From Marinomonas primoryensis (GTDB lineage Bacteria; Pseudomonadota; Gammaproteobacteria; Pseudomonadales; Marinomonadaceae): a DNA stretch of 64,000 bases. Within the stretch, counting starts at the first letter, position 1. Each line of letters opens with the position of its first letter. The stretch is taken from positions 2,349,001 through 2,413,000 of the forward strand of contig NZ_CP054301.1 in NCBI RefSeq assembly GCF_013372285.1, written 5' to 3'. Shown piece by piece: positions 1-64,000 of the stretch. The position numbers and the translations under genes are program-made. Below the pieces are notes generated by a model that was not told the origin of the DNA, searched no databases, and was given only the letters and a program-made list of their open reading frames with translations.

Positions 1-348
1 CGGGCGAAGCAACACATTGGGCTTAAGCTCTAAAGTTTTTACGGTCATTTCCCCATGAATGCAGGCGATCACAATGTCTCCGTGACGTGCCGTTAACGAG
101 CGATCCACCACCAAAACATCACCCGAATGTATGCCCGCATCGATCATCGAATCCCCTTGAGCGCGCACGTAAAACGTCGCCGCTGGGTGAGCGACACAGA
201 ACTCATTTAAGTCTAAGGATTTTTCAACAAAGTCCTGAGCAGGAGAAGGAAACCCCGCCGACACGGAATCCACATACAAAGGGATTCGCACACTGTTAGC
301 CGCGATAAACGCCGCCGACTCTGAAACACCAAGATAAGTCACACGCAT
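1..348 (-). CDS. umuD: UmuD-like S24 peptidase, translesion-synthesis accessory protein (partial)
   Basis: The protein is 116 residues to the window edge, where its C-terminus is cut off. UmuD is processed during the SOS response and partners UmuC in error-prone synthesis. Visible here are an Ala31-Gly32 cleavage dipeptide, the catalytic Ser67 in GDSM and the catalytic Lys104 in TVK, so this copy looks fully competent for self-cleavage. The ATG at 346-348 lies 14 bases from a perfect SOS box. umuC would be expected further along the minus strand, outside the window. A second, degenerate paralogue lies at 40288-40740. Family assignment is firm; partnership with umuC is inference. Confidence 0.9.
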   Translation of the reverse strand, partial: MRVTYLGVSESAAFIAANSVRIPLYVDSVSAGFPSPAQDFVEKSLDLNEFCVAHPAATFYVRAQGDSMIDAGIHSGDVLVVDRSLTARHGDIVIACIHGEMTVKTLELKPNVLLRP

Positions 349-362
349 AACAAACACCAAAA

Positions 363-382
363 TACTGTATGGATATACAGTA
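363..382 (-). promoter_or_regulatory. SOS (LexA-type) box of umuD
   Basis: The core is CTGT-N8-ACAG (365-380), flanked by TA on both sides, which matches the gammaproteobacterial LexA consensus. Read on the minus strand the box overlaps a TATACT -10-like element, as expected for a repressed promoter, and lies just before the umuD start. Near-identical architectures recur at 5260-5275 and 40756-40771. Confidence 0.85.
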
Positions 383-593
383 TAGTTTTAAGCAGCGTGA
401 ATGACCAAGTGAATTTTTGTAAGAGGAAGGATTTCCGATTTTGCGACCAGAAATGAGAGGCCAAAGAGAGTTTTTCATCTGGCCCCAAATATCATTTATT
501 GGGCTAAAGCAAAGCGCTTGATCAACTCAATGGCGGCCTGTTGGCAGCAAATCACAGATGTTTTATGATGAATATGTTTAGTTCAGACGAAAA

Positions 594-617
594 AAAACCA
601 CCCGAAGGTGGTTTAAA
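594..617 (-). terminator. Rho-independent terminator
   Basis: AAACCACC-CGAA-GGTGGTTT is a perfect 8-bp stem with a tight tetraloop at 596-615. On the minus strand it is followed by a long T run, so it should end minus-strand transcripts from the lipoprotein gene at 677-1210. Confidence 0.8.
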
Positions 618-676
618 AAAACGATCTTTGGATCGCCTTTTTGGTGAGAATGATTTGGTAAGTTTTTACAAAAACT

Positions 677-1210
677 CTACTGTTTCTCTAAGTCTTCAAT
701 ATCTTCTGCGATCATTGCTGCCACACCTTTAATAAGCGCATCTTCATCAGATTTTTCTCTCATTGTGTAACTGGCGATCTTCAATTTCATTAACATATTC
801 CCAACATATTCCAAACCGAATTGATTTTCTTTAGTTAGAACCTTACTTCCATCTTTAACGATGATTGTATAACCAATGCGAGGACCACGAAGAGAGTCAG
901 AAGGAAACGGGGTACCATCGCCAGCAAATTGTCTACGGTATGTTATTTCAATACTCAACGAATTTTGGGTGTTATCCAATGTTAATAGATTTTCTTCTTT
1001 TAAGCGTTTTGTCAGTACATCTTCGAAGATTTTTTGCATTTCTTCTTGTGAATAATACTCAATGTCTGGTGTTACTGACTCGGTTAGCGTAAGAGAAATA
1101 TTTTCAATATATAGCTGATCCGTTGTCTTAATCATTGGAGTAGTACTACAACCAACCAGTCCAACTACCAGCAAAGAGCAGGCGACTATTCTCAACATTA
1201 TTTTATGCAT
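677..1210 (-). CDS. Putative lipoprotein, unknown function
   Basis: The protein has 177 residues. Its N-terminus is a type II signal peptide: a short basic start, a hydrophobic core and the lipobox LVGC, with Cys at about residue 21. It should therefore be anchored in a membrane by lipidation. The mature part is acidic and mixed alpha/beta, with no domain I recognise; a stretch near residues 95-125 mentions paired aromatic and glycine positions but no catalytic motif. The start has the upstream purine stretch AAAGGAAAAA. A second small lipoprotein gene lies 50 bases upstream in the same direction, so the two may be cotranscribed and end at the hairpin at 596-615. The pair belongs to the accessory insert. 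Confidence 0.7.
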   Translation of the reverse strand: MHKIMLRIVACSLLVVGLVGCSTTPMIKTTDQLYIENISLTLTESVTPDIEYYSQEEMQKIFEDVLTKRLKEENLLTLDNTQNSLSIEITYRRQFAGDGTPFPSDSLRGPRIGYTIIVKDGSKVLTKENQFGLEYVGNMLMKLKIASYTMREKSDEDALIKGVAAMIAEDIEDLEKQ

Positions 1211-1260
1211 TGATTTTTCCTTTTATCAAACTTTCACAATAGTTTTAATGAGGTCTGCTA

Positions 1261-1560
1261 CTAACGTAATCTCTCTTGCACCATACAATTCAAAATAGCA
1301 CTTCCAATTGCTTCATTTCTTACTGACTCGCTATTACTAGTATTTTTAGCGGTTCTATAATCACCCAAAATCACTTCTTCCCATTTTTCACGGGTACTAG
1401 TGTTTTCAGCACGACTTAGTTTTTCTTCAATTATTGTATTCATTAGAGGGAGACATTGCTGCTCATATTTAGTAACTTTTTGATCAACCGTCTGCTTTGG
1501 AATTGATGCACAACCAGCTAGAAAAGCCCCTAGAATCAAGACGCAGAATATTTTATTCAT
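1261..1560 (-). CDS. Small putative lipoprotein, unknown function
   Basis: This 99-residue protein has a lipoprotein signal peptide with lipobox LAGC near residue 17. The rest is predicted to be mostly helical and charged, with one pair of cysteines besides the lipidated one (CLP near residue 36 and NCM near the C-terminus). It precedes the lipoprotein at 677-1210 with a 50-base gap in the same direction. Small lipoprotein pairs occur in phage lysis cassettes, but nothing here identifies it as a spanin. Function unknown. Confidence 0.65.
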   Translation of the reverse strand: MNKIFCVLILGAFLAGCASIPKQTVDQKVTKYEQQCLPLMNTIIEEKLSRAENTSTREKWEEVILGDYRTAKNTSNSESVRNEAIGSAILNCMVQERLR

Positions 1561-1701
1561 TACTCATCCTTAAAGTTAATATACTTAAATCATCACAGTC
1601 AGTGTGATGTAAGTATTTTGCATAAAAAATGAAGCGTGACAATAATTTATAGTAAATTTATAAGTTTTTGAAGCTCCCCCCTTTTCTGTTCCTTCCCTGT
1701 T

Positions 1702-2274
1702 CTAACCTTCCCCGAAGTGCCGGCCAGTGGTGTTTTTGACGCGCTCGATGGTTTCATCGATCCGTAGTGGGTTAGTTTGAAGCTGATCAACGGCGATTTG
1801 GTATTTGCGGATGGTTTCGACCATATTCATTATATCGGCGGCGGGGACGACGACAATGCTTTCTGTTATTCCCAAGGATTGGGCGATGTCGTTAATGAGT
1901 TTGAGTTTTTCGTCGTCTTGGATGGTGGCGGATAAGCCTTGTTGGATGGGTTCTTGCGGTTGCTCTGGTTGGGCTTGGTCGAAGGCGCGGATGACTTGCA
2001 GGTTGAACTTGGGGCTGATCCACATGGCGTAAGCGTACACCAGTTCTTTGCACACCCAAGTGCCACCACTTCTACCCTGATTTGTATTAACAGCTAAACT
2101 ATGCGAATTAGCATAGTTTTCAATTTCAGCTATTAACTCTTTGGTTTGTTGGTTTCTTAGGAATTGTGCTGGTAAATGACGCGACTCTGAGCCAGCGGCT
2201 TTATGAAGATCATTAAGGGAATACAATCCGTCGAGTGTGCGGATGTCTTTTGAAGAGATAATTAAATGAGCCAT
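1702..2274 (-). CDS. KilA-N domain protein
   Basis: The protein has 190 residues. Its N-terminal half (about residues 3-105) carries KilA-N hallmarks: YSLNDLHKAAG near residue 18, and a central GGTWVCKELVYAYAMWISPKF stretch ending in an aromatic helix. KilA-N is a putative DNA-binding domain common in phages and mobile elements. The C-terminal part, with a Pro/Gln-rich linker near 103-112, is helical and unassigned. The ATG is preceded by AGGAGG at optimal spacing. The 250 bases upstream form an unusual series of hairpins (2281-2515). Role likely regulatory in a prophage-like island; the target is unknown. Confidence 0.8.
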   Translation of the reverse strand: MAHLIISSKDIRTLDGLYSLNDLHKAAGSESRHLPAQFLRNQQTKELIAEIENYANSHSLAVNTNQGRSGGTWVCKELVYAYAMWISPKFNLQVIRAFDQAQPEQPQEPIQQGLSATIQDDEKLKLINDIAQSLGITESIVVVPAADIMNMVETIRKYQIAVDQLQTNPLRIDETIERVKNTTGRHFGEG

Positions 2275-2280
2275 CTATGG

Positions 2281-2515
2281 CCTCCTACGGTCTAAGTTAG
2301 ACCACCTAAACAAGGTTGCAATCTCGTATAAGGTGGTGGATCTAAATTCAGGTTGCAACAACCGCCCGTAGGAACGGCCTAACCGAAGTTAGCCCAAACA
2401 AAGACCCACCATAACAGGCGGACTCCGGCCACAAAAAAACACGCGGTGCGTGTTTTAGGCCGCTACGGTTCAAACGGGGTTGCAATCCCGACACTGGATT
2501 TTGCCAGTGCAAGGA
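2281..2515 (-). promoter_or_regulatory. Hairpin-rich leader upstream of the KilA-N gene
   Basis: This gene-free stretch contains three copies of GGTTGCAA (2314, 2351 and 2478). The second forms GGTTG-CAA-CAACC and the third sits within a CGGG-gTTGCAAt-CCCG dyad. Further dyads are GGTCTAA/TTAGACC (2290-2304), ACCACCT/AGGTGGT (2301-2337) and CACTGG/CCAGTG (2492-2509). Read on the minus strand they precede the KilA-N start and follow the operon at 2525-5205. The density suggests a structured leader, attenuator or small RNA, loosely like phage immunity regions that act through RNA. Identity not established. Confidence 0.45.
2433..2459 (-). terminator. Rho-independent terminator or attenuator
   Basis: AAAACACGC-GGT-GCGTGTTTT is a perfect 9-bp stem with a 3-base loop (2436-2456), followed on the minus strand by a T run. 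It can end the 2525-5205 operon. It also lies inside the leader of the KilA-N gene, so it could act as an attenuator. Confidence 0.7.
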
Positions 2516-2524
2516 AATAGTAGA

Positions 2525-4132
2525 TCAACGATTGGCGGGGGTCAAGAAACTACCGTCTTTGTCGGAGCTAAAATTTATATGAGCGCTTTCTAAGTTCAAA
2601 ATAATTTCCTCAGACTCTATATTCGTATTAGCTGGTAAAGGTGCAACATCATTAGTTTGTTTATATAGCCAAAAAACTGTAGCCAGTGTAAAAAAACAAA
2701 TCAAAAACCAAACTAAACAATATAAATTTCTTTTCTTATCAATATATGTGGATTCTTTTTGAGATATTGAATTCACATTAATGATTTTATTAAGATCCGA
2801 CTCATTCAGAAGATCTTTATATCTGTTTCTAACTTCATCATATCGTTCTAGAAGTCTTTTTTTATCAACGTTAATTTCAAAAATAGATACACAAAAGTAA
2901 ATACTTGAAATAATAACTAATAGGACAGCAACAAGAAGAACCTCATAACTTATAGCCCCCCCCAAACTCTTACCACTTATAGCTCTTAGCAAGAATACAG
3001 TCACGAAGAAGGTCATAAAAGTCCAGATCCCAGCTTTTACGGTAGAAAATACACTTTTAGTTAAATCAAGCGCCTTATCAGATTGACCATATAAAAAATC
3101 ATTTATCTTATTTTTTATTTCGATATATTGCTTTACATTTTCTTTAAGATATAAGTCATATCCAGACAAAATAGAGTCTAAAAGTCCATTCTCGATATTG
3201 AGAAGACGACCATCAACTAGATGTATCGACATTACATTTCTAGCAACTCCAATTTTATCAACAAAACTACCTTCTGAGTAAGCCCATGAATAAACATTAT
3301 AAATTTCATCATGATTAGCAACCTTCATTTCACTAAAAGATAACTTATCAAGAACCTTCTTATATCCTTTAATCTGAATCTCTAAATCATCATCATGAAT
3401 AGAAGAAAAGTCCGATATAAAAGTAAGACATAAAACCCCAAGAATGCCGTTCAAAATACCAGCAATCTCATTATGAGCATCACCATTAATAATTTTAAAA
3501 TCATCAGGAATCAGAAAATTATCTTTAGCGTTAACAAAGTGACTTATTTTCGCTCTATCCAATATAACTTTTTTCCTTTTCTTTTCTTTAATGAAAGAAA
3601 AGTCTAGATTTTTTTCATTATTAGAGTAAGTGGAAATGAAAAAAATTGATTCGCTATTAAACGATTTCATGTCTTCCCAAAACCTAAACTCAATTTTTCC
3701 ATCGAAACTAAACTTAGAAAACTCTTCTAAAAGAGTTTGAGCATTTAAAGTAGACAAGTATAAAAAGAAAGCTGTTTTATCAAATATATCAACAGATGAT
3801 TCACTGCGTAAATCTAAAACCTCCAACTCAAATTCAACTAATTCATCATCATCTAACGCTTGAACTTCTTGTTTCAATTCACTCATTTTTTCAGAGTAAT
3901 CATCTTTATTTGTAGAAAATCTTACACTACTCCCAAAGCCACCAAATGAAATCTGTAAGTTCTTCCCCTCAACTAATTTAAATAAATCAAACAACTCGTC
4001 AACATTAGGATAGAAAATTTCCTCAGCTTTTACTTTAGCTTTCACTTGAAAGCTATCAAAGCTACTAATGTAAACTTTAAAATCAGAAGCAAAAAATAAT
4101 CTTATAAGATCATTAGCAAAAGAGTTAATCAC
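2525..4132 (-). CDS. Three-helix membrane protein of a two-gene accessory operon
   Basis: The protein has 535 residues and I recognise no family. Residues 1-360 are predicted soluble, acidic, and mixed alpha/beta. Three hydrophobic helices follow at about 368-392, 402-426 and 472-492. Between the second and third lies a Lys/Arg/Glu-rich, coiled-coil-like segment, and the last 40 residues are polar. It starts with a GTG whose G is the last base of the upstream gene's TAG stop, so translational coupling is near certain. The coding sequence is very AT-rich compared with its neighbours, a sign of transfer. A large soluble sensor-like part tied to a membrane domain resembles effector layouts in anti-phage systems, but that is inference only. 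Confidence 0.75.
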   Translation of the reverse strand: MINSFANDLIRLFFASDFKVYISSFDSFQVKAKVKAEEIFYPNVDELFDLFKLVEGKNLQISFGGFGSSVRFSTNKDDYSEKMSELKQEVQALDDDELVEFELEVLDLRSESSVDIFDKTAFFLYLSTLNAQTLLEEFSKFSFDGKIEFRFWEDMKSFNSESIFFISTYSNNEKNLDFSFIKEKKRKKVILDRAKISHFVNAKDNFLIPDDFKIINGDAHNEIAGILNGILGVLCLTFISDFSSIHDDDLEIQIKGYKKVLDKLSFSEMKVANHDEIYNVYSWAYSEGSFVDKIGVARNVMSIHLVDGRLLNIENGLLDSILSGYDLYLKENVKQYIEIKNKINDFLYGQSDKALDLTKSVFSTVKAGIWTFMTFFVTVFLLRAISGKSLGGAISYEVLLVAVLLVIISSIYFCVSIFEINVDKKRLLERYDEVRNRYKDLLNESDLNKIINVNSISQKESTYIDKKRNLYCLVWFLICFFTLATVFWLYKQTNDVAPLPANTNIESEEIILNLESAHINFSSDKDGSFLTPANR

Positions 4133-5205
4133 TACTCACCTTTCTCAAATTCTCTATATCCAAGTTCAGAATATATTTTAATGAATTTACGACCATCAGC
4201 CTCTATCCCTGCTTTGATTTTCCCTTTCAAATCTTTAAGATCACCTTTAATGTTCAAATCAAAAAATTCATCCAAAACAACAGTATTACTTAATCTTGAC
4301 TTAATCGCACTTTTAGTAATATCAAAGGCTCTATCAAAGCCTTTTACATCAGGGAGAGACTCAATTTCAGTTATTATATCTGGGAAAACCTCATCAAATT
4401 TATACGACTTACTTTCGTCATAATCTTCAATCTTATTTAAAATATTTTTATTTTCAACTGTATGATTTTTAATCATCGATACAACATCATCGAAAACAAA
4501 TCCATCATTATTTCTATAATAATTAATCATTCCATTTTTAAGTAAAAGATAATCATACCTAGAATTCTTTTTAACTTTGCTTAAAACTTTATCTATCGAT
4601 GTATAAGATTCAAAAGTATTTATTTCAGATGAAACCAATGGTTCAGCGCGAAGAAATCTATCACACCAAAATCTTGAGATCTTACTATTACTATCGGAAA
4701 CCAAGAGTTCTGAAATTTCATTTCCGTTAAATGTAATTAAAGCTGTCTTTTGTGTTCTAGTTTTTTCTGAAGGCAATCCATCAGTAAGTTTCAGAGTTGT
4801 CAAGTCTAAAAACTCATTATCATCAACTTTGATTATGAGATATTTATTTAAACCATCATGATTAAAGTAAACTTGAATTAAGACCCCTTTACTTACTTCA
4901 TTATTTAACTTTTCTATTATCTTTTGTACTTCCAATTCTTCAGAATGCAGCTTCTTAACAATATCTTCTGAAATAGCTTCAAAAGTTTCACTTTTATTAA
5001 TAAGTGATAAAAGTCTAGATGGGACCAATTCGAAGGGTTCAACAAACCTAAATTTACAACTTCTAGGGCTAGCAATCACATCCTCAACAACCATATTAAT
5101 ATATTGCTCTAAATAACTTGTGTCTGCAGGGAATGCAACATCAACTGGGTCTGTAGCATGTACACTTAATTTATGTAATGTATGACCATAAGAAATAACT
5201 GGCAC
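4132..5205 (-). CDS. Possible NdpA/YejK-like nucleoid-associated protein, first gene of SOS-linked pair
   Basis: The chosen GTG start at 5205 gives 357 residues, is preceded by a perfect AGGAGG five bases away, and excludes upstream codons that belong to an integrase remnant in the same frame. The middle of the protein (about residues 140-195, with ISELLVSDSNSKISRFWCDRF) resembles the 37-kDa nucleoid-associated NdpA/YejK family; the rest is acidic and divergent. The assignment is tentative. A perfect SOS box lies 55 bases upstream, with the same flanking layout as the umuD promoters. It overlaps the next gene by one base. Base composition is strongly AT-rich. It may be a DNA-associated sensor whose partner acts at the membrane. 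Confidence 0.6.
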   Translation of the reverse strand: MPVISYGHTLHKLSVHATDPVDVAFPADTSYLEQYINMVVEDVIASPRSCKFRFVEPFELVPSRLLSLINKSETFEAISEDIVKKLHSEELEVQKIIEKLNNEVSKGVLIQVYFNHDGLNKYLIIKVDDNEFLDLTTLKLTDGLPSEKTRTQKTALITFNGNEISELLVSDSNSKISRFWCDRFLRAEPLVSSEINTFESYTSIDKVLSKVKKNSRYDYLLLKNGMINYYRNNDGFVFDDVVSMIKNHTVENKNILNKIEDYDESKSYKFDEVFPDIITEIESLPDVKGFDRAFDITKSAIKSRLSNTVVLDEFFDLNIKGDLKDLKGKIKAGIEADGRKFIKIYSELGYREFEKGE

Positions 5206-5257
5206 TAAAACCTCCTGTTTCGTACACAGCATCCATGCCTTATTCAGAATAGAATAA

Positions 5258-5277
5258 CACTGTATGCATGTACAGTA
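5258..5277 (-). promoter_or_regulatory. SOS box upstream of the NdpA-like/membrane operon
   Basis: CTGT-ATGCATGT-ACAG at 5260-5275 is a perfect CTGT-N8-ACAG box. On the minus strand it follows TTTAAATTATA, the same element seen before the umuD copies, so a LexA-repressed promoter reading toward 5205 is likely. It lies between the end of the dead integrase and the operon start. Confidence 0.75.
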
Positions 5278-5321
5278 TAATTTAAAACTTACATAATATT
5301 GACTCAAATATAACCATTTCA

Positions 5322-6165
5322 TTATAAAAACACCAACCTCCCCCACTCCCCCAACGCTTTGCGCATCTGTTCTCTGGAATGGGTGTGCATGTAGCGCTTG
5401 TCCAGTCCGTCCCGTTCGTGGTTGAGTAGCATCTCCCCACTTTTGAATACAAGAAATCCCAGTCGATGCGCCTCTCTCATTGTCTTGCCAGCTGTCGCGG
5501 GCGAGTTTGCGTATGTCGTGGCTTGTGAATTTGATGCCGACGTCATCGCTGAGGCTTTGATACCAACGCTCTATGGTGCGTGTGGTAATGGGTTTGATGC
5601 CTTTGACGCTGAATATATAGGTGCCACGTTTGGGCAGGCTGTTGATCAGGTCCATGGCGTGTTGGGTGATGGGCAAGCGGTGCTCGGTGCCGTTTTTGGT
5701 GTTCTCTGCCGGTAGGTACTATTCCAACGCGCTGGACGAAAAGTGCTTCCATTCGGCAAGGCTGGTTTCGCCTTCTCGCGTGGCGTGGAGCAGTTGCGTC
5801 ATGAAGAAGACGCGCCGTGATGTGGGTTGTTTGTGGATGGCGGCGAGTAACGCGGGTAGGTCGTGGGGTTTGAGTCGCCCTGGTTGGCTGTCGGGCTGGG
5901 AGGTGGTGAAGCTGCTTAGGGTGATGTTTTTGGTGGGGTTGCTGGCGATGAGGCTGAGTTCTTTGGCGCGGCTAAAGGCGGTTTTGAGTACGCCAAGCAC
6001 GCCTTTTATGGTGGACAGCGCGTAGTCACTTTGCATGGGCATGTAGAGTTGCTTGTACAGTAAGGGTTTGTCGATGTGGTTGAGTCGCACTTGGTCGAGC
6101 TGTGTCAGTAGGTGGTTGCCTATGTAGCTGGACGCGGCTAACCCTAAATCCAACCATTTACGTTA
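5322..6165 (-). pseudogene. Tyrosine recombinase/integrase, decayed
   Basis: This is a phage-type tyrosine recombinase that can no longer be made. The minus-strand reading starts abruptly at RKWLDLGLAASSYIG after a stop, so the N-terminal arm-binding region is missing. Core-binding residues follow to SSALE, then a TAG at 5719 stands where TGG (Trp) is expected before YLPAENTKNG. The same frame continues through HDIRKLARDSW, which carries the catalytic HxxR, then a frameshift between about 5430 and 5490 moves the frame to GEMLLNHERDGLDKRYMHTH, holding the tyrosine region. At least three lesions are visible. It probably once moved this island. Confidence 0.85.
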
Positions 6166-6170
6166 AATAT

Positions 6171-6494
6171 CTACCTATCACTATTGATTAGCTGAAAAAA
6201 CTTACGCACATCTAATCTAAACCTTACATCTGTATTTTTTCCTTGAAAGTAAAAATCTCCGAGTTTATCTAGGCTTTTAGCATTGTCATTAAATAGAGTG
6301 ATATCGTTCATCGCGGCATCAATAAAACTCTGAATTTCCATAAAGTGTTGGCACATTGACGTATCGTGTAAGCCACAATGATAAAAACAGCGAATCACGG
6401 CTGCGCATTCGTAACTTAAGCTTGATAAGGCTTTTTCTATGGGCAAGAAGCTGGGGTCAGGTTTTCCAGCAAAATAACTTGATTGATTCTTCAT
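6171..6494 (-). CDS. Hypothetical protein
   Basis: This 107-residue protein has a convincing start: ATG with AGGAGAGGG about seven bases upstream. It is soluble and mostly helical, with four cysteines clustered in the first half (CAAVIRCFYHCG and MCQHF), which might bind metal. No known domain was recognised. It lies between the integrase remnant, which it abuts, and the cro-like gene. It is probably part of the accessory insert, possibly a small gene placed beside the integrase. Confidence 0.5.
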   Translation of the reverse strand: MKNQSSYFAGKPDPSFLPIEKALSSLSYECAAVIRCFYHCGLHDTSMCQHFMEIQSFIDAAMNDITLFNDNAKSLDKLGDFYFQGKNTDVRFRLDVRKFFQLINSDR

Positions 6495-6621
6495 CGTTCC
6501 CTCTCCTAATCATCCCTTTTCTGAAGCCGCCCTTTAGCGCTTGTTTTCTGAATCACTACTTTCTTAAGCTTTGCTATCTTGAGCGCCGCGATAATGAGTA
6601 AACATAAAGCGCCCTGTTTCA

Positions 6622-6807
6622 CTACACTGATCTGATATACAGCCTTGCGTCGTATTTCAGTACACCATTGGTGAGCCTCTCAATTCGTAAGGCTTGTTTT
6701 TCTGGGATCACGTTTCCCCACTGTGAAATCGAGCTTGATGAAATACTCAATGTGCTGGCCAAGCACTGCTGAGTACCAAAATAGCGAATGACTTTTTCCT
6801 TGTGCAT
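6622..6807 (-). CDS. Cro-like small helix-turn-helix repressor
   Basis: The protein has 61 residues. The pattern RYFGTQQCLASTLSISSSSISQWG (given here in two parts: a positioning helix GTQQCLASTL and a recognition helix SSSSISQWG) is typical of Cro/YdaS proteins, followed by PEKQALRIERLT, the conserved tail of that family. It is divergent from the CI-type repressor at 6895, as in lambdoid immunity regions. GGGAGG precedes the ATG. The intervening 87 bases hold a 13-bp inverted repeat that may be the shared operator. Its counterpart in the second cassette is at 40881-41084. Confidence 0.8.
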   Translation of the reverse strand: MHKEKVIRYFGTQQCLASTLSISSSSISQWGNVIPEKQALRIERLTNGVLKYDARLYIRSV

Positions 6808-6830
6808 GACAATATACCTCCCAACCCTGA

Positions 6831-6871
6831 AGTTTGTTTTTATAAACCTTACAAGTAAATAAAAACAAACT
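6831..6871. promoter_or_regulatory. Probable cro/CI operator, 13-bp inverted repeat
   Basis: AGTTTGTTTTTAT (6831-6843) is repeated perfectly in inverse as ATAAAAACAAACT (6859-6871) with a 15-base spacer. It lies between the divergent cro-like and CI-like genes, where paired operators are expected. Binding by either protein is inference. Confidence 0.65.
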
Positions 6872-6894
6872 CAATATAGTTTAGTATTCTTAAC

Positions 6895-7542
6895 ATGGAT
6901 ATTTCAGACCGAATCAGACAAAAAATGACGGAGCACAATTTAAAAGCCGTCGACTTAGCGAGAATGACTGGCGCGACCAAAGGGTCGGTGAGTCAGTGGC
7001 TCAATGGCATTTCGTCGCCTGGCGGAAAGTACATTGTCTCTCTTACCAAAGCGCTTCGCTGTGATGCCAATTGGTTATTTGGGGGAATCTCTTCCGATCA
7101 GACCTATGCTCATTCTTCTCATGTAAATTCAACGCAGACGGCCACCAAACTACTGCCCGTCATTAACGATGATTTAGCGAAAAAATGGAACGGCTACCAT
7201 GATCATCCCAACTTAGAAAAAAACACTCAATGGGAACATGCCCCTTCTACAATAAGCGATAGTGCGTTTTGGATGGCGGCGGTAGGAGACAGCATGATCT
7301 CCCCTATTGGTCCTTGCATTGGCGAAGGTCATTTGATTTTAGTCGACCCTACTGCGGCCGCAGAAAATGGGCATTTGGTGGTGGCTCAATTGGATTCAAC
7401 CGATGAGCTGACATTTAAAAAGCTCGTCGTGGATGCCGGTCAAACCTACCTAAAACCACTAAACCCTAATTATCACGCTCTTGCTGTTTACGATAATTAT
7501 CGAATCATTGGTGTTGTGGTAGAGGCCAAAATTTTACTTTAA
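6895..7542 (+). CDS. CI-type repressor: XRE helix-turn-helix plus S24 peptidase domain
   Basis: The protein has 215 residues. Residues 5-60 form an XRE-type DNA-binding domain (TGATKGSVSQWLNG recognition region). Residues about 120-213 form an S24 (LexA/UmuD-like) domain with Ser133 in GDSM and Lys175 in TFKKL. In related repressors RecA-stimulated cleavage falls at Ala-Gly; here the corresponding position reads LAKKW (Ala95-Lys96), so ordinary cleavage is doubtful. It is divergent from a cro-like gene and 155 bases before csrA. Its paralogue at 41168 has the same length and the same catalytic positions. Confidence 0.85.
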   Translation: MDISDRIRQKMTEHNLKAVDLARMTGATKGSVSQWLNGISSPGGKYIVSLTKALRCDANWLFGGISSDQTYAHSSHVNSTQTATKLLPVINDDLAKKWNGYHDHPNLEKNTQWEHAPSTISDSAFWMAAVGDSMISPIGPCIGEGHLILVDPTAAAENGHLVVAQLDSTDELTFKKLVVDAGQTYLKPLNPNYHALAVYDNYRIIGVVVEAKILL

Positions 7543-7558
7543 CACCTCTCTTCACCAA

Positions 7559-7589
7559 TAAAAAAAGCCACAGTAAGTGGCTTTTTTTG
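7559..7589 (+). terminator. Rho-independent terminator after the CI-type repressor gene
   Basis: AAAAAAGCCAC-AGTAA-GTGGCTTTTTTT is a perfect stem with a T run, starting 18 bases after the repressor stop codon. It separates the repressor from csrA. Confidence 0.9.
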
Positions 7590-7629
7590 TGCCTGTGCTA
7601 TCAGATAAACTTCACCAAGTATATTTTTA

Positions 7630-7657
7630 TTGACTTTTATTGGTTTAAATATATAAA
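7630..7657 (+). promoter_or_regulatory. Sigma-70-type promoter of csrA copy 1
   Basis: TTGACT (7630-7635), a 16-base spacer and TATAAA (7652-7657) precede the csrA start by 40 bases. Since a terminator separates csrA from the repressor gene, this promoter probably drives it alone. Confidence 0.55.
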
Positions 7658-7696
7658 CTTTCGTTTTGAAATAACCAAACAGGGAAGGGAAAAAGT

Positions 7697-7894
7697 ATGC
7701 TCATTCTTACTCGACGGATAAACGAAACCATCAATATCGACAACAACATTCAAGTCAAAATCATCAGCGTAAAAGGCGGACAAGTCCGTATCGGCGTAAC
7801 AGCACCAAAAAACGTGATAGTGCATAGGGAAGAGATTTATAAACGGATCGAGGATCAAAAGCGTCAAGTGGATAATGAGTCGTATTGGCCGTAA
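7697..7894 (+). CDS. csrA: CsrA-family translational regulator, cassette copy 1
   Basis: This is a 65-residue CsrA homologue, an RNA-binding dimer that blocks or promotes translation at GGA motifs. Conserved features are the MLILTRR start, QVRIG, AP, and VHREEIY, whose Arg contacts RNA. The usual Gly after the N-terminal RR-hydrophobic pair is replaced by Asn (RRINET). A strong AGGGAAGGG precedes the ATG. Its position next to a CI-type repressor, repeated at 41946, suggests a mobile-element-associated csrA rather than the housekeeping copy, which usually lies near alaS. That distinction is inference. Confidence 0.9.
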
Positions 7895-8028
7895 CGAGTG
7901 AGCGGCATAAAATCTCAATGCAAAAAAAACAGAGATCACGAAAAAAGCGCAGTAATACTCGGGAATAAAATAATTCTTTAAGGGATTTGTCGTTCTTTTT
8001 TTGGGAGAGGGATAGAGATAGAGATTAA

Positions 8029-8142
8029 GGTGGCACCTCTACCAGCCGCACCTCGGCACACAAGTCCACCGCTGTGGCTGCTTCCTTCCGGATCTGACCA
8101 GGTTCACGGTTTATCGTTGCGAGGGGACCAGCAGAGACACCA
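8029..8142 (-). ncRNA. ffs: Signal recognition particle 4.5S RNA
   Basis: Read on the minus strand, the sequence has the universally conserved SRP domain IV: GGTCAGATCCGGAAGGAAGCAGCC, here in two pieces, GGTCAG followed by TCCGGAAGGAAGCAGCC. The flanking arms GGTGTCTCTGCTGG and CTGGTAGAGGTGCCACC pair to close a long hairpin of about 110 bases, typical of bacterial 4.5S RNA. It binds Ffh for cotranslational membrane targeting. Ends are approximate. Confidence 0.95.
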
Positions 8143-8342
8143 TAAAGGAGGCTTGTTGACCTTGGGGCGCAATTATACGCAGCCAAATTGAAATATCAAC
8201 CGCCTTTCTTGCGTATTTTCAAATACTTAAAAAAATGCCTCTATTTCATTACTCCATTGCTTTTTTCCTAAGCTGTAACACTCTGTATCGACTTATTTAT
8301 TTACGGTAAGATACGCGCCATTAAGCATTGAGGAGTCGCACG

Positions 8343-9221
8343 TTGAAGCTATTTGTAAAAAACCTTACCCATGTAGATTTATCGTACTTCGATACGGAAC
8401 GTGGTTTGTTGGGTGAAAGCTGGCAGACGGACATCGTTCTGACTGGTAAGTTAAATGACGAGAGCATGATTTGCGATTTTAGTATTGTTAAGAAGCACAT
8501 CAAAAAATGGTTAGATGATCACATCGATCACATGCTGGCCATTCCTGCTAAACATGTTGGGTCGTCTTTAACCAAGCTAACCAATGATCGCGTTTCGTTT
8601 CGCTTTGATCATAGTAAAGAAAACCCAGACGACAGCCGCCGCTTTCAATGTGACGCGCCAGCTCAGGCTATTTGTGTTTTACCAATGGCGAAGATTACGC
8701 CTGATGCCGCCGCAAAGTGGGTTGAATCACAAATATTGAACTTGTTACCAGCGGAACTTGAAGCGGTCAGTGTACGTTTTTCACCAGAAAAAATTGACGG
8801 TGCAGAATACCAATATAGCCACGGTTTGAAAAAGCACGCCGGTAATTGCCAGCGTATTGCCCACGGTCATCGTTCTACGGTTGGAATATACGCCGATGGC
8901 ATTCGTAATGACGCCATGGAAAAAGACTGGGCAGATCGCTGGAAAGACATTTATTTAGGCACACAAGAAGACTTAGATAAGTACATTGAAGAAGACGGCC
9001 GTCGTTATCATTGTTTCAGCTACACCAGTCAGCAAGGGTTATTTGAACTCATGATAGACAGCAATCAAGTATACATGTTGGATTGCGATACAACGGTGGA
9101 ATCTCTCTCTGCTCATATTGCAAACGTATTGGCTCAAGAAAACCCTGGTACGCACATCGAAGCTCATGGCTTTGAAGGTATCGGCAAAGGGGCGATCTCA
9201 GATCATAAGGTGTCTCTTTAA
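8343..9221 (+). CDS. 6-pyruvoyl-tetrahydropterin synthase/QueD-family protein, double length
   Basis: The protein has 292 residues from a TTG start preceded by GAGGAG at good spacing; an earlier in-frame TTG at 8328 overlaps that ribosome-binding site and was rejected. The family uses zinc on 7,8-dihydroneopterin triphosphate-type substrates. Visible are His10 in NLTHVDLSY, the DDHIDH cluster near residue 59, and a second set NCQRIAHGHRS near residue 168, which resembles the Cys and HGH motif of QueD. It is about twice the length of standard QueD, as in many marine gammaproteobacteria. A role in queuosine precursor synthesis is likely but not proven. A queuosine mannosyltransferase lies at 36944-38044. 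Confidence 0.8.
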   Translation: MKLFVKNLTHVDLSYFDTERGLLGESWQTDIVLTGKLNDESMICDFSIVKKHIKKWLDDHIDHMLAIPAKHVGSSLTKLTNDRVSFRFDHSKENPDDSRRFQCDAPAQAICVLPMAKITPDAAAKWVESQILNLLPAELEAVSVRFSPEKIDGAEYQYSHGLKKHAGNCQRIAHGHRSTVGIYADGIRNDAMEKDWADRWKDIYLGTQEDLDKYIEEDGRRYHCFSYTSQQGLFELMIDSNQVYMLDCDTTVESLSAHIANVLAQENPGTHIEAHGFEGIGKGAISDHKVSL

Positions 9222-9296
9222 AAAGACGCCCTTTAAAAAAGTACTCTTTAAAGAAAGCACTCTTTAGAGAAAATACTTTCTACAGAAGGTAATAAC

Positions 9297-9710
9297 ATGA
9301 GTTTAAAAGAATACGAAAACCTCGCCAAAGGCGACAAGCTATCGCTGGACACGGTATTAGCGAATTTAAAAACAGACGAGCACGGTTTGATCGCCGCCAT
9401 TGCACAGCAACACGATACTGGCGAAGTATTAATGCTGGCTTACATGAATGAAAAATCGATTCGTGAAACCTTGGAAACAGGGCAAGTCTGTTACTGGTCT
9501 CGCTCTCGTCAAACATACTGGCGCAAGGGTGAAAGCTCTGGCCACCGCCAGACGTTGGTGTCTATGTCGTTTGACTGTGACGGTGATTGCATCCTACTCA
9601 AAGTAAATCAGAAAGGTCCTGCTTGTCATACGAATCGCCGTGATTGTTTCTTTTTTACGGTTGACGGCAACGACGTCGTGATCAGTTCGGCACCCTCTTC
9701 TGACAAGTAA
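9297..9710 (+). CDS. hisI: Phosphoribosyl-AMP cyclohydrolase
   Basis: HisI opens the purine ring of phosphoribosyl-AMP in the third step of histidine synthesis, in the cytoplasm. The 137-residue protein shows the family's EVLMLAYMN, CYWSRSRQTYWRKGE and SGHRQ motifs. It also has the metal-binding cysteines CDGDC (near residue 100) and CHTNRRDCF. It is the stand-alone form, with no fused HisE domain. It follows the QueD-like gene by 75 bases in the same direction, and neither hisE nor hisF lies nearby, so the histidine genes are scattered here. Confidence 0.95.
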   Translation: MSLKEYENLAKGDKLSLDTVLANLKTDEHGLIAAIAQQHDTGEVLMLAYMNEKSIRETLETGQVCYWSRSRQTYWRKGESSGHRQTLVSMSFDCDGDCILLKVNQKGPACHTNRRDCFFFTVDGNDVVISSAPSSDK

Positions 9711-10014
9711 CGCAACAAACGCACATAAATGAAGCATTTTGAAGAAATACCACTATGCTTCTTTCTTCATTTCACGTTATCTTTATAAGCATCAGTTTTT
9801 ATTGCACATTTCACGCTTCAACGAGTCATTGAAATTAATCATTAAAAACTCCGTTAACTGAACATTCTCAAAATAAATCAAAACGTTGCCAAATACAGAT
9901 TAAAAAGTACACGTTACGCAATCTAGTTAAAGGTTACCTTCCTAGAGTGAGGGAACGTAACTTGATTGGCATAAGTATTGCTGGAAAGAGATATCACCAA
10001 ACACCGTTAATTCA
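9711..10014. other. Intergenic region before the chemoreceptor
   Basis: No gene is visible. The stretch is AT-rich and holds a sigma-54-like promoter near its end (9967-9982) and a GTTACCTTCC/GGGAACGTAAC imperfect dyad at about 9933-9961, which could be an activator site for that promoter. Confidence 0.6.
9967..9982 (+). promoter_or_regulatory. Sigma-54 (-24/-12) promoter of the chemoreceptor gene
   Basis: TGGCAT-AAGTA-TTGCT matches the RpoN consensus TGGCAC-N5-TTGCT, with exactly ten bases between the GG and GC. It lies 45 bases before the ATG at 10027. RpoN-dependent expression of chemotaxis genes is known in motile marine gammaproteobacteria; here it is prediction from sequence. Confidence 0.55.
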
Positions 10015-11694
10015 TTGGATTTAAACATGCTGAATTTTTCCGTACGAACAAAAATACTCTCACTCATCGCACTTTTTTCATTGGTCATTGTTGGTATGAG
10101 CATAAGCTCTGCCCTTTCAAGTAAATCTGTTTCGTCTGAATTACAGAGCCTCTCATCACAGAGCCTCCAATTAATGAAAAACCTAGAAAAAAGTCGTCAG
10201 TTATTACTTCAACAATCCGTCGAATTTGAACGTGGTTTTTTCCAAGTGTCTATCGCAAAATCCATGGGTGGATACGGAACGGAGCAAATCGCAGAATCGG
10301 CTGAAAAATTTAAAACCTACACGGATGAGATGATCGCTAGTATAGAAAATGTTAAAAGCATTCTTGGCACTATGCCAAAGAATGACGGTTTAAACAGTCT
10401 TTTTGAACAAATTACCACCCTTGAAGAGCAACAAGCGATTTTCCTAGAAGCCAGTACAGAAACTTACAGTTGGTGGGTGAAACTAAAAACAATGCAGGCC
10501 AACAAAGCTCGACGTTTGGCAGATGCCAGCTTAATCAGCGTCAACGAACAAATGGAAGTTATTATTGCTTCTATCGATGAATACAACACCACCGTTGCTG
10601 AAAATCAAAACAACAAACTAGACCAGACTATTTATGCCAGCGGCGTATTGGCGGCTGTATTGATAGCTATCGGCATTACGGTCAGCATCATCATTGTAAA
10701 CGGTATATGCAAACCGCTCATTAAAGCCGTACGACGTGCAGAAGAGATCGCGTCAGGTGAGTTAGTTCAATCTAAAGTTGCCAGCACACGTAAAGATGAA
10801 ATTGGCATGTTAGAAACGGCAATGGACAAACTGGTTGTTCAGCTTAGCAGTATTTTACACGATGTTTCCGAGTCCAGCGCCATGCTAACGAACGCGGCCA
10901 ACGACCTAAACCGCATTACGGACGAATCTTCCGACATGGTGGATCGTCAGCAAGAAGAAACCAACCTTATTTCTCAGGCGATTCAGGAAATACAAGCAAC
11001 GGCCGTTCATGTTTCTGAATCCACAACCGATGCCAGCCAAGCCGCTCATAATGCCGAAACGGCGGCGAACGAAGGCACAGCTATCGTGACGAAAACCATT
11101 AGTAGCATTGAAGAGTTGGCCTCAGAAATTGCCAGCTCGGCAACGACGATCAATGAACTGCAATCCAACACCAAAGAGATCAGTAACATTCTGAACGTTA
11201 TTTTGGGCATCGCAGAGCAAACCAATCTACTCGCTCTAAACGCTGCCATTGAAGCTGCGCGTGCTGGTGAGCAAGGACGAGGCTTTGCCGTCGTCGCGGA
11301 CGAAGTACGCCATTTAGCTCAAAATACGCAGAATGCCACTCAGCAAATAGAGAAAATGATTACGCTTCTTCAAACTGGGGCAACATCTGCCGTAAAGGCC
11401 ATGACATCAAGTCATCAGCGTTCTACCGATGCGGTGACTCAGGTGAAGCACGAAGAAGAATCGCTGCAAAATATAAATACATCTGTGTCCAAGATTCGTG
11501 AAATGAATGACAGGATCTCAGCAACGGCAGAGGAGCAAGCGGCCGTTACCGCTGAAGTGAGCCGTAATGTTTCGAACATCACTGACATTACGTCCAAAAC
11601 GACAAAATCCATACACTCCATTAGCCAATCGGCGGAGCAATTGGCGGCGTTAGCTACGCAACTATCCGCTAAAATCAGTTATTTCAATGTCTAG
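10015..11694 (+). CDS. Methyl-accepting chemotaxis protein
   Basis: This is a transmembrane chemoreceptor of 559 residues that signals to CheA/CheW. TM1 lies at about residues 15-35, followed by a helical periplasmic ligand domain of about 170 residues. TM2 is at about 206-228, then a HAMP domain (FKPLI-type start near 232) and a long cytoplasmic coiled coil. The highly conserved hairpin [20 protein letters not shown] begins near residue 400 and is followed by [12 protein letters not shown]. The TTG at 10015 gives the longest form, but ATG 10027 is also plausible. No chemotaxis genes are adjacent. The ligand is unknown. Confidence 0.92.
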
Positions 11695-11726
11695 CACTAT
11701 CACAAAAATAGCGTTTTAAATTAAGA

Positions 11727-11758
11727 TAAAAAGAGAAGTAAATTACTTCTCTTTTTTC
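11727..11758 (+). terminator. Rho-independent terminator after the chemoreceptor gene
   Basis: AAAAGAGAAGTAA and its inverse TTACTTCTCTTTT form a stem followed by a T run, ending 16 bases before the amidotransferase gene. Confidence 0.8.
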
Positions 11759-11774
11759 ATTCTAGGAGAAACAC

Positions 11775-12560
11775 ATGTGTCGTTGGATGGCGTATCAAGG
11801 GGATTCCGTATACCTTGAGTCATTGCTCTTTAAACAAGAGCATTCTTTAATACACCAAAGCTTAAGCGCGAGAAAATCAGAAGTCACCGTGAATGCCGAC
11901 GGTTTTGGCTTAGGCTGGTACGATGAACGAGAAGAACCCGGCCTGTATCACGAAGTATTGCCAGCCTGGAGCGATAGTAATTTAAAAAGCCTCGCCAAAC
12001 ACATTAAAAGCGGCTTATTCTTTGCCCATGTTCGCTCTTCAACCGGTACAGAAACCAACCGCTCTAATTGCCATCCATTCAGTTACAAAAATTGGTTGTT
12101 CATGCACAACGGTCAAATTGGCGGCTATGAATCTTTACGCTGGCAGTTGGATCGTCTGATTCCCGAATACCTATATAGCCATCGACACGGCGCGACAGAC
12201 TCAGAAGTTATTTTTTTGTTGATGATTGCCAATGGTTTAGAAGCCAATCCAGAACATGCGATCAGCGTTACTTTGACGCAAATCATCGACATGATGAAGC
12301 TCAAAAAAATTGTAGACCCGCTGCGTTTTACTGCCGTATTTTCAGACGGTGAAGATATTATTGCGGTGCGTTTTTCCAGCGACGAACAAGCGCCAAGCCT
12401 GTACTGCAAAGAATTCGATCATCACATTGTGATTGGTTCTGAACCATTAGATCTATCGAGCGATAGCTGGACACTGGTTCCTGCGGGTCACATTGCAAGA
12501 ATCAATAAAAATAAATATCACATTAAACCATTACCAGAATTATTAAAAATGACCGCTTAG
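11775..12560 (+). CDS. Class II glutamine amidotransferase family protein (YafJ-like)
   Basis: The 261-residue protein starts MCRW, so Cys2 becomes the N-terminal nucleophile after Met removal, the hallmark of class II (Ntn) glutamine amidotransferases. Other family marks are GFGLGWYD near residue 47, FAHVRSSTGT near 85, NCHPFSY and FMHNGQIGG near 111-119. It contains only the glutaminase-type domain, like YafJ, so the ammonia acceptor is not evident. AGGAGAAA precedes the ATG. A hairpin spanning the stop codon ends the transcript. Confidence 0.88.
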   Translation: MCRWMAYQGDSVYLESLLFKQEHSLIHQSLSARKSEVTVNADGFGLGWYDEREEPGLYHEVLPAWSDSNLKSLAKHIKSGLFFAHVRSSTGTETNRSNCHPFSYKNWLFMHNGQIGGYESLRWQLDRLIPEYLYSHRHGATDSEVIFLLMIANGLEANPEHAISVTLTQIIDMMKLKKIVDPLRFTAVFSDGEDIIAVRFSSDEQAPSLYCKEFDHHIVIGSEPLDLSSDSWTLVPAGHIARINKNKYHIKPLPELLKMTA

Positions 12561-12573
12561 CGGTCATTTTTTT
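12545..12573 (+). terminator. Terminator containing the amidotransferase stop codon
   Basis: AAATGACCGC-TTA-GCGGTCATTT is a perfect 10-bp stem followed by T residues. The TAG stop codon (12558-12560) is located in the loop and stem, so termination begins inside the coding sequence. Confidence 0.85.
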
Positions 12574-12638
12574 ACCCTTTTTTTGGCAACGGCTTAGTCC
12601 GTACCGTTTAGCCTTTACCGCTAACGAGAATGCGAGAA

Positions 12639-13598
12639 TTAAAGCGCTTCGTCTTTTTCTCTGTAAGCGTACGTTGCATCAAAACGCGATTGAATCCAAT
12701 CACCGCTTAATATGGCGTCGTATTTCGCTGGTTTTTGTTCAGTTGCGCAGCTTGGAACGCAAGTGACGCTGGTCTCGTAGTCAGGCTCGACAAAGAACGG
12801 AAACGAGTAACGATGCACATCGGGCAAAGACGCTCGCACTCGGTGCGCTGTCGACACGTATTCATCGTTGGTCCAACGCTGCATCAAGTCACCAATATTC
12901 ACCACTAGCGCATTATCAATCGGCGTCGCATCGACCCACTCACCTTGGCGATTTTTCACCTGCAAACCACCAATCTGATCTTGCAATAGTAAGGTCACAC
13001 AACCGTAATCTGTATGAGCGCCCGCGCCATTATCATGGTCGTTCACTGGACGTGGCGGATAATGAATCATCCGCAATACCGTTACGTGATCAGTAAAACA
13101 ACGAGTAAAGAAATCATCGTCTAAAGACAGCGCTTGCGCCATCGCTGTTAGCAATTTTTGCGCAACGGTGAACGCTTCTACATAGTAATCTTGTAAAACT
13201 TCTACTGTCTTAGGGTTCGTTGGATTTTGATTTGGCCCATACATGGTCGGGTATTTTGCCACCAAGGGATGGTTGGCAGGAAAATCCAACGCCATATCAA
13301 AGGTCTCTTTCCAATCCGCATGGCTCACTTCGTCCAGCTGTTCTTCACCAATATTACCGTAGCCACGATGGTTAATGCTGTTCTTGATATCGATGGTATT
13401 TTTATCTTCTTGCGGCAGATTAAAGAAGCGCTTGGCTTCGCGCATCAACGCCGCCATCAATTCTTTTGGTATGCCCGTATTGGTTAGGTAAAAGAAACCT
13501 ATTTCTCGGCACGCGGTGTCTAAGCTGCGTATTTCATCTTGGCGAATCAAATCACTCTCATGGGTTAATTTAGCTAGATCAATCAAAGGAATGGACAT
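12639..13598 (-). CDS. 2-oxoglutarate/Fe(II) oxygenase, isopenicillin N synthase-like
   Basis: The 319-residue protein has the DIOX_N-type N-terminus (IPLIDLA, then REIGFFYLTNTG near residue 32-43) and a C-terminal double-stranded beta-helix. The iron ligands appear as HTDYG near residue 196 (HxD) and a distal His in STAHRVRA near 253. RYSFPFF near 266 supplies the Arg that usually binds 2-oxoglutarate. Such bacterial proteins are often annotated as flavonol synthase-like or IPNS-like; the substrate is unknown. It ends a minus-strand pair with the helicase gene 20 bases upstream, so the two may be cotranscribed. Confidence 0.88.
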   Translation of the reverse strand: MSIPLIDLAKLTHESDLIRQDEIRSLDTACREIGFFYLTNTGIPKELMAALMREAKRFFNLPQEDKNTIDIKNSINHRGYGNIGEEQLDEVSHADWKETFDMALDFPANHPLVAKYPTMYGPNQNPTNPKTVEVLQDYYVEAFTVAQKLLTAMAQALSLDDDFFTRCFTDHVTVLRMIHYPPRPVNDHDNGAGAHTDYGCVTLLLQDQIGGLQVKNRQGEWVDATPIDNALVVNIGDLMQRWTNDEYVSTAHRVRASLPDVHRYSFPFFVEPDYETSVTCVPSCATEQKPAKYDAILSGDWIQSRFDATYAYREKDEAL

Positions 13599-13618
13599 CT
13601 TGTTTCTCTTATTTAAAA

Positions 13619-15925
13619 TTACGTTCGTGAAGACAGTTTAATTAATTGAGTGTGCTTTGGATTAAAACGTTTTAGGCCAATCTCGCCAAAGTCTACGAAG
13701 ATCATCTGTTTCTCGCCTTGCTCTTGTCGTACCACAACGCCTTGTCCAAACTGGTCATGACGTACTTTGTCACCCGGTTTTAAATGACTTTTACCTTCTA
13801 CCCGATGGCGAAAAGTCAGCAATGGCGACGGTGTCACGGCATTCAAATAACGCTGAAAAACCGAACCTTTTTCTGTATCAATGGGATCGTCATTGGCCTC
13901 AACATACCACGCTTCACAGATGCGACTGACCGCATAAGGTTGAGCTTCAAACACAAATCTCGACAAGGACAAGCTCTTTAGCGCAGCGCGCGGAATATCC
14001 CCTTGTTTCATCCGTTTATGCTCATCTGGCGTTGGTGTTTCTAGTAACACTAATTTTTGTTTCGCCCGCGTAATGGCCACATAAAACAAACGTCGCTCTG
14101 AAGCTAAATCCATCGCGGCTTGCTTATCTATCGCGCTGAGGTCTTCCTCGTAATAAGGGAAACGTCCCTCTTGTAAACCCGACAACAATACTTGATCGAA
14201 CTCCAACCCTTTGGATTTATGAATCGTCATCAAATGCACGCCGTGGCTGTCATCGGTATGTCGTTCGTTCAAAGCGGCCAGTTGCTCTAAAATAGATTTA
14301 GCGTCACCACCCACACCGCGAACATAGGCCATAAACGCATCGCAGGTGGCGATTTTTTCTTGAGTTTGAATATCCTTACTGCTGGTACTTTCAAAGTAAC
14401 GATAAATGCCCAGCTTCTCCAAAGTGTGAGCCAAACCTTGTGCGGGATCAGTACGATAAATGGTTAAACTGCGTAACCAATCGGCTCGTTCATACAGTTT
14501 TTTGGCGCGCCAACCCTCGGTTGCATCTGCGACTGATTCGATAATTTGTGGTAATAAATGCGGCGATTGCTTGGCTTGCTGAATCAAGGTTTTACGTTGC
14601 GCAAACGAGCCACCAAGGCTCGGTACGGTCAGCAAATATTCAACTTCATCAGGACGAAAAAACGCGCTTGTGTTTTCTAAGCCACCAGCAATCACCGCCA
14701 AATACGCCATCAACATACGAATTTGGCGGTTTTCCAACAATGGCGAATCACCGTGCAACTGATACGGTACGCCTTTGTGCATCAAGGCCAATTGCACCGG
14801 CACCATGTCGCTGTATAAGCGCACTAATACTGCCGTGTCACTCAAGGCTTTACCTTCATCAACCCACGCTTTTAATTCACCCAGCAACGCCTTACCGGTT
14901 TTTGGCGCGCGAGCAAAGGACACTCGGGTGCGTTCCCCCGCGCCAATCACTAAAGCATCCGGATCGTTTTCACTGATTACGCTCGACGCCATTAACCCTA
15001 CTGCATGACCAAAACGAAAGCTGGTGCTCAGCGGATACGTTGCCACCCTGGCAAAGTCTTCATCAAATTGTGTCGCCATGATATCTGGACTTGCGCCACG
15101 CCATTCATAAATACATTGCTGCACATCGCCAACAATCATCCATTGGCAAGGTGACGGATAAAGTTGTTTAAGCAACTCGTATTGGCAAGGGTTAATGTCT
15201 TGAAATTCGTCAATAAGTAGATAACGGAAGTCCGGTACCAAACCGCGTATTCGAACTCGCTCTGGCTCGGCAAGTTCGCTAATTAACTCATAAGGATCAC
15301 TGAGTAAATCCGCAAAGAAACGAATATTATTGCGTTTTCGGAGCCGTTCTAATTCATCGTATAACGCGGGGAAGAACTGACGCTCTTTCGACCAACCTAA
15401 GGCTTCAAACACGATGGAAGCCGATAGATCTGACGCTTTCACCTGATCGATAAAAAGCAGCACGTCTTCGAGCCAGTCTTTCTCATCTAGCATGGCGATT
15501 TTTTCGCCGTTTCGAACCAAACGCTGCAAGGCTTCACGCAACATTTTTATCAAACTGAAATCATCGGTGACCAGTTTTGCAGACGGCAGCCAACCTTGCT
15601 GTTCTAACCGTCGGCAGAACTTCATACCAAACGCATGAAAGGTCATCACACTCGGTGAACGGAAATGCCCGACCGACATCAGTCGCTTACTCAAACGATC
15701 TGCAAACTCTTCCTGAGCGCTTTTATTAAACATAAACACGCCGATATGAGACGGATCAACGCCTTGCGCCAATAAATGCTCGATACGCGAAATGAGTGTA
15801 GTGGTTTTCCCCGCACCCGCCACGGCGATCACTTTCGCGGGTGTCATAAGGTCATGATGGACAACAAGCTTTTGCTCATCGGTTAATGAGGTATGAGCCT
15901 CTATTTTAGGTTGTGCTTGTATCAA
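13619..15925 (-). CDS. UvrD/Rep-family superfamily 1 DNA helicase
   Basis: This 768-residue 3'-5' helicase of the UvrD/PcrA type has motif I VAGAGKTTT at residues 35-43, motif II DEFQD near 240, motif III GDVQQCIYEWRG, motif V TIHKSKGLEFDQV and motif VI FYVAITRAK. The C-terminus (about residues 715-760, KPGDKVRHDQFGQGVVV) is the Tudor-like domain of PcrA/UvrD that contacts RNA polymerase. It is distinct in detail from classical UvrD, so it is probably an additional paralogue. It should act in repair or in conflict resolution between replication and transcription. Confidence 0.9.
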   Translation of the reverse strand: MIQAQPKIEAHTSLTDEQKLVVHHDLMTPAKVIAVAGAGKTTTLISRIEHLLAQGVDPSHIGVFMFNKSAQEEFADRLSKRLMSVGHFRSPSVMTFHAFGMKFCRRLEQQGWLPSAKLVTDDFSLIKMLREALQRLVRNGEKIAMLDEKDWLEDVLLFIDQVKASDLSASIVFEALGWSKERQFFPALYDELERLRKRNNIRFFADLLSDPYELISELAEPERVRIRGLVPDFRYLLIDEFQDINPCQYELLKQLYPSPCQWMIVGDVQQCIYEWRGASPDIMATQFDEDFARVATYPLSTSFRFGHAVGLMASSVISENDPDALVIGAGERTRVSFARAPKTGKALLGELKAWVDEGKALSDTAVLVRLYSDMVPVQLALMHKGVPYQLHGDSPLLENRQIRMLMAYLAVIAGGLENTSAFFRPDEVEYLLTVPSLGGSFAQRKTLIQQAKQSPHLLPQIIESVADATEGWRAKKLYERADWLRSLTIYRTDPAQGLAHTLEKLGIYRYFESTSSKDIQTQEKIATCDAFMAYVRGVGGDAKSILEQLAALNERHTDDSHGVHLMTIHKSKGLEFDQVLLSGLQEGRFPYYEEDLSAIDKQAAMDLASERRLFYVAITRAKQKLVLLETPTPDEHKRMKQGDIPRAALKSLSLSRFVFEAQPYAVSRICEAWYVEANDDPIDTEKGSVFQRYLNAVTPSPLLTFRHRVEGKSHLKPGDKVRHDQFGQGVVVRQEQGEKQMIFVDFGEIGLKRFNPKHTQLIKLSSRT

Positions 15926-15968
15926 AATAATCTTGCCTAGTGTTAAAACTTACTAATCTTCGAACGTG

Positions 15969-17111
15969 CTAGTCTTCGAAAAGGTGCCCAATTTCACGAA
16001 AAGCAAGATGCTCCCTACCGGCGATTTTTGCGATGGATTCGCCATACACCACCAAACGTCGTTGAACTCGAGCAAAAAACACACCATTAGTGCGAGCAAT
16101 CAAAGGGTAACTGGAGGTATCCACATCGTCTTCCATCAAGTTGACCACTTCGCCAATTTCCTCACCCGCTTCGACCTCCTCGCCGATGGCTTTGTGATAA
16201 CACACAATACCAGCGCACGGCGCTTTCACTAAGTCCATGGCATCTAATGGGTAATATTTTACCTCGCTGTCATCAATGATTGGCGCTTCGCCGGACACGA
16301 CCTCGCGCAGTATCAAATAATCGAGCAGCGCTTTGGCATCCTGTTGTGCGTATTCCTCTGAAATGTCATTTTCACCGCGCAATTCCACGGTCAAAGAACG
16401 ACTGCCCCAAGGCACTAAATGCGCGTAATGGCTTTTTAAATCCCGCCACACGCTGACATTGGTTTCATCAAACGATGCCGCACCGGTTTCTAGTTCTGAC
16501 AAACCGACCTTGGCACCCAGTAACGCCAACAAAGGCCTAAAGTGATCCTCAAATTCTTGTGCCACATACGCGTGCATACACGCTTCGCCAGAACAATGCA
16601 GATCGATAATGTCATCGGCGTCCATCGACAACGCCAACAACATCTTTTTCATACCTTGTAACTCGGTATTCTCTGGCAACAACGTCAGCTCTTCTCGAAT
16701 CGCCTTGCGAATCAGCGTGACATTCGTTTCCGCATCACCCGTCACATCGTGTTTAATGCGTTTGTGTACTTTTGAGCCGAGCTGTGGCCAATTGCGATTG
16801 AAATTACCGCCACCATCCGAAAAGGCAAAGCGCCCCGGAATGTAACCGTGGAAATTTTGCGCCAAACCAATCGGATTCGCCACTGGGACAATGACTATTT
16901 CACCTTGAATCAAGCCAGATTTGTCTGCTTTTTTCAGTAGCTTAATCAGTCTATTCAACACCAAAAAACCAGGCCATTCGTCAGCATGAAGACCCGCTTG
17001 AAAATACACTTTAGGGCGAGCGCCCGCTTCACCAAAATGATGTGCTTTTAAAATGCGCTGGGTACCGGGTGTCGCACTCGGCAAGACATGAGAATAAATT
17101 TGATAAGACAT
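15969..17111 (-). CDS. Succinylglutamate desuccinylase/aspartoacylase-family metallohydrolase
   Basis: The 380-residue protein belongs to the AstE/AspA branch of the M14 carboxypeptidase-like fold. Zinc-binding marks are GLHADE (His42, Glu45) and DLHCSG (near residue 168). The C-terminal 90 residues, with KAPCAGIVCYHKAIGEEVEAGE, resemble a biotinyl/lipoyl-type beta domain often found in this family. The family removes acyl groups from amino acids, but the substrate is unknown. It is not obviously DoeB, since the ectoine operon at 27783 has its own deacetylase. It is divergent from the YnjBCD-like transporter, 186 bases away, which suggests a shared substrate or control. Confidence 0.85.
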   Translation of the reverse strand: MSYQIYSHVLPSATPGTQRILKAHHFGEAGARPKVYFQAGLHADEWPGFLVLNRLIKLLKKADKSGLIQGEIVIVPVANPIGLAQNFHGYIPGRFAFSDGGGNFNRNWPQLGSKVHKRIKHDVTGDAETNVTLIRKAIREELTLLPENTELQGMKKMLLALSMDADDIIDLHCSGEACMHAYVAQEFEDHFRPLLALLGAKVGLSELETGAASFDETNVSVWRDLKSHYAHLVPWGSRSLTVELRGENDISEEYAQQDAKALLDYLILREVVSGEAPIIDDSEVKYYPLDAMDLVKAPCAGIVCYHKAIGEEVEAGEEIGEVVNLMEDDVDTSSYPLIARTNGVFFARVQRRLVVYGESIAKIAGREHLAFREIGHLFED

Positions 17112-17297
17112 AACACCTCGTACATTGCTGTGCTCATATTATAATGAGAAAAGGCACAGTGTGAGATTCGCCAATTTGAGCCTGCAACATGGTACGCTAA
17201 AACCGATTTTTAATAAAAAACAATTCCCAGAACTGTAAGAAATTCGACATCCATACCGTCTTAGACTCAATAGCCCATAATAATTAGGAGATAAGGA

Positions 17298-18527
17298 ATG
17301 AAAAAATCGTTCGTTGCCGCTTCCATCGCCGCCACATTAGTACTGTCCACCTCATCCATGCTAGCCCATTCAGCTCAAACCAACTCAACCTCAGAAAAGT
17401 GGAAAAACACCCTACAAAAAGCCAAAGGACAGACCGTTTACTTTAATGCTTGGGGCGGCGCAGACAACATTAACGACTACATTCAATGGGCGGCAGATCG
17501 TATTAAAGACGACTACAATGTCACCTTAAAACAAGTAAAGCTGACCGACACATCCGATGCCGTAAATCGCGTACTCGCTGAAAAAGCCGCAGGTAAAAAC
17601 ACCAAAGGGTCCATCGATCTTATTTGGCTTAACGGCGAGAACTTCCGTGCCATGAAAGACAACCACTTACTGTTTGGCCCTTTTAGCCAAACTTTACCCA
17701 GCTACACAAAATACGTCGATGAAAACGCGCGTCAAAGCCTCACTCAAGATTTCGGTACGCCAGTCGATGGCATGGAATCCCCTTGGGGCATGGCACAAGT
17801 CATCTTTATGCATGACACTGCAACCTTAAGCAACCCGCCTAAATCTATTCCCGAACTGCTCACTTATGCCAAAGCGCATCCGGGTCGAATTACGTACCCT
17901 GAGCCACCGCAGTTCCTTGGCTCGACTTTTTTAAAGCAAGCTTTATACGAACTTTCACCTCACCGAAAAGCCCTCTCTCAGCCAGTAGACAGCGTTGATT
18001 TTGATAAGATTACCGCGCCAATGTGGGCCTATCTTGATGAACTACACACCGTCGCATGGCGCAGCGGCGAAAGCTTTCCATCCAGTTCAGAAGAAATGAT
18101 GCGTTTACTGGACGATCAAGAAATAGACGTTGCCCTGAGCTTTGATATTTCGGCGGCTTCCGTACAGATCGACAAAGGCAACTTACCCGACACTGTACGC
18201 TCTTATGTATTTACCGGCGGGACTATTGGCAACACGCACTTTTTAGCGATTCCCTACAACAGCGGCGTGAAAGCTGGCGCACAAGTTGTCGCTAATTTTT
18301 TACTGTCACCCGAGGCACAAATCAAAAAACAAACGCCGACCGTTTGGGGGGATTTAAGCGTTTTGTCATACACAAAGCTCTCTAAAGACGAGCAAGCCAA
18401 ATTCGATGCATTGCCACGTGGCATCGCAACACTGAACATTGAAGAACTTGGAAAAACGCTACCAGAACCTCACGCCAGCTGGGTTGGCGCATTAGAAAAA
18501 AAATGGCGTCAGCGTTACGCCCAGTAA
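17298..18527 (+). CDS. ABC transporter substrate-binding protein, YnjB-like
   Basis: The 409-residue protein has a Sec signal peptide (KK-rich start, hydrophobic core, cleavage near AHSAQT at about residue 25). After that comes a periplasmic binding fold starting QTVYFNAWGGADNINDYIQW, typical of the YnjB group related to spermidine/thiamine binders. It contains GTPVDGMESPWGMAQV and the conserved PNS-type closing region near the C-terminus. It leads a three-gene operon with a permease and an ATPase. AGGAG lies close to the ATG. The transported substrate is not known for this group. Confidence 0.85.
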   Translation: MKKSFVAASIAATLVLSTSSMLAHSAQTNSTSEKWKNTLQKAKGQTVYFNAWGGADNINDYIQWAADRIKDDYNVTLKQVKLTDTSDAVNRVLAEKAAGKNTKGSIDLIWLNGENFRAMKDNHLLFGPFSQTLPSYTKYVDENARQSLTQDFGTPVDGMESPWGMAQVIFMHDTATLSNPPKSIPELLTYAKAHPGRITYPEPPQFLGSTFLKQALYELSPHRKALSQPVDSVDFDKITAPMWAYLDELHTVAWRSGESFPSSSEEMMRLLDDQEIDVALSFDISAASVQIDKGNLPDTVRSYVFTGGTIGNTHFLAIPYNSGVKAGAQVVANFLLSPEAQIKKQTPTVWGDLSVLSYTKLSKDEQAKFDALPRGIATLNIEELGKTLPEPHASWVGALEKKWRQRYAQ

Positions 18528-18568
18528 ATCATCATTCAACAAAAACCACATAAGCAATAAGAAGCAAG

Positions 18569-20317
18569 ATGCCGCTAAAACACATTCAATGGATCACAGG
18601 TTTTATCACTGTTTTACTGGCCCTTCCCATTGTCATTGGCTTGGTCGGTACCTTGCTTCCTGCTTTTCATTATTTCCCCCCACTGGGCGAATATGACTTT
18701 TCTTTATCCCCTTGGTATAACGTGTTTTCCCAAGGGGAATTTTACGCGGGCCTAAAACTGACCTTAATCACGGGCATTGGTGCGCCCGTATTGGCACTTT
18801 GGCTGGCGCTGTCTTTATTAGCTTGGGGCTATCAACGACCTTTTTTCAAAAAGATAGAAGCTCTGCTTTCTCCCATTTTAGCCATTCCTCACGCCGCCAT
18901 AGCGATCGGTTTATTGTTTTTATTGAGCCCATCGGGTTGGATTGTACGACTCTTTAGCCCTTGGTTAACCGGCTTTGAACGCCCACCGAATTGGATAACC
19001 GTACAAGACCCTTATGGTATTTCATTGATCTTCGCGTTAATCATCAAAGAAATGCCCTACTTGTTGTTTGTCATGCTCGCCGCGATGAAAAGCATTCAAG
19101 CACGAGAAAGCATGCAAGCATGCCAAGCCCTAGGCTACAGCCGCTTCACTTTGTGGCGTAAAGTACTTATTCCTCAGCTTTATCCAATTATTCGTTTGCC
19201 TATTTTTATCGTCGTGGCGTTTAGCTTAACCGTCGTGGATTTGGCATTAGTCATTGGGCCAAATACGCCGTCCACCCTAGCGGTGACTTTATTCCGCTGG
19301 TTCAATGATCCCGATTTGGCCATGCGTTACACGGCCAGCGCGGGCGCAATATTCTTGATGATTACGATTGTTTTAACGCTTGGGGGGTGGGAACTGGCTC
19401 ATAAGGTGTTTAGCGCCATGACGCGCTGTGAACGCAGCAATGGCAAACGTCACGGCGTGTCAGACATCTTGCTGGGCACTGGCGTTATTCTAGGAGCGTT
19501 CACTTTACTGAGCGCATTTATCGCCCTCATTCTGCTGCCTTTTTGGTCTTTGGCCAAACGCTGGCGTTTCCCCGACGCGCTGCCATCTCAGTGGACTTGG
19601 GACAACATAGAACGCGCCGCACCCTTACTGATGGAACTCAGCGCCAACACCCTAATCATTGCGTTGTTTTCAACGTTGATCGCCTGCGCCATAAGCTTGC
19701 TTATGTTGGAAATAAAGCGTCATAGCATGACGAATTCTGCTAACCCTTCACAGCAATACGCCTTTGACTGGCTCATTTATGTGCCAATCTTGCTGCCGCA
19801 AATTGGCTTTTTATTTGGTCTGCATGTGTTGCTGATATACCTCAACCTAAATGGCGATCTTTGCGCCATTATCGCCTTGCACCTCATGTACGTATTGCCC
19901 TATGTTTATCTCACGCTAAAAGGCCCCTATTTGGCCTATAACGAAGACTATTTATTACAAGCCAATCGTTTAAACAATCGACCTTGGCGTCATTACGTCA
20001 GTGTCAAAATCGCCATGCTCAAACCGGCGTTATTTACCGCGTTTGCCATGGGGTTTTCCGTCAGTATTGCCCAATACTTGCCAACGTTAATTGCAGGCGA
20101 AGGCCGTTACAGTACATTAACCACCGAAGCGGTGGCGCAAGCGGCGTCTGGCGACCGAAAACAAGTAGGCAGTATGGCGCTGCTACAAGCTTTCTTTCCC
20201 GTTATGGTATTTTGGCTAGCGCAGATCATCCCAAGCCGCTGGACGGAATGGCGACTCACCATCAAAAAACGGCTTAAAAAGGCATTAACAAAAAAGGATA
20301 AAACGTGCTCCGCGTGA
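18569..20317 (+). CDS. ABC transporter permease, YnjC-like, two fused domains
   Basis: The 582-residue integral membrane protein has about twelve hydrophobic segments in two repeated halves. EAA-loop-like motifs lie near residue 190 (ACQALGYSRFTLWRKVLIPQ) and again near 465 (ANRLNNRPWRHYVSVKI). This fused-duplicate layout is that of YnjC, in which one polypeptide forms the whole channel. It starts 41 bases after the substrate-binding gene, and its end overlaps the ATPase gene by 13 bases, so an operon is clear. Confidence 0.85.
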   Translation: MPLKHIQWITGFITVLLALPIVIGLVGTLLPAFHYFPPLGEYDFSLSPWYNVFSQGEFYAGLKLTLITGIGAPVLALWLALSLLAWGYQRPFFKKIEALLSPILAIPHAAIAIGLLFLLSPSGWIVRLFSPWLTGFERPPNWITVQDPYGISLIFALIIKEMPYLLFVMLAAMKSIQARESMQACQALGYSRFTLWRKVLIPQLYPIIRLPIFIVVAFSLTVVDLALVIGPNTPSTLAVTLFRWFNDPDLAMRYTASAGAIFLMITIVLTLGGWELAHKVFSAMTRCERSNGKRHGVSDILLGTGVILGAFTLLSAFIALILLPFWSLAKRWRFPDALPSQWTWDNIERAAPLLMELSANTLIIALFSTLIACAISLLMLEIKRHSMTNSANPSQQYAFDWLIYVPILLPQIGFLFGLHVLLIYLNLNGDLCAIIALHLMYVLPYVYLTLKGPYLAYNEDYLLQANRLNNRPWRHYVSVKIAMLKPALFTAFAMGFSVSIAQYLPTLIAGEGRYSTLTTEAVAQAASGDRKQVGSMALLQAFFPVMVFWLAQIIPSRWTEWRLTIKKRLKKALTKKDKTCSA

Positions 20318-20940
20318 ATGCATTTTCTTTGTCATCAAATGGCAAAACACTGATTCAAAATTTAAGCTTCGACATCGCCGACGGTCACGTCTTGTCTATC
20401 ATGGGACCAAGCGGCATTGGAAAATCCAGCTTGTTGAATTTTTTAAGTGGCACGCTAGCGCCATCGTTTACCGCGTCTGGCGAAGCGTTTCTTAATGGCG
20501 ACGCACTCCATACAAAACCGACAGAAATGCGGAAAGTCGGCCTGCTACAACAAATGCCTTTGTTGTTTCCACACATGAGCATCATCGAAAATTTGTTGTT
20601 TGCGTTACCAGACAAAACGCGCAAACCGGATCGACTCCCATTAGCCCACGATGCACTAAAACGGCTCGGTATGACCGACAAAGCCAACGCGTTACCGAAA
20701 GAGCTCTCCGGCGGCCAACAAGCCCGCGTCGCGCTACTTCGCACGTTGCTTTCTCAGCCTCACTACCTACTGCTCGATGAACCATTCAGCAAACTCGACC
20801 CAGCACTACGCCGCGACGTACGCGCCTTCGTGCTTGCCGAAATACGCCAAGCGAATATACCCGCGTTGCTTGTTACCCATGACTCTGAAGACGCTAAGGC
20901 AATGGAAGGGGAATGTTTGGAATTGGGGGTCGTGAAATAA
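20305..20940 (+). CDS. ABC transporter ATPase, YnjD-like
   Basis: The 211-residue ATP-binding subunit starts at GTG (20305), with AAAAGGAT upstream inside the permease gene. It shows Walker A GPSGIGKSS near residue 35, Q-loop QQMPLLFPH, signature LSGGQQARVAL near 131, Walker B YLLLDEPFS near 153, and a switch His in VTHDSED. It powers import with the two upstream proteins. The operon of binding protein, permease and ATPase matches ynjBCD of E. coli in order. Confidence 0.9.
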   Translation: MLRVNAFSLSSNGKTLIQNLSFDIADGHVLSIMGPSGIGKSSLLNFLSGTLAPSFTASGEAFLNGDALHTKPTEMRKVGLLQQMPLLFPHMSIIENLLFALPDKTRKPDRLPLAHDALKRLGMTDKANALPKELSGGQQARVALLRTLLSQPHYLLLDEPFSKLDPALRRDVRAFVLAEIRQANIPALLVTHDSEDAKAMEGECLELGVVK

Positions 20941-21039
20941 TCACTTTGCTCCAGATGACAATATACCTTTAAAGATAACGATATTGTTTAAAGATTTTTG
21001 CTCACCTTCAGTTTTGACTATAAATTCATAGCCTAAAAA

Positions 21040-21090
21040 TTTGACAATGAATTTATTGTTATCTATATTGACAAAATATTCATTGTCAAA
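21040..21090. promoter_or_regulatory. 13-bp inverted repeat before the twin-ATPase operon
   Basis: TTTGACAATGAAT (21040-21052) recurs in inverse as ATTCATTGTCAAA (21078-21090) with a 25-base spacer that itself holds another TTGACA (21069-21074). The second arm ends 14 bases before the ATG. It may be an operator or a hairpin that affects translation of the first ATPase gene. Confidence 0.6.
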
Positions 21091-21104
21091 AACATGGAGG
21101 TTAT

Positions 21105-22286
21105 ATGTCAGGTCAGGTTGTATTCGGAAAAAAGTATTTCGAACGTCACAAAGATCAACAAAAAATATGGCGTTGCTTAGATAGAGGCGCTCACATCATT
21201 TTGCTTGCCCCTAGGCGATCTGGCAAAACCTCAATGCTCAGGCATTTAGAGCAAAATCCTAAAGAAGAGTACATTTTCCTATATACCATGGTTCAATCCT
21301 GTACCACGGAACAAGCTTTCTACAAGCAAATATTTGATCAATTGTACGATACTGACTTTATTAAAAACCTAGAAAAAAACAGCCAAAAAAGCAAAGAGTG
21401 GCTTAGTTCTATATTAAGTAAGATTGATAACATAAGCATAGCGGGTTCAGGCATCAAGTTAACCGACAAAACTCGACATATCACTTACCAAGACTTAGCA
21501 ACGGTGATTCGTAAACTTCAATTGGATAAAAAACTGGTCATTGTTTTTGATGAATATCCCGATGTAATTGAAGCGATTCATGAGGATGGTGGTTTAACCG
21601 CAGTCAAAAAATTCATGAAAAACACCCGCACCTTGTGCCAAGACACATCATTGAACGAAATGGTGCAGTTTATTTTTACCGGTTCCATTGGATTAGATTC
21701 ATTAGCCAATCGACTCGGTGTGTCGAATCTCATTAATGATCAAGAAAAATTAAGTCTCTCTACCTTAAGCCAACCTGATGGATTGGCGTTTATTGATTTT
21801 CTAAGTAACAAAAATGACAGCGAATTAAACATTACGCCAGACGTTGCTATATACATGCTTGGCAAAGTTCAATGGTTGATGCCTTACTATATTGAAATTC
21901 TATGGGAGAGGCTTGAAGACCACTGCTTAGAAATTGAAAACCTCACCCCAACATGCAGCGACGTTGACACTGCTTATACCACCTTATTTGACCAAGCTTA
22001 TCGCTCTAACTTTAACCATTGGGTTGAACGACTCAATCGCCTTGAAAAGTCAGAAAGAGAACTGGCAAAAGAGTTTTTGAATCTATTGGCTCAATCTGAA
22101 CAGGCCTCATTTAACGATTATTTCAATTTAAGCCAACAAGAAAAATATCAAGATACCAACCATGGTTATGTCATTAATTGCTTAGAGCATGATGGCTATA
22201 TTTTTGAATCAGAACCAAATACTTACCGTTTTACCTCGCCCCTATTAAAAGACTGGTGGAATCGATATGCCAACCGTGCCTTATAA
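21105..22286 (+). CDS. P-loop ATPase (archaeal-type AAA/STAND-like), first of overlapping pair
   Basis: The 393-residue protein has Walker A APRRSGKT at residues 35-42, Walker B LVIVFDEYPDV near 146, and a sensor-like FIFTGSIG near 200. The C-terminal 100 residues look like a winged helix, ending in DGYI followed by YRFTSPLLKDWWNRYA, the typical tail of archaeal-type ATPases of the PF01637-like group. No catalytic effector domain is visible. ATGGAGG precedes the start. It overlaps the next ATPase gene by 20 bases, so both are probably made together. Function unknown; a sensor or switch role is inference. Confidence 0.75.
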   Translation: MSGQVVFGKKYFERHKDQQKIWRCLDRGAHIILLAPRRSGKTSMLRHLEQNPKEEYIFLYTMVQSCTTEQAFYKQIFDQLYDTDFIKNLEKNSQKSKEWLSSILSKIDNISIAGSGIKLTDKTRHITYQDLATVIRKLQLDKKLVIVFDEYPDVIEAIHEDGGLTAVKKFMKNTRTLCQDTSLNEMVQFIFTGSIGLDSLANRLGVSNLINDQEKLSLSTLSQPDGLAFIDFLSNKNDSELNITPDVAIYMLGKVQWLMPYYIEILWERLEDHCLEIENLTPTCSDVDTAYTTLFDQAYRSNFNHWVERLNRLEKSERELAKEFLNLLAQSEQASFNDYFNLSQQEKYQDTNHGYVINCLEHDGYIFESEPNTYRFTSPLLKDWWNRYANRAL

Positions 22287-24339
22287 AAACGAAATACCGA
22301 AAAAGTACAACCCGCAAAATACGTCCACAGCGGTATTAAAGAAAACCTTTGCCATCAGGTTGAAAGAGTTTAAACGCCTATGGAAAGAAATTTCGCAGTC
22401 TGATATGGCATCGCCTGAACAGCATTACATTATTCAAGGTGTAAGAGGTGCGGGGAAAACTACCTTACTCACCCGATTATGTATTGAGGTTGAAGAAAGT
22501 GAAGCGTTATCAGCTTGGTTAATCCCGATTCAACTAAAAGAAGAAGAATATGGCATTAGCTCTTTGTTTAGTTTTTGGTTGCGTATCGCGGAAGATCTAG
22601 AAGAGCACCCTTTATATGGGACAAACTTTAAAGGTCTAGCAGAAACAATAGAAGACATTGAACCAGAGGATGGCGAGGACGCAAAAGCGGCATTCAAATT
22701 ACTCAACAACGCCCTAAACAAGCATCAGCAAAAAATCATTATCTTTATCGATAATATCGCCGAATTATTTGATCACTTCTCTAAGCTCGATTTAGCCATA
22801 CTCAGAGAAGTATTAAGTCAAAATGCTAACCTGAGAATCATTGGCGGCTCTGCGGTGTCTCTTGAAAATTTCTATGATCACAAACACCCTTTTTATCAGT
22901 TTTTTAACGTCATCACTTTAGGCAAGCTTACGAAAGATGAAACCCTAGATTTGCTATTAGCTCTGGCAGAAGCTGCAGGAGAAGGTACCGTTCAACAAAT
23001 AAAACTAGCCATCGAACAGCAACCTGAAAAAATAGAATCCATCCGTCGACTCACTGGCGGCGTACCAAGAACCATGGCGTTATTATTTGATATTTTGGCC
23101 GAAGGCCCACACGGCACCACTTTTGGTTATTTAGATGACACTCTCGACATGGCTTCTCCCATTTACAAACATCGAATGGACGACCTAAGTAAACAGCAAA
23201 AGCCCATCGTTCACGCCATTGCCAAACACTGGGATGCCATCTCAGTAAAAGAAATCGCCCAAAAAACTCGTATAGACAGCAAAACCATATCGGCTCAACT
23301 ATCCCAACTACAAAAGCAATGGATAGTAGAGAAAATTCCCACCGACAATAAAAACCATCTTTACCGCATCCAAGAACGGTTTTTCAATATTTGGTATCTC
23401 ATGCGCTATGGCCGTCGTCGAGATAAAAACAAACTGCTTTGGCTAACTCGGTTTATTGAAATGTGGTGCACCCAAGAAGACTTAACTCATCGAGTTACAC
23501 AATTTTCTTCGGGATTAAGTAATGACGCTTACCTACCTGGCACCTTGGCCTATACTTCAGCTCTACTGGGCTGTAAAAACATCTCTGTGAATGAAAAAGA
23601 ACAGATATATCAGCATGCTCATGCCTTTTTCAAACAACAAAATGACGCCAGTTATTTAAGATCATTGCCCGAAATAGAAGGTGATGAATATGCTGATCAA
23701 GCATTTACTTGCATGGGCAAAAATGACTTTGAGCAAGCACTCAAACATTTCGAAAAAGCGGTCGAAAAAGGTCTTGTTCGAAATCACTTTATGATTGGTT
23801 GCTTGTATCATTTCGTATTAAATGATTTTCAACTGGCGGAGAAAAATTATCTTAAAGCAATAGAACACGGCTTTGGTTTTGTCTACACCCCAATAGCGAA
23901 ACTGTACTTTGATTATATGTTTATGGAAAAGAACGGCCAAGCCCTTATTTATGCACAACAAGGAGTAGACAATGAAGAAAACTTTCATAGTTTGCATACC
24001 CTTTCGACTATTGCTCTATGGAATAATGAGCTTAAAATAGCCGCGAATTCTATGGAAAAAACATTTATTAGAGATACATGGCCTCAAGATTTAGAAGAAC
24101 ACGCTCAAGCCATCATTGGTTTACTAATGTTGTTTTTAGCTAAAAAACAAACCCACTTAGTGAACAAATGGTTTAAAGAATATAATTTAATAGAAAAATT
24201 TAAGCCGATACATTATGTATTAATGCTTTTGATGAAAGATGAATATCCAAATGAATATTTGCGCATGGGTTCAGAGTTAGAGGAAACAGTCACAGAAATA
24301 TTGGAGAAGGTTGATCAGTTGGCAATAATATATCAATAA
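22267..24339 (+). CDS. P-loop ATPase with winged helix and TPR/Sel1-like repeats
   Basis: The protein has 690 residues. Walker A GVRGAGKT lies at 58-65, Walker B KIIIFIDNIAELFD near 156, and a GGSAV sensor segment near 197. Residues about 315-390 form a winged helix (KEIAQKTRIDSKTISAQLSQL) ending FFNIWYLMRYGRR. Residues about 430-680 are alpha-helical repeats, with DFEQALKHFEKAVEKG and DFQLAEKNYLKAIEHG resembling TPR/Sel1 units. An NTPase, wHTH and repeat order is that of STAND-type sensors such as MalT relatives. It overlaps the upstream ATPase gene. No toxic effector domain is seen, so its output is unknown. Confidence 0.78.
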   Translation: MPTVPYKNEIPKKYNPQNTSTAVLKKTFAIRLKEFKRLWKEISQSDMASPEQHYIIQGVRGAGKTTLLTRLCIEVEESEALSAWLIPIQLKEEEYGISSLFSFWLRIAEDLEEHPLYGTNFKGLAETIEDIEPEDGEDAKAAFKLLNNALNKHQQKIIIFIDNIAELFDHFSKLDLAILREVLSQNANLRIIGGSAVSLENFYDHKHPFYQFFNVITLGKLTKDETLDLLLALAEAAGEGTVQQIKLAIEQQPEKIESIRRLTGGVPRTMALLFDILAEGPHGTTFGYLDDTLDMASPIYKHRMDDLSKQQKPIVHAIAKHWDAISVKEIAQKTRIDSKTISAQLSQLQKQWIVEKIPTDNKNHLYRIQERFFNIWYLMRYGRRRDKNKLLWLTRFIEMWCTQEDLTHRVTQFSSGLSNDAYLPGTLAYTSALLGCKNISVNEKEQIYQHAHAFFKQQNDASYLRSLPEIEGDEYADQAFTCMGKNDFEQALKHFEKAVEKGLVRNHFMIGCLYHFVLNDFQLAEKNYLKAIEHGFGFVYTPIAKLYFDYMFMEKNGQALIYAQQGVDNEENFHSLHTLSTIALWNNELKIAANSMEKTFIRDTWPQDLEEHAQAIIGLLMLFLAKKQTHLVNKWFKEYNLIEKFKPIHYVLMLLMKDEYPNEYLRMGSELEETVTEILEKVDQLAIIYQ

Positions 24340-24369
24340 GGTGCTTTGCTAATTCTCTAACAGACCCCC

Positions 24370-24399
24370 AAAGCCAGTCATTTTAAATGTCTGACTTTT
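24370..24399. terminator. Possible bidirectional terminator
   Basis: AAGCCAGTCATTT and AAATGTCTGACTT pair with two mismatches between two convergent genes. The T run is short on each side, so this is only probable. Confidence 0.4.
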
Positions 24400-24428
24400 C
24401 GTATTTAAGCCCAAAACAAAATAACAAT

Positions 24429-25214
24429 CTAAACCAATAAGTACTTTTTACGATATTGGCTGGGCGTTTGGGTAAATAATCCTTTAAAGGCATGGATGTA
24501 GGCGGAGTCAGATTGGTAGCCTAACTCCAAAGCGATGTTTTGAATGGATATGTTTTTTTCAAGTAACTGTAGCGATAAAACCAATCTAATATTTTGTCGC
24601 CACATTGCGAATGATTGATTAAATTCTTTGGCACAAAGCCTCGACAGTGTACGCGAAGATGCGCCGACTTTTACTGCCCACTCTGCAAGGGTTAAGGCCA
24701 AATCTGGCTGCTGGTTCAATTCTACGAAGATCGCCATCAACCTTCTGTCACTTGGAAGGAGTAAGGGAATTTCGTAATGCTCTGCTATGGCAATTTGATC
24801 TCGTAACACACAAAGTAAGCTCGTCGTCATTTGCTCTGTGTGATTATCCAAGCCATGCTCGACCAAAAACACAATCAGTTCTTTCAAGAACGGCGTGACC
24901 AAACAAGACTTTGGATTATCTCCATAATTCACTGGGCTTTGGGGATTTAAATACACCGCTAAAAACTGTGTTTTCGTTACGGACACTGACTTATGAAGGG
25001 TATTAGCTGGTATGAAGAGCATTCCATTATGTGGAACGATAATGCTTTTACTTTCAATATTGGATTGCAGTAACCCAGAGGTGGGAAACAACACTTGATG
25101 CCATGGATGCGCGTGCCATTCCTCTACTTCATTCGCTGGCAGATCGATTATTTTCGAAACAACTTGATGATCAGATAAATGTTGGATGAGTTCGTTTGCA
25201 TTCATGATTGGCAA
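24429..25214 (-). CDS. AraC-family transcriptional regulator
   Basis: The 261-residue protein has an N-terminal cupin-like sensor (VEEWHAHPWHQVLFPTSG near residue 27-44, and FIPANTLHKS near 67) and a C-terminal double helix-turn-helix (LTLAEWAVKVGASSRTLSRL near 177, then NIALELGYQSDSAYIHAFKG near 230). It is divergent from a LysE-family exporter gene 95 bases away, which is its probable target, and possibly itself. The effector is unknown. The cupin-plus-AraC order matches families that control efflux genes. Confidence 0.88.
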   Translation of the reverse strand: MPIMNANELIQHLSDHQVVSKIIDLPANEVEEWHAHPWHQVLFPTSGLLQSNIESKSIIVPHNGMLFIPANTLHKSVSVTKTQFLAVYLNPQSPVNYGDNPKSCLVTPFLKELIVFLVEHGLDNHTEQMTTSLLCVLRDQIAIAEHYEIPLLLPSDRRLMAIFVELNQQPDLALTLAEWAVKVGASSRTLSRLCAKEFNQSFAMWRQNIRLVLSLQLLEKNISIQNIALELGYQSDSAYIHAFKGLFTQTPSQYRKKYLLV

Positions 25215-25309
25215 CTTATCAATGTTTTATGTCATATAGGATAAATTAAGCCATTTGAATATGAAATAGCATATACCTTCACCCAATAAGTTATCAGAAG
25301 GTAAGGTTT

Positions 25310-25921
25310 ATGAGTATTGAAGTATGGTTAGTGTATTTTGGGACAGTGTTGGCGTTCATGTTTCCACCGGGAGCAAGCCATATTCTTATGCTGTCTAACA
25401 GCATTGGCAGCGGGTTTAAAAAATCAATCGCTACAGCTTGTGGTGACCTTTCAGCTAACTTTTTGCAAATGATGGCCGCGTCCATTGGCTTAGCCGCGAG
25501 CCTTCACTCTTCACAACAAGTCTTCATAGTGATTAAGTGGGCAGGCGTTGCGTATCTTGTTTACTCGGGGCTGAGATTGCTTTTTTCAAATCAGTCACCC
25601 CTTAAAAGCTCTCCGCCTCGCTCCATTAAGTCTTTATATTGGCAAGGATTTATCACGTCAGCATCAAATCCTAAGGCGATTATTTTCTTTGCAGCGCTGT
25701 TCCCTCAATTTATCTCTGCGTCAGAGCCTTTACTCCCTCAATTTATCGCCTTAAGTATCACCTATCTTGTTATAGATGGTTTGTTCTTATGCTTCTACGG
25801 TAAATTGGCTGCGTTTTTTGCAGAGAAATTTCAATCAAATATCGGGCAGTATTTAAATAAAATATCAGGCTCGCTTTTGATTGCTGCCGCTATGGTTCTT
25901 GGGGTCAAAAATATTGATTAG
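25310..25921 (+). CDS. LysE/RhtB-family amino-acid exporter
   Basis: The 203-residue protein has about six hydrophobic helices. PPGASHILMLSNSIGSG near residue 20-36 matches the conserved PGP/PG start of the LysE/RhtB family, and SNPKAIIFFAALFPQF near 117 is the second conserved block. It should export amino acids or derivatives. The substrate cannot be assigned. It is divergent from an AraC regulator that probably controls it. GAAGGTAAGG lies before the ATG. Confidence 0.88.
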   Translation: MSIEVWLVYFGTVLAFMFPPGASHILMLSNSIGSGFKKSIATACGDLSANFLQMMAASIGLAASLHSSQQVFIVIKWAGVAYLVYSGLRLLFSNQSPLKSSPPRSIKSLYWQGFITSASNPKAIIFFAALFPQFISASEPLLPQFIALSITYLVIDGLFLCFYGKLAAFFAEKFQSNIGQYLNKISGSLLIAAAMVLGVKNID

Positions 25922-26054
25922 TTAGCACTAAATTTAGTTCATATTAAAATACTATACTTAGTGCTTACTTTGATAAAAGTTATCATGATGCATCTGCTAT
26001 ATTTTCCAAATCGCTTCTGACAAATAAATTGGTACCAGACAAAGGAAACCTTCC

Positions 26055-26405
26055 ATGCTTGAATTAGAAAATGAAAAATCCATCGCGGAGAACTTCCTCA
26101 AGGTAATGCTTGAGGCGGACGATACAGGCAATTATGAGCTATTCATTAAGCACTATGAAGAAAAAGATCTAGTCGGCTTTTCAATAGAGCGCTTTCAAAA
26201 CGACATCAAACACATGCAAGCGCGAAATGGCATGAATCTCGGTTACGAGTATTTTGGTGCCTTAAAAGGCTATCGCGAAGGCGATCATGACGGCTGCTTT
26301 CGATTTGTATGGAAAGGCCTTTATGAAAAACGTGAAGCCTTGATCGTTATTGGCATTCACCGTAAAGACGATACTTGGTATATCAATGAATCCTCGGTTC
26401 GCTAA
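26055..26405 (+). CDS. Small hypothetical protein, possible NTF2-like fold
   Basis: The 116-residue cytoplasmic protein begins with a helix (SIAENFLKVMLEADDTGNYELFI), followed by alternating hydrophobic strands to the C-terminal TWYINESSVR. This order of helices then strands is typical of SnoaL/NTF2-like proteins, but no catalytic residues can be assigned. AAAGGAAA precedes the ATG. It stands alone, 134 bases after the exporter gene. Function unknown. Confidence 0.6.
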   Translation: MLELENEKSIAENFLKVMLEADDTGNYELFIKHYEEKDLVGFSIERFQNDIKHMQARNGMNLGYEYFGALKGYREGDHDGCFRFVWKGLYEKREALIVIGIHRKDDTWYINESSVR

Positions 26406-26715
26406 CGTGAATGCACTGGAATAAAACCTAAGAACCTCAATATTTGCTATGAGTCGATAAACGCAGCGTATTTAAAAGTGTTTTGATGCCTTTGTGACTT
26501 ATGGTCTTTTAAGACAATTTGAGACAACACTTCAAATCAATATTTCTTCTAAATCCTCCCAAAATTCATACGGTTTAAAGCGTAAATTGTTAGCATTGTT
26601 GACTTTTTCTGTACTGGTTTCGAAAAAGAAAGAAAATTAGCATTAATGCAGGCCTGTCAGTAAGACAAGTAACACACATAACATATTGCTAATAAGTATA
26701 ATAAAGGAACCTACA

Positions 26716-27189
26716 ATGAGCTTGATTTTTCGAATGATCATGTTGTTGATCGCGTCAAAATTCAAACCGCAATTACCGATTAAGCACCCGAAGAATTCGC
26801 TCAAGTTACGCGTTTTACCCAATGATTTAGACATTAATTTGCACATGAATAACGGCCGCTATTTGACCATTTGCGATCTATCGAGAGTCGATATGTTTAT
26901 CCGCTCAGGTTTAGCCAGAACCATGCAAAAAGAAGGTTGGATGCCTGTTATCGCAGAGCATACGATGAAATATAAACGCTCACTAAAACCGTTTCAAAAA
27001 TACGTAGTGACGATGGAAATAATCAATTGGGATGAGAAATATTTTCACATGATACACACCTTCTTTGTTGGTGATAAAGTGGTCGCGGAAGGCACGTCCA
27101 TTGGCTGTGTTATCAGTAAAGCAGGAACCATTTCGCCTGAGTATGTCATGGCAAAAGTAACGGCCAGACTTGAAGCAAAAAAAACCTAA
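26716..27189 (+). CDS. Acyl-CoA thioesterase-like (4HBT hotdog fold) protein
   Basis: The ATG at 26716, behind AAAGGAAC, is chosen over an upstream in-frame ATG at 26686; it gives 157 residues. The sequence NDLDINLHMNNGRYLTICDLSR near residues 35-55 is the hotdog-fold signature (D-x-N-x-H-x-N-N) of the YbgC/FadM-type thioesterases. After a short N-terminal hydrophobic helix, the fold follows in full. Substrate is probably a fatty acyl-CoA; it is not defined here. It is monocistronic as far as visible. Confidence 0.82.
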   Translation: MSLIFRMIMLLIASKFKPQLPIKHPKNSLKLRVLPNDLDINLHMNNGRYLTICDLSRVDMFIRSGLARTMQKEGWMPVIAEHTMKYKRSLKPFQKYVVTMEIINWDEKYFHMIHTFFVGDKVVAEGTSIGCVISKAGTISPEYVMAKVTARLEAKKT

Positions 27190-27782
27190 AAAAACAGTAC
27201 GTTTATACCTATTTGCGAAAGGCTTTAATTTGGTGGCGAAAAGCCAATTGGGAATTTTTCTCTCTTCAGTGTGGAGCACTAAACATTCAACCTAGCAAAG
27301 ACATGCCGCTTCATCCTGTCTCAATTATTCACACACGTCTTTTCTGCTTTCCCATTAAATAAGTCAATTTGTTTAATATACAGAAATTACATATCTAATC
27401 ATTATAGTTGTAATTTTTATAAAAAATAAACCTTAGACATCTAATTGCTAGAGATGACATCTTTTTAAAAATGCTTTTTTTGCTGACTGCTTAATTTTAG
27501 GGCGTTCACGCGTATTTTTAGAGCACGTAAAAATGCCGATTTTAGGCAATATTTAGAGAAATAAATGTGAAATTTTAGGTTTTTTTAAAGTTTTTTCATA
27601 TTTCTCTATGTGTTTGTTTTGAGCGTTTATTTTGTTTCTTTCGCGTTTTATTTCCTGCTATTTCTGCTTTTTCTTGACGTTATTTTGATTTTACGCACTT
27701 GCAACCCCTTCATTATTTAATTACTACTGTATGAAGTCTTACGAGATTCTTTATCACTTTGGATTTTATTAAGGGGTTCGTT
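27190..27782. other. AT-rich gene-free region upstream of the ectoine operon
   Basis: About 590 bases hold no supportable gene. The stretch is very rich in T runs and poor in GC, unlike the genes either side. It probably contains the operon promoter and control sites, but I cannot identify a specific regulator site. No EnuR or DoeX regulator gene is next to it. Confidence 0.55.
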
Positions 27783-28952
27783 ATGCAGAATTCATGGCAA
27801 GAAAATATTGTCTTTGCTGAAACATTGCGTAAGAAATTGCATGCTCATCCCGAATTGAGCTGGCAAGAAAAAAACACCGCGTCGCTGGTTCGTAGTCAAC
27901 TTGATACGCTGAATATTCCATGGCGGGCTTGCGCAGAGACTGGCACCGTGGCTTGGCTGAATAAAGACGCTAAAGGCGCGGCAATTGCCTTGCGTGGCGA
28001 TATGGACGCCCTACCGATTCATGAACAAACGGGCAAAGAGTGGCAGTCGCTGAATCAGGGCTGCATGCACGCTTGCGGTCATGACGGGCATACAGCGACC
28101 CTATTAGCGACCGCTCGTTGGCTAAAACAGTTTGAAAGTGAACTCCCTCAACCGGTGGTATTGATTTTTCAGCCCGCTGAAGAAGGTTTTCACGGCGCTC
28201 GTGAAATGATTAAAGATGGCGCATTGGAAGGCGTTGACGCTATTTACGGTTGGCATAATTGGCCCGCTTTACCTTACGGCACCATTGCTTGCCCAGACGG
28301 TATTGTGATGTGCGGTAATGGCACTTTTAGTATGGAATTTAAAGGTCGCGGCGGACACGCCAGTCAACCAGAATTATGCGCTGACCCACTACTAGCCGCC
28401 AGTGCGGTGAATGTGGCATTACAGCAAATTGTTAGCCGACGCATTGCGCCACAAGCGACCGCGGTGATTAGTGTCACGCAAATGAATGGCGGTTCAGCGC
28501 CGACCGTGATTCCAGAAAGCGCCACGCTAAGTGGCAGTATTCGAGTACCAGATGAAGCAACACGTCAGCTTCTTAATCAGCATATTTCTGCGGTGGCAAC
28601 GCAAACTTCGGCCGCTTATGGCGTGGAGTGTGTCGTGCAACATGACACCCGCTACCAAGCAACCATCAACCATAAAGAACCAGCCACTCAAGCCCGAGAC
28701 GTTTGGCAAGCGCTTTATGGGGAACAAGCGCTAAACCATGGTCAAGCCTTACCTATTATGGCGTCGGAAGATTTTAGCTACTACTTGCAAGCCATTCCTG
28801 GAGCATTCGCCTTGATTGGCAGCAACGATGGCGAAGGACATGACGTTCCTTGCCATAGCCCCCATTACGATTTCAATGATCGACTGATTGCGGATGTTTG
28901 CCGTTGGTTTTGCCAACTGGCTGGCCTTCGTAATCAATCACTTACCAAATAG
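27783..28952 (+). CDS. doeB2: M20-family N-acetyl-2,4-diaminobutyrate deacetylase-like amidohydrolase
   Basis: ATG 27783 lies behind AAGGGG and gives 389 residues. It is an M20D amidohydrolase: metal-binding GDMDALP and MHACGHDGHTATLLA (about residues 65-105), PAEEGFHGAREMI, and a C-terminal SEDFSYY. In ectoine catabolism, an M20 enzyme named DoeB2 is found beside DoeA and DoeD. It removes the acetyl group from N-acetyl-diaminobutyrate. The neighbourhood supports that role strongly. The sequence alone fits any amidohydrolase of this family. Confidence 0.75.
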   Translation: MQNSWQENIVFAETLRKKLHAHPELSWQEKNTASLVRSQLDTLNIPWRACAETGTVAWLNKDAKGAAIALRGDMDALPIHEQTGKEWQSLNQGCMHACGHDGHTATLLATARWLKQFESELPQPVVLIFQPAEEGFHGAREMIKDGALEGVDAIYGWHNWPALPYGTIACPDGIVMCGNGTFSMEFKGRGGHASQPELCADPLLAASAVNVALQQIVSRRIAPQATAVISVTQMNGGSAPTVIPESATLSGSIRVPDEATRQLLNQHISAVATQTSAAYGVECVVQHDTRYQATINHKEPATQARDVWQALYGEQALNHGQALPIMASEDFSYYLQAIPGAFALIGSNDGEGHDVPCHSPHYDFNDRLIADVCRWFCQLAGLRNQSLTK

Positions 28953-28980
28953 ATAACCAAACGGCTACTTAGGAGACGAT

Positions 28981-30240
28981 ATGAGCATTTTTGAACAACG
29001 AGAATCCAACATTCGAGCTTACGCTCGCACGTACCCAACGGTTTTTGTTACGGCGAAAAACGCTCGTCAGGTTGACGAAGATGGTAAGGAATACATCGAT
29101 TTCTTTGCTGGCGCTGGGGTGTTGAACTTTGGTCACAACAACCCTCGTATGAAGCAAGCCATGATTGATTACCTGCAAAAAGACGGCGTGTTACACAGTC
29201 TCGATATGAAGACACAAGCCAAAGCGCACTTTATGCAGAAATTTACCGACGTTATTTTAGAACCTAGAAACATGCCCCATTGTATGCAGTTTATGGGACC
29301 AACAGGCACAAACGCAGTGGAAGCCGCGATGAAGTTGGCCAGAAAGGCCACCGGACGACACGATATCGTGGCGTTTAGCCAAGGCTTTCACGGCATGACG
29401 CTTGGTGCATTGGCCGCGACGGCGAACGACTATTTTCGCCAAGCGTCTGGCGTACCTTTATTGCACGTCAGCCATGAATTATTTGATCAAGAGCACGACA
29501 AAGAAGCGGCACTTAACGCACTAGAAACGCTGGCAAGCCAGTATCGCGACCCTGCTAGCGGCATCAAGCCTCCTGCGGCGTTCATGGTCGAAACCATTCA
29601 AGCAGAAGGCGGTGTCAACATCGCCAGCGCTCAGTGGATGCAGGCATTGGAAAAACTCGCCAAGGAATTTGGTTCTGTGTTGATTGTAGATGACATTCAA
29701 GTCGGCTGTGGTCGTACTGGCTCGTACTTCAGCTTTGATGACATGGGCATTAATCCTGACATTATTACGCTGGCAAAAGGCATCGGCGGCGCAGGCACGC
29801 CCATGGCAATGAATCTGGTGCATCCAGATTTGGACAAACATTGGTCGCCAGGTGAGCATACCGGAACATTCCGTGGACAAAACTTGTCGTTTGTCGCTGG
29901 CGCAGAAGCCTTGAGCTATTTTGAAGACGACAAGTTGATGTCTGAAGTGACGATAAAAGCGGAGCAAGTCCGTCATGCTCTTGAACCTTTACTCACCGAA
30001 AACAGTGCCAAAGCGCTGCGCGGCAAAGGGTTTATTTTAGGCTTGGATATGGGCAGCGGTGAAGTAGCGGCCAAAGTTGTACAGCGTTGTTTTAAAAAAG
30101 GCTTAATGATTGGCGCTTGCGGCAAAGGGGGTCGAGTGTTGAAGATCATTCCTCCGTTGACGATTCCTGAGGCGGATTTGATGGAAGGCTTGGATATTTT
30201 AAAAAGCGCCGTACGCTTTGTTATGGAGGAAGCCGCATGA
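28981..30240 (+). CDS. doeD: Diaminobutyrate/2-oxoglutarate-type class III aminotransferase
   Basis: The 419-residue PLP enzyme has the class III layout: GAGVLNFGHNNP near residue 40, FMGPTGTNAVEAAMKLAR near 103, IVDDIQVGCGRTG near 234 and the PLP-binding Lys266 in TLAKGIGG. It is closest in pattern to EctB/DoeD-type diaminobutyrate transaminases. As DoeD it would turn diaminobutyrate into aspartate semialdehyde. Its 3' end overlaps the start of doeA by four bases (ATGA), showing tight coupling. In a biosynthetic setting it would be EctB, but ectA and ectC are absent here. Confidence 0.85.
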   Translation: MSIFEQRESNIRAYARTYPTVFVTAKNARQVDEDGKEYIDFFAGAGVLNFGHNNPRMKQAMIDYLQKDGVLHSLDMKTQAKAHFMQKFTDVILEPRNMPHCMQFMGPTGTNAVEAAMKLARKATGRHDIVAFSQGFHGMTLGALAATANDYFRQASGVPLLHVSHELFDQEHDKEAALNALETLASQYRDPASGIKPPAAFMVETIQAEGGVNIASAQWMQALEKLAKEFGSVLIVDDIQVGCGRTGSYFSFDDMGINPDIITLAKGIGGAGTPMAMNLVHPDLDKHWSPGEHTGTFRGQNLSFVAGAEALSYFEDDKLMSEVTIKAEQVRHALEPLLTENSAKALRGKGFILGLDMGSGEVAAKVVQRCFKKGLMIGACGKGGRVLKIIPPLTIPEADLMEGLDILKSAVRFVMEEAA

Positions 30241-31499
30241 TTGAACGCGATGATATGACGTTTACGTTTGCTGAATATCAGCGTCGGTTAGGCGAATTGC
30301 GCGTACGTATAGCAGAGCGCCGTTTGGATGCCATTGTGATCACCGATCCAGAAAACATCACTTATTTAACCGATTATCAGACGACGGGTTATTCCTTCTT
30401 TCAGGCGTTAGTGATCCCGCTGGATAAAGAGCCCTTTATGATTACGCGTGCGCTGGAAGAATCTAACGTGTTTGCGCGCACTTGGGTGGAAATAACGCGC
30501 CCTTACCCAGATACGGGCGATGCCATTCAAATGTTGGTCGATGCATTGCGTGAATTCGGTTTAGGTGACAAACGCATTGGCTATGAAAGAAACAGCTATT
30601 TCTTTCCTGCTTATCAACAAGATTGCATTCATACCACCTTGAAAAATGCCAAATTAATGGATTGCTTCGGCATTGTGGAAGAAGGTCGGATTTGTAAGTC
30701 GCAAGAAGAAATCATGGTCATGCGTCGCGCCGCGCTCGCCACGGAAGCGGGCATGAAAGCGGGCATTGAAATTTGTCGACCGGGTATTACGGAAAATGAA
30801 ATCGGCGCCGAGATTGCGGCGGCGATGTTCCGTGCGGGCGGCGAAACGCCAGCCGTGATGCCGTATGTCACTTCTGGCCCACGAACCATGATTGGCCACG
30901 CTACTTTCGAAGGCCGCACAGTACAAGATGGCGAACATGTCTTTTTGGAAGTAGGCGGTTGTTATCGTCGTTATCATACCGCCATGATGCGCACGGTCAT
31001 TTTAGGCGAGCTGTCGGACGCCATGTATCAATCGCAGGAAATTATGAAACGCGCGCTCAATGAAATCCACCGTGTGGTGCAACCGGGCATGACGGTGTCG
31101 GACGTAGATAATATGGTGCGCAATATCATTATGGACAATCAAGTGGGTGCGAGTCTGATTACCCGCTCGGGCTATTCCATTGGCATCGCCTTCCCTCCGA
31201 GCTGGGATGAAGGCTATATCATTAGCTTAAAACAAGGGAGTTCGGCGGTGTTAAAACCCGGTATGACCTTCCATATGATTCCATGGATGTGGGGCATTGA
31301 AGGCAATAAAACCTGCGGTATTTCAGACACCATTGAAATAACCGAAGACGGCTGTCGATCCTTTTTCAATATGGATCGTGACTTCACAGTGAAACCGACT
31401 CTTGCTGACCAAACGTCCGCCATTGACCTTTCCAGTGCGTTTCCAGCCAAAAATGCCGCAAAGAAAACCAAGGCGAGCAACAAGAAAGCCGCCAGCTGA
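30237..31499 (+). CDS. doeA: Ectoine hydrolase, M24 creatinase-like
   Basis: DoeA opens the ectoine ring to N-acetyl-diaminobutyrate. The 420-residue protein has the N-terminal creatinase domain (ITDPENITYLTDYQTTGYS near residue 38) and the pita-bread M24 domain, with PYVTSGPRTMIGH near 200-225, GGCYRRYHTAMMRTV near 241 and CGISDTIEITEDG near 362. The family usually has only part of the peptidase metal ligands, as here, in line with a hydrolase of ectoine rather than a true Xaa-Pro peptidase. The start overlaps the doeD stop. The Lys-rich C-terminus is an oddity. Confidence 0.85.
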   Translation: MIERDDMTFTFAEYQRRLGELRVRIAERRLDAIVITDPENITYLTDYQTTGYSFFQALVIPLDKEPFMITRALEESNVFARTWVEITRPYPDTGDAIQMLVDALREFGLGDKRIGYERNSYFFPAYQQDCIHTTLKNAKLMDCFGIVEEGRICKSQEEIMVMRRAALATEAGMKAGIEICRPGITENEIGAEIAAAMFRAGGETPAVMPYVTSGPRTMIGHATFEGRTVQDGEHVFLEVGGCYRRYHTAMMRTVILGELSDAMYQSQEIMKRALNEIHRVVQPGMTVSDVDNMVRNIIMDNQVGASLITRSGYSIGIAFPPSWDEGYIISLKQGSSAVLKPGMTFHMIPWMWGIEGNKTCGISDTIEITEDGCRSFFNMDRDFTVKPTLADQTSAIDLSSAFPAKNAAKKTKASNKKAAS

Positions 31500-31511
31500 T
31501 AAGAGGTGACT

Positions 31512-32873
31512 ATGCTAGAAACAACGAACCCAACCACTGGACAAGCTTTACCCCCTTGTCCTGCAATGACTTTAGAACAAGCTCATTCCGCCATCAATAG
31601 CGTGGCAGAGGGGTTTACTCAATGGAAAGAAAAAAGCATGGCGAAGCGTGCGACAATGTTACAGGCTGTCGCTGCCACTTTGCGTAACAACAAGGCCGAG
31701 CTTGCTGGTTTAATGGCATTAGAAATGGGCAAACCTATTAAAGAAGGTCTTGCTGAAGTAGAAAAAAGCGCAGGGTGTGCCGAGTATTACGCCAATAATG
31801 GCGCCAAATTTTTAGCACCCGAAACGCTGGAGTCCGATGCTAGTCACAGTTATGTGCAATACCCTCCTCTTGGCACCGTATTGGGGATTTTGCCTTGGAA
31901 CGCACCGGTTTGGTTGGCGTTACGATTTCTTGCCCCCACGTTGATGGCGGGCAACACCTGCGTGTTAAAAGCCGATCCAAATGTGCCTGCCACGGCGAAT
32001 AAATTAATTGAGTGTTTTTATCACGCCGGCGTACCAAAAAACGTGCTGGTAAACTTAACCGTACCGAATTCGGTAGCTAGTAAAATGATCGATCACCCTC
32101 TTGTTAAAGCGGTGTCTTTTACTGGCTCAAGTAAGGCGGGACAATCCATTGCTTCGCAGGCTGCCGCTGGATTAAAACCCGCCGTGCTTGAGTTGGGCGG
32201 CTCCGATCCTTGCATCTTAATGGCAGATGCGGATTTAGAGAAAGCTCTAAATGTGATTACGCTGTCGCGGATGGTTAATGCGGGGCAGTCGTGTATTTCC
32301 GTGAAACGCTTGTTCGTCGAACAGACAATTTACGATGAGGTATGCGAAGCGTTACGACAGCGCTTTAGCAAACTAAAATGTGGTGATCCAACAGATGAAA
32401 GTACGAATCTAGGGCCATTGGCACGAGAGGATTTACGAGACCAACTCCACCTTCAAGTAACACAGAGCATCGACGCTGGAGCACGTTGCTTAGTGGGGGG
32501 GGATTTACCCTCTCGCTCAGGCTTCTTTTATCCACCGACTTTACTGGTGGACATGAAACCCGGTATGGCCGCCTTTGATGAGGAAACCTTTGGCCCAGTG
32601 CTAAGCGTCAGTTCGATTAAAGACATAGACCAAGCCCTTGAACTGGCCAACAATACGGAATACGGCTTAGGCGCCAGTATTTGGACACGAAACCAAACCA
32701 TCATTGATCAAGCGATTAATACATTACAATCGGGACAAATTGCGGTGAACGGTATTGTCAAAAGTGACCCCCGCTTACCGTCTGGCGGTATTGGAAAATC
32801 AGGGTATGGCCGCGAGCTTGGCCCACAAGGGATTCGAGAGTTCGTCAATGTACAACAGATTTGGGTAGCCTAA
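31512..32873 (+). CDS. doeC: NAD(P)-dependent semialdehyde dehydrogenase, probable DoeC
   Basis: The 453-residue start at 31512 (ATGCTAGAAACA, behind AAGAGGTGA) is preferred to ATG-less codons just upstream. It is an aldehyde dehydrogenase of the succinate semialdehyde type: VLELGGSDP (catalytic Glu, near residue 225), NAGQSCISVKR (catalytic Cys, near 260) and TFGPVLSV near 360. In this operon it would oxidise aspartate semialdehyde to aspartate, the last step after DoeD. Succinate semialdehyde is an alternative substrate by family. A terminator follows. Confidence 0.82.
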   Translation: MLETTNPTTGQALPPCPAMTLEQAHSAINSVAEGFTQWKEKSMAKRATMLQAVAATLRNNKAELAGLMALEMGKPIKEGLAEVEKSAGCAEYYANNGAKFLAPETLESDASHSYVQYPPLGTVLGILPWNAPVWLALRFLAPTLMAGNTCVLKADPNVPATANKLIECFYHAGVPKNVLVNLTVPNSVASKMIDHPLVKAVSFTGSSKAGQSIASQAAAGLKPAVLELGGSDPCILMADADLEKALNVITLSRMVNAGQSCISVKRLFVEQTIYDEVCEALRQRFSKLKCGDPTDESTNLGPLAREDLRDQLHLQVTQSIDAGARCLVGGDLPSRSGFFYPPTLLVDMKPGMAAFDEETFGPVLSVSSIKDIDQALELANNTEYGLGASIWTRNQTIIDQAINTLQSGQIAVNGIVKSDPRLPSGGIGKSGYGRELGPQGIREFVNVQQIWVA

Positions 32874-32904
32874 CTTTATATTGCTATCGTGTTTAAGAAT
32901 TATC

Positions 32905-32936
32905 TAAAGAGTCTCATTTGAGGCTCTTTTTTTTAT
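32905..32936 (+). terminator. Terminator of the ectoine-degradation operon
   Basis: AAAGAGTCTC-ATTT-GAGGCTCTTT has a near-perfect stem with one mismatch and a following T run, 33 bases after the doeC stop. Confidence 0.85.
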
Positions 32937-33050
32937 CGGTATCGCACCCACAAAACGGGATAAAGAACGCCTTGCGAATATGCTAGAGTAGCAGTCAGCG
33001 CAAACGAGTCATCACACCATGAGGCTATTGCAAAAGATAACGGAGAAACA

Positions 33051-34358
33051 ATGAACGTAACAAATCAGCAATACAAAATGAAAGGAATGTTCATTACCGA
33101 TTATGAGCTAGAGGTTCCTTTGGATTGGCAGTCACCCACCACCAGCCCAAGCATTACACTCTTTGCCCGCGAAGTCGTGAGCTTGAACCAAGTTCATGAC
33201 GAACTGCCATTGCTGCTGTTTTTACAAGGTGGCCCTGGTGGGAAATCCCCTCGCCCTATGCCCGATTCGCTGCCTTGGATGATTGAAGCATTAAAAACTC
33301 ACCGCGTCGTTTTAATAGACCAACGTGGCACAGGTAAAAGCAGTCGTATTGATAAACATCTGATTAGTAAACTGTCTGCTGAAGAAGGCCGAGATTATCT
33401 GCTTAAATTTCGTGCCGATAGCATTGTCGCGGATTGCGAGCACCTTCGGAAAACGGTTTATGCGGGTCGCTTATTTGAAACATTGGGTCAAAGTTATGGC
33501 GGCTTTATTACTCTCGCGTATTTATCCCAAGCGCCAGAAGGTCTTGCTGCTTGCTATATCACAGGAGGGCTTGTTGGTTTAGAAGCCTCGGCACACGATG
33601 TTTACCAGCTAACGTATCAGCGCGTGATAGAAAAAAACCAAAACTATTATGCTCGCTACCCAGATGACGCCAAGATCATGGCAAAAATTGCAGAGTGCCT
33701 AACGAACGAGAAAGTACTTTTACCAGATGGTGATGTACTCACACTAGAGCGATTCCAAAGTATTGGTATTCTTTTAGGCATGGGGCCCGGTATCGATCAA
33801 GTTCATTGGTTTATTGACGAAGCCTTTGCTGGCAGCGATAAAACTCGACTCAGCGATGCATTTTTAGAGCAAGCTATGAACTTGACCAGTTATCACGAAG
33901 GCCCTCTTTTTGCGGTGATTCATGAAAGCATCTATGGTCGGCCTAACGAAAGCACCAGCTGGGCGGCAGAACAGCTCCGTGGACAATACAGCGAATTCAA
34001 TGCTGACCATTCCCCTTTAATGTTAACAGGGGAAATGATGTATCCGTGGATGTTCGAGCAAATCACGTCGTTGAGTCCCTTTGCTGGTGCCGCCAACGCC
34101 CTTGCGGACTATCAAGACTACACGCCACTTTACGACCTCGCCAAGCTTGCACAAAATAAAGTGCCCGTTGTCGCAGCCGTTTATTATAACGACATGTATG
34201 TGCCACAGGAGCTTTCTATGGCGACGGCCAAGCACGTTGGCAATACACAAGTGTGGCTGACAAACAGTTACGAACATGATGGCGTTCGCCAATCTTCTGA
34301 GGTTTTTTGCAAACTACGTGAATTGCTTTTAGATCAAGGTGGGGCGTTAAAAAGCTAA
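33051..34358 (+). CDS. Alpha/beta hydrolase, proline iminopeptidase-like (S33)
   Basis: The 435-residue enzyme has the oxyanion motif FLQGGPGGKSPRP near residue 60, DQRGTGKSS near 93, the nucleophile elbow GQSYGGF near 148, and a late catalytic His in SYEHDGVRQ near 410. This order matches the S33 prolyl aminopeptidase group with large cap domain. It would release N-terminal proline or hydrolyse a related ester or amide. It follows the ectoine operon terminator and is probably a separate transcription unit. CGGAGAAAC precedes the ATG. Confidence 0.85.
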   Translation: MNVTNQQYKMKGMFITDYELEVPLDWQSPTTSPSITLFAREVVSLNQVHDELPLLLFLQGGPGGKSPRPMPDSLPWMIEALKTHRVVLIDQRGTGKSSRIDKHLISKLSAEEGRDYLLKFRADSIVADCEHLRKTVYAGRLFETLGQSYGGFITLAYLSQAPEGLAACYITGGLVGLEASAHDVYQLTYQRVIEKNQNYYARYPDDAKIMAKIAECLTNEKVLLPDGDVLTLERFQSIGILLGMGPGIDQVHWFIDEAFAGSDKTRLSDAFLEQAMNLTSYHEGPLFAVIHESIYGRPNESTSWAAEQLRGQYSEFNADHSPLMLTGEMMYPWMFEQITSLSPFAGAANALADYQDYTPLYDLAKLAQNKVPVVAAVYYNDMYVPQELSMATAKHVGNTQVWLTNSYEHDGVRQSSEVFCKLRELLLDQGGALKS

Positions 34359-34477
34359 CGATTGGCACGGCATATATTTGAGGTCTTTGCTCGGCGTCAC
34401 AAGCGGTGTCATGTAACGGCCTCATGTTATTATTTACGCCCTGTTGTATTAGAATCTTGTATTAGGGTGTTGTTTGC

Positions 34478-35212
34478 CTAAGAATTTCTCAAAAGCCGAA
34501 GTGATTTCATTCGCTTCCACTTCTGGCTATTGAGTTTTTTATACATCCACAAACAACCGATGTCGAAACCAAAATAGAAAACACTGATACCGCTCGGTGG
34601 ATTACTACTAGTGATAAAAGAGATTGTTGAAAACCACGTATCAGGCCAAACCCAACAATCGTAATAAGTACCAAGTAATTCCAAATACACCACCATGAAA
34701 AACATAATGAGAAAGAACAGCTCATTCCCCGTTTTCTTTTTCAGCAGTAGCACGACTGCTAGCATGCAAAGAAAGCCAAGCAAGTCTTGATCGAAGATTA
34801 ACCAGAGACTGGAATAAACAATCATTCCCCAATACAACATCGAGGTAATCATCGTTTTGTGGTGTTGAATAACTTTTTCTTTGTGTATATAAAACACGGC
34901 GGCGTAAACCAAACTGTGCCCCAAAGGCACATAAATCGGGACATTCGCTAAACGATATTCATACATGCCTAAGACAATGGAGAAAACCACTTCACCCAAA
35001 AAAGCCAAGCCGACACCATACAACATTAACTTCTTTATTTTTCGCGTAGCTTTGAAATACACCCAAGTAAAACACAGTAAGACCAACCCATTAGTCAGCC
35101 ATTGGCTGTACTCCAGACGAGCGGCCACCACTTGGCTGTCTAAAAACAAACCCAGCCATAGCACAAGGAAAACGGGAAGGTAAACGGATTTATACTGAAG
35201 TGTTGAGGTCAT
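34478..35212 (-). CDS. Multi-pass membrane protein, unknown function
   Basis: The ATG at 35212 gives 244 residues; the longer start at 35278 would place a terminator hairpin in the coding sequence, so it was rejected. About seven hydrophobic helices run from residue 10 to 225, with a polar loop SFITSSNPPSGISVFYFGFD near 200. The C-terminus is basic (KKLNSQKWKRMKSLR). I recognise no family. It is downstream of the YjiH gene in the same direction, separated by a bidirectional terminator, so it probably has its own promoter. Confidence 0.55.
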   Translation of the reverse strand: MTSTLQYKSVYLPVFLVLWLGLFLDSQVVAARLEYSQWLTNGLVLLCFTWVYFKATRKIKKLMLYGVGLAFLGEVVFSIVLGMYEYRLANVPIYVPLGHSLVYAAVFYIHKEKVIQHHKTMITSMLYWGMIVYSSLWLIFDQDLLGFLCMLAVVLLLKKKTGNELFFLIMFFMVVYLELLGTYYDCWVWPDTWFSTISFITSSNPPSGISVFYFGFDIGCLWMYKKLNSQKWKRMKSLRLLRNS

Positions 35213-35267
35213 TGTTGGGATGATAAGCGAAGCCTTCGACTGACACCAATGAAAACTCAGAAGCAAA

Positions 35268-35300
35268 AAATAAAACACGCAAATACAGCGTGTTTTATTT
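35268..35300. terminator. Bidirectional-type terminator after the YjiH-like gene
   Basis: AAAACACGC-AAATACA-GCGTGTTTT forms a perfect 9-bp stem with T-rich sequence on both sides. It ends the minus-strand YjiH transcript. Confidence 0.75.
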
Positions 35301-35329
35301 TTGCTTTGGCGACTAAAGTAAACTGCTTG

Positions 35330-36649
35330 TTATTGAACGAATTGCTCTGCCCAAAACGCGACAGGCGAAGCGATCAAAATTGTTAGCGCCACACGTTGAT
35401 ACCAAACGATTAACATTTGCTTAATATTCAACGGAATCTCTGTTGATAGGATGCAAGGAATCGACGCGGAGAAAAAGAGTATCGATGAAATAGACACGAC
35501 GCCGACAACAAACTTCACCACAAACACACTTTTTGCTGCGATTAATGCGGGCAAAAACATTTCTGCTAAGCCGGTTGCAGACGCTGTGGCAACCATCATT
35601 GGATCGGGTAATTGAGCAATCCAAGCGAACGGGTAAAACAAATACCCTATCCATTCGAAAACAGGCGTGTATTTCGCTAACAACAAACCACACAAACCGA
35701 CAGACATAATAGATGGCAAAATACTCATCGCCATTAACATGCCTTCTTTAAGGTTTTTTAGAATGTTACGGCCAATAGAATCCGCATTGCTGGCCACTTC
35801 TAAACCTTCCAATAAGGCTTGTTTAAAGCGCGAGTGTTCAAATACTTCGATTTCACGATGCTCTGCTGTGTCATCCATTTTGCTAAGCGGAAATAAACGC
35901 ACCGTGATGGCCGTCACGACGAAGGTGATCAATAACGTAGCCCAGAAAAACACGTTCCAAACCTCCATCAAACCAAGGGTTTTCGCCACAATCACCATGA
36001 AGGTTGCGGATACTGTGGAAAAGCCCGTTGCGATAATCGCTGCCTCTTTTGCTGAATACTGACCCGATTTATACACTCGATTGGTGATCAGCAAACCGAT
36101 GGAGTAACTTCCTACAAAAGACGCTACCGCATCAATCGCTGACTTACCCGGTGTTTTGAAGAGCGGTTTCATGATCGGCTGTAAAAGCACGCCAGCAAAC
36201 TCCAATAATCCATAACCAATTAAGAAGGCTAGAAACACCGCACCAATAGGAACAATCAAACCAACAGGAACCACCAATTTACTAAACAAGAATGGCAGCA
36301 TGTCCTTTTCGAATAAAAACGCAGGACCCATCGATAAAAATGCCATCAAGGCCGTGATAACACCCAATACTTTAAAAATAGACAAGACAGTTTGCGTTTT
36401 GCTTACACGCCATTTCCCCGTTACAAAGGGGTACGCGCCGCCAGCAAGAACGGCCAATACAGCATAAATTTCAGCGGCTTGAGCAAAATCTTTTCTTAGC
36501 CATGAAACGATATGATCCAGTGGAATCGTTTCTTTACCGCCAATGTCGATGGGGACAAAAAAGAAGAAAATACCGATACAGCTATAAACTACCAGCTTCA
36601 AAAGCGATAGCGGTGATAGACCTTTTTGGTTTGAATCTGTTGCATTCAT
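35330..36649 (-). CDS. YjiH-family membrane protein (nucleoside-recognition domain)
   Basis: ATG 36649, behind AGGAAG, gives 439 residues; an upstream ATG has no ribosome-binding site. The protein has about ten hydrophobic helices, with the paired Gate/nucleoside-recognition repeats seen in the YjiH group: FVGSYSIGLLITNRVYKSGQ near residue 190, and IPCILSTEIPLNIKQM near 405. The family's substrate is unknown; some members are thought to move amino acids or nucleosides. It is monocistronic or ends with the next membrane gene. Confidence 0.8.
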   Translation of the reverse strand: MNATDSNQKGLSPLSLLKLVVYSCIGIFFFFVPIDIGGKETIPLDHIVSWLRKDFAQAAEIYAVLAVLAGGAYPFVTGKWRVSKTQTVLSIFKVLGVITALMAFLSMGPAFLFEKDMLPFLFSKLVVPVGLIVPIGAVFLAFLIGYGLLEFAGVLLQPIMKPLFKTPGKSAIDAVASFVGSYSIGLLITNRVYKSGQYSAKEAAIIATGFSTVSATFMVIVAKTLGLMEVWNVFFWATLLITFVVTAITVRLFPLSKMDDTAEHREIEVFEHSRFKQALLEGLEVASNADSIGRNILKNLKEGMLMAMSILPSIMSVGLCGLLLAKYTPVFEWIGYLFYPFAWIAQLPDPMMVATASATGLAEMFLPALIAAKSVFVVKFVVGVVSISSILFFSASIPCILSTEIPLNIKQMLIVWYQRVALTILIASPVAFWAEQFVQ

Positions 36650-36943
36650 ATTGCGACTTCCTATGAGAACGTTATTAATCACTAAGTAAAAAGCAACATA
36701 CATACCAACATGTATATACATTTAAAACATTTGTATGAACACCGCTTTATAAACAGAGATAAATAGAGTTTTGTTTTTATTTTTTAACGCCAACACCGCG
36801 AGAATCGCACAAGTAAAGAGCAAAATAAAGCGTTATGCACTAATAATACACAACAAATATAGACAGCATGCATTGCTGTTGACATGAAGACAGGTGTTGA
36901 AGACTAGGGGATTAAGATAGGTTGTCTATACATAACAAACGAG

Positions 36944-38044
36944 TTAGCCACTTATTTTCTTAATCAGCGCATCATAGTGTGGTAGCAGCTCATTCGCTAA
37001 ATATTGACTAACAAGCGGGGCTTTTTGAGCATTTACAACAAGACGCTGAATTAGGTCAACCGCCGCATTGGCTTCTACCTGTCTATTTTTAATGTCACTT
37101 GAATACAAATATTCGTCGCCAAACAACTCAGGATACACTTGTCGATTGGGCAATACAGGAACACAACCAAGTGCAACCGCTTCAAGAACAGAAAGACCTT
37201 GAAACTCATGCAGTGCGGTAGACAGTACGATGTCGGCTGACGCCAAAAAAGCCAAGTAGTCCACCCTACTTTGAGCAAAGCCAAATTGCGTAATACGATG
37301 TGAGAACTGGGTTTTGATCTGATTAAATTCTTTTGGAATAGAACGAAATTGCTCTCCAAGTATCGCAATTTCATAAGCAACATCGCGACATTCCAGTTCT
37401 TCCAAGATAGCTAGCAATCGATCAGGCCCTTTATCAAACTCCCAACGCGCAGACCACACCAATTTAATGGTCTGTGCCTCTACTGGCGTTCGACTACCGC
37501 TCTTTTCTGGTTGACTCTGAATATCCAGCGGCACAGGCAGTACTTGCGATTTTTGCTCAGTATTGATCAACCAATCTGGTGAAACGTAATCAGGTAGTTT
37601 TTTCAATAATGCTCGTGCACCATCAAAAAAAGAATCTTTATTGAACTGACTATTAAAAACACATAAATCCGCCGCCAAAGCACTGTATAAAGTCACCATT
37701 TGCATTTCGATCAAACCTTGTTGTTTGTCGCTGGCAGGATAGGCAAATTGGTTCTCGTGGAAGTAGAGTAACCAAGGAATATTTTGTAAATCTGGGCAAA
37801 AGGCTTTTAGACCAACACAATCCGTCATCGACGTGGCGACCACCAAATCATAAGGTTGTTCCAGCGTAGATTTGAACCTAGGATCAAAAGCAAAACTCAT
37901 GGCATTGCCTCGAATACGCCAAGCAAAATGTCGAGCAGGTAAAAATAAATAGCTCCAGCGATGCTCACTCAGACCCTTCATTAAGGTGTTTGCCCAAGCC
38001 TTATGGCTGCTCGCCTCATAAGCACTAATCAATAAAATTCGCAC
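36944..38044 (-). CDS. tRNA-queuosine alpha-mannosyltransferase (DUF3524/QTMAN family)
   Basis: The 366-residue glycosyltransferase has an N-terminal DUF3524 domain with ISAYEASSHKAWANTL near residue 7, FLPARHFAWRIRGN near 35, and YFHENQFAYP near 108. The C-terminal GT-B half has LVWSARWEFDKGPDRLL near 200 and LSTALHEFQGLSVLEA near 280. These are the marks of QTMAN, which mannosylates queuosine in tRNA-Asp. Assignment rests on family pattern. It is divergent from the dienelactone-hydrolase-like gene. The QueD-like gene at 8343 may belong to the same modification pathway. Confidence 0.82.
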   Translation of the reverse strand: MRILLISAYEASSHKAWANTLMKGLSEHRWSYLFLPARHFAWRIRGNAMSFAFDPRFKSTLEQPYDLVVATSMTDCVGLKAFCPDLQNIPWLLYFHENQFAYPASDKQQGLIEMQMVTLYSALAADLCVFNSQFNKDSFFDGARALLKKLPDYVSPDWLINTEQKSQVLPVPLDIQSQPEKSGSRTPVEAQTIKLVWSARWEFDKGPDRLLAILEELECRDVAYEIAILGEQFRSIPKEFNQIKTQFSHRITQFGFAQSRVDYLAFLASADIVLSTALHEFQGLSVLEAVALGCVPVLPNRQVYPELFGDEYLYSSDIKNRQVEANAAVDLIQRLVVNAQKAPLVSQYLANELLPHYDALIKKISG

Positions 38045-38188
38045 GTGTTCTTCTCACTTATCTTTTTTGTCGATTTTAAATCGAATGCTTTCAGCCTTTC
38101 CGAAGCACATTATTCACGGCTTACTGCTAGCTCATCTGTCTTGGGTCGAATATCATGTAGGAAAATAACGAATCGTTTAAGGAAAACC

Positions 38189-38932
38189 ATGATCATTCAA
38201 CGACACGATCAAGATATTAACACGCCAACTGGCACCATGCGCTGTACTGTTTATCGCCCTCAAGCCGAAGGTCGCTTTCCTTGTATCTTCTTTTATTCTG
38301 AAATTTTCCAACAAACCTCACCTATCGCTCGTTCAGCCGCGATGATGGCAGGGCATGGTTTTGTGGTTATCGTTCCAGAAGTTTTTCATGAGCTTAATCC
38401 AATTGGTACCGTCTTGGGCTACGATGACGAGGGGAAAGACAAAGGCAATTCCGACAAATTCACTAAAACGCTTGAAGCTCACGACAGCGACACTGTTGCG
38501 ATGATTAGTTACTTTGAACAGGAAGAGTATTGCACAGGCCAATTTGGTGCGATGGGCGTTTGCTTAGGCGGTCATTTGGCGTATCGAGCGGCTTTGAACC
38601 CTTGTATCCAATCGGCTTTTTGCCTGTATGCAACTGACATTCACTCCAACACCATCCCTTGCGAAGAAGATAACGACTCCTTCACTCGTACCAAGGACAT
38701 TCAAGGAGAATTGGTCATGGTGTGGGGTAAGCAAGACCCGCATGTTTCAACACAAGGTCGACAAAAGGTATATCAACAATTGATCGATACGGATCGCTTA
38801 TTTACGTGGCATGAGTTTAACGGTCAACATGCGTTCATGCGAGACGAAGGCGATCGTTACGACCCAGCCCTCGCTTTAGAATGCTATAACAAGGCGGTTG
38901 CCCTGTTTCATAGCACGCTACACAAAGCCTGA
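38189..38932 (+). CDS. Dienelactone hydrolase family protein
   Basis: ATG 38189 lies behind AAGGAAAA and gives 247 residues; the longer reading to 38045 starts inside the divergent promoter. The alpha/beta fold has nucleophile Cys in GVCLGGHLAYR near residue 123, an acidic residue in WGKQDPHVS near 175-185, and His in NGQHAFMRDEG near 215. This Cys-Asp-His triad is typical of dienelactone hydrolase. Without other catabolic genes nearby, its substrate is unknown. Confidence 0.85.
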   Translation: MIIQRHDQDINTPTGTMRCTVYRPQAEGRFPCIFFYSEIFQQTSPIARSAAMMAGHGFVVIVPEVFHELNPIGTVLGYDDEGKDKGNSDKFTKTLEAHDSDTVAMISYFEQEEYCTGQFGAMGVCLGGHLAYRAALNPCIQSAFCLYATDIHSNTIPCEEDNDSFTRTKDIQGELVMVWGKQDPHVSTQGRQKVYQQLIDTDRLFTWHEFNGQHAFMRDEGDRYDPALALECYNKAVALFHSTLHKA

Positions 38933-38966
38933 TTCGGTAAAACTTACATCAATGTGTGAAGCGAGC

Positions 38967-39521
38967 TTATGACTCGCCTCGCCACATTGGTGTTAACGCG
39001 CATTCGCCCAACTCACCAGAGATCCACATTTCGCTGTCTTGAATCGTGACATTTAGCTGCATAGAGCGCGTACAAATTTTCGCCAAAGCTTGTACTTGTA
39101 CTTCTGAAAACTGCAACACTCGCATGTTATCAAAACGGCTATTTTTGCCTTTATTTTGTTCCCACCAAATATCTGATTTGTCATTATAGTTCACGACCAC
39201 TACTTGTTGAGCACGCCCACAGGCTTTTCGTAAACGCTTTTCATCTGGCTGACCTAGTTCCACCCACAGTAAAATTTCATCGGAATAATTCTTCTGCCAA
39301 AGATCTGGCTCATCTTCTGTGCTAATTCCCTTAGAAAAACCTAACTGTTCACCGCCTTCTTTTTCATCTGCTAACAAAGCAAACGCCGCCAAGCGAACCA
39401 TCATTCGCTCTTCGGTTTCAGAAGGGTGTAATGCCAAGGTTAAATCATAACTTTGGTAATGGTTTCGGTCCATATCAGACACTTGAACCGATGCTTTATA
39501 AACTGTTGCTTTTGTCGCCAT
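38967..39521 (-). CDS. yaeQ: YaeQ family protein
   Basis: ATG 39521 begins MATKATVYKASVQVSDMDR, which matches the YaeQ start exactly, giving 184 residues. LWVELGQPDEKRLRKACGRA near residue 85-105 and VVVVNYND are the other family blocks. YaeQ has a PD-(D/E)XK nuclease-like fold, and was proposed to affect RfaH-dependent expression; the exact role is unsettled. It is on the opposite strand to its neighbour at 38189. Confidence 0.9.
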   Translation of the reverse strand: MATKATVYKASVQVSDMDRNHYQSYDLTLALHPSETEERMMVRLAAFALLADEKEGGEQLGFSKGISTEDEPDLWQKNYSDEILLWVELGQPDEKRLRKACGRAQQVVVVNYNDKSDIWWEQNKGKNSRFDNMRVLQFSEVQVQALAKICTRSMQLNVTIQDSEMWISGELGECALTPMWRGES

Positions 39522-39777
39522 GGGGGGTCTACTACACTGATTAAATACAAAAAAAGGACAATAAAAATCGCGATGAATTGTACAGCAAAAAGCAGCAGCA
39601 ATATCATCACCAGCCAATTGTTTTTATGACAAAAAGAGGCCAGCAAAAAAAACAAAATAAAAAAACATTATTTCGATATAAGCAATTGACATAAGGCATG
39701 AAAAAAGGCTCAATCGAGGAGCTCAAAGAGCAAAAATTACACAATTGAATACCACACAAAGATGAAGGAGAAGACAG

Positions 39778-39873
39778 ATGACTAAACAAACACTGAATCA
39801 TTATGCTTCTTCGATGGCGACTTGCTATTCACGAATTCGCTCAACTTTGTCCACGCGTTCAATGCCTGTGTAA
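39778..39873 (+). CDS. 31-residue small protein before the DUF1127 gene
   Basis: MTKQTLNHYASSM starts at an ATG behind a clear AAGGAGAAG and ends at TAA 39873. It is Ser/Thr/Arg-rich with a small basic C-terminal half (RIRSTLSTRSMPV). A GACCGCG/CGCGGTC hairpin follows within 10 bases (39883-39903). The start, ribosome-binding site and position suggest a translated leader or small protein. Function unknown. Confidence 0.45.
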   Translation: MTKQTLNHYASSMATCYSRIRSTLSTRSMPV

Positions 39874-39882
39874 TTCACTATT

Positions 39883-39903
39883 GACCGCGGAATTTACGCG
39901 GTC
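39883..39903 (+). terminator. Hairpin between the small ORF and the DUF1127 gene
   Basis: GACCGCG-GAATTTA-CGCGGTC is a perfect 7-bp stem with no strong T run, so it may be an attenuator or RNA-stabilising hairpin rather than a terminator. Confidence 0.45.
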
Positions 39904-39959
39904 ACTTCTATAAAAAAGCCTCGTAAGTTCCGCCAATAACACTAATTTGGAGAACATTT

Positions 39960-40175
39960 ATGAGTATCATTGCCCTATTCAACGCAGCCAAAGACTACTT
40001 CGAAACTCGCCGCACCAACCAAGTTTTTCGTCAACTTGACGACCACTACTTAAAAGACATTGGTTTCTATCGTGACAACGGGCACATTCGTCCATTAGCG
40101 GGTAACAAAGACATCGAAAAGACAGTAATAGGAAAGTCTCAAATTCCGCCGGGAGAGCAACCGAGCGACGGATAA
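39960..40175 (+). CDS. DUF1127 (YjiS-like) small protein
   Basis: The 71-residue protein has the DUF1127 core: a positively charged helix YFETRRTNQVFRQLDDHYLKDIGF near residues 13-36, ending in the family's LxDIGxxR-like turn. Longer DUF1127 proteins affect phosphate and RNA metabolism in alphaproteobacteria; the function here is unknown. GGAGAACATT precedes the ATG. It ends with a Pro/Gly-rich tail and is followed by a strong terminator. Confidence 0.8.
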   Translation: MSIIALFNAAKDYFETRRTNQVFRQLDDHYLKDIGFYRDNGHIRPLAGNKDIEKTVIGKSQIPPGEQPSDG

Positions 40176-40235
40176 TTCGATCGTCACCATAGAAGGCTCT
40201 AAAGTGACGGTAAAACACTAGGCTGGATGGCCAAT

Positions 40236-40271
40236 ACGCCTTTCACTACCATGTAGTGAAAGGCGTTTTTA
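40236..40271 (+). terminator. Rho-independent terminator after the DUF1127 gene
   Basis: ACGCCTTTCACTA-CCATG-TAGTGAAAGGCGT is a perfect 13-bp stem with T residues after it. It also faces the convergent end of umuD copy 2. Confidence 0.9.
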
Positions 40272-40287
40272 TTACAATAGATAAATG

Positions 40288-40740
40288 TTAACCACGATCT
40301 AACTGACGAACCACACTGGTCACAACGCCAAATATTTCTAAGCTCGACGTTTCTGATGTGACAACAGGAGCAGCGCTTGCCGCATAGGCTTTGTTTTTAG
40401 GTCGAAGCAGTACATCAGGTTTTAACTCCAATATCATGACCGACATCTTGCCATGCTCATAGGCAATAACAATATCCCCATGGCGAGCCGTTAATGAACG
40501 ATCCGCTACTAACACGTCACCCGTTTGAATATCGACTTTGGCAATCGATTCACCTTGAGCTCGTACAAAAAAGGTCGACGTCGGGTTTTGAATACATAAG
40601 GTATTAAGGTCCAAAGATTTATCTTTAGACGGCTGACTCTTCGGAGAAAGCTTAGCTGACTCCGAGTAAAGAGGAATTCGGATACTGTTTGCCGCAATGA
40701 AAGCAGCAGACTCTGAAGAACCAAGATACGAAACGCGCAT
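40288..40740 (-). CDS. Orphan UmuD-like protein, probably catalytically dead
   Basis: ATG 40740 begins MRVSYLG, aligned with the first UmuD copy; the 150-residue product has Ser65 in GESIA. Compared with that copy, the Ala-Gly cleavage dipeptide is replaced by Ala29-Lys30, and the catalytic Lys is replaced by Met102 (SVMILEL against TVKTLEL). Two residues are also missing in the loop. Self-cleavage should be impossible. No umuC follows. An SOS box lies 14 bases before the start, so it is still probably DNA-damage induced. It may act as a fixed full-length UmuD or as a binding partner. Confidence 0.85.
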   Translation of the reverse strand: MRVSYLGSSESAAFIAANSIRIPLYSESAKLSPKSQPSKDKSLDLNTLCIQNPTSTFFVRAQGESIAKVDIQTGDVLVADRSLTARHGDIVIAYEHGKMSVMILELKPDVLLRPKNKAYAASAAPVVTSETSSLEIFGVVTSVVRQLDRG

Positions 40741-40753
40741 AAAAAAACACTCA

Positions 40754-40773
40754 AACTGTATATCTGTACAGTA
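40754..40773 (-). promoter_or_regulatory. SOS box of the orphan umuD
   Basis: CTGT-ATATCTGT-ACAG at 40756-40771 is a perfect LexA-type box, overlapping a TATACT-like -10 on the minus strand. The layout is the same as at 363-382. Confidence 0.85.
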
Positions 40774-40880
40774 TGATTTAAACACCGCGAATAACCTAGT
40801 AAATTTTAATAAACAAACACAATTAAACGACGATTGAACAGATTAGAAACACCATCATAATGATTCTGTTTAATTAACAC

Positions 40881-41084
40881 TCAAGATATCCTTTCATGAT
40901 CTTGCAGAAGCTCACTTTCAGTTACTTCCCCCTTAGTTACTAACGAGGCTCGCCGTATATATTTGGCAGGGCAACGCTTATGGACATGTAACCAGTTCCA
41001 AACATGAGCTTGTTTCACACCTAACATTCGAGCAAGTGCCGTTTGACTTCCTACAACTACGACTACTTTTGCAATGGCTGACAT
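40881..41084 (-). CDS. Cro/YdaS-like small DNA-binding protein
   Basis: The 67-residue protein has a helix-turn-helix of the YdaS/Cro type: VGSQTALARMLGVKQAHVW near residues 11-29, then CPAKYIRRASLVTKGEVT, the tail shared with many phage Cro-like proteins. It corresponds in position to the 6622-6807 protein. It is divergent from the CI-type repressor at 41168. GGAGG lies before its ATG. The tail is longer and shares little sequence with the first copy, so the DNA site is probably different. Confidence 0.82.
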   Translation of the reverse strand: MSAIAKVVVVVGSQTALARMLGVKQAHVWNWLHVHKRCPAKYIRRASLVTKGEVTESELLQDHERIS

Positions 41085-41106
41085 ATAACCTCCTTAACAA
41101 CCTTTA

Positions 41107-41122
41107 CTGTATATGATAACAG
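41107..41122. promoter_or_regulatory. SOS-type box between cro and CI of cassette 2
   Basis: CTGT-ATATGATA-ACAG is a perfect LexA-type box between the divergent genes. It sits inside a larger imperfect dyad: ACAACCTTTACTGTA (41097-41111) and TACAGATAAAGTTGT (41141-41155), possibly operator half-sites of the repressor. Which protein binds is not known. Confidence 0.6.
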
Positions 41123-41167
41123 TTTTTATTGTTTGTCAAATACAGATAAAGTTGTAATCATTAGGAA

Positions 41168-41815
41168 ATGACTATCGCTGAACGTGTTAAGAAAAAAAGA
41201 ACAGAACTAGGACTAACTCAAGCAGAGTTAGCAAAACGTGTTGGCATTACACAGCAATCGCTGCAAAAAATCGAGGACGGCAGAACACAAAATCCTCGAA
41301 AATTAATAAGCCTATCTAAAGAGATTGGCTGTGACCCTGAGTGGTTATTACTTGGAACGGCGTGCGAAGTTAGAGAAAATCTGTCCAGTTATAACAATGG
41401 CACCCCTTCCCAGCAGTCACTATTAGATAATCAGCGACCTATTATTACCGCTTTGCAAGCAGCGGCATGGCCAGCACACAAAAATCTAAGCAATCATTCG
41501 GAATGGTTAGATTCACCTATTGAGACATCTAGAAATGCATTTTGGCTAACAGTAGTTGGCGACAGCATGACGTCGGTTTCCGGCATTAGTATTCCAGAAG
41601 GATACCTTATCCTTGTTGAACCAAATCAAAACGCCAAAAATGGTGATTTGATTGTTGCCAATACCGAAGGCAACAACGAAGTTACCTTTAAAAAGCTCGT
41701 CATAGACGCAGGTCAAATCTACTTAAAACCATTAAATCCCAATTACCGACCGATTGAAGTATCTAAAAAAGTCAATATTATTGGCGTTGTCAAACAAGCA
41801 AGAGCCCTCTTTTAA
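41168..41815 (+). CDS. CI-type repressor: XRE helix-turn-helix plus S24 domain, copy 2
   Basis: The 215-residue repressor has an XRE domain (LGLTQAELAKRVGITQQSLQKI, shown as LGLTQAELAKRV and GITQQSLQKI near residues 13-35) and an S24 domain with Ser133 in GDSM and Lys175 in TFKKL. Where a CI-like protein should have QAGEW, it has QAAAW (Ala98-Ala99), so the Ala-Gly cleavage bond is absent, as in copy 1. Both copies share the tail TFKKLV-D-AGQ-YLKPLNPNY. It is divergent from cro and followed by csrA copy 2. Confidence 0.85.
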   Translation: MTIAERVKKKRTELGLTQAELAKRVGITQQSLQKIEDGRTQNPRKLISLSKEIGCDPEWLLLGTACEVRENLSSYNNGTPSQQSLLDNQRPIITALQAAAWPAHKNLSNHSEWLDSPIETSRNAFWLTVVGDSMTSVSGISIPEGYLILVEPNQNAKNGDLIVANTEGNNEVTFKKLVIDAGQIYLKPLNPNYRPIEVSKKVNIIGVVKQARALF

Positions 41816-41881
41816 GCCACCCAGCAAGCACAAAACTCCTAGCAAGCCCTAGCTAATTAAGAAATCTTAAACTGTAAATTG

Positions 41882-41909
41882 TTGACAAACTAACAACATA
41901 AACTGTATT
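41882..41909 (+). promoter_or_regulatory. Possible sigma-70 promoter of csrA copy 2
   Basis: TTGACA (41882-41887), 16 bases, then TGTATT (41904-41909). The -35 is perfect and the -10 weak; the start codon is 37 bases further. Confidence 0.45.
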
Positions 41910-41945
41910 TTTAATATCGCCTACAACCAATAAAGGAATGGAATC

Positions 41946-42167
41946 ATGCTCGTAGTCACTCGACGCCCCGGCGAGAAAATCATTATCGGAGACGATACGG
42001 AAATCATGGTGATCAGTGTACAAGGCCCTCAAGTTCGCATTGGCATTAAAGCACCAAAAGATGTGAGCGTTCATCGAGAAGAAATTTATAACCGAATTCA
42101 ATCCTCCCAGGCACAAAAAACGGATCCATCTAATCAAAAAACAAACACTGCGAGCTCGTCGCTGTAA
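41946..42167 (+). CDS. csrA: CsrA-family translational regulator, cassette copy 2
   Basis: The 73-residue CsrA homologue starts [11 protein letters not shown], keeps QVRIGIKAP and [10 protein letters not shown], so the RNA-binding Arg is present. It has a longer, polar C-terminal tail (about 17 residues of Gln/Ser/Thr/Asn) than usual. It keeps the PGE turn that copy 1 has lost. AAGGAATGG precedes the ATG. As in cassette 1 it follows the CI-type repressor and is read in the same direction. It is the better match to canonical CsrA of the two. Confidence 0.9.
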
Positions 42168-42235
42168 AATGGGTCTATACCACCTAGTAAGTTCTGGGAA
42201 GCCCCTCGGTCTGATTGACTTGCGCTTAAATGCAA

Positions 42236-43831
42236 TTAGTAAAAACGACTTGTAACACGGTTACGTCCTGCGTTTTTTGACTCGTACATAGCAAGGTCGG
42301 CGCGCTTGAATGCATCTCCTTCCTCCATTGTATGATTCCAATTAGAAACACCAAGCGAAATAGTAATGGGTCTAGCAATTTGCGGTATCACTTCTTGCGC
42401 CACAAGCACGCGTATTTCTTCGGCTAAGTCTATCGCGTGCTGTGGTTTTTTACCTGGCAGTATTACTATAAACTCCTCCCCACCTGAACGGATTAAAATC
42501 CCCTCATCATTTATTTTTTGACTGACTATTCTGGTAAGAGCTTTAAGCACGTCATCGCCAACATCATGGCCAAACTCATCATTTACGTATTTAAAATGGT
42601 CAATATCAAAGAAAATCACACTAAAGGGCGTCAACTGCGCAACCAAATCTGCAACAAGCTCATCCATTGCACGACGGTTCATCAAACCAGTTAAAGCGTC
42701 TTTTTTTCGATCTTCATCAAACCTAGACACTTTATCATTCAAAAAATCGATTTCCTTCCGAATGACTTTTTTAAGTAAATACGCTTCATAAAACCAAGCT
42801 TTTATTTTGATCGTTCTATCTCGATTTGTTGTACTTTGAGCTAATTGACGAAGGGGCCTAGCAATAAAATAAGCCGAGCCGACAATAAAGGTAAGGATAA
42901 GAATTTGCATAGGGATAGCCTGCTTCATCACTAACCATAGCTGTCTATCTAGCTCCTTCAAGACTGTGGCTCGTGGACTTTGAGCAACAATCCCCCAACC
43001 TGACTCTTTAACATACGCGTAGCCAGTGACCATAGGAACGCCTTTTGAATTAACAACTTCCAACGAGCCACTTTGACCTTTTGTAACGCGATTTATAACC
43101 TCGTTATTGGTTACCTTTTCCCCTATTCGGTTTTTCAATGGATGGTAAATGAGGTCTTTCTGTGGTGATACAACGTAGACATAAGAACCATCCACATAGC
43201 CATGCTGTGAGAGTAAACGATCCAAAAATCGGTTTTCGTGAAGGTAGATAGTTCCCAGCAAGTCACCAATATACTCACCGGTTTTACTAAATATTGGGTG
43301 TGATAAAAAAGAGAGGTAAGTTCCTGTGGGTCCAGTAATAGGACCAATGAATTTCGCTGAGCTATCTTCAAAGTTACTGGTTATAGAATCGCTTAAACGG
43401 CTGCCTTCTAAACCTATGAATTTTGGTGAAATAGATAGAATTACACCATTTCGGTCCAATATAGAGACAGAATTAAAACCTTGACTCATATTTCTAATTT
43501 GGTCTAACCCTGATTGTAATTCAGCAGGTTGAATGACTTTACGCTCTAACATAGGAGCGACAAATACAGCACCAGTGCCCAACTGAGATTTAGCATTTTC
43601 TAAAAAACTCTCTGTCATATGGGCTAACTTCTCCGCATAGACTCGGTTGGATTCTAGTGATACATCTATCAAAAGATTCTTTTGTAATTGATACGTTGAA
43701 TAATATCCATTCCCAATAGTAAATAAGACACCAGAGAGAGAAAGTGACACAATCAAAAACCTAAGTGATAACATAAATTTCAAAATCCCTCTCCACCTTC
43801 GCATAACTATATTCTTTAGGGTCTTACTCAC
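42236..43831 (-). CDS. Membrane diguanylate cyclase with dCACHE sensor domain
   Basis: The 531-residue protein has TM1 near residues 23-45, a periplasmic dCACHE-type domain to about 305, TM2 near 306-326, a short linker helix, and a GGDEF domain from about 365. The active site reads GGEEF (about residue 458), which is catalytically competent. The five-residue-spaced I-site (RxxD) is not present (NDEG), so product inhibition at that site is unlikely. The protein should make cyclic-di-GMP in response to a periplasmic small molecule. It lies in tandem with another such gene and beside csrA copy 2. Confidence 0.9.
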   Translation of the reverse strand: MSKTLKNIVMRRWRGILKFMLSLRFLIVSLSLSGVLFTIGNGYYSTYQLQKNLLIDVSLESNRVYAEKLAHMTESFLENAKSQLGTGAVFVAPMLERKVIQPAELQSGLDQIRNMSQGFNSVSILDRNGVILSISPKFIGLEGSRLSDSITSNFEDSSAKFIGPITGPTGTYLSFLSHPIFSKTGEYIGDLLGTIYLHENRFLDRLLSQHGYVDGSYVYVVSPQKDLIYHPLKNRIGEKVTNNEVINRVTKGQSGSLEVVNSKGVPMVTGYAYVKESGWGIVAQSPRATVLKELDRQLWLVMKQAIPMQILILTFIVGSAYFIARPLRQLAQSTTNRDRTIKIKAWFYEAYLLKKVIRKEIDFLNDKVSRFDEDRKKDALTGLMNRRAMDELVADLVAQLTPFSVIFFDIDHFKYVNDEFGHDVGDDVLKALTRIVSQKINDEGILIRSGGEEFIVILPGKKPQHAIDLAEEIRVLVAQEVIPQIARPITISLGVSNWNHTMEEGDAFKRADLAMYESKNAGRNRVTSRFY

Positions 43832-43989
43832 GATTTTGTCATATAAAACCTTTTATATAAATCAATAAGATATAGTTCCCAGTGTGATAAAGAGTAACCG
43901 TGGCTGATCTCCTTTATCCACTTACCCATTAGCATTCCCTTCTTATCAAAGTAGTTGGCGTTAAATATAGGTGGAAATACTACAAAAAA

Positions 43990-45759
43990 TTAGATGACTA
44001 TTTTATTTCTACCATCATTCTTAGCTTGGTATAGCTTCTTATCTGCTTGTTCAATCAGCTCTTCCGCAGAAATAGATGAACCCTCACTGACATGAACAAC
44101 GCCAAAACTCATCGTGATATATTCGCTTTTAACCACTGGGGTACTAGCACATTCTTCTTGGATGCTATTGAGTCTTTTTTCCACTTGAGCAACATCGGTA
44201 TTTAGAAACACCAATGCAAACTCATCACCACCATAGCGCACAACAATGTCTATAGAAGCTCGTGCATATTTCTTAAGGCTCATGGCAACAGAAACCAGAG
44301 CAAAATCACCCACTGTATGCCCAAATTTGTCATTAATGTATTTAAAATGGTCAATATCACACAAAACTAAAGTGAATTGCTGTTTGTTTTTCTGAACATT
44401 CTTTAAGACTTGATCAAATGCTAGGTTGAATCCACGGCGGTTATATAAGCCCGTTAGCTCATCGGTTAGAGAGCTTTCTAGTAAATGTTTATTTTCACCT
44501 TGTAGATAAGAGGTTCTTTCCGACACTTTTTCTTCCAAATTCTGCATTATATCAAAAAGGTTATCTGCCATTGAGCTCAACCCTTGGCTAAGAGAGTTAA
44601 TCTCTCGAATTCCACTTAGAGGCTGAGGTAGCACTTGAATGCTCTTGATATTATTATCATTTGCTGCTTTATTGAGAAGCTGAATTGGCTTGCCAATATA
44701 GCGAGCAATCAATGAACCAATTAACCCAATGCACACAAACAATACCAGCGTAATAATAATCGTACTGTGGGTGTAATCTGTTAAAACTTTCTTATGATAT
44801 GCACTAGGAATTAAAATACCTATCAGCCAACTTTTTCCATATTTTAGCGTTATCGGTCGAACATAATATAAATACTCTTGTCCTTTAATATTAAGTGTTT
44901 GCGTTCCTTCTTCTAAGTTCTGACTCGCCAACTGAAAAATTTCATTAGGATGGTTATTAAGATTAGCTCGAGTCGTCACACCATCAGCGGTTCTGTATAG
45001 TTCACCCTGCTCCGAGGTTGCAATTAGTGCTCCATTTTCTTCGGCCAAAAAAATATAAGCACCATCGACTAGTTTTAGAGATTCAAGGTATTGATCCAAC
45101 TCGATCAGAGCAATGCTTGTCGCGGTAACGCCTAGGAGCGCTCCTTTCACATTGTATATAGGAGCAGACAACCCAATACCAAGCGCGGGATAACCATAGT
45201 AAGGATGAATGTCACTCCACGTCATTCCCCTTTCTTTTATAGCATCCGTATAAAATGGCCGTACTCTAGGGTCATAACTAAAGGTTGGATCGGACTGTAT
45301 CTTAGCGCCAATAGCGTTTACTGGATCGTATTCAAACCCCTCCATTGTGAGGGCTTTGTAAACAAAATTAGCTGCAATATTATGCTGCCCTCTTCTGATA
45401 GGGTCTTGCGCTGAAGCAAGGTAACGCCCATCGACCGTTGCAATAGAAATAAACGTCATTTGCGCGTAAGGTGCAGCTTGCTCGTAAAATCGGCTAGCGA
45501 TAGGAATCAGATTATTAAGCAGTTCAGGCCTGTGAGAAAAAGCATTGAGATTAACCTCAACAATATTGTTCAGCGGTGCCACGAAATCCTGCACACGGTC
45601 ATAAATACGCCCCTCTACCTCTTTGATATATTGTATTCCCACCGTATTTGCAATATTCGATATTGTTATCGTGGAAACCAAGTACATCGTTACACCCGAT
45701 ATCAATGCAAGCACTACGAATGGGGCAACAATCAACCAGCGTAACGGAACAGTCTTCAT
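43990..45759 (-). CDS. Membrane diguanylate cyclase: dCACHE, HAMP and GGDEF
   Basis: The 589-residue protein has TM1 near residues 9-31, a dCACHE sensor (WSDIHPYYGYPALGIGLSAP near 177-197), TM2 near 336-358, a HAMP region, and a GGDEF domain from about 435. The active site RYGGDEF is intact, near residue 515. The I-site position reads ASID rather than RxxD. It should be an active cyclic-di-GMP synthase. The two tandem cyclases share a layout but differ in sensor sequence, so they may sense different ligands. Confidence 0.92.
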   Translation of the reverse strand: MKTVPLRWLIVAPFVVLALISGVTMYLVSTITISNIANTVGIQYIKEVEGRIYDRVQDFVAPLNNIVEVNLNAFSHRPELLNNLIPIASRFYEQAAPYAQMTFISIATVDGRYLASAQDPIRRGQHNIAANFVYKALTMEGFEYDPVNAIGAKIQSDPTFSYDPRVRPFYTDAIKERGMTWSDIHPYYGYPALGIGLSAPIYNVKGALLGVTATSIALIELDQYLESLKLVDGAYIFLAEENGALIATSEQGELYRTADGVTTRANLNNHPNEIFQLASQNLEEGTQTLNIKGQEYLYYVRPITLKYGKSWLIGILIPSAYHKKVLTDYTHSTIIITLVLFVCIGLIGSLIARYIGKPIQLLNKAANDNNIKSIQVLPQPLSGIREINSLSQGLSSMADNLFDIMQNLEEKVSERTSYLQGENKHLLESSLTDELTGLYNRRGFNLAFDQVLKNVQKNKQQFTLVLCDIDHFKYINDKFGHTVGDFALVSVAMSLKKYARASIDIVVRYGGDEFALVFLNTDVAQVEKRLNSIQEECASTPVVKSEYITMSFGVVHVSEGSSISAEELIEQADKKLYQAKNDGRNKIVI

Positions 45760-46702
<943 letters not shown>

Positions 46703-47608
46703 TTACTCCGAAAATAATTCAAAAACCAAATTGCGAAACCAAATATTGCCGGTATCTTGATGATAACGTCGGTGCCAAAACATGTTGATTTGTGCTGGAG
46801 GAATATCGACGGGATGTGGCTTGACAATCAAACCAAGATTTTCGGATGTTTGTAAGGCAAGCTTCTCTGTCACTGTAGCGATAAGATCCGTTTTTGCTAC
46901 AATATACGGTGCAGAAATGAAGTGTGGCAGTTTCAATTTACTGACTCGTAAAACTCCGCTTTTTGCTAATAATTTTTCTACTCGTCCATGCCCTGTATCT
47001 TTCGCTTCTATGACAATATGCTCAGATTCAGAAAATTTTTCTAACGTGAGTGTTCCCTCAGAATAGGGGTGCCCTTTACGCATCAAACAAACGTAATCTT
47101 GGTCAAATAACCGTCTTTGATAAAAACCAGCTTCTAACTGTGGTAATAATCCAATTGCAAGATCCACACTGCCCATTTCCAACTCTTCCTTAAGAGATTG
47201 ACCCTGGTCTCTCACAGTACTCACTGAAATATTTGGCGCATGTTCAGCAATATATGCCATCAAACGCGGCAACATATAGATCTCACCTAAATCCGTCATA
47301 TTGATACAAAAGGATCGATTACTAGAAAGCGGATCGAAGCGTTCTTGATAATTTAAACCATCTTGCAGAGTACTTAATGCGTAGCCAATAGACTCAGCAA
47401 TACTGTCAGCAAATGGTGTAGGCCTCATTCCACGAGCTGTTCGTTCAAACAACTCATCATTCAACGCTAGCCTTAATCTAGCTAAGGCATTACTCACGGC
47501 GGGTTGGGTTAGTCCAAGCTGTTCTGCAACTAGACCAGTCTTACGTTCTCGGTACATTAGTTGAAATACAACCAATAAGTTTAAGTCAATATTTTGTAGG
47601 CGAATCAT
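46703..47608 (-). CDS. LysR-family regulator, probably of the salicylate operon
   Basis: ATG 47608 begins MIRLQNIDLNLLVVFQ, the typical LysR start, giving 301 residues; an upstream ATG is not in context. Residues 1-60 hold the helix-turn-helix (GLVAEQLGLTQPAVSNALARL). Residues 90-300 hold the effector-binding domain. It is divergent from the ferredoxin reductase gene, as nagR and nahR are, which argues that it controls the operon with salicylate or a metabolite as coinducer. Sequence cannot settle the coinducer. Confidence 0.85.
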   Translation of the reverse strand: MIRLQNIDLNLLVVFQLMYRERKTGLVAEQLGLTQPAVSNALARLRLALNDELFERTARGMRPTPFADSIAESIGYALSTLQDGLNYQERFDPLSSNRSFCINMTDLGEIYMLPRLMAYIAEHAPNISVSTVRDQGQSLKEELEMGSVDLAIGLLPQLEAGFYQRRLFDQDYVCLMRKGHPYSEGTLTLEKFSESEHIVIEAKDTGHGRVEKLLAKSGVLRVSKLKLPHFISAPYIVAKTDLIATVTEKLALQTSENLGLIVKPHPVDIPPAQINMFWHRRYHQDTGNIWFRNLVFELFSE

Positions 47609-47684
47609 GATAGAGGTCTCACTGTCGTGAATATACATTATAAGAGTTATTTTATATCTGAATATCTCAACAACTTCTATAGTC

Positions 47685-47714
47685 GATTTTATGCAAAAGC
47701 ATCGCACATAAATC
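47685..47714. promoter_or_regulatory. Probable LysR-regulator binding dyad
   Basis: GATTTTATG and CATAAATC flank an inner palindrome, ATGCAAAAGCAT, between the divergent regulator and reductase genes. The long dyad fits a LysR activator site just before the 47739 start. Binding is not shown. Confidence 0.55.
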
Positions 47715-47738
47715 AAACAATAATAAGTAAGAGCGAAG

Positions 47739-48725
47739 ATGGAAATTTTAATTAAACCCACCAATAAAACGATAACAGCCTCTCAAGGCAGCACGTTGCT
47801 AGAAGCGTTTTTGGAAAATCAAATTCCTATCTCCTATAGTTGCTTATCTGGTCGCTGTGGCACCTGCCGTTGCAAAGTAATTAAGGGCACAGTAAGCGGA
47901 CCATCCGCCGCTGAGGGTCGTTTAGCACAACATGGCCAATTTGTTTTAGCCTGCCAGAGTCGTATAGAAACTGATTCCATCATTGAGATTCCTGAACCAG
48001 ATGAAATCATTACGCACCCAACCAAAACAATAAAGGCTCAAGTCGTTTCTTACGACATTCTTTCCAATGACGTTCGTAGACTGAAGCTTAAAGCCAACAA
48101 GGGCCTAGACTATTCTCCTGGTCAATTCGCCAACCTCAGCTTTTGGAAAGACGGCGGTACTCGCTCTTATTCGATGGCCGGAGTAACAGAAGATGACACG
48201 CTGGAATTTCACATTCGCCTTATTCCGAATGGGCGGGTTACGTCAAAACTTGACGACAACATCAAAATCGGCGACGCCATCAAATTAAATGGCCCACTTG
48301 GTGCTTCTTACCTACGCCGTAAAAACGCCGACCCTATGCTTTGTGTTGCGACAGGTACAGGACTTGCTCCCATCATTTCAATTGTTCGTGGTGCATTAGA
48401 GTCTGGCATGAAGAACCGTATTCATGTGGTATTTGGCGCCCGCACTGAAGAAGATTTATACGGTTTAGACTATTTGGACCGTTTAGCTTCTGAATATAAA
48501 AACTTCCAATACAAAGTTGCTCTGGACCACACAAAACCTAATAGCACCTATTTCCGTGGTCTGGTTACCGATGCCATTACAACCGATTTTCCCGAGCTGA
48601 AAAACTGGCGAATTTATTTGGCAGGTGCTCCCGCGATGGTTGAGGCGGCCTCTTTGGCCTGCACTCATCGTGGTGCAGATATTGAGCATATATATGCCGA
48701 TGCCTTCTACCCAAGCGGGGTTTAA
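47739..48725 (+). CDS. Ferredoxin reductase of ring-hydroxylating oxygenase (NagAa-like)
   Basis: This electron-transfer subunit has 328 residues. The N-terminal domain is a plant-type [2Fe-2S] ferredoxin with Cys35, Cys40, Cys43 and Cys72. Next is a FAD-binding domain with RSYSMAG near residue 140, then an NAD-binding domain with ATGTGLAPIISIV near 206. In the Ralstonia U2 nag cluster, the order reductase, large subunit, small subunit, ferredoxin is the same. It passes electrons from NADH to the Rieske ferredoxin at 50591 and then the oxygenase. Confidence 0.88.
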   Translation: MEILIKPTNKTITASQGSTLLEAFLENQIPISYSCLSGRCGTCRCKVIKGTVSGPSAAEGRLAQHGQFVLACQSRIETDSIIEIPEPDEIITHPTKTIKAQVVSYDILSNDVRRLKLKANKGLDYSPGQFANLSFWKDGGTRSYSMAGVTEDDTLEFHIRLIPNGRVTSKLDDNIKIGDAIKLNGPLGASYLRRKNADPMLCVATGTGLAPIISIVRGALESGMKNRIHVVFGARTEEDLYGLDYLDRLASEYKNFQYKVALDHTKPNSTYFRGLVTDAITTDFPELKNWRIYLAGAPAMVEAASLACTHRGADIEHIYADAFYPSGV

Positions 48726-48833
48726 AGCCGTTTATCTAGCGTTATTACATTTAAACAATGCCTTATAGGAAGCCAGTCATTTCCTTAAAGGGATACATTC
48801 AACCCACAATAAAGACAAAAAAGGGTGAGCAAA

Positions 48834-50090
48834 ATGAGTCAGGAAAATCGCATTCCCGTGACGCCAATTTGGAACCATGAAGACACCAGTCGCATTCCAT
48901 TTTGGGCCTATACAAATGAAGATATACACAAGCAGGAGCTTCAAAAACTTTTCTATAAAGACCATTGGTGCTATGTCGGACTAGAAGCCGAAATTCCACA
49001 ACCGGGCGATTTTAAACGTACTGTTATTGGTGAACGCTCCGTCATCATGGTTCGCCATGAAGATAATAGTATTTATGTTGTCGAAAATGTTTGCGCCCAT
49101 CGCGGCATGCGCTTTTGTCGCGAAAAACATGGCAACGCTAAAAGCTTTACCTGTCCTTATCATCAGTGGAATTACGACTTAGAAGGCAATCTTCAAGGCG
49201 TTCCTTTCCGCCGCGGAGTTAAACAAGACGGTAAAGTAAAAGGCGGTATGTCGAAAGACTTCAAAACCTCAGATCATGGTTTAACCAAACTTTTAGTCGC
49301 AGTACGAGGCGGCGTAGTTTTTGCCAGCTTCGATCACGATATAGAGTCGTTTGAAGACTTTCTTGGACCAACCATGCTGTCTTATTTCGACCGCATGTTT
49401 AATGGCCGAAAACTCACTTTATTGGGTTACAACAAACAACGTATTCCAGGCAACTGGAAGCTAATGCAAGAAAACATCAAAGACCCTTACCATCCCGGTT
49501 TATTACACACTTGGTTTGTTACTTTTGGCTTATGGCGTGCCGATAACCGTTCTGAGTTGAAAATGGATAAGCATTTTCGTCATGCCGCGATGATTTCGAC
49601 TCGTGGCTCAGGTGGTAAAGACTCACAAACCACCAATGTTTCTAGCTTTAAAGAATCCATGCAACTCAATGACCCTAGCTTTTTAGATGTTGAAGTGGAG
49701 CCGTGGTGGGAAGGCCCGACAGCAGTGATGATGACACTGTTCCCAAGTGTCATTTTGCAACAACAAGTCAATAGCGTCAGTACTCGCCACATTCAACCTA
49801 ATGGTCATGGCTCATTCGATTTTGTCTGGACTCATTTCGGTTACGAAGACGACACACAAGAAATGACTGAACGGCGCTTAAGACAAGCCAATCTTTTTGG
49901 TCCAGCAGGGTTTGTCTCGGCTGATGATGGGGAAGTTATTGAGTTTTCCCAACAGGGTTTTGAACAAAAACCCTTCCATAGATCACTTGCAGAACTTGGC
50001 GGCAAAGAAATAGAAGAAACCGATCATATGGTCTCCGAAACCTTAATCCGTGGCATGTATGCCTACTGGCGAAAAGTGATGGGAGTATAA
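48834..50090 (+). CDS. nagG: Rieske oxygenase large subunit, probable salicylate 5-hydroxylase (NagG-like)
   Basis: ATG 48834 behind AAGGGTG gives 418 residues; a GTG at 48825 is close by. The Rieske cluster is Cys87, His89, Cys107, His110 (CxH-17-CxxH). The mononuclear iron site has Asp217, His220 and His225 (D-x2-H-x4-H). The gene order and small hydroxylase set fit salicylate 5-hydroxylase, which makes gentisate; the downstream gentisate pathway supports this strongly. An anthranilate-type substrate is less likely, since no catechol genes are present. Confidence 0.85.
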   Translation: MSQENRIPVTPIWNHEDTSRIPFWAYTNEDIHKQELQKLFYKDHWCYVGLEAEIPQPGDFKRTVIGERSVIMVRHEDNSIYVVENVCAHRGMRFCREKHGNAKSFTCPYHQWNYDLEGNLQGVPFRRGVKQDGKVKGGMSKDFKTSDHGLTKLLVAVRGGVVFASFDHDIESFEDFLGPTMLSYFDRMFNGRKLTLLGYNKQRIPGNWKLMQENIKDPYHPGLLHTWFVTFGLWRADNRSELKMDKHFRHAAMISTRGSGGKDSQTTNVSSFKESMQLNDPSFLDVEVEPWWEGPTAVMMTLFPSVILQQQVNSVSTRHIQPNGHGSFDFVWTHFGYEDDTQEMTERRLRQANLFGPAGFVSADDGEVIEFSQQGFEQKPFHRSLAELGGKEIEETDHMVSETLIRGMYAYWRKVMGV

Positions 50091-50092
50091 CC

Positions 50093-50566
50093 ATGAAAAC
50101 AGATAACTATCTAAAACTGACTCAGTTCTACCAAAACTATGCAGCGGTAGTTGACCAAGCCAATTGGAGCGAGTGGCTCGACATGTTTGTCGAAGAGTGT
50201 GTCTACAAAGTTCAGGCCCGTGAAAACTTTGATCGAAACCTGCCCATGGCGGCGCTATCACTCACAAGTAAAGGCATGTTGAAAGACCGTATTTATGGCA
50301 TTACCGAAACCATCTTTCACGACCCTTACCATCAACTACATATGGTCTCATCGCCATTGATACTAAGCGAATCTGACAATGGTGTTATTGAATCTCAGGC
50401 CAATTACACCGTCTTCCGAACTAAGAACGACGGCATTGCAGAAATTTATAACGTAGGCCGTTATCTAGACCGTTTACGCATAACAGAAAAAGGGATTCAG
50501 ATTGAGTCTCGGCTCTGCATCTTTGACAACGAGATGATTCTTAATTCATTGATTTACCCAATTTAA
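50093..50566 (+). CDS. nagH: Rieske oxygenase small subunit (NagH-like)
   Basis: The 157-residue beta subunit lies two bases after the large subunit stop. It begins with a helix (YLKLTQFYQNYAAVVDQ) and then the NTF2-like barrel typical of these small subunits, with KDRIYGITETIFHDPYHQLH near residue 61-80. It gives structural support to the large subunit and helps shape substrate choice. Its order after the large subunit is standard. Confidence 0.88.
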   Translation: MKTDNYLKLTQFYQNYAAVVDQANWSEWLDMFVEECVYKVQARENFDRNLPMAALSLTSKGMLKDRIYGITETIFHDPYHQLHMVSSPLILSESDNGVIESQANYTVFRTKNDGIAEIYNVGRYLDRLRITEKGIQIESRLCIFDNEMILNSLIYPI

Positions 50567-50590
50567 CACTCGAAAAGAGGAAGATTTTCC

Positions 50591-50905
50591 ATGAGCGACA
50601 ACTGGATAAGTTCAATCAGCATTGACGATATCCCTGAAGACGATGTTATTGGAGTTACTGTAAACGGCCATCAAATAGCATTTTATAAAGTAGAGGATGA
50701 AATCTTTGCTACGGACAATATTTGCACACACGGGCACGCCCTGTTAAGTGACGGTTTTTTGGAAGATGGGGAGATTGAATGCCCACTTCATCAAGGAAGG
50801 TTTTGTATAAAAAGTGGTAAGGCCATGAGCGAGCCACTTACAGAAGACATCAAAACATACGCGACTCGAATGGAAGACGGGCAGGTTTTCCTCAAATTTA
50901 GTTAA
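50591..50905 (+). CDS. Rieske [2Fe-2S] ferredoxin (NagAb-like)
   Basis: The 104-residue ferredoxin has Cys45 and His47 (CTHGH) and Cys64 and His67 (CPLHQGRF). It carries electrons from the reductase to the hydroxylase. It lies 24 bases after the small subunit gene, in the order of the Ralstonia U2 nag cluster. Length and motifs are typical of the naphthalene/salicylate family. Confidence 0.9.
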   Translation: MSDNWISSISIDDIPEDDVIGVTVNGHQIAFYKVEDEIFATDNICTHGHALLSDGFLEDGEIECPLHQGRFCIKSGKAMSEPLTEDIKTYATRMEDGQVFLKFS

Positions 50906-50998
50906 TAACACTTTTTCTATTTTTTATGACGTTTTAAACCGTCATAAAAAATACGCTAGCCAGCAGCAACAATAAATATAAATGAACTGGAGAGAATA

Positions 50999-51961
50999 AT
51001 GAAAAAATTACTATTACCACTTATTACGGCCTGCTCTATCACACTGATATCAGCCAATGCATCTGCACAAATTTTGTCTATTGCCTCACCACCACAAGGC
51101 TCAGTTTGGAATACTATGAGCAACGGTATTGCCAATGTAGGACGCTCTAAAGCCAACATCAACTTAGTCGTTCAACCTTACAGCGGTAATCGAGCCATGA
51201 TGGATGCCGTCAACCAAGGGCTTGCTGAATTTGCTATTAATGATGTCAACGACGCTATTGTCGCGGTACAAGGAGTAGCCGATTACAAAGGCAAAAAACG
51301 CAGTCATTTAAGAGTGGCCTTACGTATTAGCCCTCAACCCATCGGTATTTTTGTACGCCAGGACTCTGGAATCAACCGTATTGAAGACCTCAAAGGTAAA
51401 CGCGTTGCTTCAGGTTGGAATGCTTTCCCAATCGGCCGCCCTCACATGGAAGCCATGCTGGCCACAGGAGGATTAACTTGGGATGACGTTAAAAACATCC
51501 CTGTTCCTGATCTCATCCGCGCCGCAGACAATCTTTCATCAGGTCGCCTTGACGCCACTTACTTTGCCGTTGGCGGACCTAAAGTAGCAGAAGTTGATGC
51601 TTCTGTGGGCGGAGTGAAGTTCTTACCCGTCAAAGCAGATCAATCGGCACTTAATGCGGTTCTTAAAATACGCCCTGCATTTTATTTTTCTGAAGTGAAA
51701 CCCGCACCACACTTGGTAGGCATAGACAAACCAACCCAAATGCTGACGTGGGATAACGTATTAATCGTCAACGATAAAGTATCTGACGAAAATGTTTATC
51801 AATTAGTAAAAGCCATCCTTGAAAATAAAGAGGCTTTAATACAAATTTTTCCCGGTTTTAAAGCGCTCGCCGTCAACACGCCGAATAAAAATTACCCAGG
51901 CATTCAATATCACCCTGGTGCGGTTCGTTATTTCAAAGAAAAGGGTCTCTGGGAGAAATGA
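50999..51961 (+). CDS. TAXI-type TRAP transporter substrate-binding protein
   Basis: The 320-residue periplasmic protein has a signal peptide with cleavage near ASAQI (about residue 23). The mature part starts LSIASPPQGSVWNTMSNGIAN, a TAXI-family hallmark, and has RVASGWNAFPIGRPHMEA near 129 and PGAVRYFKEKGLW at the end. It is placed between the hydroxylase and the permease genes, so it should bind the growth substrate or a related aromatic acid. The link to aromatics is inference from context. Confidence 0.85.
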   Translation: MKKLLLPLITACSITLISANASAQILSIASPPQGSVWNTMSNGIANVGRSKANINLVVQPYSGNRAMMDAVNQGLAEFAINDVNDAIVAVQGVADYKGKKRSHLRVALRISPQPIGIFVRQDSGINRIEDLKGKRVASGWNAFPIGRPHMEAMLATGGLTWDDVKNIPVPDLIRAADNLSSGRLDATYFAVGGPKVAEVDASVGGVKFLPVKADQSALNAVLKIRPAFYFSEVKPAPHLVGIDKPTQMLTWDNVLIVNDKVSDENVYQLVKAILENKEALIQIFPGFKALAVNTPNKNYPGIQYHPGAVRYFKEKGLWEK

Positions 51962-52003
51962 TTTTTCATCTCTCAACTTTTTTCTCTGTAAAAGGTGTTT
52001 TAA

Positions 52004-53947
52004 ATGAACGTTGAATCTTCTACCCAAGAAGTACTAACAACCGAGCCGGCAATAATGCCGGCATTAAGAAATAGCCTTGGGGTACTAATCACCTTGGCTG
52101 CCATTGCCTTTGCTGCTGACCTATTCAGCCGTTTAGGAATAGCCATTTATACCGAGCAATATTTAGCAGCGATCTTGGGAATCAGTTTGGCGCTGGTTTT
52201 TATAAAACCTCAAAGTAGTCAACTAAAACGAAGCCTAAATGGGCTACTTGCGCTACTGGGTTTGATCACCAGTCTATATTTAGCTGTGCAATATCCTGAT
52301 CTTGTTGAGCGACAACTTGATCTTACTTTAGATTCTTTAACTGTTTCAGCCATTCTATTTGCTCTTGTACTAGAAGGGCTAAGACGTGTGGTGGGTATTA
52401 CCTTAGTGATTGTCGTCTTACTTTTTATGACGTTTGCTCTCATTGGTAATCATCTTTCTGGACCTTTACAAACCCGTGAAATCAGTCTAGATAGACTTTT
52501 CGTTTATCTCGGTGTTGATACCAATGGAATGCTGGGGTTAACCCTAAACGTCGCCGCTACAATCGTGATTGGTTTCATTCTATTTGGACAACTTTTACTG
52601 CGCTCAGGCGGAGCTGATTTTTTCAATGATGTTGCCCTTTCACTGATGGGCAAAAGAAAAGGCGGTTCAGGCAAAATTGCCACTATCGCTTCGGCGCTGT
52701 TTGGCTCCATTTCTGGTGTCGTTGTGTCCAACATAGTAGCGACGGGGGTCGTTACCATACGAATGATGAAGAAAGGCGGCTTTAAACCACATACCGCCGC
52801 TGCCATAGAAACAGTAGCGTCGACAGGTGGACAGATTATGCCACCGGTCATGGGCGCAGTAGCGTTTTTAATGGCTGAATTCCTACAGATTAGCTATAGC
52901 GACGTCGTATTAGCTGCCTTAGTCCCTGCCATTCTTTATTATGCAGCGCTGTATATTCAGGTCGATCTTGAAGCGGCTAAAGAACAAATTATGCCGATTG
53001 ACCCAGCACTTATTCCTTCTAAAAGAAAGGTTCTCAAACAGGGTTGGATTTTCATAGTTCCTTTTGCAGCTGTCATTTTAGCCCTCTTTAGCTTTAACCA
53101 ACGTCCAGAAACGGCCGCCCTTTGGGGGGCTCTTGGAGCACTGATTGTTGGCGTATTGAAAGGCTATAAGGGCAAACGCATGGGGGCCAAAGATATCTTA
53201 GGCAGTCTAGAAGAAACCGGGCATTCCATTGTTGATATCATCATGATTGGCGCGGCAGCAGGTTTCATTATTGGCATTCTAAACATCACAGGCTTGGGCT
53301 TCGGCTTAACCTATTTCTTAGTGGAATTAGGACAAGGCAATTTATTTTTATTATTAGTCATTTCGGCTGTGGTTTGCATCGTACTAGGGATGGGAATGCC
53401 AACCGTTGGCGTCTATCTGCTGCTCGCGGTTTTAGTCGCACCTTCTCTGATTCAAGTCGGCGTAGAGCCAATTGCGGCTCATCTGTTCATCTTCTATCTG
53501 GGTATGATGTCCATGGTAACGCCACCGATTGCTATTGGTGCTTTCTTTGCCGCCAGCATTGCGAAGGCAAACCCGATGAAAACGGCACTTACCTCTATGC
53601 GACTTGGTTGGACTGCTTACATTATTCCCTTCTTATTTGTCACAACGCCATCACTCTTGCTCATTGGAGAAACATCACAAATTGTCATTACAGTAATAAG
53701 TGCATTAGTAGGTGTTTGGGCCATATCTGTTGGTTTTGCAGGTTATTTCAAAGACAAACTTAACTTCATTTTGCGAGTAGGGTTTGTGATTTCTGGAGGC
53801 TTGTTTTTGTTTCCTAATTTACAAGGCGGCGATACATCAATCATACCAAAAGTAGTGGGTCTAGGGTTATTAGTTGCATTACTTCTAGTGGCTTCTTTCA
53901 TGAAAAAAACAACATCACAGCTATCACCTAACTCTACTCAGCCATAG
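52004..53947 (+). CDS. TRAP transporter permease with fused small and large subunits
   Basis: The 647-residue membrane protein fuses the DctQ-like four-helix part (residues about 20-140) with a DctM-like large subunit (about 155-550), and has an extra C-terminal segment of about four helices. Conserved blocks include SGVVVSNIVATGVVTIRMMKKGGF near residue 240-262, shown here in full families as the TRAP GxGV core, and MGMPTVGVYLLLAVLVAP near 460-478. It should import a substrate by sodium gradient along with the TAXI binding protein upstream. Confidence 0.88.
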   Translation: MNVESSTQEVLTTEPAIMPALRNSLGVLITLAAIAFAADLFSRLGIAIYTEQYLAAILGISLALVFIKPQSSQLKRSLNGLLALLGLITSLYLAVQYPDLVERQLDLTLDSLTVSAILFALVLEGLRRVVGITLVIVVLLFMTFALIGNHLSGPLQTREISLDRLFVYLGVDTNGMLGLTLNVAATIVIGFILFGQLLLRSGGADFFNDVALSLMGKRKGGSGKIATIASALFGSISGVVVSNIVATGVVTIRMMKKGGFKPHTAAAIETVASTGGQIMPPVMGAVAFLMAEFLQISYSDVVLAALVPAILYYAALYIQVDLEAAKEQIMPIDPALIPSKRKVLKQGWIFIVPFAAVILALFSFNQRPETAALWGALGALIVGVLKGYKGKRMGAKDILGSLEETGHSIVDIIMIGAAAGFIIGILNITGLGFGLTYFLVELGQGNLFLLLVISAVVCIVLGMGMPTVGVYLLLAVLVAPSLIQVGVEPIAAHLFIFYLGMMSMVTPPIAIGAFFAASIAKANPMKTALTSMRLGWTAYIIPFLFVTTPSLLLIGETSQIVITVISALVGVWAISVGFAGYFKDKLNFILRVGFVISGGLFLFPNLQGGDTSIIPKVVGLGLLVALLLVASFMKKTTSQLSPNSTQP

Positions 53948-53956
53948 GAAAAAACC

Positions 53957-54598
53957 ATGCAGCTATACAACTTTTTTAACAGCTCAACCTCCTATCGAGT
54001 GCGCATTGCACTCGCTTTGAAGGAAGTCGATTACCAGCATCATGGTGTCAACATTCGTATTGGCGAGCAAGCGACCGAAAACCATATAAAGCTCAATCCT
54101 GCCAAAGGCGTACCGGTGCTGATTACCGATGAAGGAAACAAGATCACTCAATCAATGGCCATCCTAGATTACCTAGAACAGGCCTATCCAACCCCCTGCT
54201 TGCTACCAGATGATCTGTTAACAAGAACGAGAGTATTGGAAGTATCTAATCTCATTGCTTGCGATATGCACCCAGTAAATAATTTGCGAATTCTTGGCTA
54301 TTTGAAGAAACAACTCGATGTGTCAGAAGAGCAAAAAACAGCGTGGTATCAGCATTGGATTGAAGAGGGATTCGTTGCCCTAGAAAGCTTACTTACTGAA
54401 TACGGTCATGGTTCCTATTGCTTTGGAGATCAACCAACGATGGCCGATTGCTGCTTAATACCTCAAGTCGCTAATGCTTTGCGCTTTGGATGTGATTTAA
54501 CCGCGTTCACCAAAGTGCTGGCGATTTATGAACATTGCCAGCAGCAACCCGCTTTTCTGAAAGCGGCGCCAAATCGACAACCAGATTACATCAGTTAA
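53957..54598 (+). CDS. nagL: Maleylpyruvate isomerase, glutathione S-transferase zeta class (NagL-like)
   Basis: The 213-residue protein has the zeta-class glutathione site SSTSYRVRIALALK near residue 8-22 and a second block KITQSMAILDYLEQAYP near 62. It isomerises maleylpyruvate to fumarylpyruvate using glutathione. It sits in the gentisate pathway between transport genes and gentisate dioxygenase. Zeta-class enzymes also act on maleylacetoacetate, but the neighbours fit gentisate breakdown. Confidence 0.88.
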   Translation: MQLYNFFNSSTSYRVRIALALKEVDYQHHGVNIRIGEQATENHIKLNPAKGVPVLITDEGNKITQSMAILDYLEQAYPTPCLLPDDLLTRTRVLEVSNLIACDMHPVNNLRILGYLKKQLDVSEEQKTAWYQHWIEEGFVALESLLTEYGHGSYCFGDQPTMADCCLIPQVANALRFGCDLTAFTKVLAIYEHCQQQPAFLKAAPNRQPDYIS

Positions 54599-54650
54599 AT
54601 CACCTTGCTTAGCCAAGATAAAACATAAAAACGAATACGAGGAGAACCAC

Positions 54651-55682
54651 ATGCAATCATTAGGCACTTTAGAGGATTTACCTCAATCCTATCGTGACAA
54701 ATTAACAGAATTAAATCTGGTCCCACTGTGGCCAAATATGCGGGCAGTTTTACCCCATAAAGTCCCGAGTCGAAAAACACAAATGTTAAATTGGCGTTTT
54801 GATAAGCTTCGTCCATTGCTGATTGAAGCTGGCGATTTAACACCAATGGAAAAAGCTGAGCGTCGCGTTTTAGTCTTGGCAAATCCAGGGCATGGACTCA
54901 CTAACATGCAAGCCACTCCAAGTATTTATATGGGACTGCAATTAATTTTGCCCGGTGAAACCGCCCCCAATCATCGCCACACACCAAATGCGGTACGCAT
55001 CATTATAGAAGGTGAAGGGGCGACAACCATTGTGGATGGCGAGCCCTGCGTGATGGAGCGTGGAGACTTGATTCTGACGCCGTCAGGAAAATGGCATGAA
55101 CACCAACATGAAGGCGACGGCCCTATCATTTGGTTGGATATTTTGGACCTGCCGTTAATCTACCAATTAGAAGGCTCTTGGGCGATAGAAGGAAAAACAC
55201 AAACCAATACCCTAGAGCGAGACAAGTCCTTCGCGGAATACAGTGCCGCGGGAGTTGTGCCTGAATTTGATTTCCATAGAGAAAGCACAAACTCACCTAT
55301 GTTGCGTTATCCATGGACAAAAACCCGCGCCTGCCTTGTTGAAATGGCTCAGCATTATAGCGATCGCCCTATTCGCATTGCCTATGTAAATCCTGAAAAC
55401 GGAGCCAGTTTATTCCCGAGTATTGGTTTCGGTGCCATGATGTTGCGCCCCGGCGAAACCTTGTCCTTGCCAAAACGTACGACAGCTTGTGTGTTTCATA
55501 TTGTTGAAGGGGAAGGTTCCCTAAAGGTCGATACCAATGATGCCATTCTATGGACAGAAAAAGACACGCTAAGCGCCCCAGGTTATACCGACATATCTCT
55601 CTGCAACCATTCAACCACTAAACCGGCCTTCATCATAACGGCCGACGAAGCGCCCTTACATCGTTATCTCGGTATTTTTTGA
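54651..55682 (+). CDS. Gentisate 1,2-dioxygenase
   Basis: The 343-residue bicupin enzyme has the iron site His108 and His110 (NHRH) and a third His near 149 (KWHEHQH), followed by a second cupin from about 230. It opens the gentisate ring to maleylpyruvate with O2. AGGAGAAC precedes the ATG. Upstream hydroxylase genes make its substrate, and the isomerase and hydrolase genes on either side take its product, a complete gentisate pathway. Confidence 0.92.
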   Translation: MQSLGTLEDLPQSYRDKLTELNLVPLWPNMRAVLPHKVPSRKTQMLNWRFDKLRPLLIEAGDLTPMEKAERRVLVLANPGHGLTNMQATPSIYMGLQLILPGETAPNHRHTPNAVRIIIEGEGATTIVDGEPCVMERGDLILTPSGKWHEHQHEGDGPIIWLDILDLPLIYQLEGSWAIEGKTQTNTLERDKSFAEYSAAGVVPEFDFHRESTNSPMLRYPWTKTRACLVEMAQHYSDRPIRIAYVNPENGASLFPSIGFGAMMLRPGETLSLPKRTTACVFHIVEGEGSLKVDTNDAILWTEKDTLSAPGYTDISLCNHSTTKPAFIITADEAPLHRYLGIF

Positions 55683-55726
55683 TCTGTTTATTCACCCTTA
55701 ATTATATTTAAGAAAAGGAAAAAGTT

Positions 55727-56428
55727 ATGACTAACAAACTCGCATTCCCAGCTAAAGAACCCGTTTTAGCCAAAATAGCTGACTCTGATAGCCTATTTCC
55801 CGTGCATCGAATTTTTTGTGTTGGACGAAATTATCATGCACACGCGACTGAAATGGGTGTCACTGTCGACAAATCTACCCAAGAGCCTTTTTATTTTCTA
55901 AAGGATTCAAGTACCTATGTAGCAAGTGGTTCCAGCATTGAATACCCACCACAAACTGCCAACTATCACTATGAAATGGAGTTTGTTGTTGCCATTGGTA
56001 AGGCAGGTTTTAATGTCAACGAAGATCAAGCAGAAAGTCTTATCTTTGGTTACGCCTGTGGGCTAGATATGACACGTCGCGATCTTCAATTAAAAGCTCG
56101 AGAAACCGGTCGTCCATGGGATTTAGGAAAAGACTTTGAAGAGTCTTCTATTCTTGCCCCAATTGTTCCTATTGCTAAAACCGGAGTATTAACAGAAGGC
56201 AAAATAGAACTGGCCGTAAATGGCGAAATAAAACAGTCTTCAGACTTAAACTTATTAATATGGAATGTACGTGAAATAATCGCACATTTATCTAAATTCT
56301 ATCACTTACAGCCGGGTGATCTAATTTACACAGGGACTCCTGACGGTGTTGGCCCTGTAATAAAAGGAGATCATATAACAGGGTCAATATCTAATATTGG
56401 AAAAATAGATTTGAAAATATCCATATAA
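55727..56428 (+). CDS. nagK: Fumarylpyruvate hydrolase (FAH family)
   Basis: The 233-residue protein has the FAH-fold metal site: CVGRNYHAHATEMG near residue 30-43, and YEMEFVVAIGKAG near 84-96. The KDFEESSILAPIVP block near 134 and TGTPDGVGPV near 201 complete the pattern. It splits fumarylpyruvate into fumarate and pyruvate, ending the gentisate route. It ends the tight part of the operon; the GMC gene is 120 bases further. Confidence 0.9.
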   Translation: MTNKLAFPAKEPVLAKIADSDSLFPVHRIFCVGRNYHAHATEMGVTVDKSTQEPFYFLKDSSTYVASGSSIEYPPQTANYHYEMEFVVAIGKAGFNVNEDQAESLIFGYACGLDMTRRDLQLKARETGRPWDLGKDFEESSILAPIVPIAKTGVLTEGKIELAVNGEIKQSSDLNLLIWNVREIIAHLSKFYHLQPGDLIYTGTPDGVGPVIKGDHITGSISNIGKIDLKISI

Positions 56429-56548
56429 AATAAAGATCTAAATTATTCATTCTATTTATCGTACATATAGAATGAATAACAAAAAATTCAATTAAATAAG
56501 TAACCCTATACTTTCACATTAAAAATAAAAACAGAAGGAATAGCTAAC

Positions 56549-58273
56549 ATGAATAATAAAAGCATTAAAAGTGGATTAATGTTAGAAAAATTGGAGACCA
56601 GTTTATTAAAAGGGCAAATTAGCCGTCGTAAATTTATTCAGTTTGCCGGTGCTGCAGGTTTATTGTCATTAACGGCGGCTAGGGTTTGGGCTGAAGAGCT
56701 CGACGCTATAAGAGAAAATCAACGTCAAAGAGGAGCCTCTCTTAAAAAGAAATACGATTACATCGTAATTGGGGCTGGAAGCGCAGGTTGTGCTCTTGTT
56801 GGACGTTTAGCTGCTGATAAATCAAAAAATATTCTTTTAATCGAAGCAGGAGACTGGGATACAGCGCCATCGATTCTAGACCCCAGGCTTTGGTTTACCA
56901 ATTTAGGAACTGAACGTGAATGGGGAGACGTGTCTCTTCCTTCTCACGGGGTTAATGGACGAGCTATAGCGGAACATACTGGACGCGTTTTAGGTGGAGG
57001 CAGCAGCATTAATGCCTCTATTTGGGCTCGGCCATTTAAAGCGGATATGGATCATTGGGCCAAAATGACAGGTGATAGTCGATGGAACTACGAATCTTCT
57101 CTTGAGATTTTTAAACGAATTGAAAATTGGAACGGAAAAGAAAATAGCCAATATCGAGGTAAAAACGGTCCGGTATGGTGTCAGCCTGCTGACAACCCGC
57201 TACCTGTTGCGACGGCCATGCTCGATGCATGTCGAGGCCTCGGCCTACCGGTTAAAGATGACTTGAATGGTGAACGTGAAGTGACAGGAGAAGGATTCGC
57301 GTTAATGAATCACATAATAAAGGATGGCCAGCGCCAGAATATGGCTCGGTCTTACTTGTATCCCGTTATGGCTCAGAAGAATGTGACTGTTTTGGTTAAT
57401 ACCCATGTGAATAAATTAGTAATTGATGGCACCACTGTTCAAGGCATCGAGCTTGAAGGATCAAAAGGTAGAATTATCGTTGAAGCAGACGTGGAAACGA
57501 TACTGTCTGGTGGTGGTTTCAACACACCAAAACTTTTAATGCTGAGTGGGATTGGTGATGAAGTAGAACTCAAAAAGCATAATATTAATACCGTAGTACA
57601 CTCCCCTGAAGTCGGAAAAAATATGCAGGATCACATTCTACATGGTGGTGTATTATTTGAATCTCCAGTTCAAATGAGTCATCGTAACTCTGGTGCTGAA
57701 GTTTCAGGATACTTAAAAAGTGACAGTACTCTTGACCTTCCTGATATTAGTGTTGTGCAGATAGAGCTGCCATATGTCAGTGACGTTATTGGTAAAGAAT
57801 ATAATCCACCATCGTCTAGCTGGGCTCTTTGTGGCGGAATGGTAACACCTAAAAGTCGCGGTCGAGTCACACTCCAATCCTCCAACCCCTCTGACCGCCC
57901 GATTGTTGATGCAAACTTTCTAGATCATCCAGATGACGTCGCCTCTTTAATTAAAAGCATAGAACTATGTCAAGAGATTGGCTCAACCCAAGAGCTGAAA
58001 AAATATGTTAAACGAGAAGTCATACCTGGAAAGAAATTAAAAGGTAAAGAGATGGAAGACTTTGTTAGAAATGGGGCCACTACTTATTTTCATGCCAGTG
58101 GCACCTGTCGAATGGGCAATGATGATTTAGCCGTTGTTGATAATGAATTACGTGTTAACGGACTTAAGAAGTTACGAATAGCAGATAGCTCTATTATGCC
58201 AAGAATTGTATCGGTTCCAACAATGCCAGCATGCGTTCTTATCGGAGAAAGAGCTTCGGATTTACTGGCTTAA
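56549..58273 (+). CDS. GMC-family FAD alcohol dehydrogenase/oxidase with Tat signal
   Basis: The 574-residue protein has a twin-arginine-type signal SRRKFIQFAGAAGLLSL (Arg26-Arg27) and a likely cut after VWA at about residue 48. FAD-binding VIGAGSAGCALVGRLA lies near 73-88, and GGGSSINASIWARP near 150. The catalytic His is in FHASGTCRMG near 513-522. GMC enzymes oxidise alcohols; here an aromatic alcohol giving an aldehyde for the next gene is inferred. Export by Tat implies a periplasmic reaction. Confidence 0.82.
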   Translation: MNNKSIKSGLMLEKLETSLLKGQISRRKFIQFAGAAGLLSLTAARVWAEELDAIRENQRQRGASLKKKYDYIVIGAGSAGCALVGRLAADKSKNILLIEAGDWDTAPSILDPRLWFTNLGTEREWGDVSLPSHGVNGRAIAEHTGRVLGGGSSINASIWARPFKADMDHWAKMTGDSRWNYESSLEIFKRIENWNGKENSQYRGKNGPVWCQPADNPLPVATAMLDACRGLGLPVKDDLNGEREVTGEGFALMNHIIKDGQRQNMARSYLYPVMAQKNVTVLVNTHVNKLVIDGTTVQGIELEGSKGRIIVEADVETILSGGGFNTPKLLMLSGIGDEVELKKHNINTVVHSPEVGKNMQDHILHGGVLFESPVQMSHRNSGAEVSGYLKSDSTLDLPDISVVQIELPYVSDVIGKEYNPPSSSWALCGGMVTPKSRGRVTLQSSNPSDRPIVDANFLDHPDDVASLIKSIELCQEIGSTQELKKYVKREVIPGKKLKGKEMEDFVRNGATTYFHASGTCRMGNDDLAVVDNELRVNGLKKLRIADSSIMPRIVSVPTMPACVLIGERASDLLA

Positions 58274-58318
58274 CTGGTTATAAAATAATTAAAAAAAATT
58301 CAAATAACGAGGTGAATA

Positions 58319-59770
58319 ATGAATACTCAATTAGTAATCGATAATAAAGAAATGCCTTCTGAAACCGGTAGAACACATCAACGTAAAGATCCACTGACCG
58401 GTTTGACCGTTTCAACTTGTGCTGCGGCAAGTGTCAAGGACGCTCTGCTTGTAGCCGAATCATCACGAGTGGCTTTTAAAAGTTGGTCTGCCTCTCCACC
58501 TTCTGAGAGACGTGCGCTGCTATTGAAAGCGGCCGATATAATAGAAGCTAAAATGGGGGACTTTATTGCTGCGATGAAAGCGGAAGTAGGTGCAAGTGAT
58601 CTATGGGCCGGCTTTAACGTAATGTTGGCCGCTAACCTTTTTAGAGAGGCGGCGTCGTTAGCTACTCAAATTCAAGGTGAGACCATCCCAACGGATAAGC
58701 CTAATTCACTGTCTATGACAATTCGTCAACCTGTTGGACCCTGTTTAAGCATCGTACCTTGGAATGGCCCTGTCGTACTTGCCGCTCGCGCAATCGCCTA
58801 CCCTCTAGTGTGTGGCAATACGGTTGTGTTTCGAGCTTCAGAAGTAAGCCCAATGACTCATCGACTTATCGCCAATGCCGTATATGAAGCAGGGTTACCT
58901 GAAGGCGTACTGAACTTTATAACAACCGCGCCAGAAGATGCTCCTGAAGTGATAGAAGCGTTAATTTCGCACCCAGCCATTCGAAGAATTAATTTTACTG
59001 GATCCACTTCTGTTGGCCGTATCATTGCAGAAAAGTCTGCCAAACACCTAAAACGCTGTCTATTGGAACTTGGCGATAAATCGCCACTAATTGTGTTAGA
59101 TGATGCTGAAATAGATGATGCAGTCTCAGCTGCGATATTTGGCTCGTTTTTATATCAAGGGCAAATTTGCATGTCGACTGATCGAATTATTGTCGATGAG
59201 AAGGTTGCTGATGAATTTGTTTCAAAATTTGCAGATAGAGCTAAGAAACTCAGTATTGGTTCTGCTGCGACGTTAGGAGAGTGCATTATTGGACCTGTTA
59301 TTAGTCAGGACTCTGCCAACCGATTGAATACAATAATTGAGGATGCTTTATCTAAGGGAGCGACGTTGGTTATTGGTGGCAAATCAGATACATCACAGTA
59401 TCCAGCAACAATACTCGACAATGTAGCCTCTGATATGAAGGTTTACAAAGATGAAACATTTGGTCCAGTTATTTCAATAATTCGCGTAAAAGACACTGAA
59501 GATGCAATTCATGTGGCAAATGATACAGAGTTTGGACTTTCGTCAGCGGTATATGGCAAGGACATCGTACGGGCTCTAAATGTTGCAAAACGTATTGAAA
59601 CTGGAAGTTGCCATATCAATGGCCCTACTGTTCAAAATGAAGCAAGTGCACCTTATGGTGGAACAAAATCGAGCGGCTATGGACGTTTTGATGGTCGTGC
59701 AGTTATTGACGAGTTTACTGAACTTAAATGGCTAACAATAGAAGATAGTTCTCAGCAATACCCATTCTAA
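58319..59770 (+). CDS. Aldehyde dehydrogenase, possible salicylaldehyde/vanillin type
   Basis: The 483-residue enzyme has catalytic Glu250 in LELGDKSP and Cys284 in GQICMSTDR. The Glu motif normally reads LGGK; here the second Gly is Asp253, as in some vanillin-type enzymes. TFGPVISIIRV lies near 380. It would oxidise an aromatic aldehyde to its acid. Its place after the GMC gene and next to the salicylate operon fits salicylaldehyde to salicylate. A terminator follows. The substrate is inference. Confidence 0.8.
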   Translation: MNTQLVIDNKEMPSETGRTHQRKDPLTGLTVSTCAAASVKDALLVAESSRVAFKSWSASPPSERRALLLKAADIIEAKMGDFIAAMKAEVGASDLWAGFNVMLAANLFREAASLATQIQGETIPTDKPNSLSMTIRQPVGPCLSIVPWNGPVVLAARAIAYPLVCGNTVVFRASEVSPMTHRLIANAVYEAGLPEGVLNFITTAPEDAPEVIEALISHPAIRRINFTGSTSVGRIIAEKSAKHLKRCLLELGDKSPLIVLDDAEIDDAVSAAIFGSFLYQGQICMSTDRIIVDEKVADEFVSKFADRAKKLSIGSAATLGECIIGPVISQDSANRLNTIIEDALSKGATLVIGGKSDTSQYPATILDNVASDMKVYKDETFGPVISIIRVKDTEDAIHVANDTEFGLSSAVYGKDIVRALNVAKRIETGSCHINGPTVQNEASAPYGGTKSSGYGRFDGRAVIDEFTELKWLTIEDSSQQYPF

Positions 59771-59775
59771 AGAAG

Positions 59776-59817
59776 AAAACCTTAGAGCCACCGAAACAAA
59801 GTGGCCCTAAGGTTTTA
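59776..59817 (+). terminator. Terminator at the end of the aromatic gene cluster
   Basis: AAAACCTTAG-AGCCAC and GTGGCC-CTAAGGTTTT form a long stem with one mismatch and a 9-base loop, then a T-rich tail. It ends the plus-strand cluster 5 bases after the aldehyde dehydrogenase stop. Confidence 0.85.
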
Positions 59818-59893
59818 TTTAAAAAACATATGGAAAATTCACACATTTTTTAACACTGATAAAGAATCTAGATCAAAATCAGCACAGGTTAAA

Positions 59894-60091
59894 TCAACCA
59901 GATTTCTTGACGGTCTCAGAAAACAGTTCACCGGAAATTGCCCAATCTTCCGTTTTCACATCATTAAAAATGACATAAACATACTGCGGATCAACACCTG
60001 CGTTTTTTGCTATTGATTCTGTAACGTCTTTAGCGATCTGAGCTTTCGCACTATCACGACCTTCAAACATCTGAATATTTACAACTGGCAT
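59894..60091 (-). CDS. 4-oxalocrotonate tautomerase family protein
   Basis: The 65-residue protein starts MPVVNIQMFEGR, so Pro2 becomes the catalytic N-terminal proline after Met removal. IAKDVTESIAKNAGVDPQYVYVIF follows the family pattern (helix then VYVI strand). It would isomerise an enol/keto acid. It is convergent with the aromatic cluster, possibly recruited for the same route, but the gentisate pathway does not need it. GAGGAG precedes the ATG. Confidence 0.82.
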   Translation of the reverse strand: MPVVNIQMFEGRDSAKAQIAKDVTESIAKNAGVDPQYVYVIFNDVKTEDWAISGELFSETVKKSG

Positions 60092-60220
60092 GGTAACTCC
60101 TCATTGGTCTACATTTTAGTTTTGCATCTCTGCACTTGATGAAAAACATAGTAACGTGAGGAGCATTGGCGAATAAATACGCTCTGACTCCATTCTGTGT
60201 AGCGAATTATTCAACAATCA

Positions 60221-61144
60221 TTAAGCAAACTTTCCTTCCGCTGAAATACGGACAAACTCATCAATAATAAATCTAACACCTGGCATCAAATGTCGATTGC
60301 TTGGCCAAATGAGGTTCAAGCCCGTCAACGACGGTGTAAGAGCGGGCAGAATGGGAACCAGTTCTCCCGCCACAATAAAAGGACGCAATAACGACTCAGG
60401 AAATTGTATGATGCCCGCCCCAGCAACACAGGCATCTACCATGGCATCGCCATCACTTATTTGATGATGCGGTGTGGCGTGACAGTACACATCATCACCT
60501 GAATCTGATTTCACTAACCATGGCAGCGGTCGCCCTCCTCGCCAAGCCATCACGCAGCGGTGTGCGTTTAATTCCTCTAACGAAACAGGCAAGCCGAACT
60601 GTGCCAGATAATCAGGCGAAGCACATAATATGAGACGCTGTTCGTTCAGCTGCTTTGCAATTAGATCACCGCTGTCTTTTAAAGCGCCGAAACGAAATGC
60701 CAAATCAAACCCAGAATCTAATGGGTCGATCAACTTGTCATTAAAGGTAATCGTCAGCTTCAACTCTGGGTATTGCGCGGCCATTTTCAATAATAGAGGC
60801 ATGACAACTTGCCTTCCAAAAGCGGAAGGCACATCAATACGCACGTTGCCACTTGGTCGCTGTTGTTTGTTTTTCAAACTAAGCTCCGCCGCTTCCAATA
60901 TTGTCAACGCCGACTCACAACTTGCTAGGTACGCTTCGCCTTCGGTTGTTAAGCTCAGCTTGCGAGTCGTCCGATGAAATAATTTAGTGGATAAATGCAA
61001 CTCTAGCTTTGCAATGCTTTTGCCTAGCGCAGATTTGGAAATGCCTAATTCATCCGCCGCTGTTGTAAAACTGCCAGCTTTCGCCGCGGCGACGAAGTAA
61101 ATAATTGAACGTATTGAATCGGCTACTATCGGAATATTGGTCAT
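60221..61144 (-). CDS. LysR-family transcriptional regulator
   Basis: The 307-residue protein has the N-terminal helix-turn-helix GSFTTAADELGISKSALGKSIAKLE near residue 20-44, shown here in part, and a LysR substrate domain from about 95. LAFRFGALKDSGDLIAK near 150 is a block typical of the CrgA/DsdC-like group. Its target is not clear: it is in tandem with another LysR gene and beside the tautomerase gene, with no divergent partner of its own. Confidence 0.85.
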   Translation of the reverse strand: MTNIPIVADSIRSIIYFVAAAKAGSFTTAADELGISKSALGKSIAKLELHLSTKLFHRTTRKLSLTTEGEAYLASCESALTILEAAELSLKNKQQRPSGNVRIDVPSAFGRQVVMPLLLKMAAQYPELKLTITFNDKLIDPLDSGFDLAFRFGALKDSGDLIAKQLNEQRLILCASPDYLAQFGLPVSLEELNAHRCVMAWRGGRPLPWLVKSDSGDDVYCHATPHHQISDGDAMVDACVAGAGIIQFPESLLRPFIVAGELVPILPALTPSLTGLNLIWPSNRHLMPGVRFIIDEFVRISAEGKFA

Positions 61145-61223
61145 TTTAAGAACCCTATCGACTCTTCATGGTTGATAATTTAACATCCAGTCTATGGCAT
61201 AAAACCCGTTGATATAAACTATA

Positions 61224-62117
61224 TCAGGACCCAAAGTGGCTCAGTGTAAAGTCAATAAAGCTGCGTAATTTGGGCGTCATTCTACGATCCGGTACGTACA
61301 GCAAGTGCATAGGCCTAGTTGGAACAGGGTAATTCGTTAATACTTCTACTAACCTTCCTGTTTCCATCTCCTTTTCAACTAGCTCTAACGGCTGAAGCAT
61401 CACACCCAACCCTGCAATCGCAGCTTTCATTAAAGCCTCCCCGCTATCTACCATTAAGCGCCCTGAGACAGGCACCGACATCGGCCCTGATTCAGTCAGA
61501 AATGTCCAATGGGTACGCAACTCTGTATGAGAGAACCCTAAACATTCATGCTCCAATAAATCTGTGGGCTCAGAAATCGTCGGATGTTCAAGAATATAGT
61601 GTGGCGCCGCGCATAAAACCAACTTATAAGGTCTCAATGCACGCGCAATTAAACCACTATCAGACAGGTTTCCAACACGAAAAGCCACATCAAAACCTTC
61701 ATCAATTAAATCGACCGTTCGGTTGGTTAAAGACATTTCCACTTTTATATCTGGATACATTGTCATATATTCTGGCAGCAATGACGCAAGCGCATTCACA
61801 CCAAAAGAAACGGGAGCGCTCACCCTCAATTTGCCAGTTGGCACCGCGCGTACTTCCTGAACAAGACCGCTAACAACCTCCATTTCAGCCAAAATATTTT
61901 TTGACCTCTCATAAAAACTGATCCCAATATCCGTTAAATGCTGGCTACGAGTTGTTCGATTAATCAATTTCACACCCAAACTTTGCTCAAGAAACCGAAT
62001 GTGCTTACCAATCAATTGCGATGACATATTCATTGCTTCAGCAACGGCAGAGAATGACCCCAGCTCAACAGACTTAACAAAAATCTCAATACTTAATAAA
62101 CGATCCATTTGAAACAC
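61224..62117 (-). CDS. LysR-family regulator divergent from an NADP oxidoreductase gene
   Basis: The 297-residue protein has the LysR helix-turn-helix (GSFSAVAEAMNMSSQLIGKHI near 18-38) and a CrgA-like effector domain with VAFRVGNLSDSGLIARALR near 150-168. It is divergent from the F420-reductase-like gene at 62205 across 87 bases, so that gene is its probable target. It shares pattern with the LysR gene just downstream, so the two may be old duplicates. Confidence 0.87.
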   Translation of the reverse strand: MFQMDRLLSIEIFVKSVELGSFSAVAEAMNMSSQLIGKHIRFLEQSLGVKLINRTTRSQHLTDIGISFYERSKNILAEMEVVSGLVQEVRAVPTGKLRVSAPVSFGVNALASLLPEYMTMYPDIKVEMSLTNRTVDLIDEGFDVAFRVGNLSDSGLIARALRPYKLVLCAAPHYILEHPTISEPTDLLEHECLGFSHTELRTHWTFLTESGPMSVPVSGRLMVDSGEALMKAAIAGLGVMLQPLELVEKEMETGRLVEVLTNYPVPTRPMHLLYVPDRRMTPKLRSFIDFTLSHFGS

Positions 62118-62204
62118 CTTGTTTCAAGTAAAGCTACAAAGTAGACATTTATCCTCATACATTTCAAGTTGTACAGTATATTTTTAACTGACAACGAGAA
62201 AATA

Positions 62205-62831
62205 ATGATGAACATTGCCATTCTTGGTACAGGAAATATGGCCGCGGGCTTCGTTGACGCTCTTGCGCCTAAATATAAAGTAACAATAGGCGCTCGAGAT
62301 CAAGCGAAAGCCGCGGCACTCGCTGAAAAATCAGCCTATGACGTAGAAGCCAGAGGCATTTCGGCCGCAATAGCAGTATCGGATGTCGTGTTACTAGCAC
62401 TGCCTTTCTCCGCCATCAAAGACGTATTAAATACCGCTTCTAATATGGATAAAAAAATACTGATCGATATATCCAACCCTGTGACAGAGGATTTCCAACA
62501 GCTTTCTCTTGGACATACCACCTCTGCAGCAGAAGAGATTCAAACCATCGTACCAAACGCTTATGTCGTCAAAGCATTCAATACTATTTTTGCCCCACTT
62601 CTTCCCGAAGAAGCCCGTCATGACCAACATCTACAAGTTTTTTTAGCGTCTGATAATGAACCAGCAAAAGTCATCATATCTGAGATTGCTTCATCGATAA
62701 GTTTTACCGCCATTGATGCCGGTCCGTTAAAGAACGCTCGATTTTTAGAGCCAATTGGCGCGATGAACATTCAATTTGGTTTCTTCCTCGGGCAAGGCAC
62801 CAACATTGCGCCAACATGGAAGCATTTATAA
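62205..62831 (+). CDS. NADP-binding oxidoreductase, F420-reductase-like
   Basis: Start codons ATG 62205 and ATG 62208 lie next to each other; the longer gives 208 residues. The N-terminal Rossmann fold has MNIAILGTGNMAAGFVDAL (GxGxxA type) and RDQAKAAAL. VVLLALPFSAIKDVL near 60-75 and NAYVVKAFNTIFAPLL near 117 match the NADPH-F420 oxidoreductase/YqeC-like group. Bacteria of this type do not make F420, so it probably uses another substrate. It is divergent from its LysR regulator. Confidence 0.8.
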   Translation: MMNIAILGTGNMAAGFVDALAPKYKVTIGARDQAKAAALAEKSAYDVEARGISAAIAVSDVVLLALPFSAIKDVLNTASNMDKKILIDISNPVTEDFQQLSLGHTTSAAEEIQTIVPNAYVVKAFNTIFAPLLPEEARHDQHLQVFLASDNEPAKVIISEIASSISFTAIDAGPLKNARFLEPIGAMNIQFGFFLGQGTNIAPTWKHL

Positions 62832-63004
62832 TCACGACATAAATACAAGAATAAGGGCCGTTTCGGAATGCCATTCGCGCCCTTATACATCGATACCTTT
62901 CTATTTTTCAAAACCGCCTTCTATTAAACAAAATCACTAAAAAGGCTCACAAGAAAAATCAACACACTCAGCAGACAATTTTTTCATTTCCAAGGAATCA
63001 CATC

Positions 63005-64000
63005 ATGAAAACTCGTCAAAAAATAATTCTATTTTTTGTGGCTTCTCTTTACTCTTTTGCACCTGTCGTTGAAGCAAAATCCGCAGTAGAAGCACTGCAA
63101 AACGATTTTGTTTTTCCAAATGAAATAACAGGATTACCGACCAAACTCTCAGACTTCAAAGACCTTGAAATTAATTATTTCACGACAAACGACGATGTCA
63201 AAATAGCGTACTGGGAAGCGGGTGAAGGGGAACCAATAATTTTCATTCCAGGCTGGTCTGCAAATGGCGCTGAATACATAAACGTGATGTATTTGCTGAG
63301 CAAAAAATACCATGTTTACGTTTTAGACCCGAGAAACCAAGGTCTATCCCAAAGAGTGAAATACGGTAATCGCATTAGCCGATATTCAATGGATCTAAAA
63401 CAATTTGTCGATCACCTGAATTTATCAAAAGTGAATTTTAGCGGTTGGTCTATGGGCGCCTCAGTCTTATGGGGTTATATTGACTTGTTTGGCACACAAT
63501 CAATAAAAACACTGTCATTAATTGATGAGCCTATTTCCATTTACATACACTCAAATTGGTCAGAAGAAGAACGACTCAATGCCGGTGGAATGACCACCTC
63601 TGCTGAAAAAATGATTGCCGCCTATTCAGGTGCACCAACGAGTGAAGACATCGTCGACATGAGTGTCATGGCTCGATACATCGCAAATGATTCTTTGTAT
63701 TTCCAAAACTCAGAAGCCTTTGCATCCGCTGCCATAAAGAACAATTTCGACTCTATGAGCCAAGTACTGTTCGATCATGCGATGAATGATTGGCGTGATG
63801 TTGTCAGTAAAAAAATAGACGTGCCTACGGCCATTTTTAGCGGTGATTACAGCCACAACGTACGCAGCCAGCAATGGGCCAACTCAGTGATCCCCAATTC
63901 GCAGCTCTATATTTATACAAAGAAAGAAGAAGGTGATCATTTCTTAGCGTTCAAAAATCCCAAAAAATTCACGTCTGATTTAGATAGCTTTATAGAAAGA
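63005..64000 (+). CDS. Secreted alpha/beta hydrolase (partial, runs past the window end)
   Basis: An open reading from ATG 63005 continues to the window edge, giving 332 residues so far. An N-terminal signal peptide (KTRQKIILFFVASLYSFAP, cut near VEA at about residue 24) indicates export. The alpha/beta core has FIPGWSANGAEY near 82 (oxyanion region), LDPRNQGLS near 111, and nucleophile elbow SGWSMGAS near 144. A His in GDHFLAF near 315 could complete the triad. Role unknown. AAGGAA lies before the ATG. Confidence 0.8.
   Translation, partial: MKTRQKIILFFVASLYSFAPVVEAKSAVEALQNDFVFPNEITGLPTKLSDFKDLEINYFTTNDDVKIAYWEAGEGEPIIFIPGWSANGAEYINVMYLLSKKYHVYVLDPRNQGLSQRVKYGNRISRYSMDLKQFVDHLNLSKVNFSGWSMGASVLWGYIDLFGTQSIKTLSLIDEPISIYIHSNWSEEERLNAGGMTTSAEKMIAAYSGAPTSEDIVDMSVMARYIANDSLYFQNSEAFASAAIKNNFDSMSQVLFDHAMNDWRDVVSKKIDVPTAIFSGDYSHNVRSQQWANSVIPNSQLYIYTKKEEGDHFLAFKNPKKFTSDLDSFIER

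Follow-up and report, generated by a model that had tools for sequence, protein, structure and literature searches.

The window analyzed here is the whole stretch of 64,000 nucleotides from Marinomonas primoryensis (NZ_CP054301.1, positions 2,349,001 to 2,413,000). At 40.3 to 42.2 kb, the gene order umuD(−), cro(−), CI(+), csrA(+) described in the original prediction was confirmed, with all four genes present. This region (locus 2, 40288 to 42167) contains the following features.

40288 to 40740, minus strand: umuD2, UmuD-like; the ORF can start at 40785
40756 to 40771: SOS (LexA) box CTGT-N8-ACAG upstream of umuD2, read directly from the sequence
40881 to 41084, minus strand: cro2, Cro/YdaS-like repressor (best Pfam match YdaS_toxin, 2.8e-19; PHROG repressor)
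41097 to 41110: predicted operator O1 (ACAACCTTTACTGT), cro2-CI2 gap
41119 to 41132: predicted operator O2 (ACAGTTTTTATTGT), cro2-CI2 gap
41142 to 41155: predicted operator O3 (ACAGATAAAGTTGT), cro2-CI2 gap
41168 to 41815, plus strand: CI2, 434-type repressor (HTH and S24), cleavage Gly lost (QAAAW)
41882 to 41911, plus strand: csrA2 promoter-like pair TTGACA-18-TATTTT (10/12), consensus-pair scan
41893 to 41906: predicted A-type operator ACAACATAAACTGT, lying within the promoter-like pair of csrA2 (equalled by 0 of 2000 shuffles)
41946 to 42167, plus strand: csrA2 (Pfam CsrA, 3.8e-24)

Against Pfam P22_Cro, cro2 scored 9e-4, under that family's cut-off. The promoter match of csrA2 is by itself no evidence, because four such pairs were found in the region versus 4.1 expected. 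A pattern scan listed no terminator between CI2 and csrA2. A small ORF at 39960 to 40175, in which no Pfam family was found, is presumably a DUF1127 gene.

The same four genes were said to recur at 1 to 7.9 kb (locus 1). Their order and directions are indeed the same, but the arrangement is not compact, umuD1 lying ∼6.2 kb from cro1.

1 to 348, minus strand: umuD1, cut by the window edge; umuC adjoins it outside the window (L010:6631-7905)
365 to 380: SOS box of umuDC, from the sequence
1702 to 2274, minus strand: KilA-N gene, antirepressor-like (Pfam KilA-N, 2.4e-23; PHROG anti-repressor, 5.9e-9)
2329 to 2416, minus strand: C4 antisense RNA (Rfam RF01695, 51.7 bits)
2434 to 2510, minus strand: isrK RNA (Rfam RF01394, 61.5 bits)
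5719 to 6153, minus strand: phage integrase fragment (PHROG integrase, 1.5e-11)
6622 to 6807, minus strand: cro1 (Pfam P22_Cro, 3.3e-21)
6832 to 6847: B-type operator GTTTGTTTTTATAAAC, predicted by matrix scan
6855 to 6870: B-type operator GTAAATAAAAACAAAC, predicted middle operator, assigned by eye and outside the matrix
6879 to 6894: B-type operator GTTTAGTATTCTTAAC, predicted by matrix scan, abutting the CI1 start
6895 to 7542, plus strand: CI1 repressor (HTH and S24), cleavage Gly lost (LAKKW)
7558 to 7590, plus strand: terminator-like hairpin between CI1 and csrA1 (−18.6 kcal/mol, z −4.9)
7630 to 7659, plus strand: csrA1 promoter-like pair TTGACT-18-TAAACT (9/12; 4 pairs in the region versus 3.1 expected)
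7643 to 7658: predicted B-type operator GTTTAAATATATAAAC, lying over the promoter-like pair of csrA1 (equalled by 4 of 2000 shuffles)
7697 to 7894, plus strand: csrA1 (Pfam CsrA, 1.4e-22)

The pattern scan listed no terminator at the CI1-csrA1 hairpin. PHROG families labeled "transcriptional regulator" or lacking a known function matched the KilA-N gene better, and it had one weak PADLOC match; PADLOC returned nothing for csrA2, cro2, or the operon at 2525 to 5205. A two-gene operon and two lipoprotein-like ORFs (recognized by eye) also lie between umuD1 and cro1. Both loci have the makeup of a lambdoid immunity region, with cro and CI divergent over three predicted operators (the middle one of locus 1 by eye) and a CI composed of HTH and S24. 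Both csrA products scored above the Pfam PF02599 cut-off, and Arg44, which has a role in RNA binding, was invariant in eight sequences.

Conservation and origin of the loci

Among 48 Marinomonas genomes, csrA was located ≤3 kb downstream of CI on the same strand for 30 of 48 strong CI matches (at least 100 bits; three second fragments of one csrA gene were dropped), against ∼0.04 expected, and ≤400 bp downstream for 27 of 48. Seven of these matches (G023, G016, G004, G030 C4, G014 C9, G045 C23:87958, and G038 C30) entered this count and lie outside the alignment used below. Such a count against chance in related genomes had been proposed as a check, and it bore the adjacency out: csrA lies beside CI in other genomes, and not by chance, yet the two loci are not copies of each other.

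Including that of the window, 21 loci of the CI2 type occupied one chromosomal site (site A), whose marker neighbor gene was found in 46 of 48 genomes and which was retained across CI identities down to ∼47%. No csrA was found beside CI in G029 (site A) or in G028 and G040 (site B, the B type); in these 3 of 29 loci CI remains, and CI therefore has value without csrA. Likewise, no cro was found at site A of G017 and G047, so the toggle is not universal. CI dN/dS was 0.03 to 0.19 over 18 pairs, with similar values for cro, csrA, and umuD2 (mostly 0.02 to 0.3 overall), placing csrA under purifying selection. Outside Marinomonas, CI2-like matches (E 1e-25) were present at 8 places in 7 of 145 genomes of the order; no csrA match was found within ∼100 kb of them on the same contig, and in this sample the wiring was therefore observed for Marinomonas alone.

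In the CI tree, site A formed one clade (100/99), joined by the phage CIs G005a and G020 (98/91), and site B formed another (100/100), joined by other phage CIs (83/77). The cassette had been called duplicated; the separately supported positions of CI1 and CI2 among phage CIs rule out duplication of one cassette, and the two loci appear to be two independent captures. Prophages with a GpA terminase (Pfam for G005, G020, and G032; tblastn, 97%, for G036) had the order csrA-CI-cro-integrase-KilA-N, with isrK and C4 in all four. Of the 12 phage-like CIs, four (G008, G019, G045, and G029; 16 genomes searched) had a phrog_2 terminase at a distance of 11 to 17 kb; the 12 also include four without prophage confirmation (G045 C12, G037, G014, and G026). 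The CsrA tree, built on 65 columns, separated Marinomonas chromosomal and prophage csrA from the canonical genes with a support of only 91/76; its "canonical" rows include two phage csrA genes and one extra G002 csrA, which groups with the chromosomal and prophage genes.

Predicted operators at the csrA promoters

Operator matrices were built from the cro-CI gaps alone and then scanned on the csrA promoters against 2000 shuffles. An operator of the locus's own type was predicted in 19 of 20 site-A promoters (0 to 4 of 2000 shuffles as good) and in all 6 site-B promoters (3 to 19 of 2000), hence in 25 of 26 overall, the matrix scan finding none in the G002 promoter; cross-type scans gave 88 of 2000 at best. 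In the genome of the window, tandem operator pairs occurred at locus 2 only. The csrA promoter tracked immunity type, not csrA coding lineage, in 5 of 6 prophages, and prophage G020 had no operator word in common above the cross-level. A de novo shared-palindrome test of operator sharing, which uses no matrix and is of low power at a single locus (locus 2 of the window, 44/200; mismatched control, 1/19 at 5%), reached the 5% level for just 11 of 30 Marinomonas loci.

We regard it as possible, if doubtful, that the host keeps CI as a noninducible repressor blocking infection or induction of related phages, with csrA and its operator as phage passengers. The CI2 HTH sequence (QQSLQKIEDGRT or nearly identical) also occurs in the prophage CIs of G005 and G020, as would be expected of such a relic, and CI has outlived csrA in the three loci named above. 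However, csrA is under purifying selection, its promoters nearly all retain the predicted operator, and G017 and G047 keep CI, operator, and csrA with no cro found.

It is rather unlikely that csrA is instead read through from the CI promoter and is ON together with CI, as in lysogenic conversion, although this may happen in other phages that have csrA placed downstream of CI. A CI-like gene was situated ≤1.5 kb upstream on the same strand in 19 of 80 csrA-bearing viral contigs (best 80 of 378), and none of these 19 had a common operator in the de novo test (with a misplaced csrA start for L201 and L222); the gap between CI2 and csrA2, which has no listed terminator, is also consistent with readthrough. 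Cotranscription with CI as the main mode was nevertheless rejected in view of the hairpin after CI1, the csrA promoter-like pairs with predicted operators over them, and low expression of CsrA2 in Marinomonas mediterranea. According to PMC8523701, this expression stayed very low under every condition assayed (36 versus 1208 normalized counts in one medium). We tentatively matched that csrA2 to the gene of prophage G020 by position and by identity, with 36 residues identical (59% across the full length; 64% is given in PMC8523701).

Proposed link to DNA damage

The original prediction tied the cassette to DNA damage through CI and UmuD. In the alignment, the Ala-Gly cleavage bond was kept in 12 of 12 phage-like CIs versus 0 of 29 chromosomal CIs, which thus lack the Ala/Cys-Gly bond of lambda-type SOS-inducible repressors, and the proposed link through CI is not supported. 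The Ala-Ala at the CI2 site might still be cleaved slowly, and in the site-A CIs of G028 and G036 a Phe-Gly lies one residue further on, beside a deletion.

The link through UmuD2 fared no better. The UmuD2 of the window, in which Pfam found S24 only, retains Ser, but its catalytic Lys is replaced by Met and its cleavage site is lost. Among site-A UmuDs (three of 12 judged by eye), the catalytic Lys was lost in 11 of 12 and Ser in 7 of 12; the UmuD1 type retained Lys in 10 of 10. UmuD2 thus has neither the Ser/Lys pair with cleavage site nor the operon with umuC of a functional UmuD, no umuC match being found next to umuD2 in those mapped regions where umuD2 is present. Nor do the counts support UmuD as an integral member, as had been supposed: it lies beside 8 of 21 site-A CIs, is absent from the other 13, and occurs at the same site without CI in 4 genomes. 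UmuD is a side-piece of the locus. An SOS box of the umuD2 kind is also present in five orthologues, and umuD2 itself may be SOS induced.

The cro-CI gap contained an exact CTGT-N8-ACAG in 10 of 19 site-A loci, one mismatch in 7, and no such word in 2. LexA control of cro2-CI2 was rejected, since this word consists of the right half of O1 and the left half of O2. A cassette in which DNA damage cleaves CI and UmuD and so turns csrA on would account for the gap words and for the SOS boxes at umuD2, but the missing cleavage Gly, the lost Lys, and the frequent absence of umuD2 make it very improbable. Still less probable is decaying, functionless prophage debris, as the integrase fragment of locus 1 and the species without csrA or cro might suggest, given the low dN/dS values and the retention of the same site over CI identities down to ∼47%.

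Discussion

Rather than a DNA-damage circuit, the locus appears to be a viral switch for CsrA that has been tamed. We assign a probability of roughly 0.75 to the reading that the 64-kb window holds two independently domesticated Marinomonas temperate-phage immunity regions in which CI (and Cro) represses a second csrA and which are predicted to be uncoupled from SOS. The proposal that a phage-like immunity switch was domesticated with a translational regulator as part of it is supported, and it extends to many other Marinomonas genomes. Demonstrated at the sequence level are gene content and order, operator sharing, conservation of the chromosomal site, purifying selection, placement among phage CIs, and loss of the Ala-Gly bond in all of the aligned chromosomal CIs. 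At each locus, CI and a Cro-like repressor would share a divergent three-operator region, and a csrA close by would be preceded by a separate promoter-like site, where a matching operator type lies between the −35 and −10 elements or covers them. Binding of CI (and Cro) to this operator is predicted to repress the second csrA. The CI switch would no longer directly answer RecA; its tripping, if any, would take another route, i.e., an antirepressor, a related phage, or spontaneous CI/Cro switching, and would raise CsrA dosage. The candidate antirepressor at locus 1 is the KilA-N protein, kept together with the C4/isrK RNAs, and umuD2 would be a separate, catalytically dead UmuD paralogue at the same site.

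Predicted-uncleavable CI-like repressors with a Cro-like partner in prophage remnants, as found here (no cro at G017 and G047), are known from two E. coli systems. In the excerpted text of PMC10448788, DicA/DicC-dicBF of the Qin cryptic prophage is a CI/Cro-like pair whose repressor lacks the Ala-Gly bond and which switches independently of RecA; a further promoter driving a host-affecting operon and the antirepressor Rem would be additional likenesses. Unlike the short DicA (135 amino acids), CI1 and CI2 retain the S24 domain, and the output is CsrA, by two independent captures in one genus, instead of DicF/DicB. PaaR2/YdaS of CP-933P in E. coli O157:H7, bistable with overlapping operators and an additional regulated promoter, is likewise a CI-like and Cro-like pair (cro2 matches YdaS) in which PaaR2 lacks the autocleavage peptidase motif; its output differs, being a toxin and antitoxin encoded in the same operon as paaR2 (PMC8630535, excerpted text). 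Homologues of csrA/rsmA occur on phages, plasmids, and mobile elements, as here, but the excerpted reports describe their occurrence and a role they may have as anti-CRISPR factors; neither control of such genes by a CI operator nor their domestication together with CI is mentioned there (PMC7366521, PMC8450108). UmuDAb of Acinetobacter is, like UmuD2, a UmuD homologue diverted to another role, but it is described as a repressor that needs its N-terminal domain, whereas UmuD2 shows S24 only by Pfam (PMC4807011 and PMC11332147, in excerpt). Among the matches listed from the open-licence PMC literature, no title or opening part of an abstract described a csrA gene controlled by a phage CI operator.

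The loci would provide a natural case of the taming of a phage decision circuit, seen twice within a single genus and traceable in about twenty genomes: the damage-sensing bond is gone, the operator wiring is retained, and the circuit's output would be a global RNA regulator. This opens the testable questions of whether cleavage was lost before or after domestication, whether csrA is the reason for keeping the switch, and whether the remaining CI/Cro pair still gives two heritable states. We tentatively suggest, as a possibility, that Marinomonas repeatedly converted phage immunity switches to the control of a second CsrA, yielding an ON/OFF device that is heritable and independent of damage; the trigger would be an invading related phage or an antirepressor (at locus 1, KilA-N with C4/isrK). 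If so, cells in the CI-off/Cro-on state would carry additional CsrA, and a different post-transcriptional state, from one division to the next, which would amount to phase-variation-like control of a global RNA regulator.

Co-occurrence of CI and csrA

The window lies on a 4.07-Mb chromosome. The genome has three csrA genes: csrA1, csrA2, and a canonical csrA located behind alaS and an aspartate-kinase gene (named by eye). Locus 2 (window positions 40288 to 42167) has the order umuD2(−)-cro2(−)-CI2(+)-csrA2(+). The order and directions that the original prediction gave for both loci held. Locus 1 is not compact: umuDC(−) is separated by ~6 kb of other genes from cro1(−)-CI1(+)-csrA1(+). Among named relatives, carriers of the CI2 gene were Marinomonas, except for one weak match. 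At a cut-off of 100 bits, 48 Marinomonas genomes yielded 48 CI matches. Of these 48, 30 had a csrA gene on their own strand no more than 3 kb downstream (27 within 400 bp), compared with ~0.04 expected, which bears out the proposed adjacency beyond this genome. The complete four-gene order was also found in M. sp. UCMA 3892, M. polaris, M. lutimaris, and M. rhizomae.

Two chromosomal sites and two captures

Gene maps were drawn for 40 regions (G and L handles denote genomes of the order and sequence regions or viral contigs, respectively). At site A, the CI2 type adjoins one conserved gene in 21 loci, including the window, where the site has the following features:

38967-39617: conserved neighbor gene, in 46 of 48 genomes
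39960-40175: small conserved ORF, in 16 of 21 loci

In G013, ~5 kb of other DNA intervenes at this site. Eighteen of the 21 loci contained cro, CI, and csrA. In the gene maps of G017 and G047 no cro was found beside CI and csrA, and in G029 csrA was missing beside cro and CI. Site B is where the CI1 type occurs (8 loci); in six of the eight, the gene at 8328-9221 and hisI lie on the csrA side within the region read. In G005 the contig ends before these genes, and they were not found in the region read beside the G031 locus. A signal recognition particle RNA gene (8037-8133, minus strand) adjoins locus 1 and also lies beside its counterparts in regions L149 and L151.

In the CI tree, a clade of the 21 site-A proteins (100/99) joined two prophage CIs (98/91). 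The eight site-B proteins formed a clade of their own (100/100), which joined other prophage CIs (83/77). Since these clades are separate and each groups with prophage CIs, loci 1 and 2 are parallel captures and not mutual copies. The tree rules out duplication of one cassette, and the label "duplicated" should be dropped.

Prophages in G005, G020, G032, and G036 share the order csrA, CI, cro, integrase, KilA-N, GpA-type terminase. Pfam confirmed genes for portal, capsid, and tail proteins in G005 and one for a baseplate protein in G032. Between KilA-N and terminase, G020 carries umuDC (L133/L165), G005 umuD (L130), and G032 umuC (L169); no umuD or umuC match was found there in G036. All four prophages have the RNAs isrK and C4 next to KilA-N, as do locus 1 (window 1702-2510) and G030 (regions examined included L130, L133, L143, L146, and L149); in L151 (G018), C4 alone reached the cut-off. 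Because locus 1 retains an integrase fragment, isrK, C4, KilA-N, and umuDC, it looks like a reduced prophage of this type, an origin that would explain the common gene order and directions at both loci. In G032 (L143, L170), the prophage, adjoining umuDC, an 8328-like gene, and hisI all lie within ~35 kb, which places a prophage of this kind near site B.

Several further observations concern these regions. CsrA proteins of ~100 aa, in which a partial CsrA copy is joined to a full one, occur in Marinomonas prophages and two viral contigs (found in L130, L143, L146, L201, and L222). In other genera of the order, single genomes gave 9 (G062) and 10 (G113) csrA matches. Near locus 1, a two-gene operon (2525-5205, minus strand) encodes a 357-aa and a 535-aa product, the larger of which has stretches judged hydrophobic by eye. 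Its genes match PHROGs of unknown function, gave no PADLOC match, and are 96% and 86% identical in G018; an SOS-box-like site, CTGTATGCATGTACAG, lies upstream near 5262-5277.

Loss of the CI cleavage site

The cassette had been proposed to join DNA damage to CsrA. An alignment of 41 CIs (12 phage-like, 21 site-A, and 8 site-B) did not support this reading: Ala-Gly at the cleavage site was kept in 12 of 12 phage-like CIs, compared with Gly in none of the 29 chromosomal CIs (0/21 and 0/8). The replacing residues vary (Ala, Ile, Met, Leu, Phe, Lys, and Glu). The absence of Gly from two clades suggests two losses after capture. In site-A proteins of G028 and G036, Phe-Gly occurs one residue on, beside a deletion, and CIs of G032 and G013 have Asn in place of the catalytic Ser. 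An Ala-Ala bond could be slowly cleaved. DicA of the Qin prophage (PMC10448788) likewise lacks the Ala-Gly bond and PaaR2 of CP-933P (PMC8630535) the peptidase motif.

Of the 21 CIs at site A, 8 have umuD2 next to them; in G030, G010, G043, and G044 a UmuD-like gene occupies site A without CI. Among these 12 site-A UmuDs, 11 have lost the catalytic Lys, G045 being the sole keeper, and 7 of 12 the catalytic Ser (G010, G043, and G044 judged by eye); the Lys is kept in 10 of 10 UmuD1-type proteins. Lys-less UmuD-like genes at site A in genomes without the CI-csrA cassette are those of regions L251, L252, and L253. With dN/dS values of 0.03 to 0.22 (9 pairs), umuD2 is evidently kept. An SOS box precedes it in the window (direct reading) and in five orthologues, and none was found upstream in G045 (G018 and G030, with an extended ORF start, are outside this tally). 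By analogy with Escherichia coli UmuD, UmuD'-UmuC could be damped by a UmuD that is SOS-induced but resistant to cleavage.

Predicted operators in csrA promoters

Each cro-CI gap of the window contains three predicted operators, 14-bp and 434-like at locus 2 and of another, 16-bp type at locus 1; the best phage-record matches of CI2 were 434 repressors (43% identity). With matrices built from cro-CI gaps alone, an operator was predicted in 19 of the 20 csrA promoters at site A (A-type; 0 to 4 of 2000 shuffles as good), G002 being the one without, and in 6 of 6 at site B (B-type; 3 to 19 of 2000). Cross-type scans reached 88 of 2000 at best. As the sequences are related, these 26 promoters are not 26 independent tests. 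The predicted operator lies inside the best promoter-like pair upstream of csrA2 and over that upstream of csrA1, pairs that shuffles of these regions give at about the same frequency. A strong hairpin lies between CI1 and csrA1; for the CI2-csrA2 interval, the scan listed none.

Tandem operator pairs were searched in 48 genomes with a reversed-pattern control, which gave 0 or 1 per genome among the matches listed. Among these matches, the genome of the window had a pair in the locus 2 gap only, and at least 10 relatives also had one in the csrA promoter. Some relatives had listed pairs at other prophage-type CIs or unrelated places, the latter including one each in G001, G007, G010, G012, G020, and G022.

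Prophage pairings give what would amount to a natural swap. With differing CI types, csrA genes were 93% and promoters 48% alike (L201 and L222), or 90% and 43% (G005 and G036); with one CI type, csrA genes were 66% and promoters 92% alike (L222 and G036), or 68% and 76% (L201 and G005). Within a prophage, the longest word common to the CI and csrA promoters measured 17, 15, and 13 bases for the three prophages of one type. For the three of the second type it measured 10, 13, and 8 bases, compared with 7 to 9 across types; that of the G020 prophage (8 bases) was no better than cross-type pairs. A weak de novo test found an operator common to CI and csrA in 0 of 19 csrA-bearing viral contigs with CI close upstream (the csrA start being misplaced in 2 of the 19).

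A predicted switch with CsrA as output

Over 18 pairs, CI gave dN/dS values of 0.03 to 0.19. The 16 cro pairs reached 0.20 at most, and the 16 csrA pairs ranged from 0.02 to 0.32 (except one of 0.44 at a dS of 0.04), with several dS values near saturation and species common to several pairs. Judged from sequence, CI is most likely a repressor of both csrA2 and csrA1. PMC8523701 reports very low levels of a second CsrA of M. mediterranea in all conditions assayed. We take this protein to be encoded by the csrA near the G020 CI, on position and identity, which are not proof (36 residues identical, 59% across the entire protein; 64% in that report). This csrA is a prophage gene with a promoter lacking a clear operator. 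At locus 1 only, the KilA-N/C4/isrK unit is a candidate for tripping the switch. Three observations speak against one simple account: csrA is absent in three loci that retain CI, no cro was found in two loci that retain CI and csrA, and the de novo test on the 19 viral contigs gave no shared operator. The two loci thus read as a cryptic-prophage CI/Cro switch that was captured twice and is predicted to be cut off from SOS, in which CsrA would be the output.
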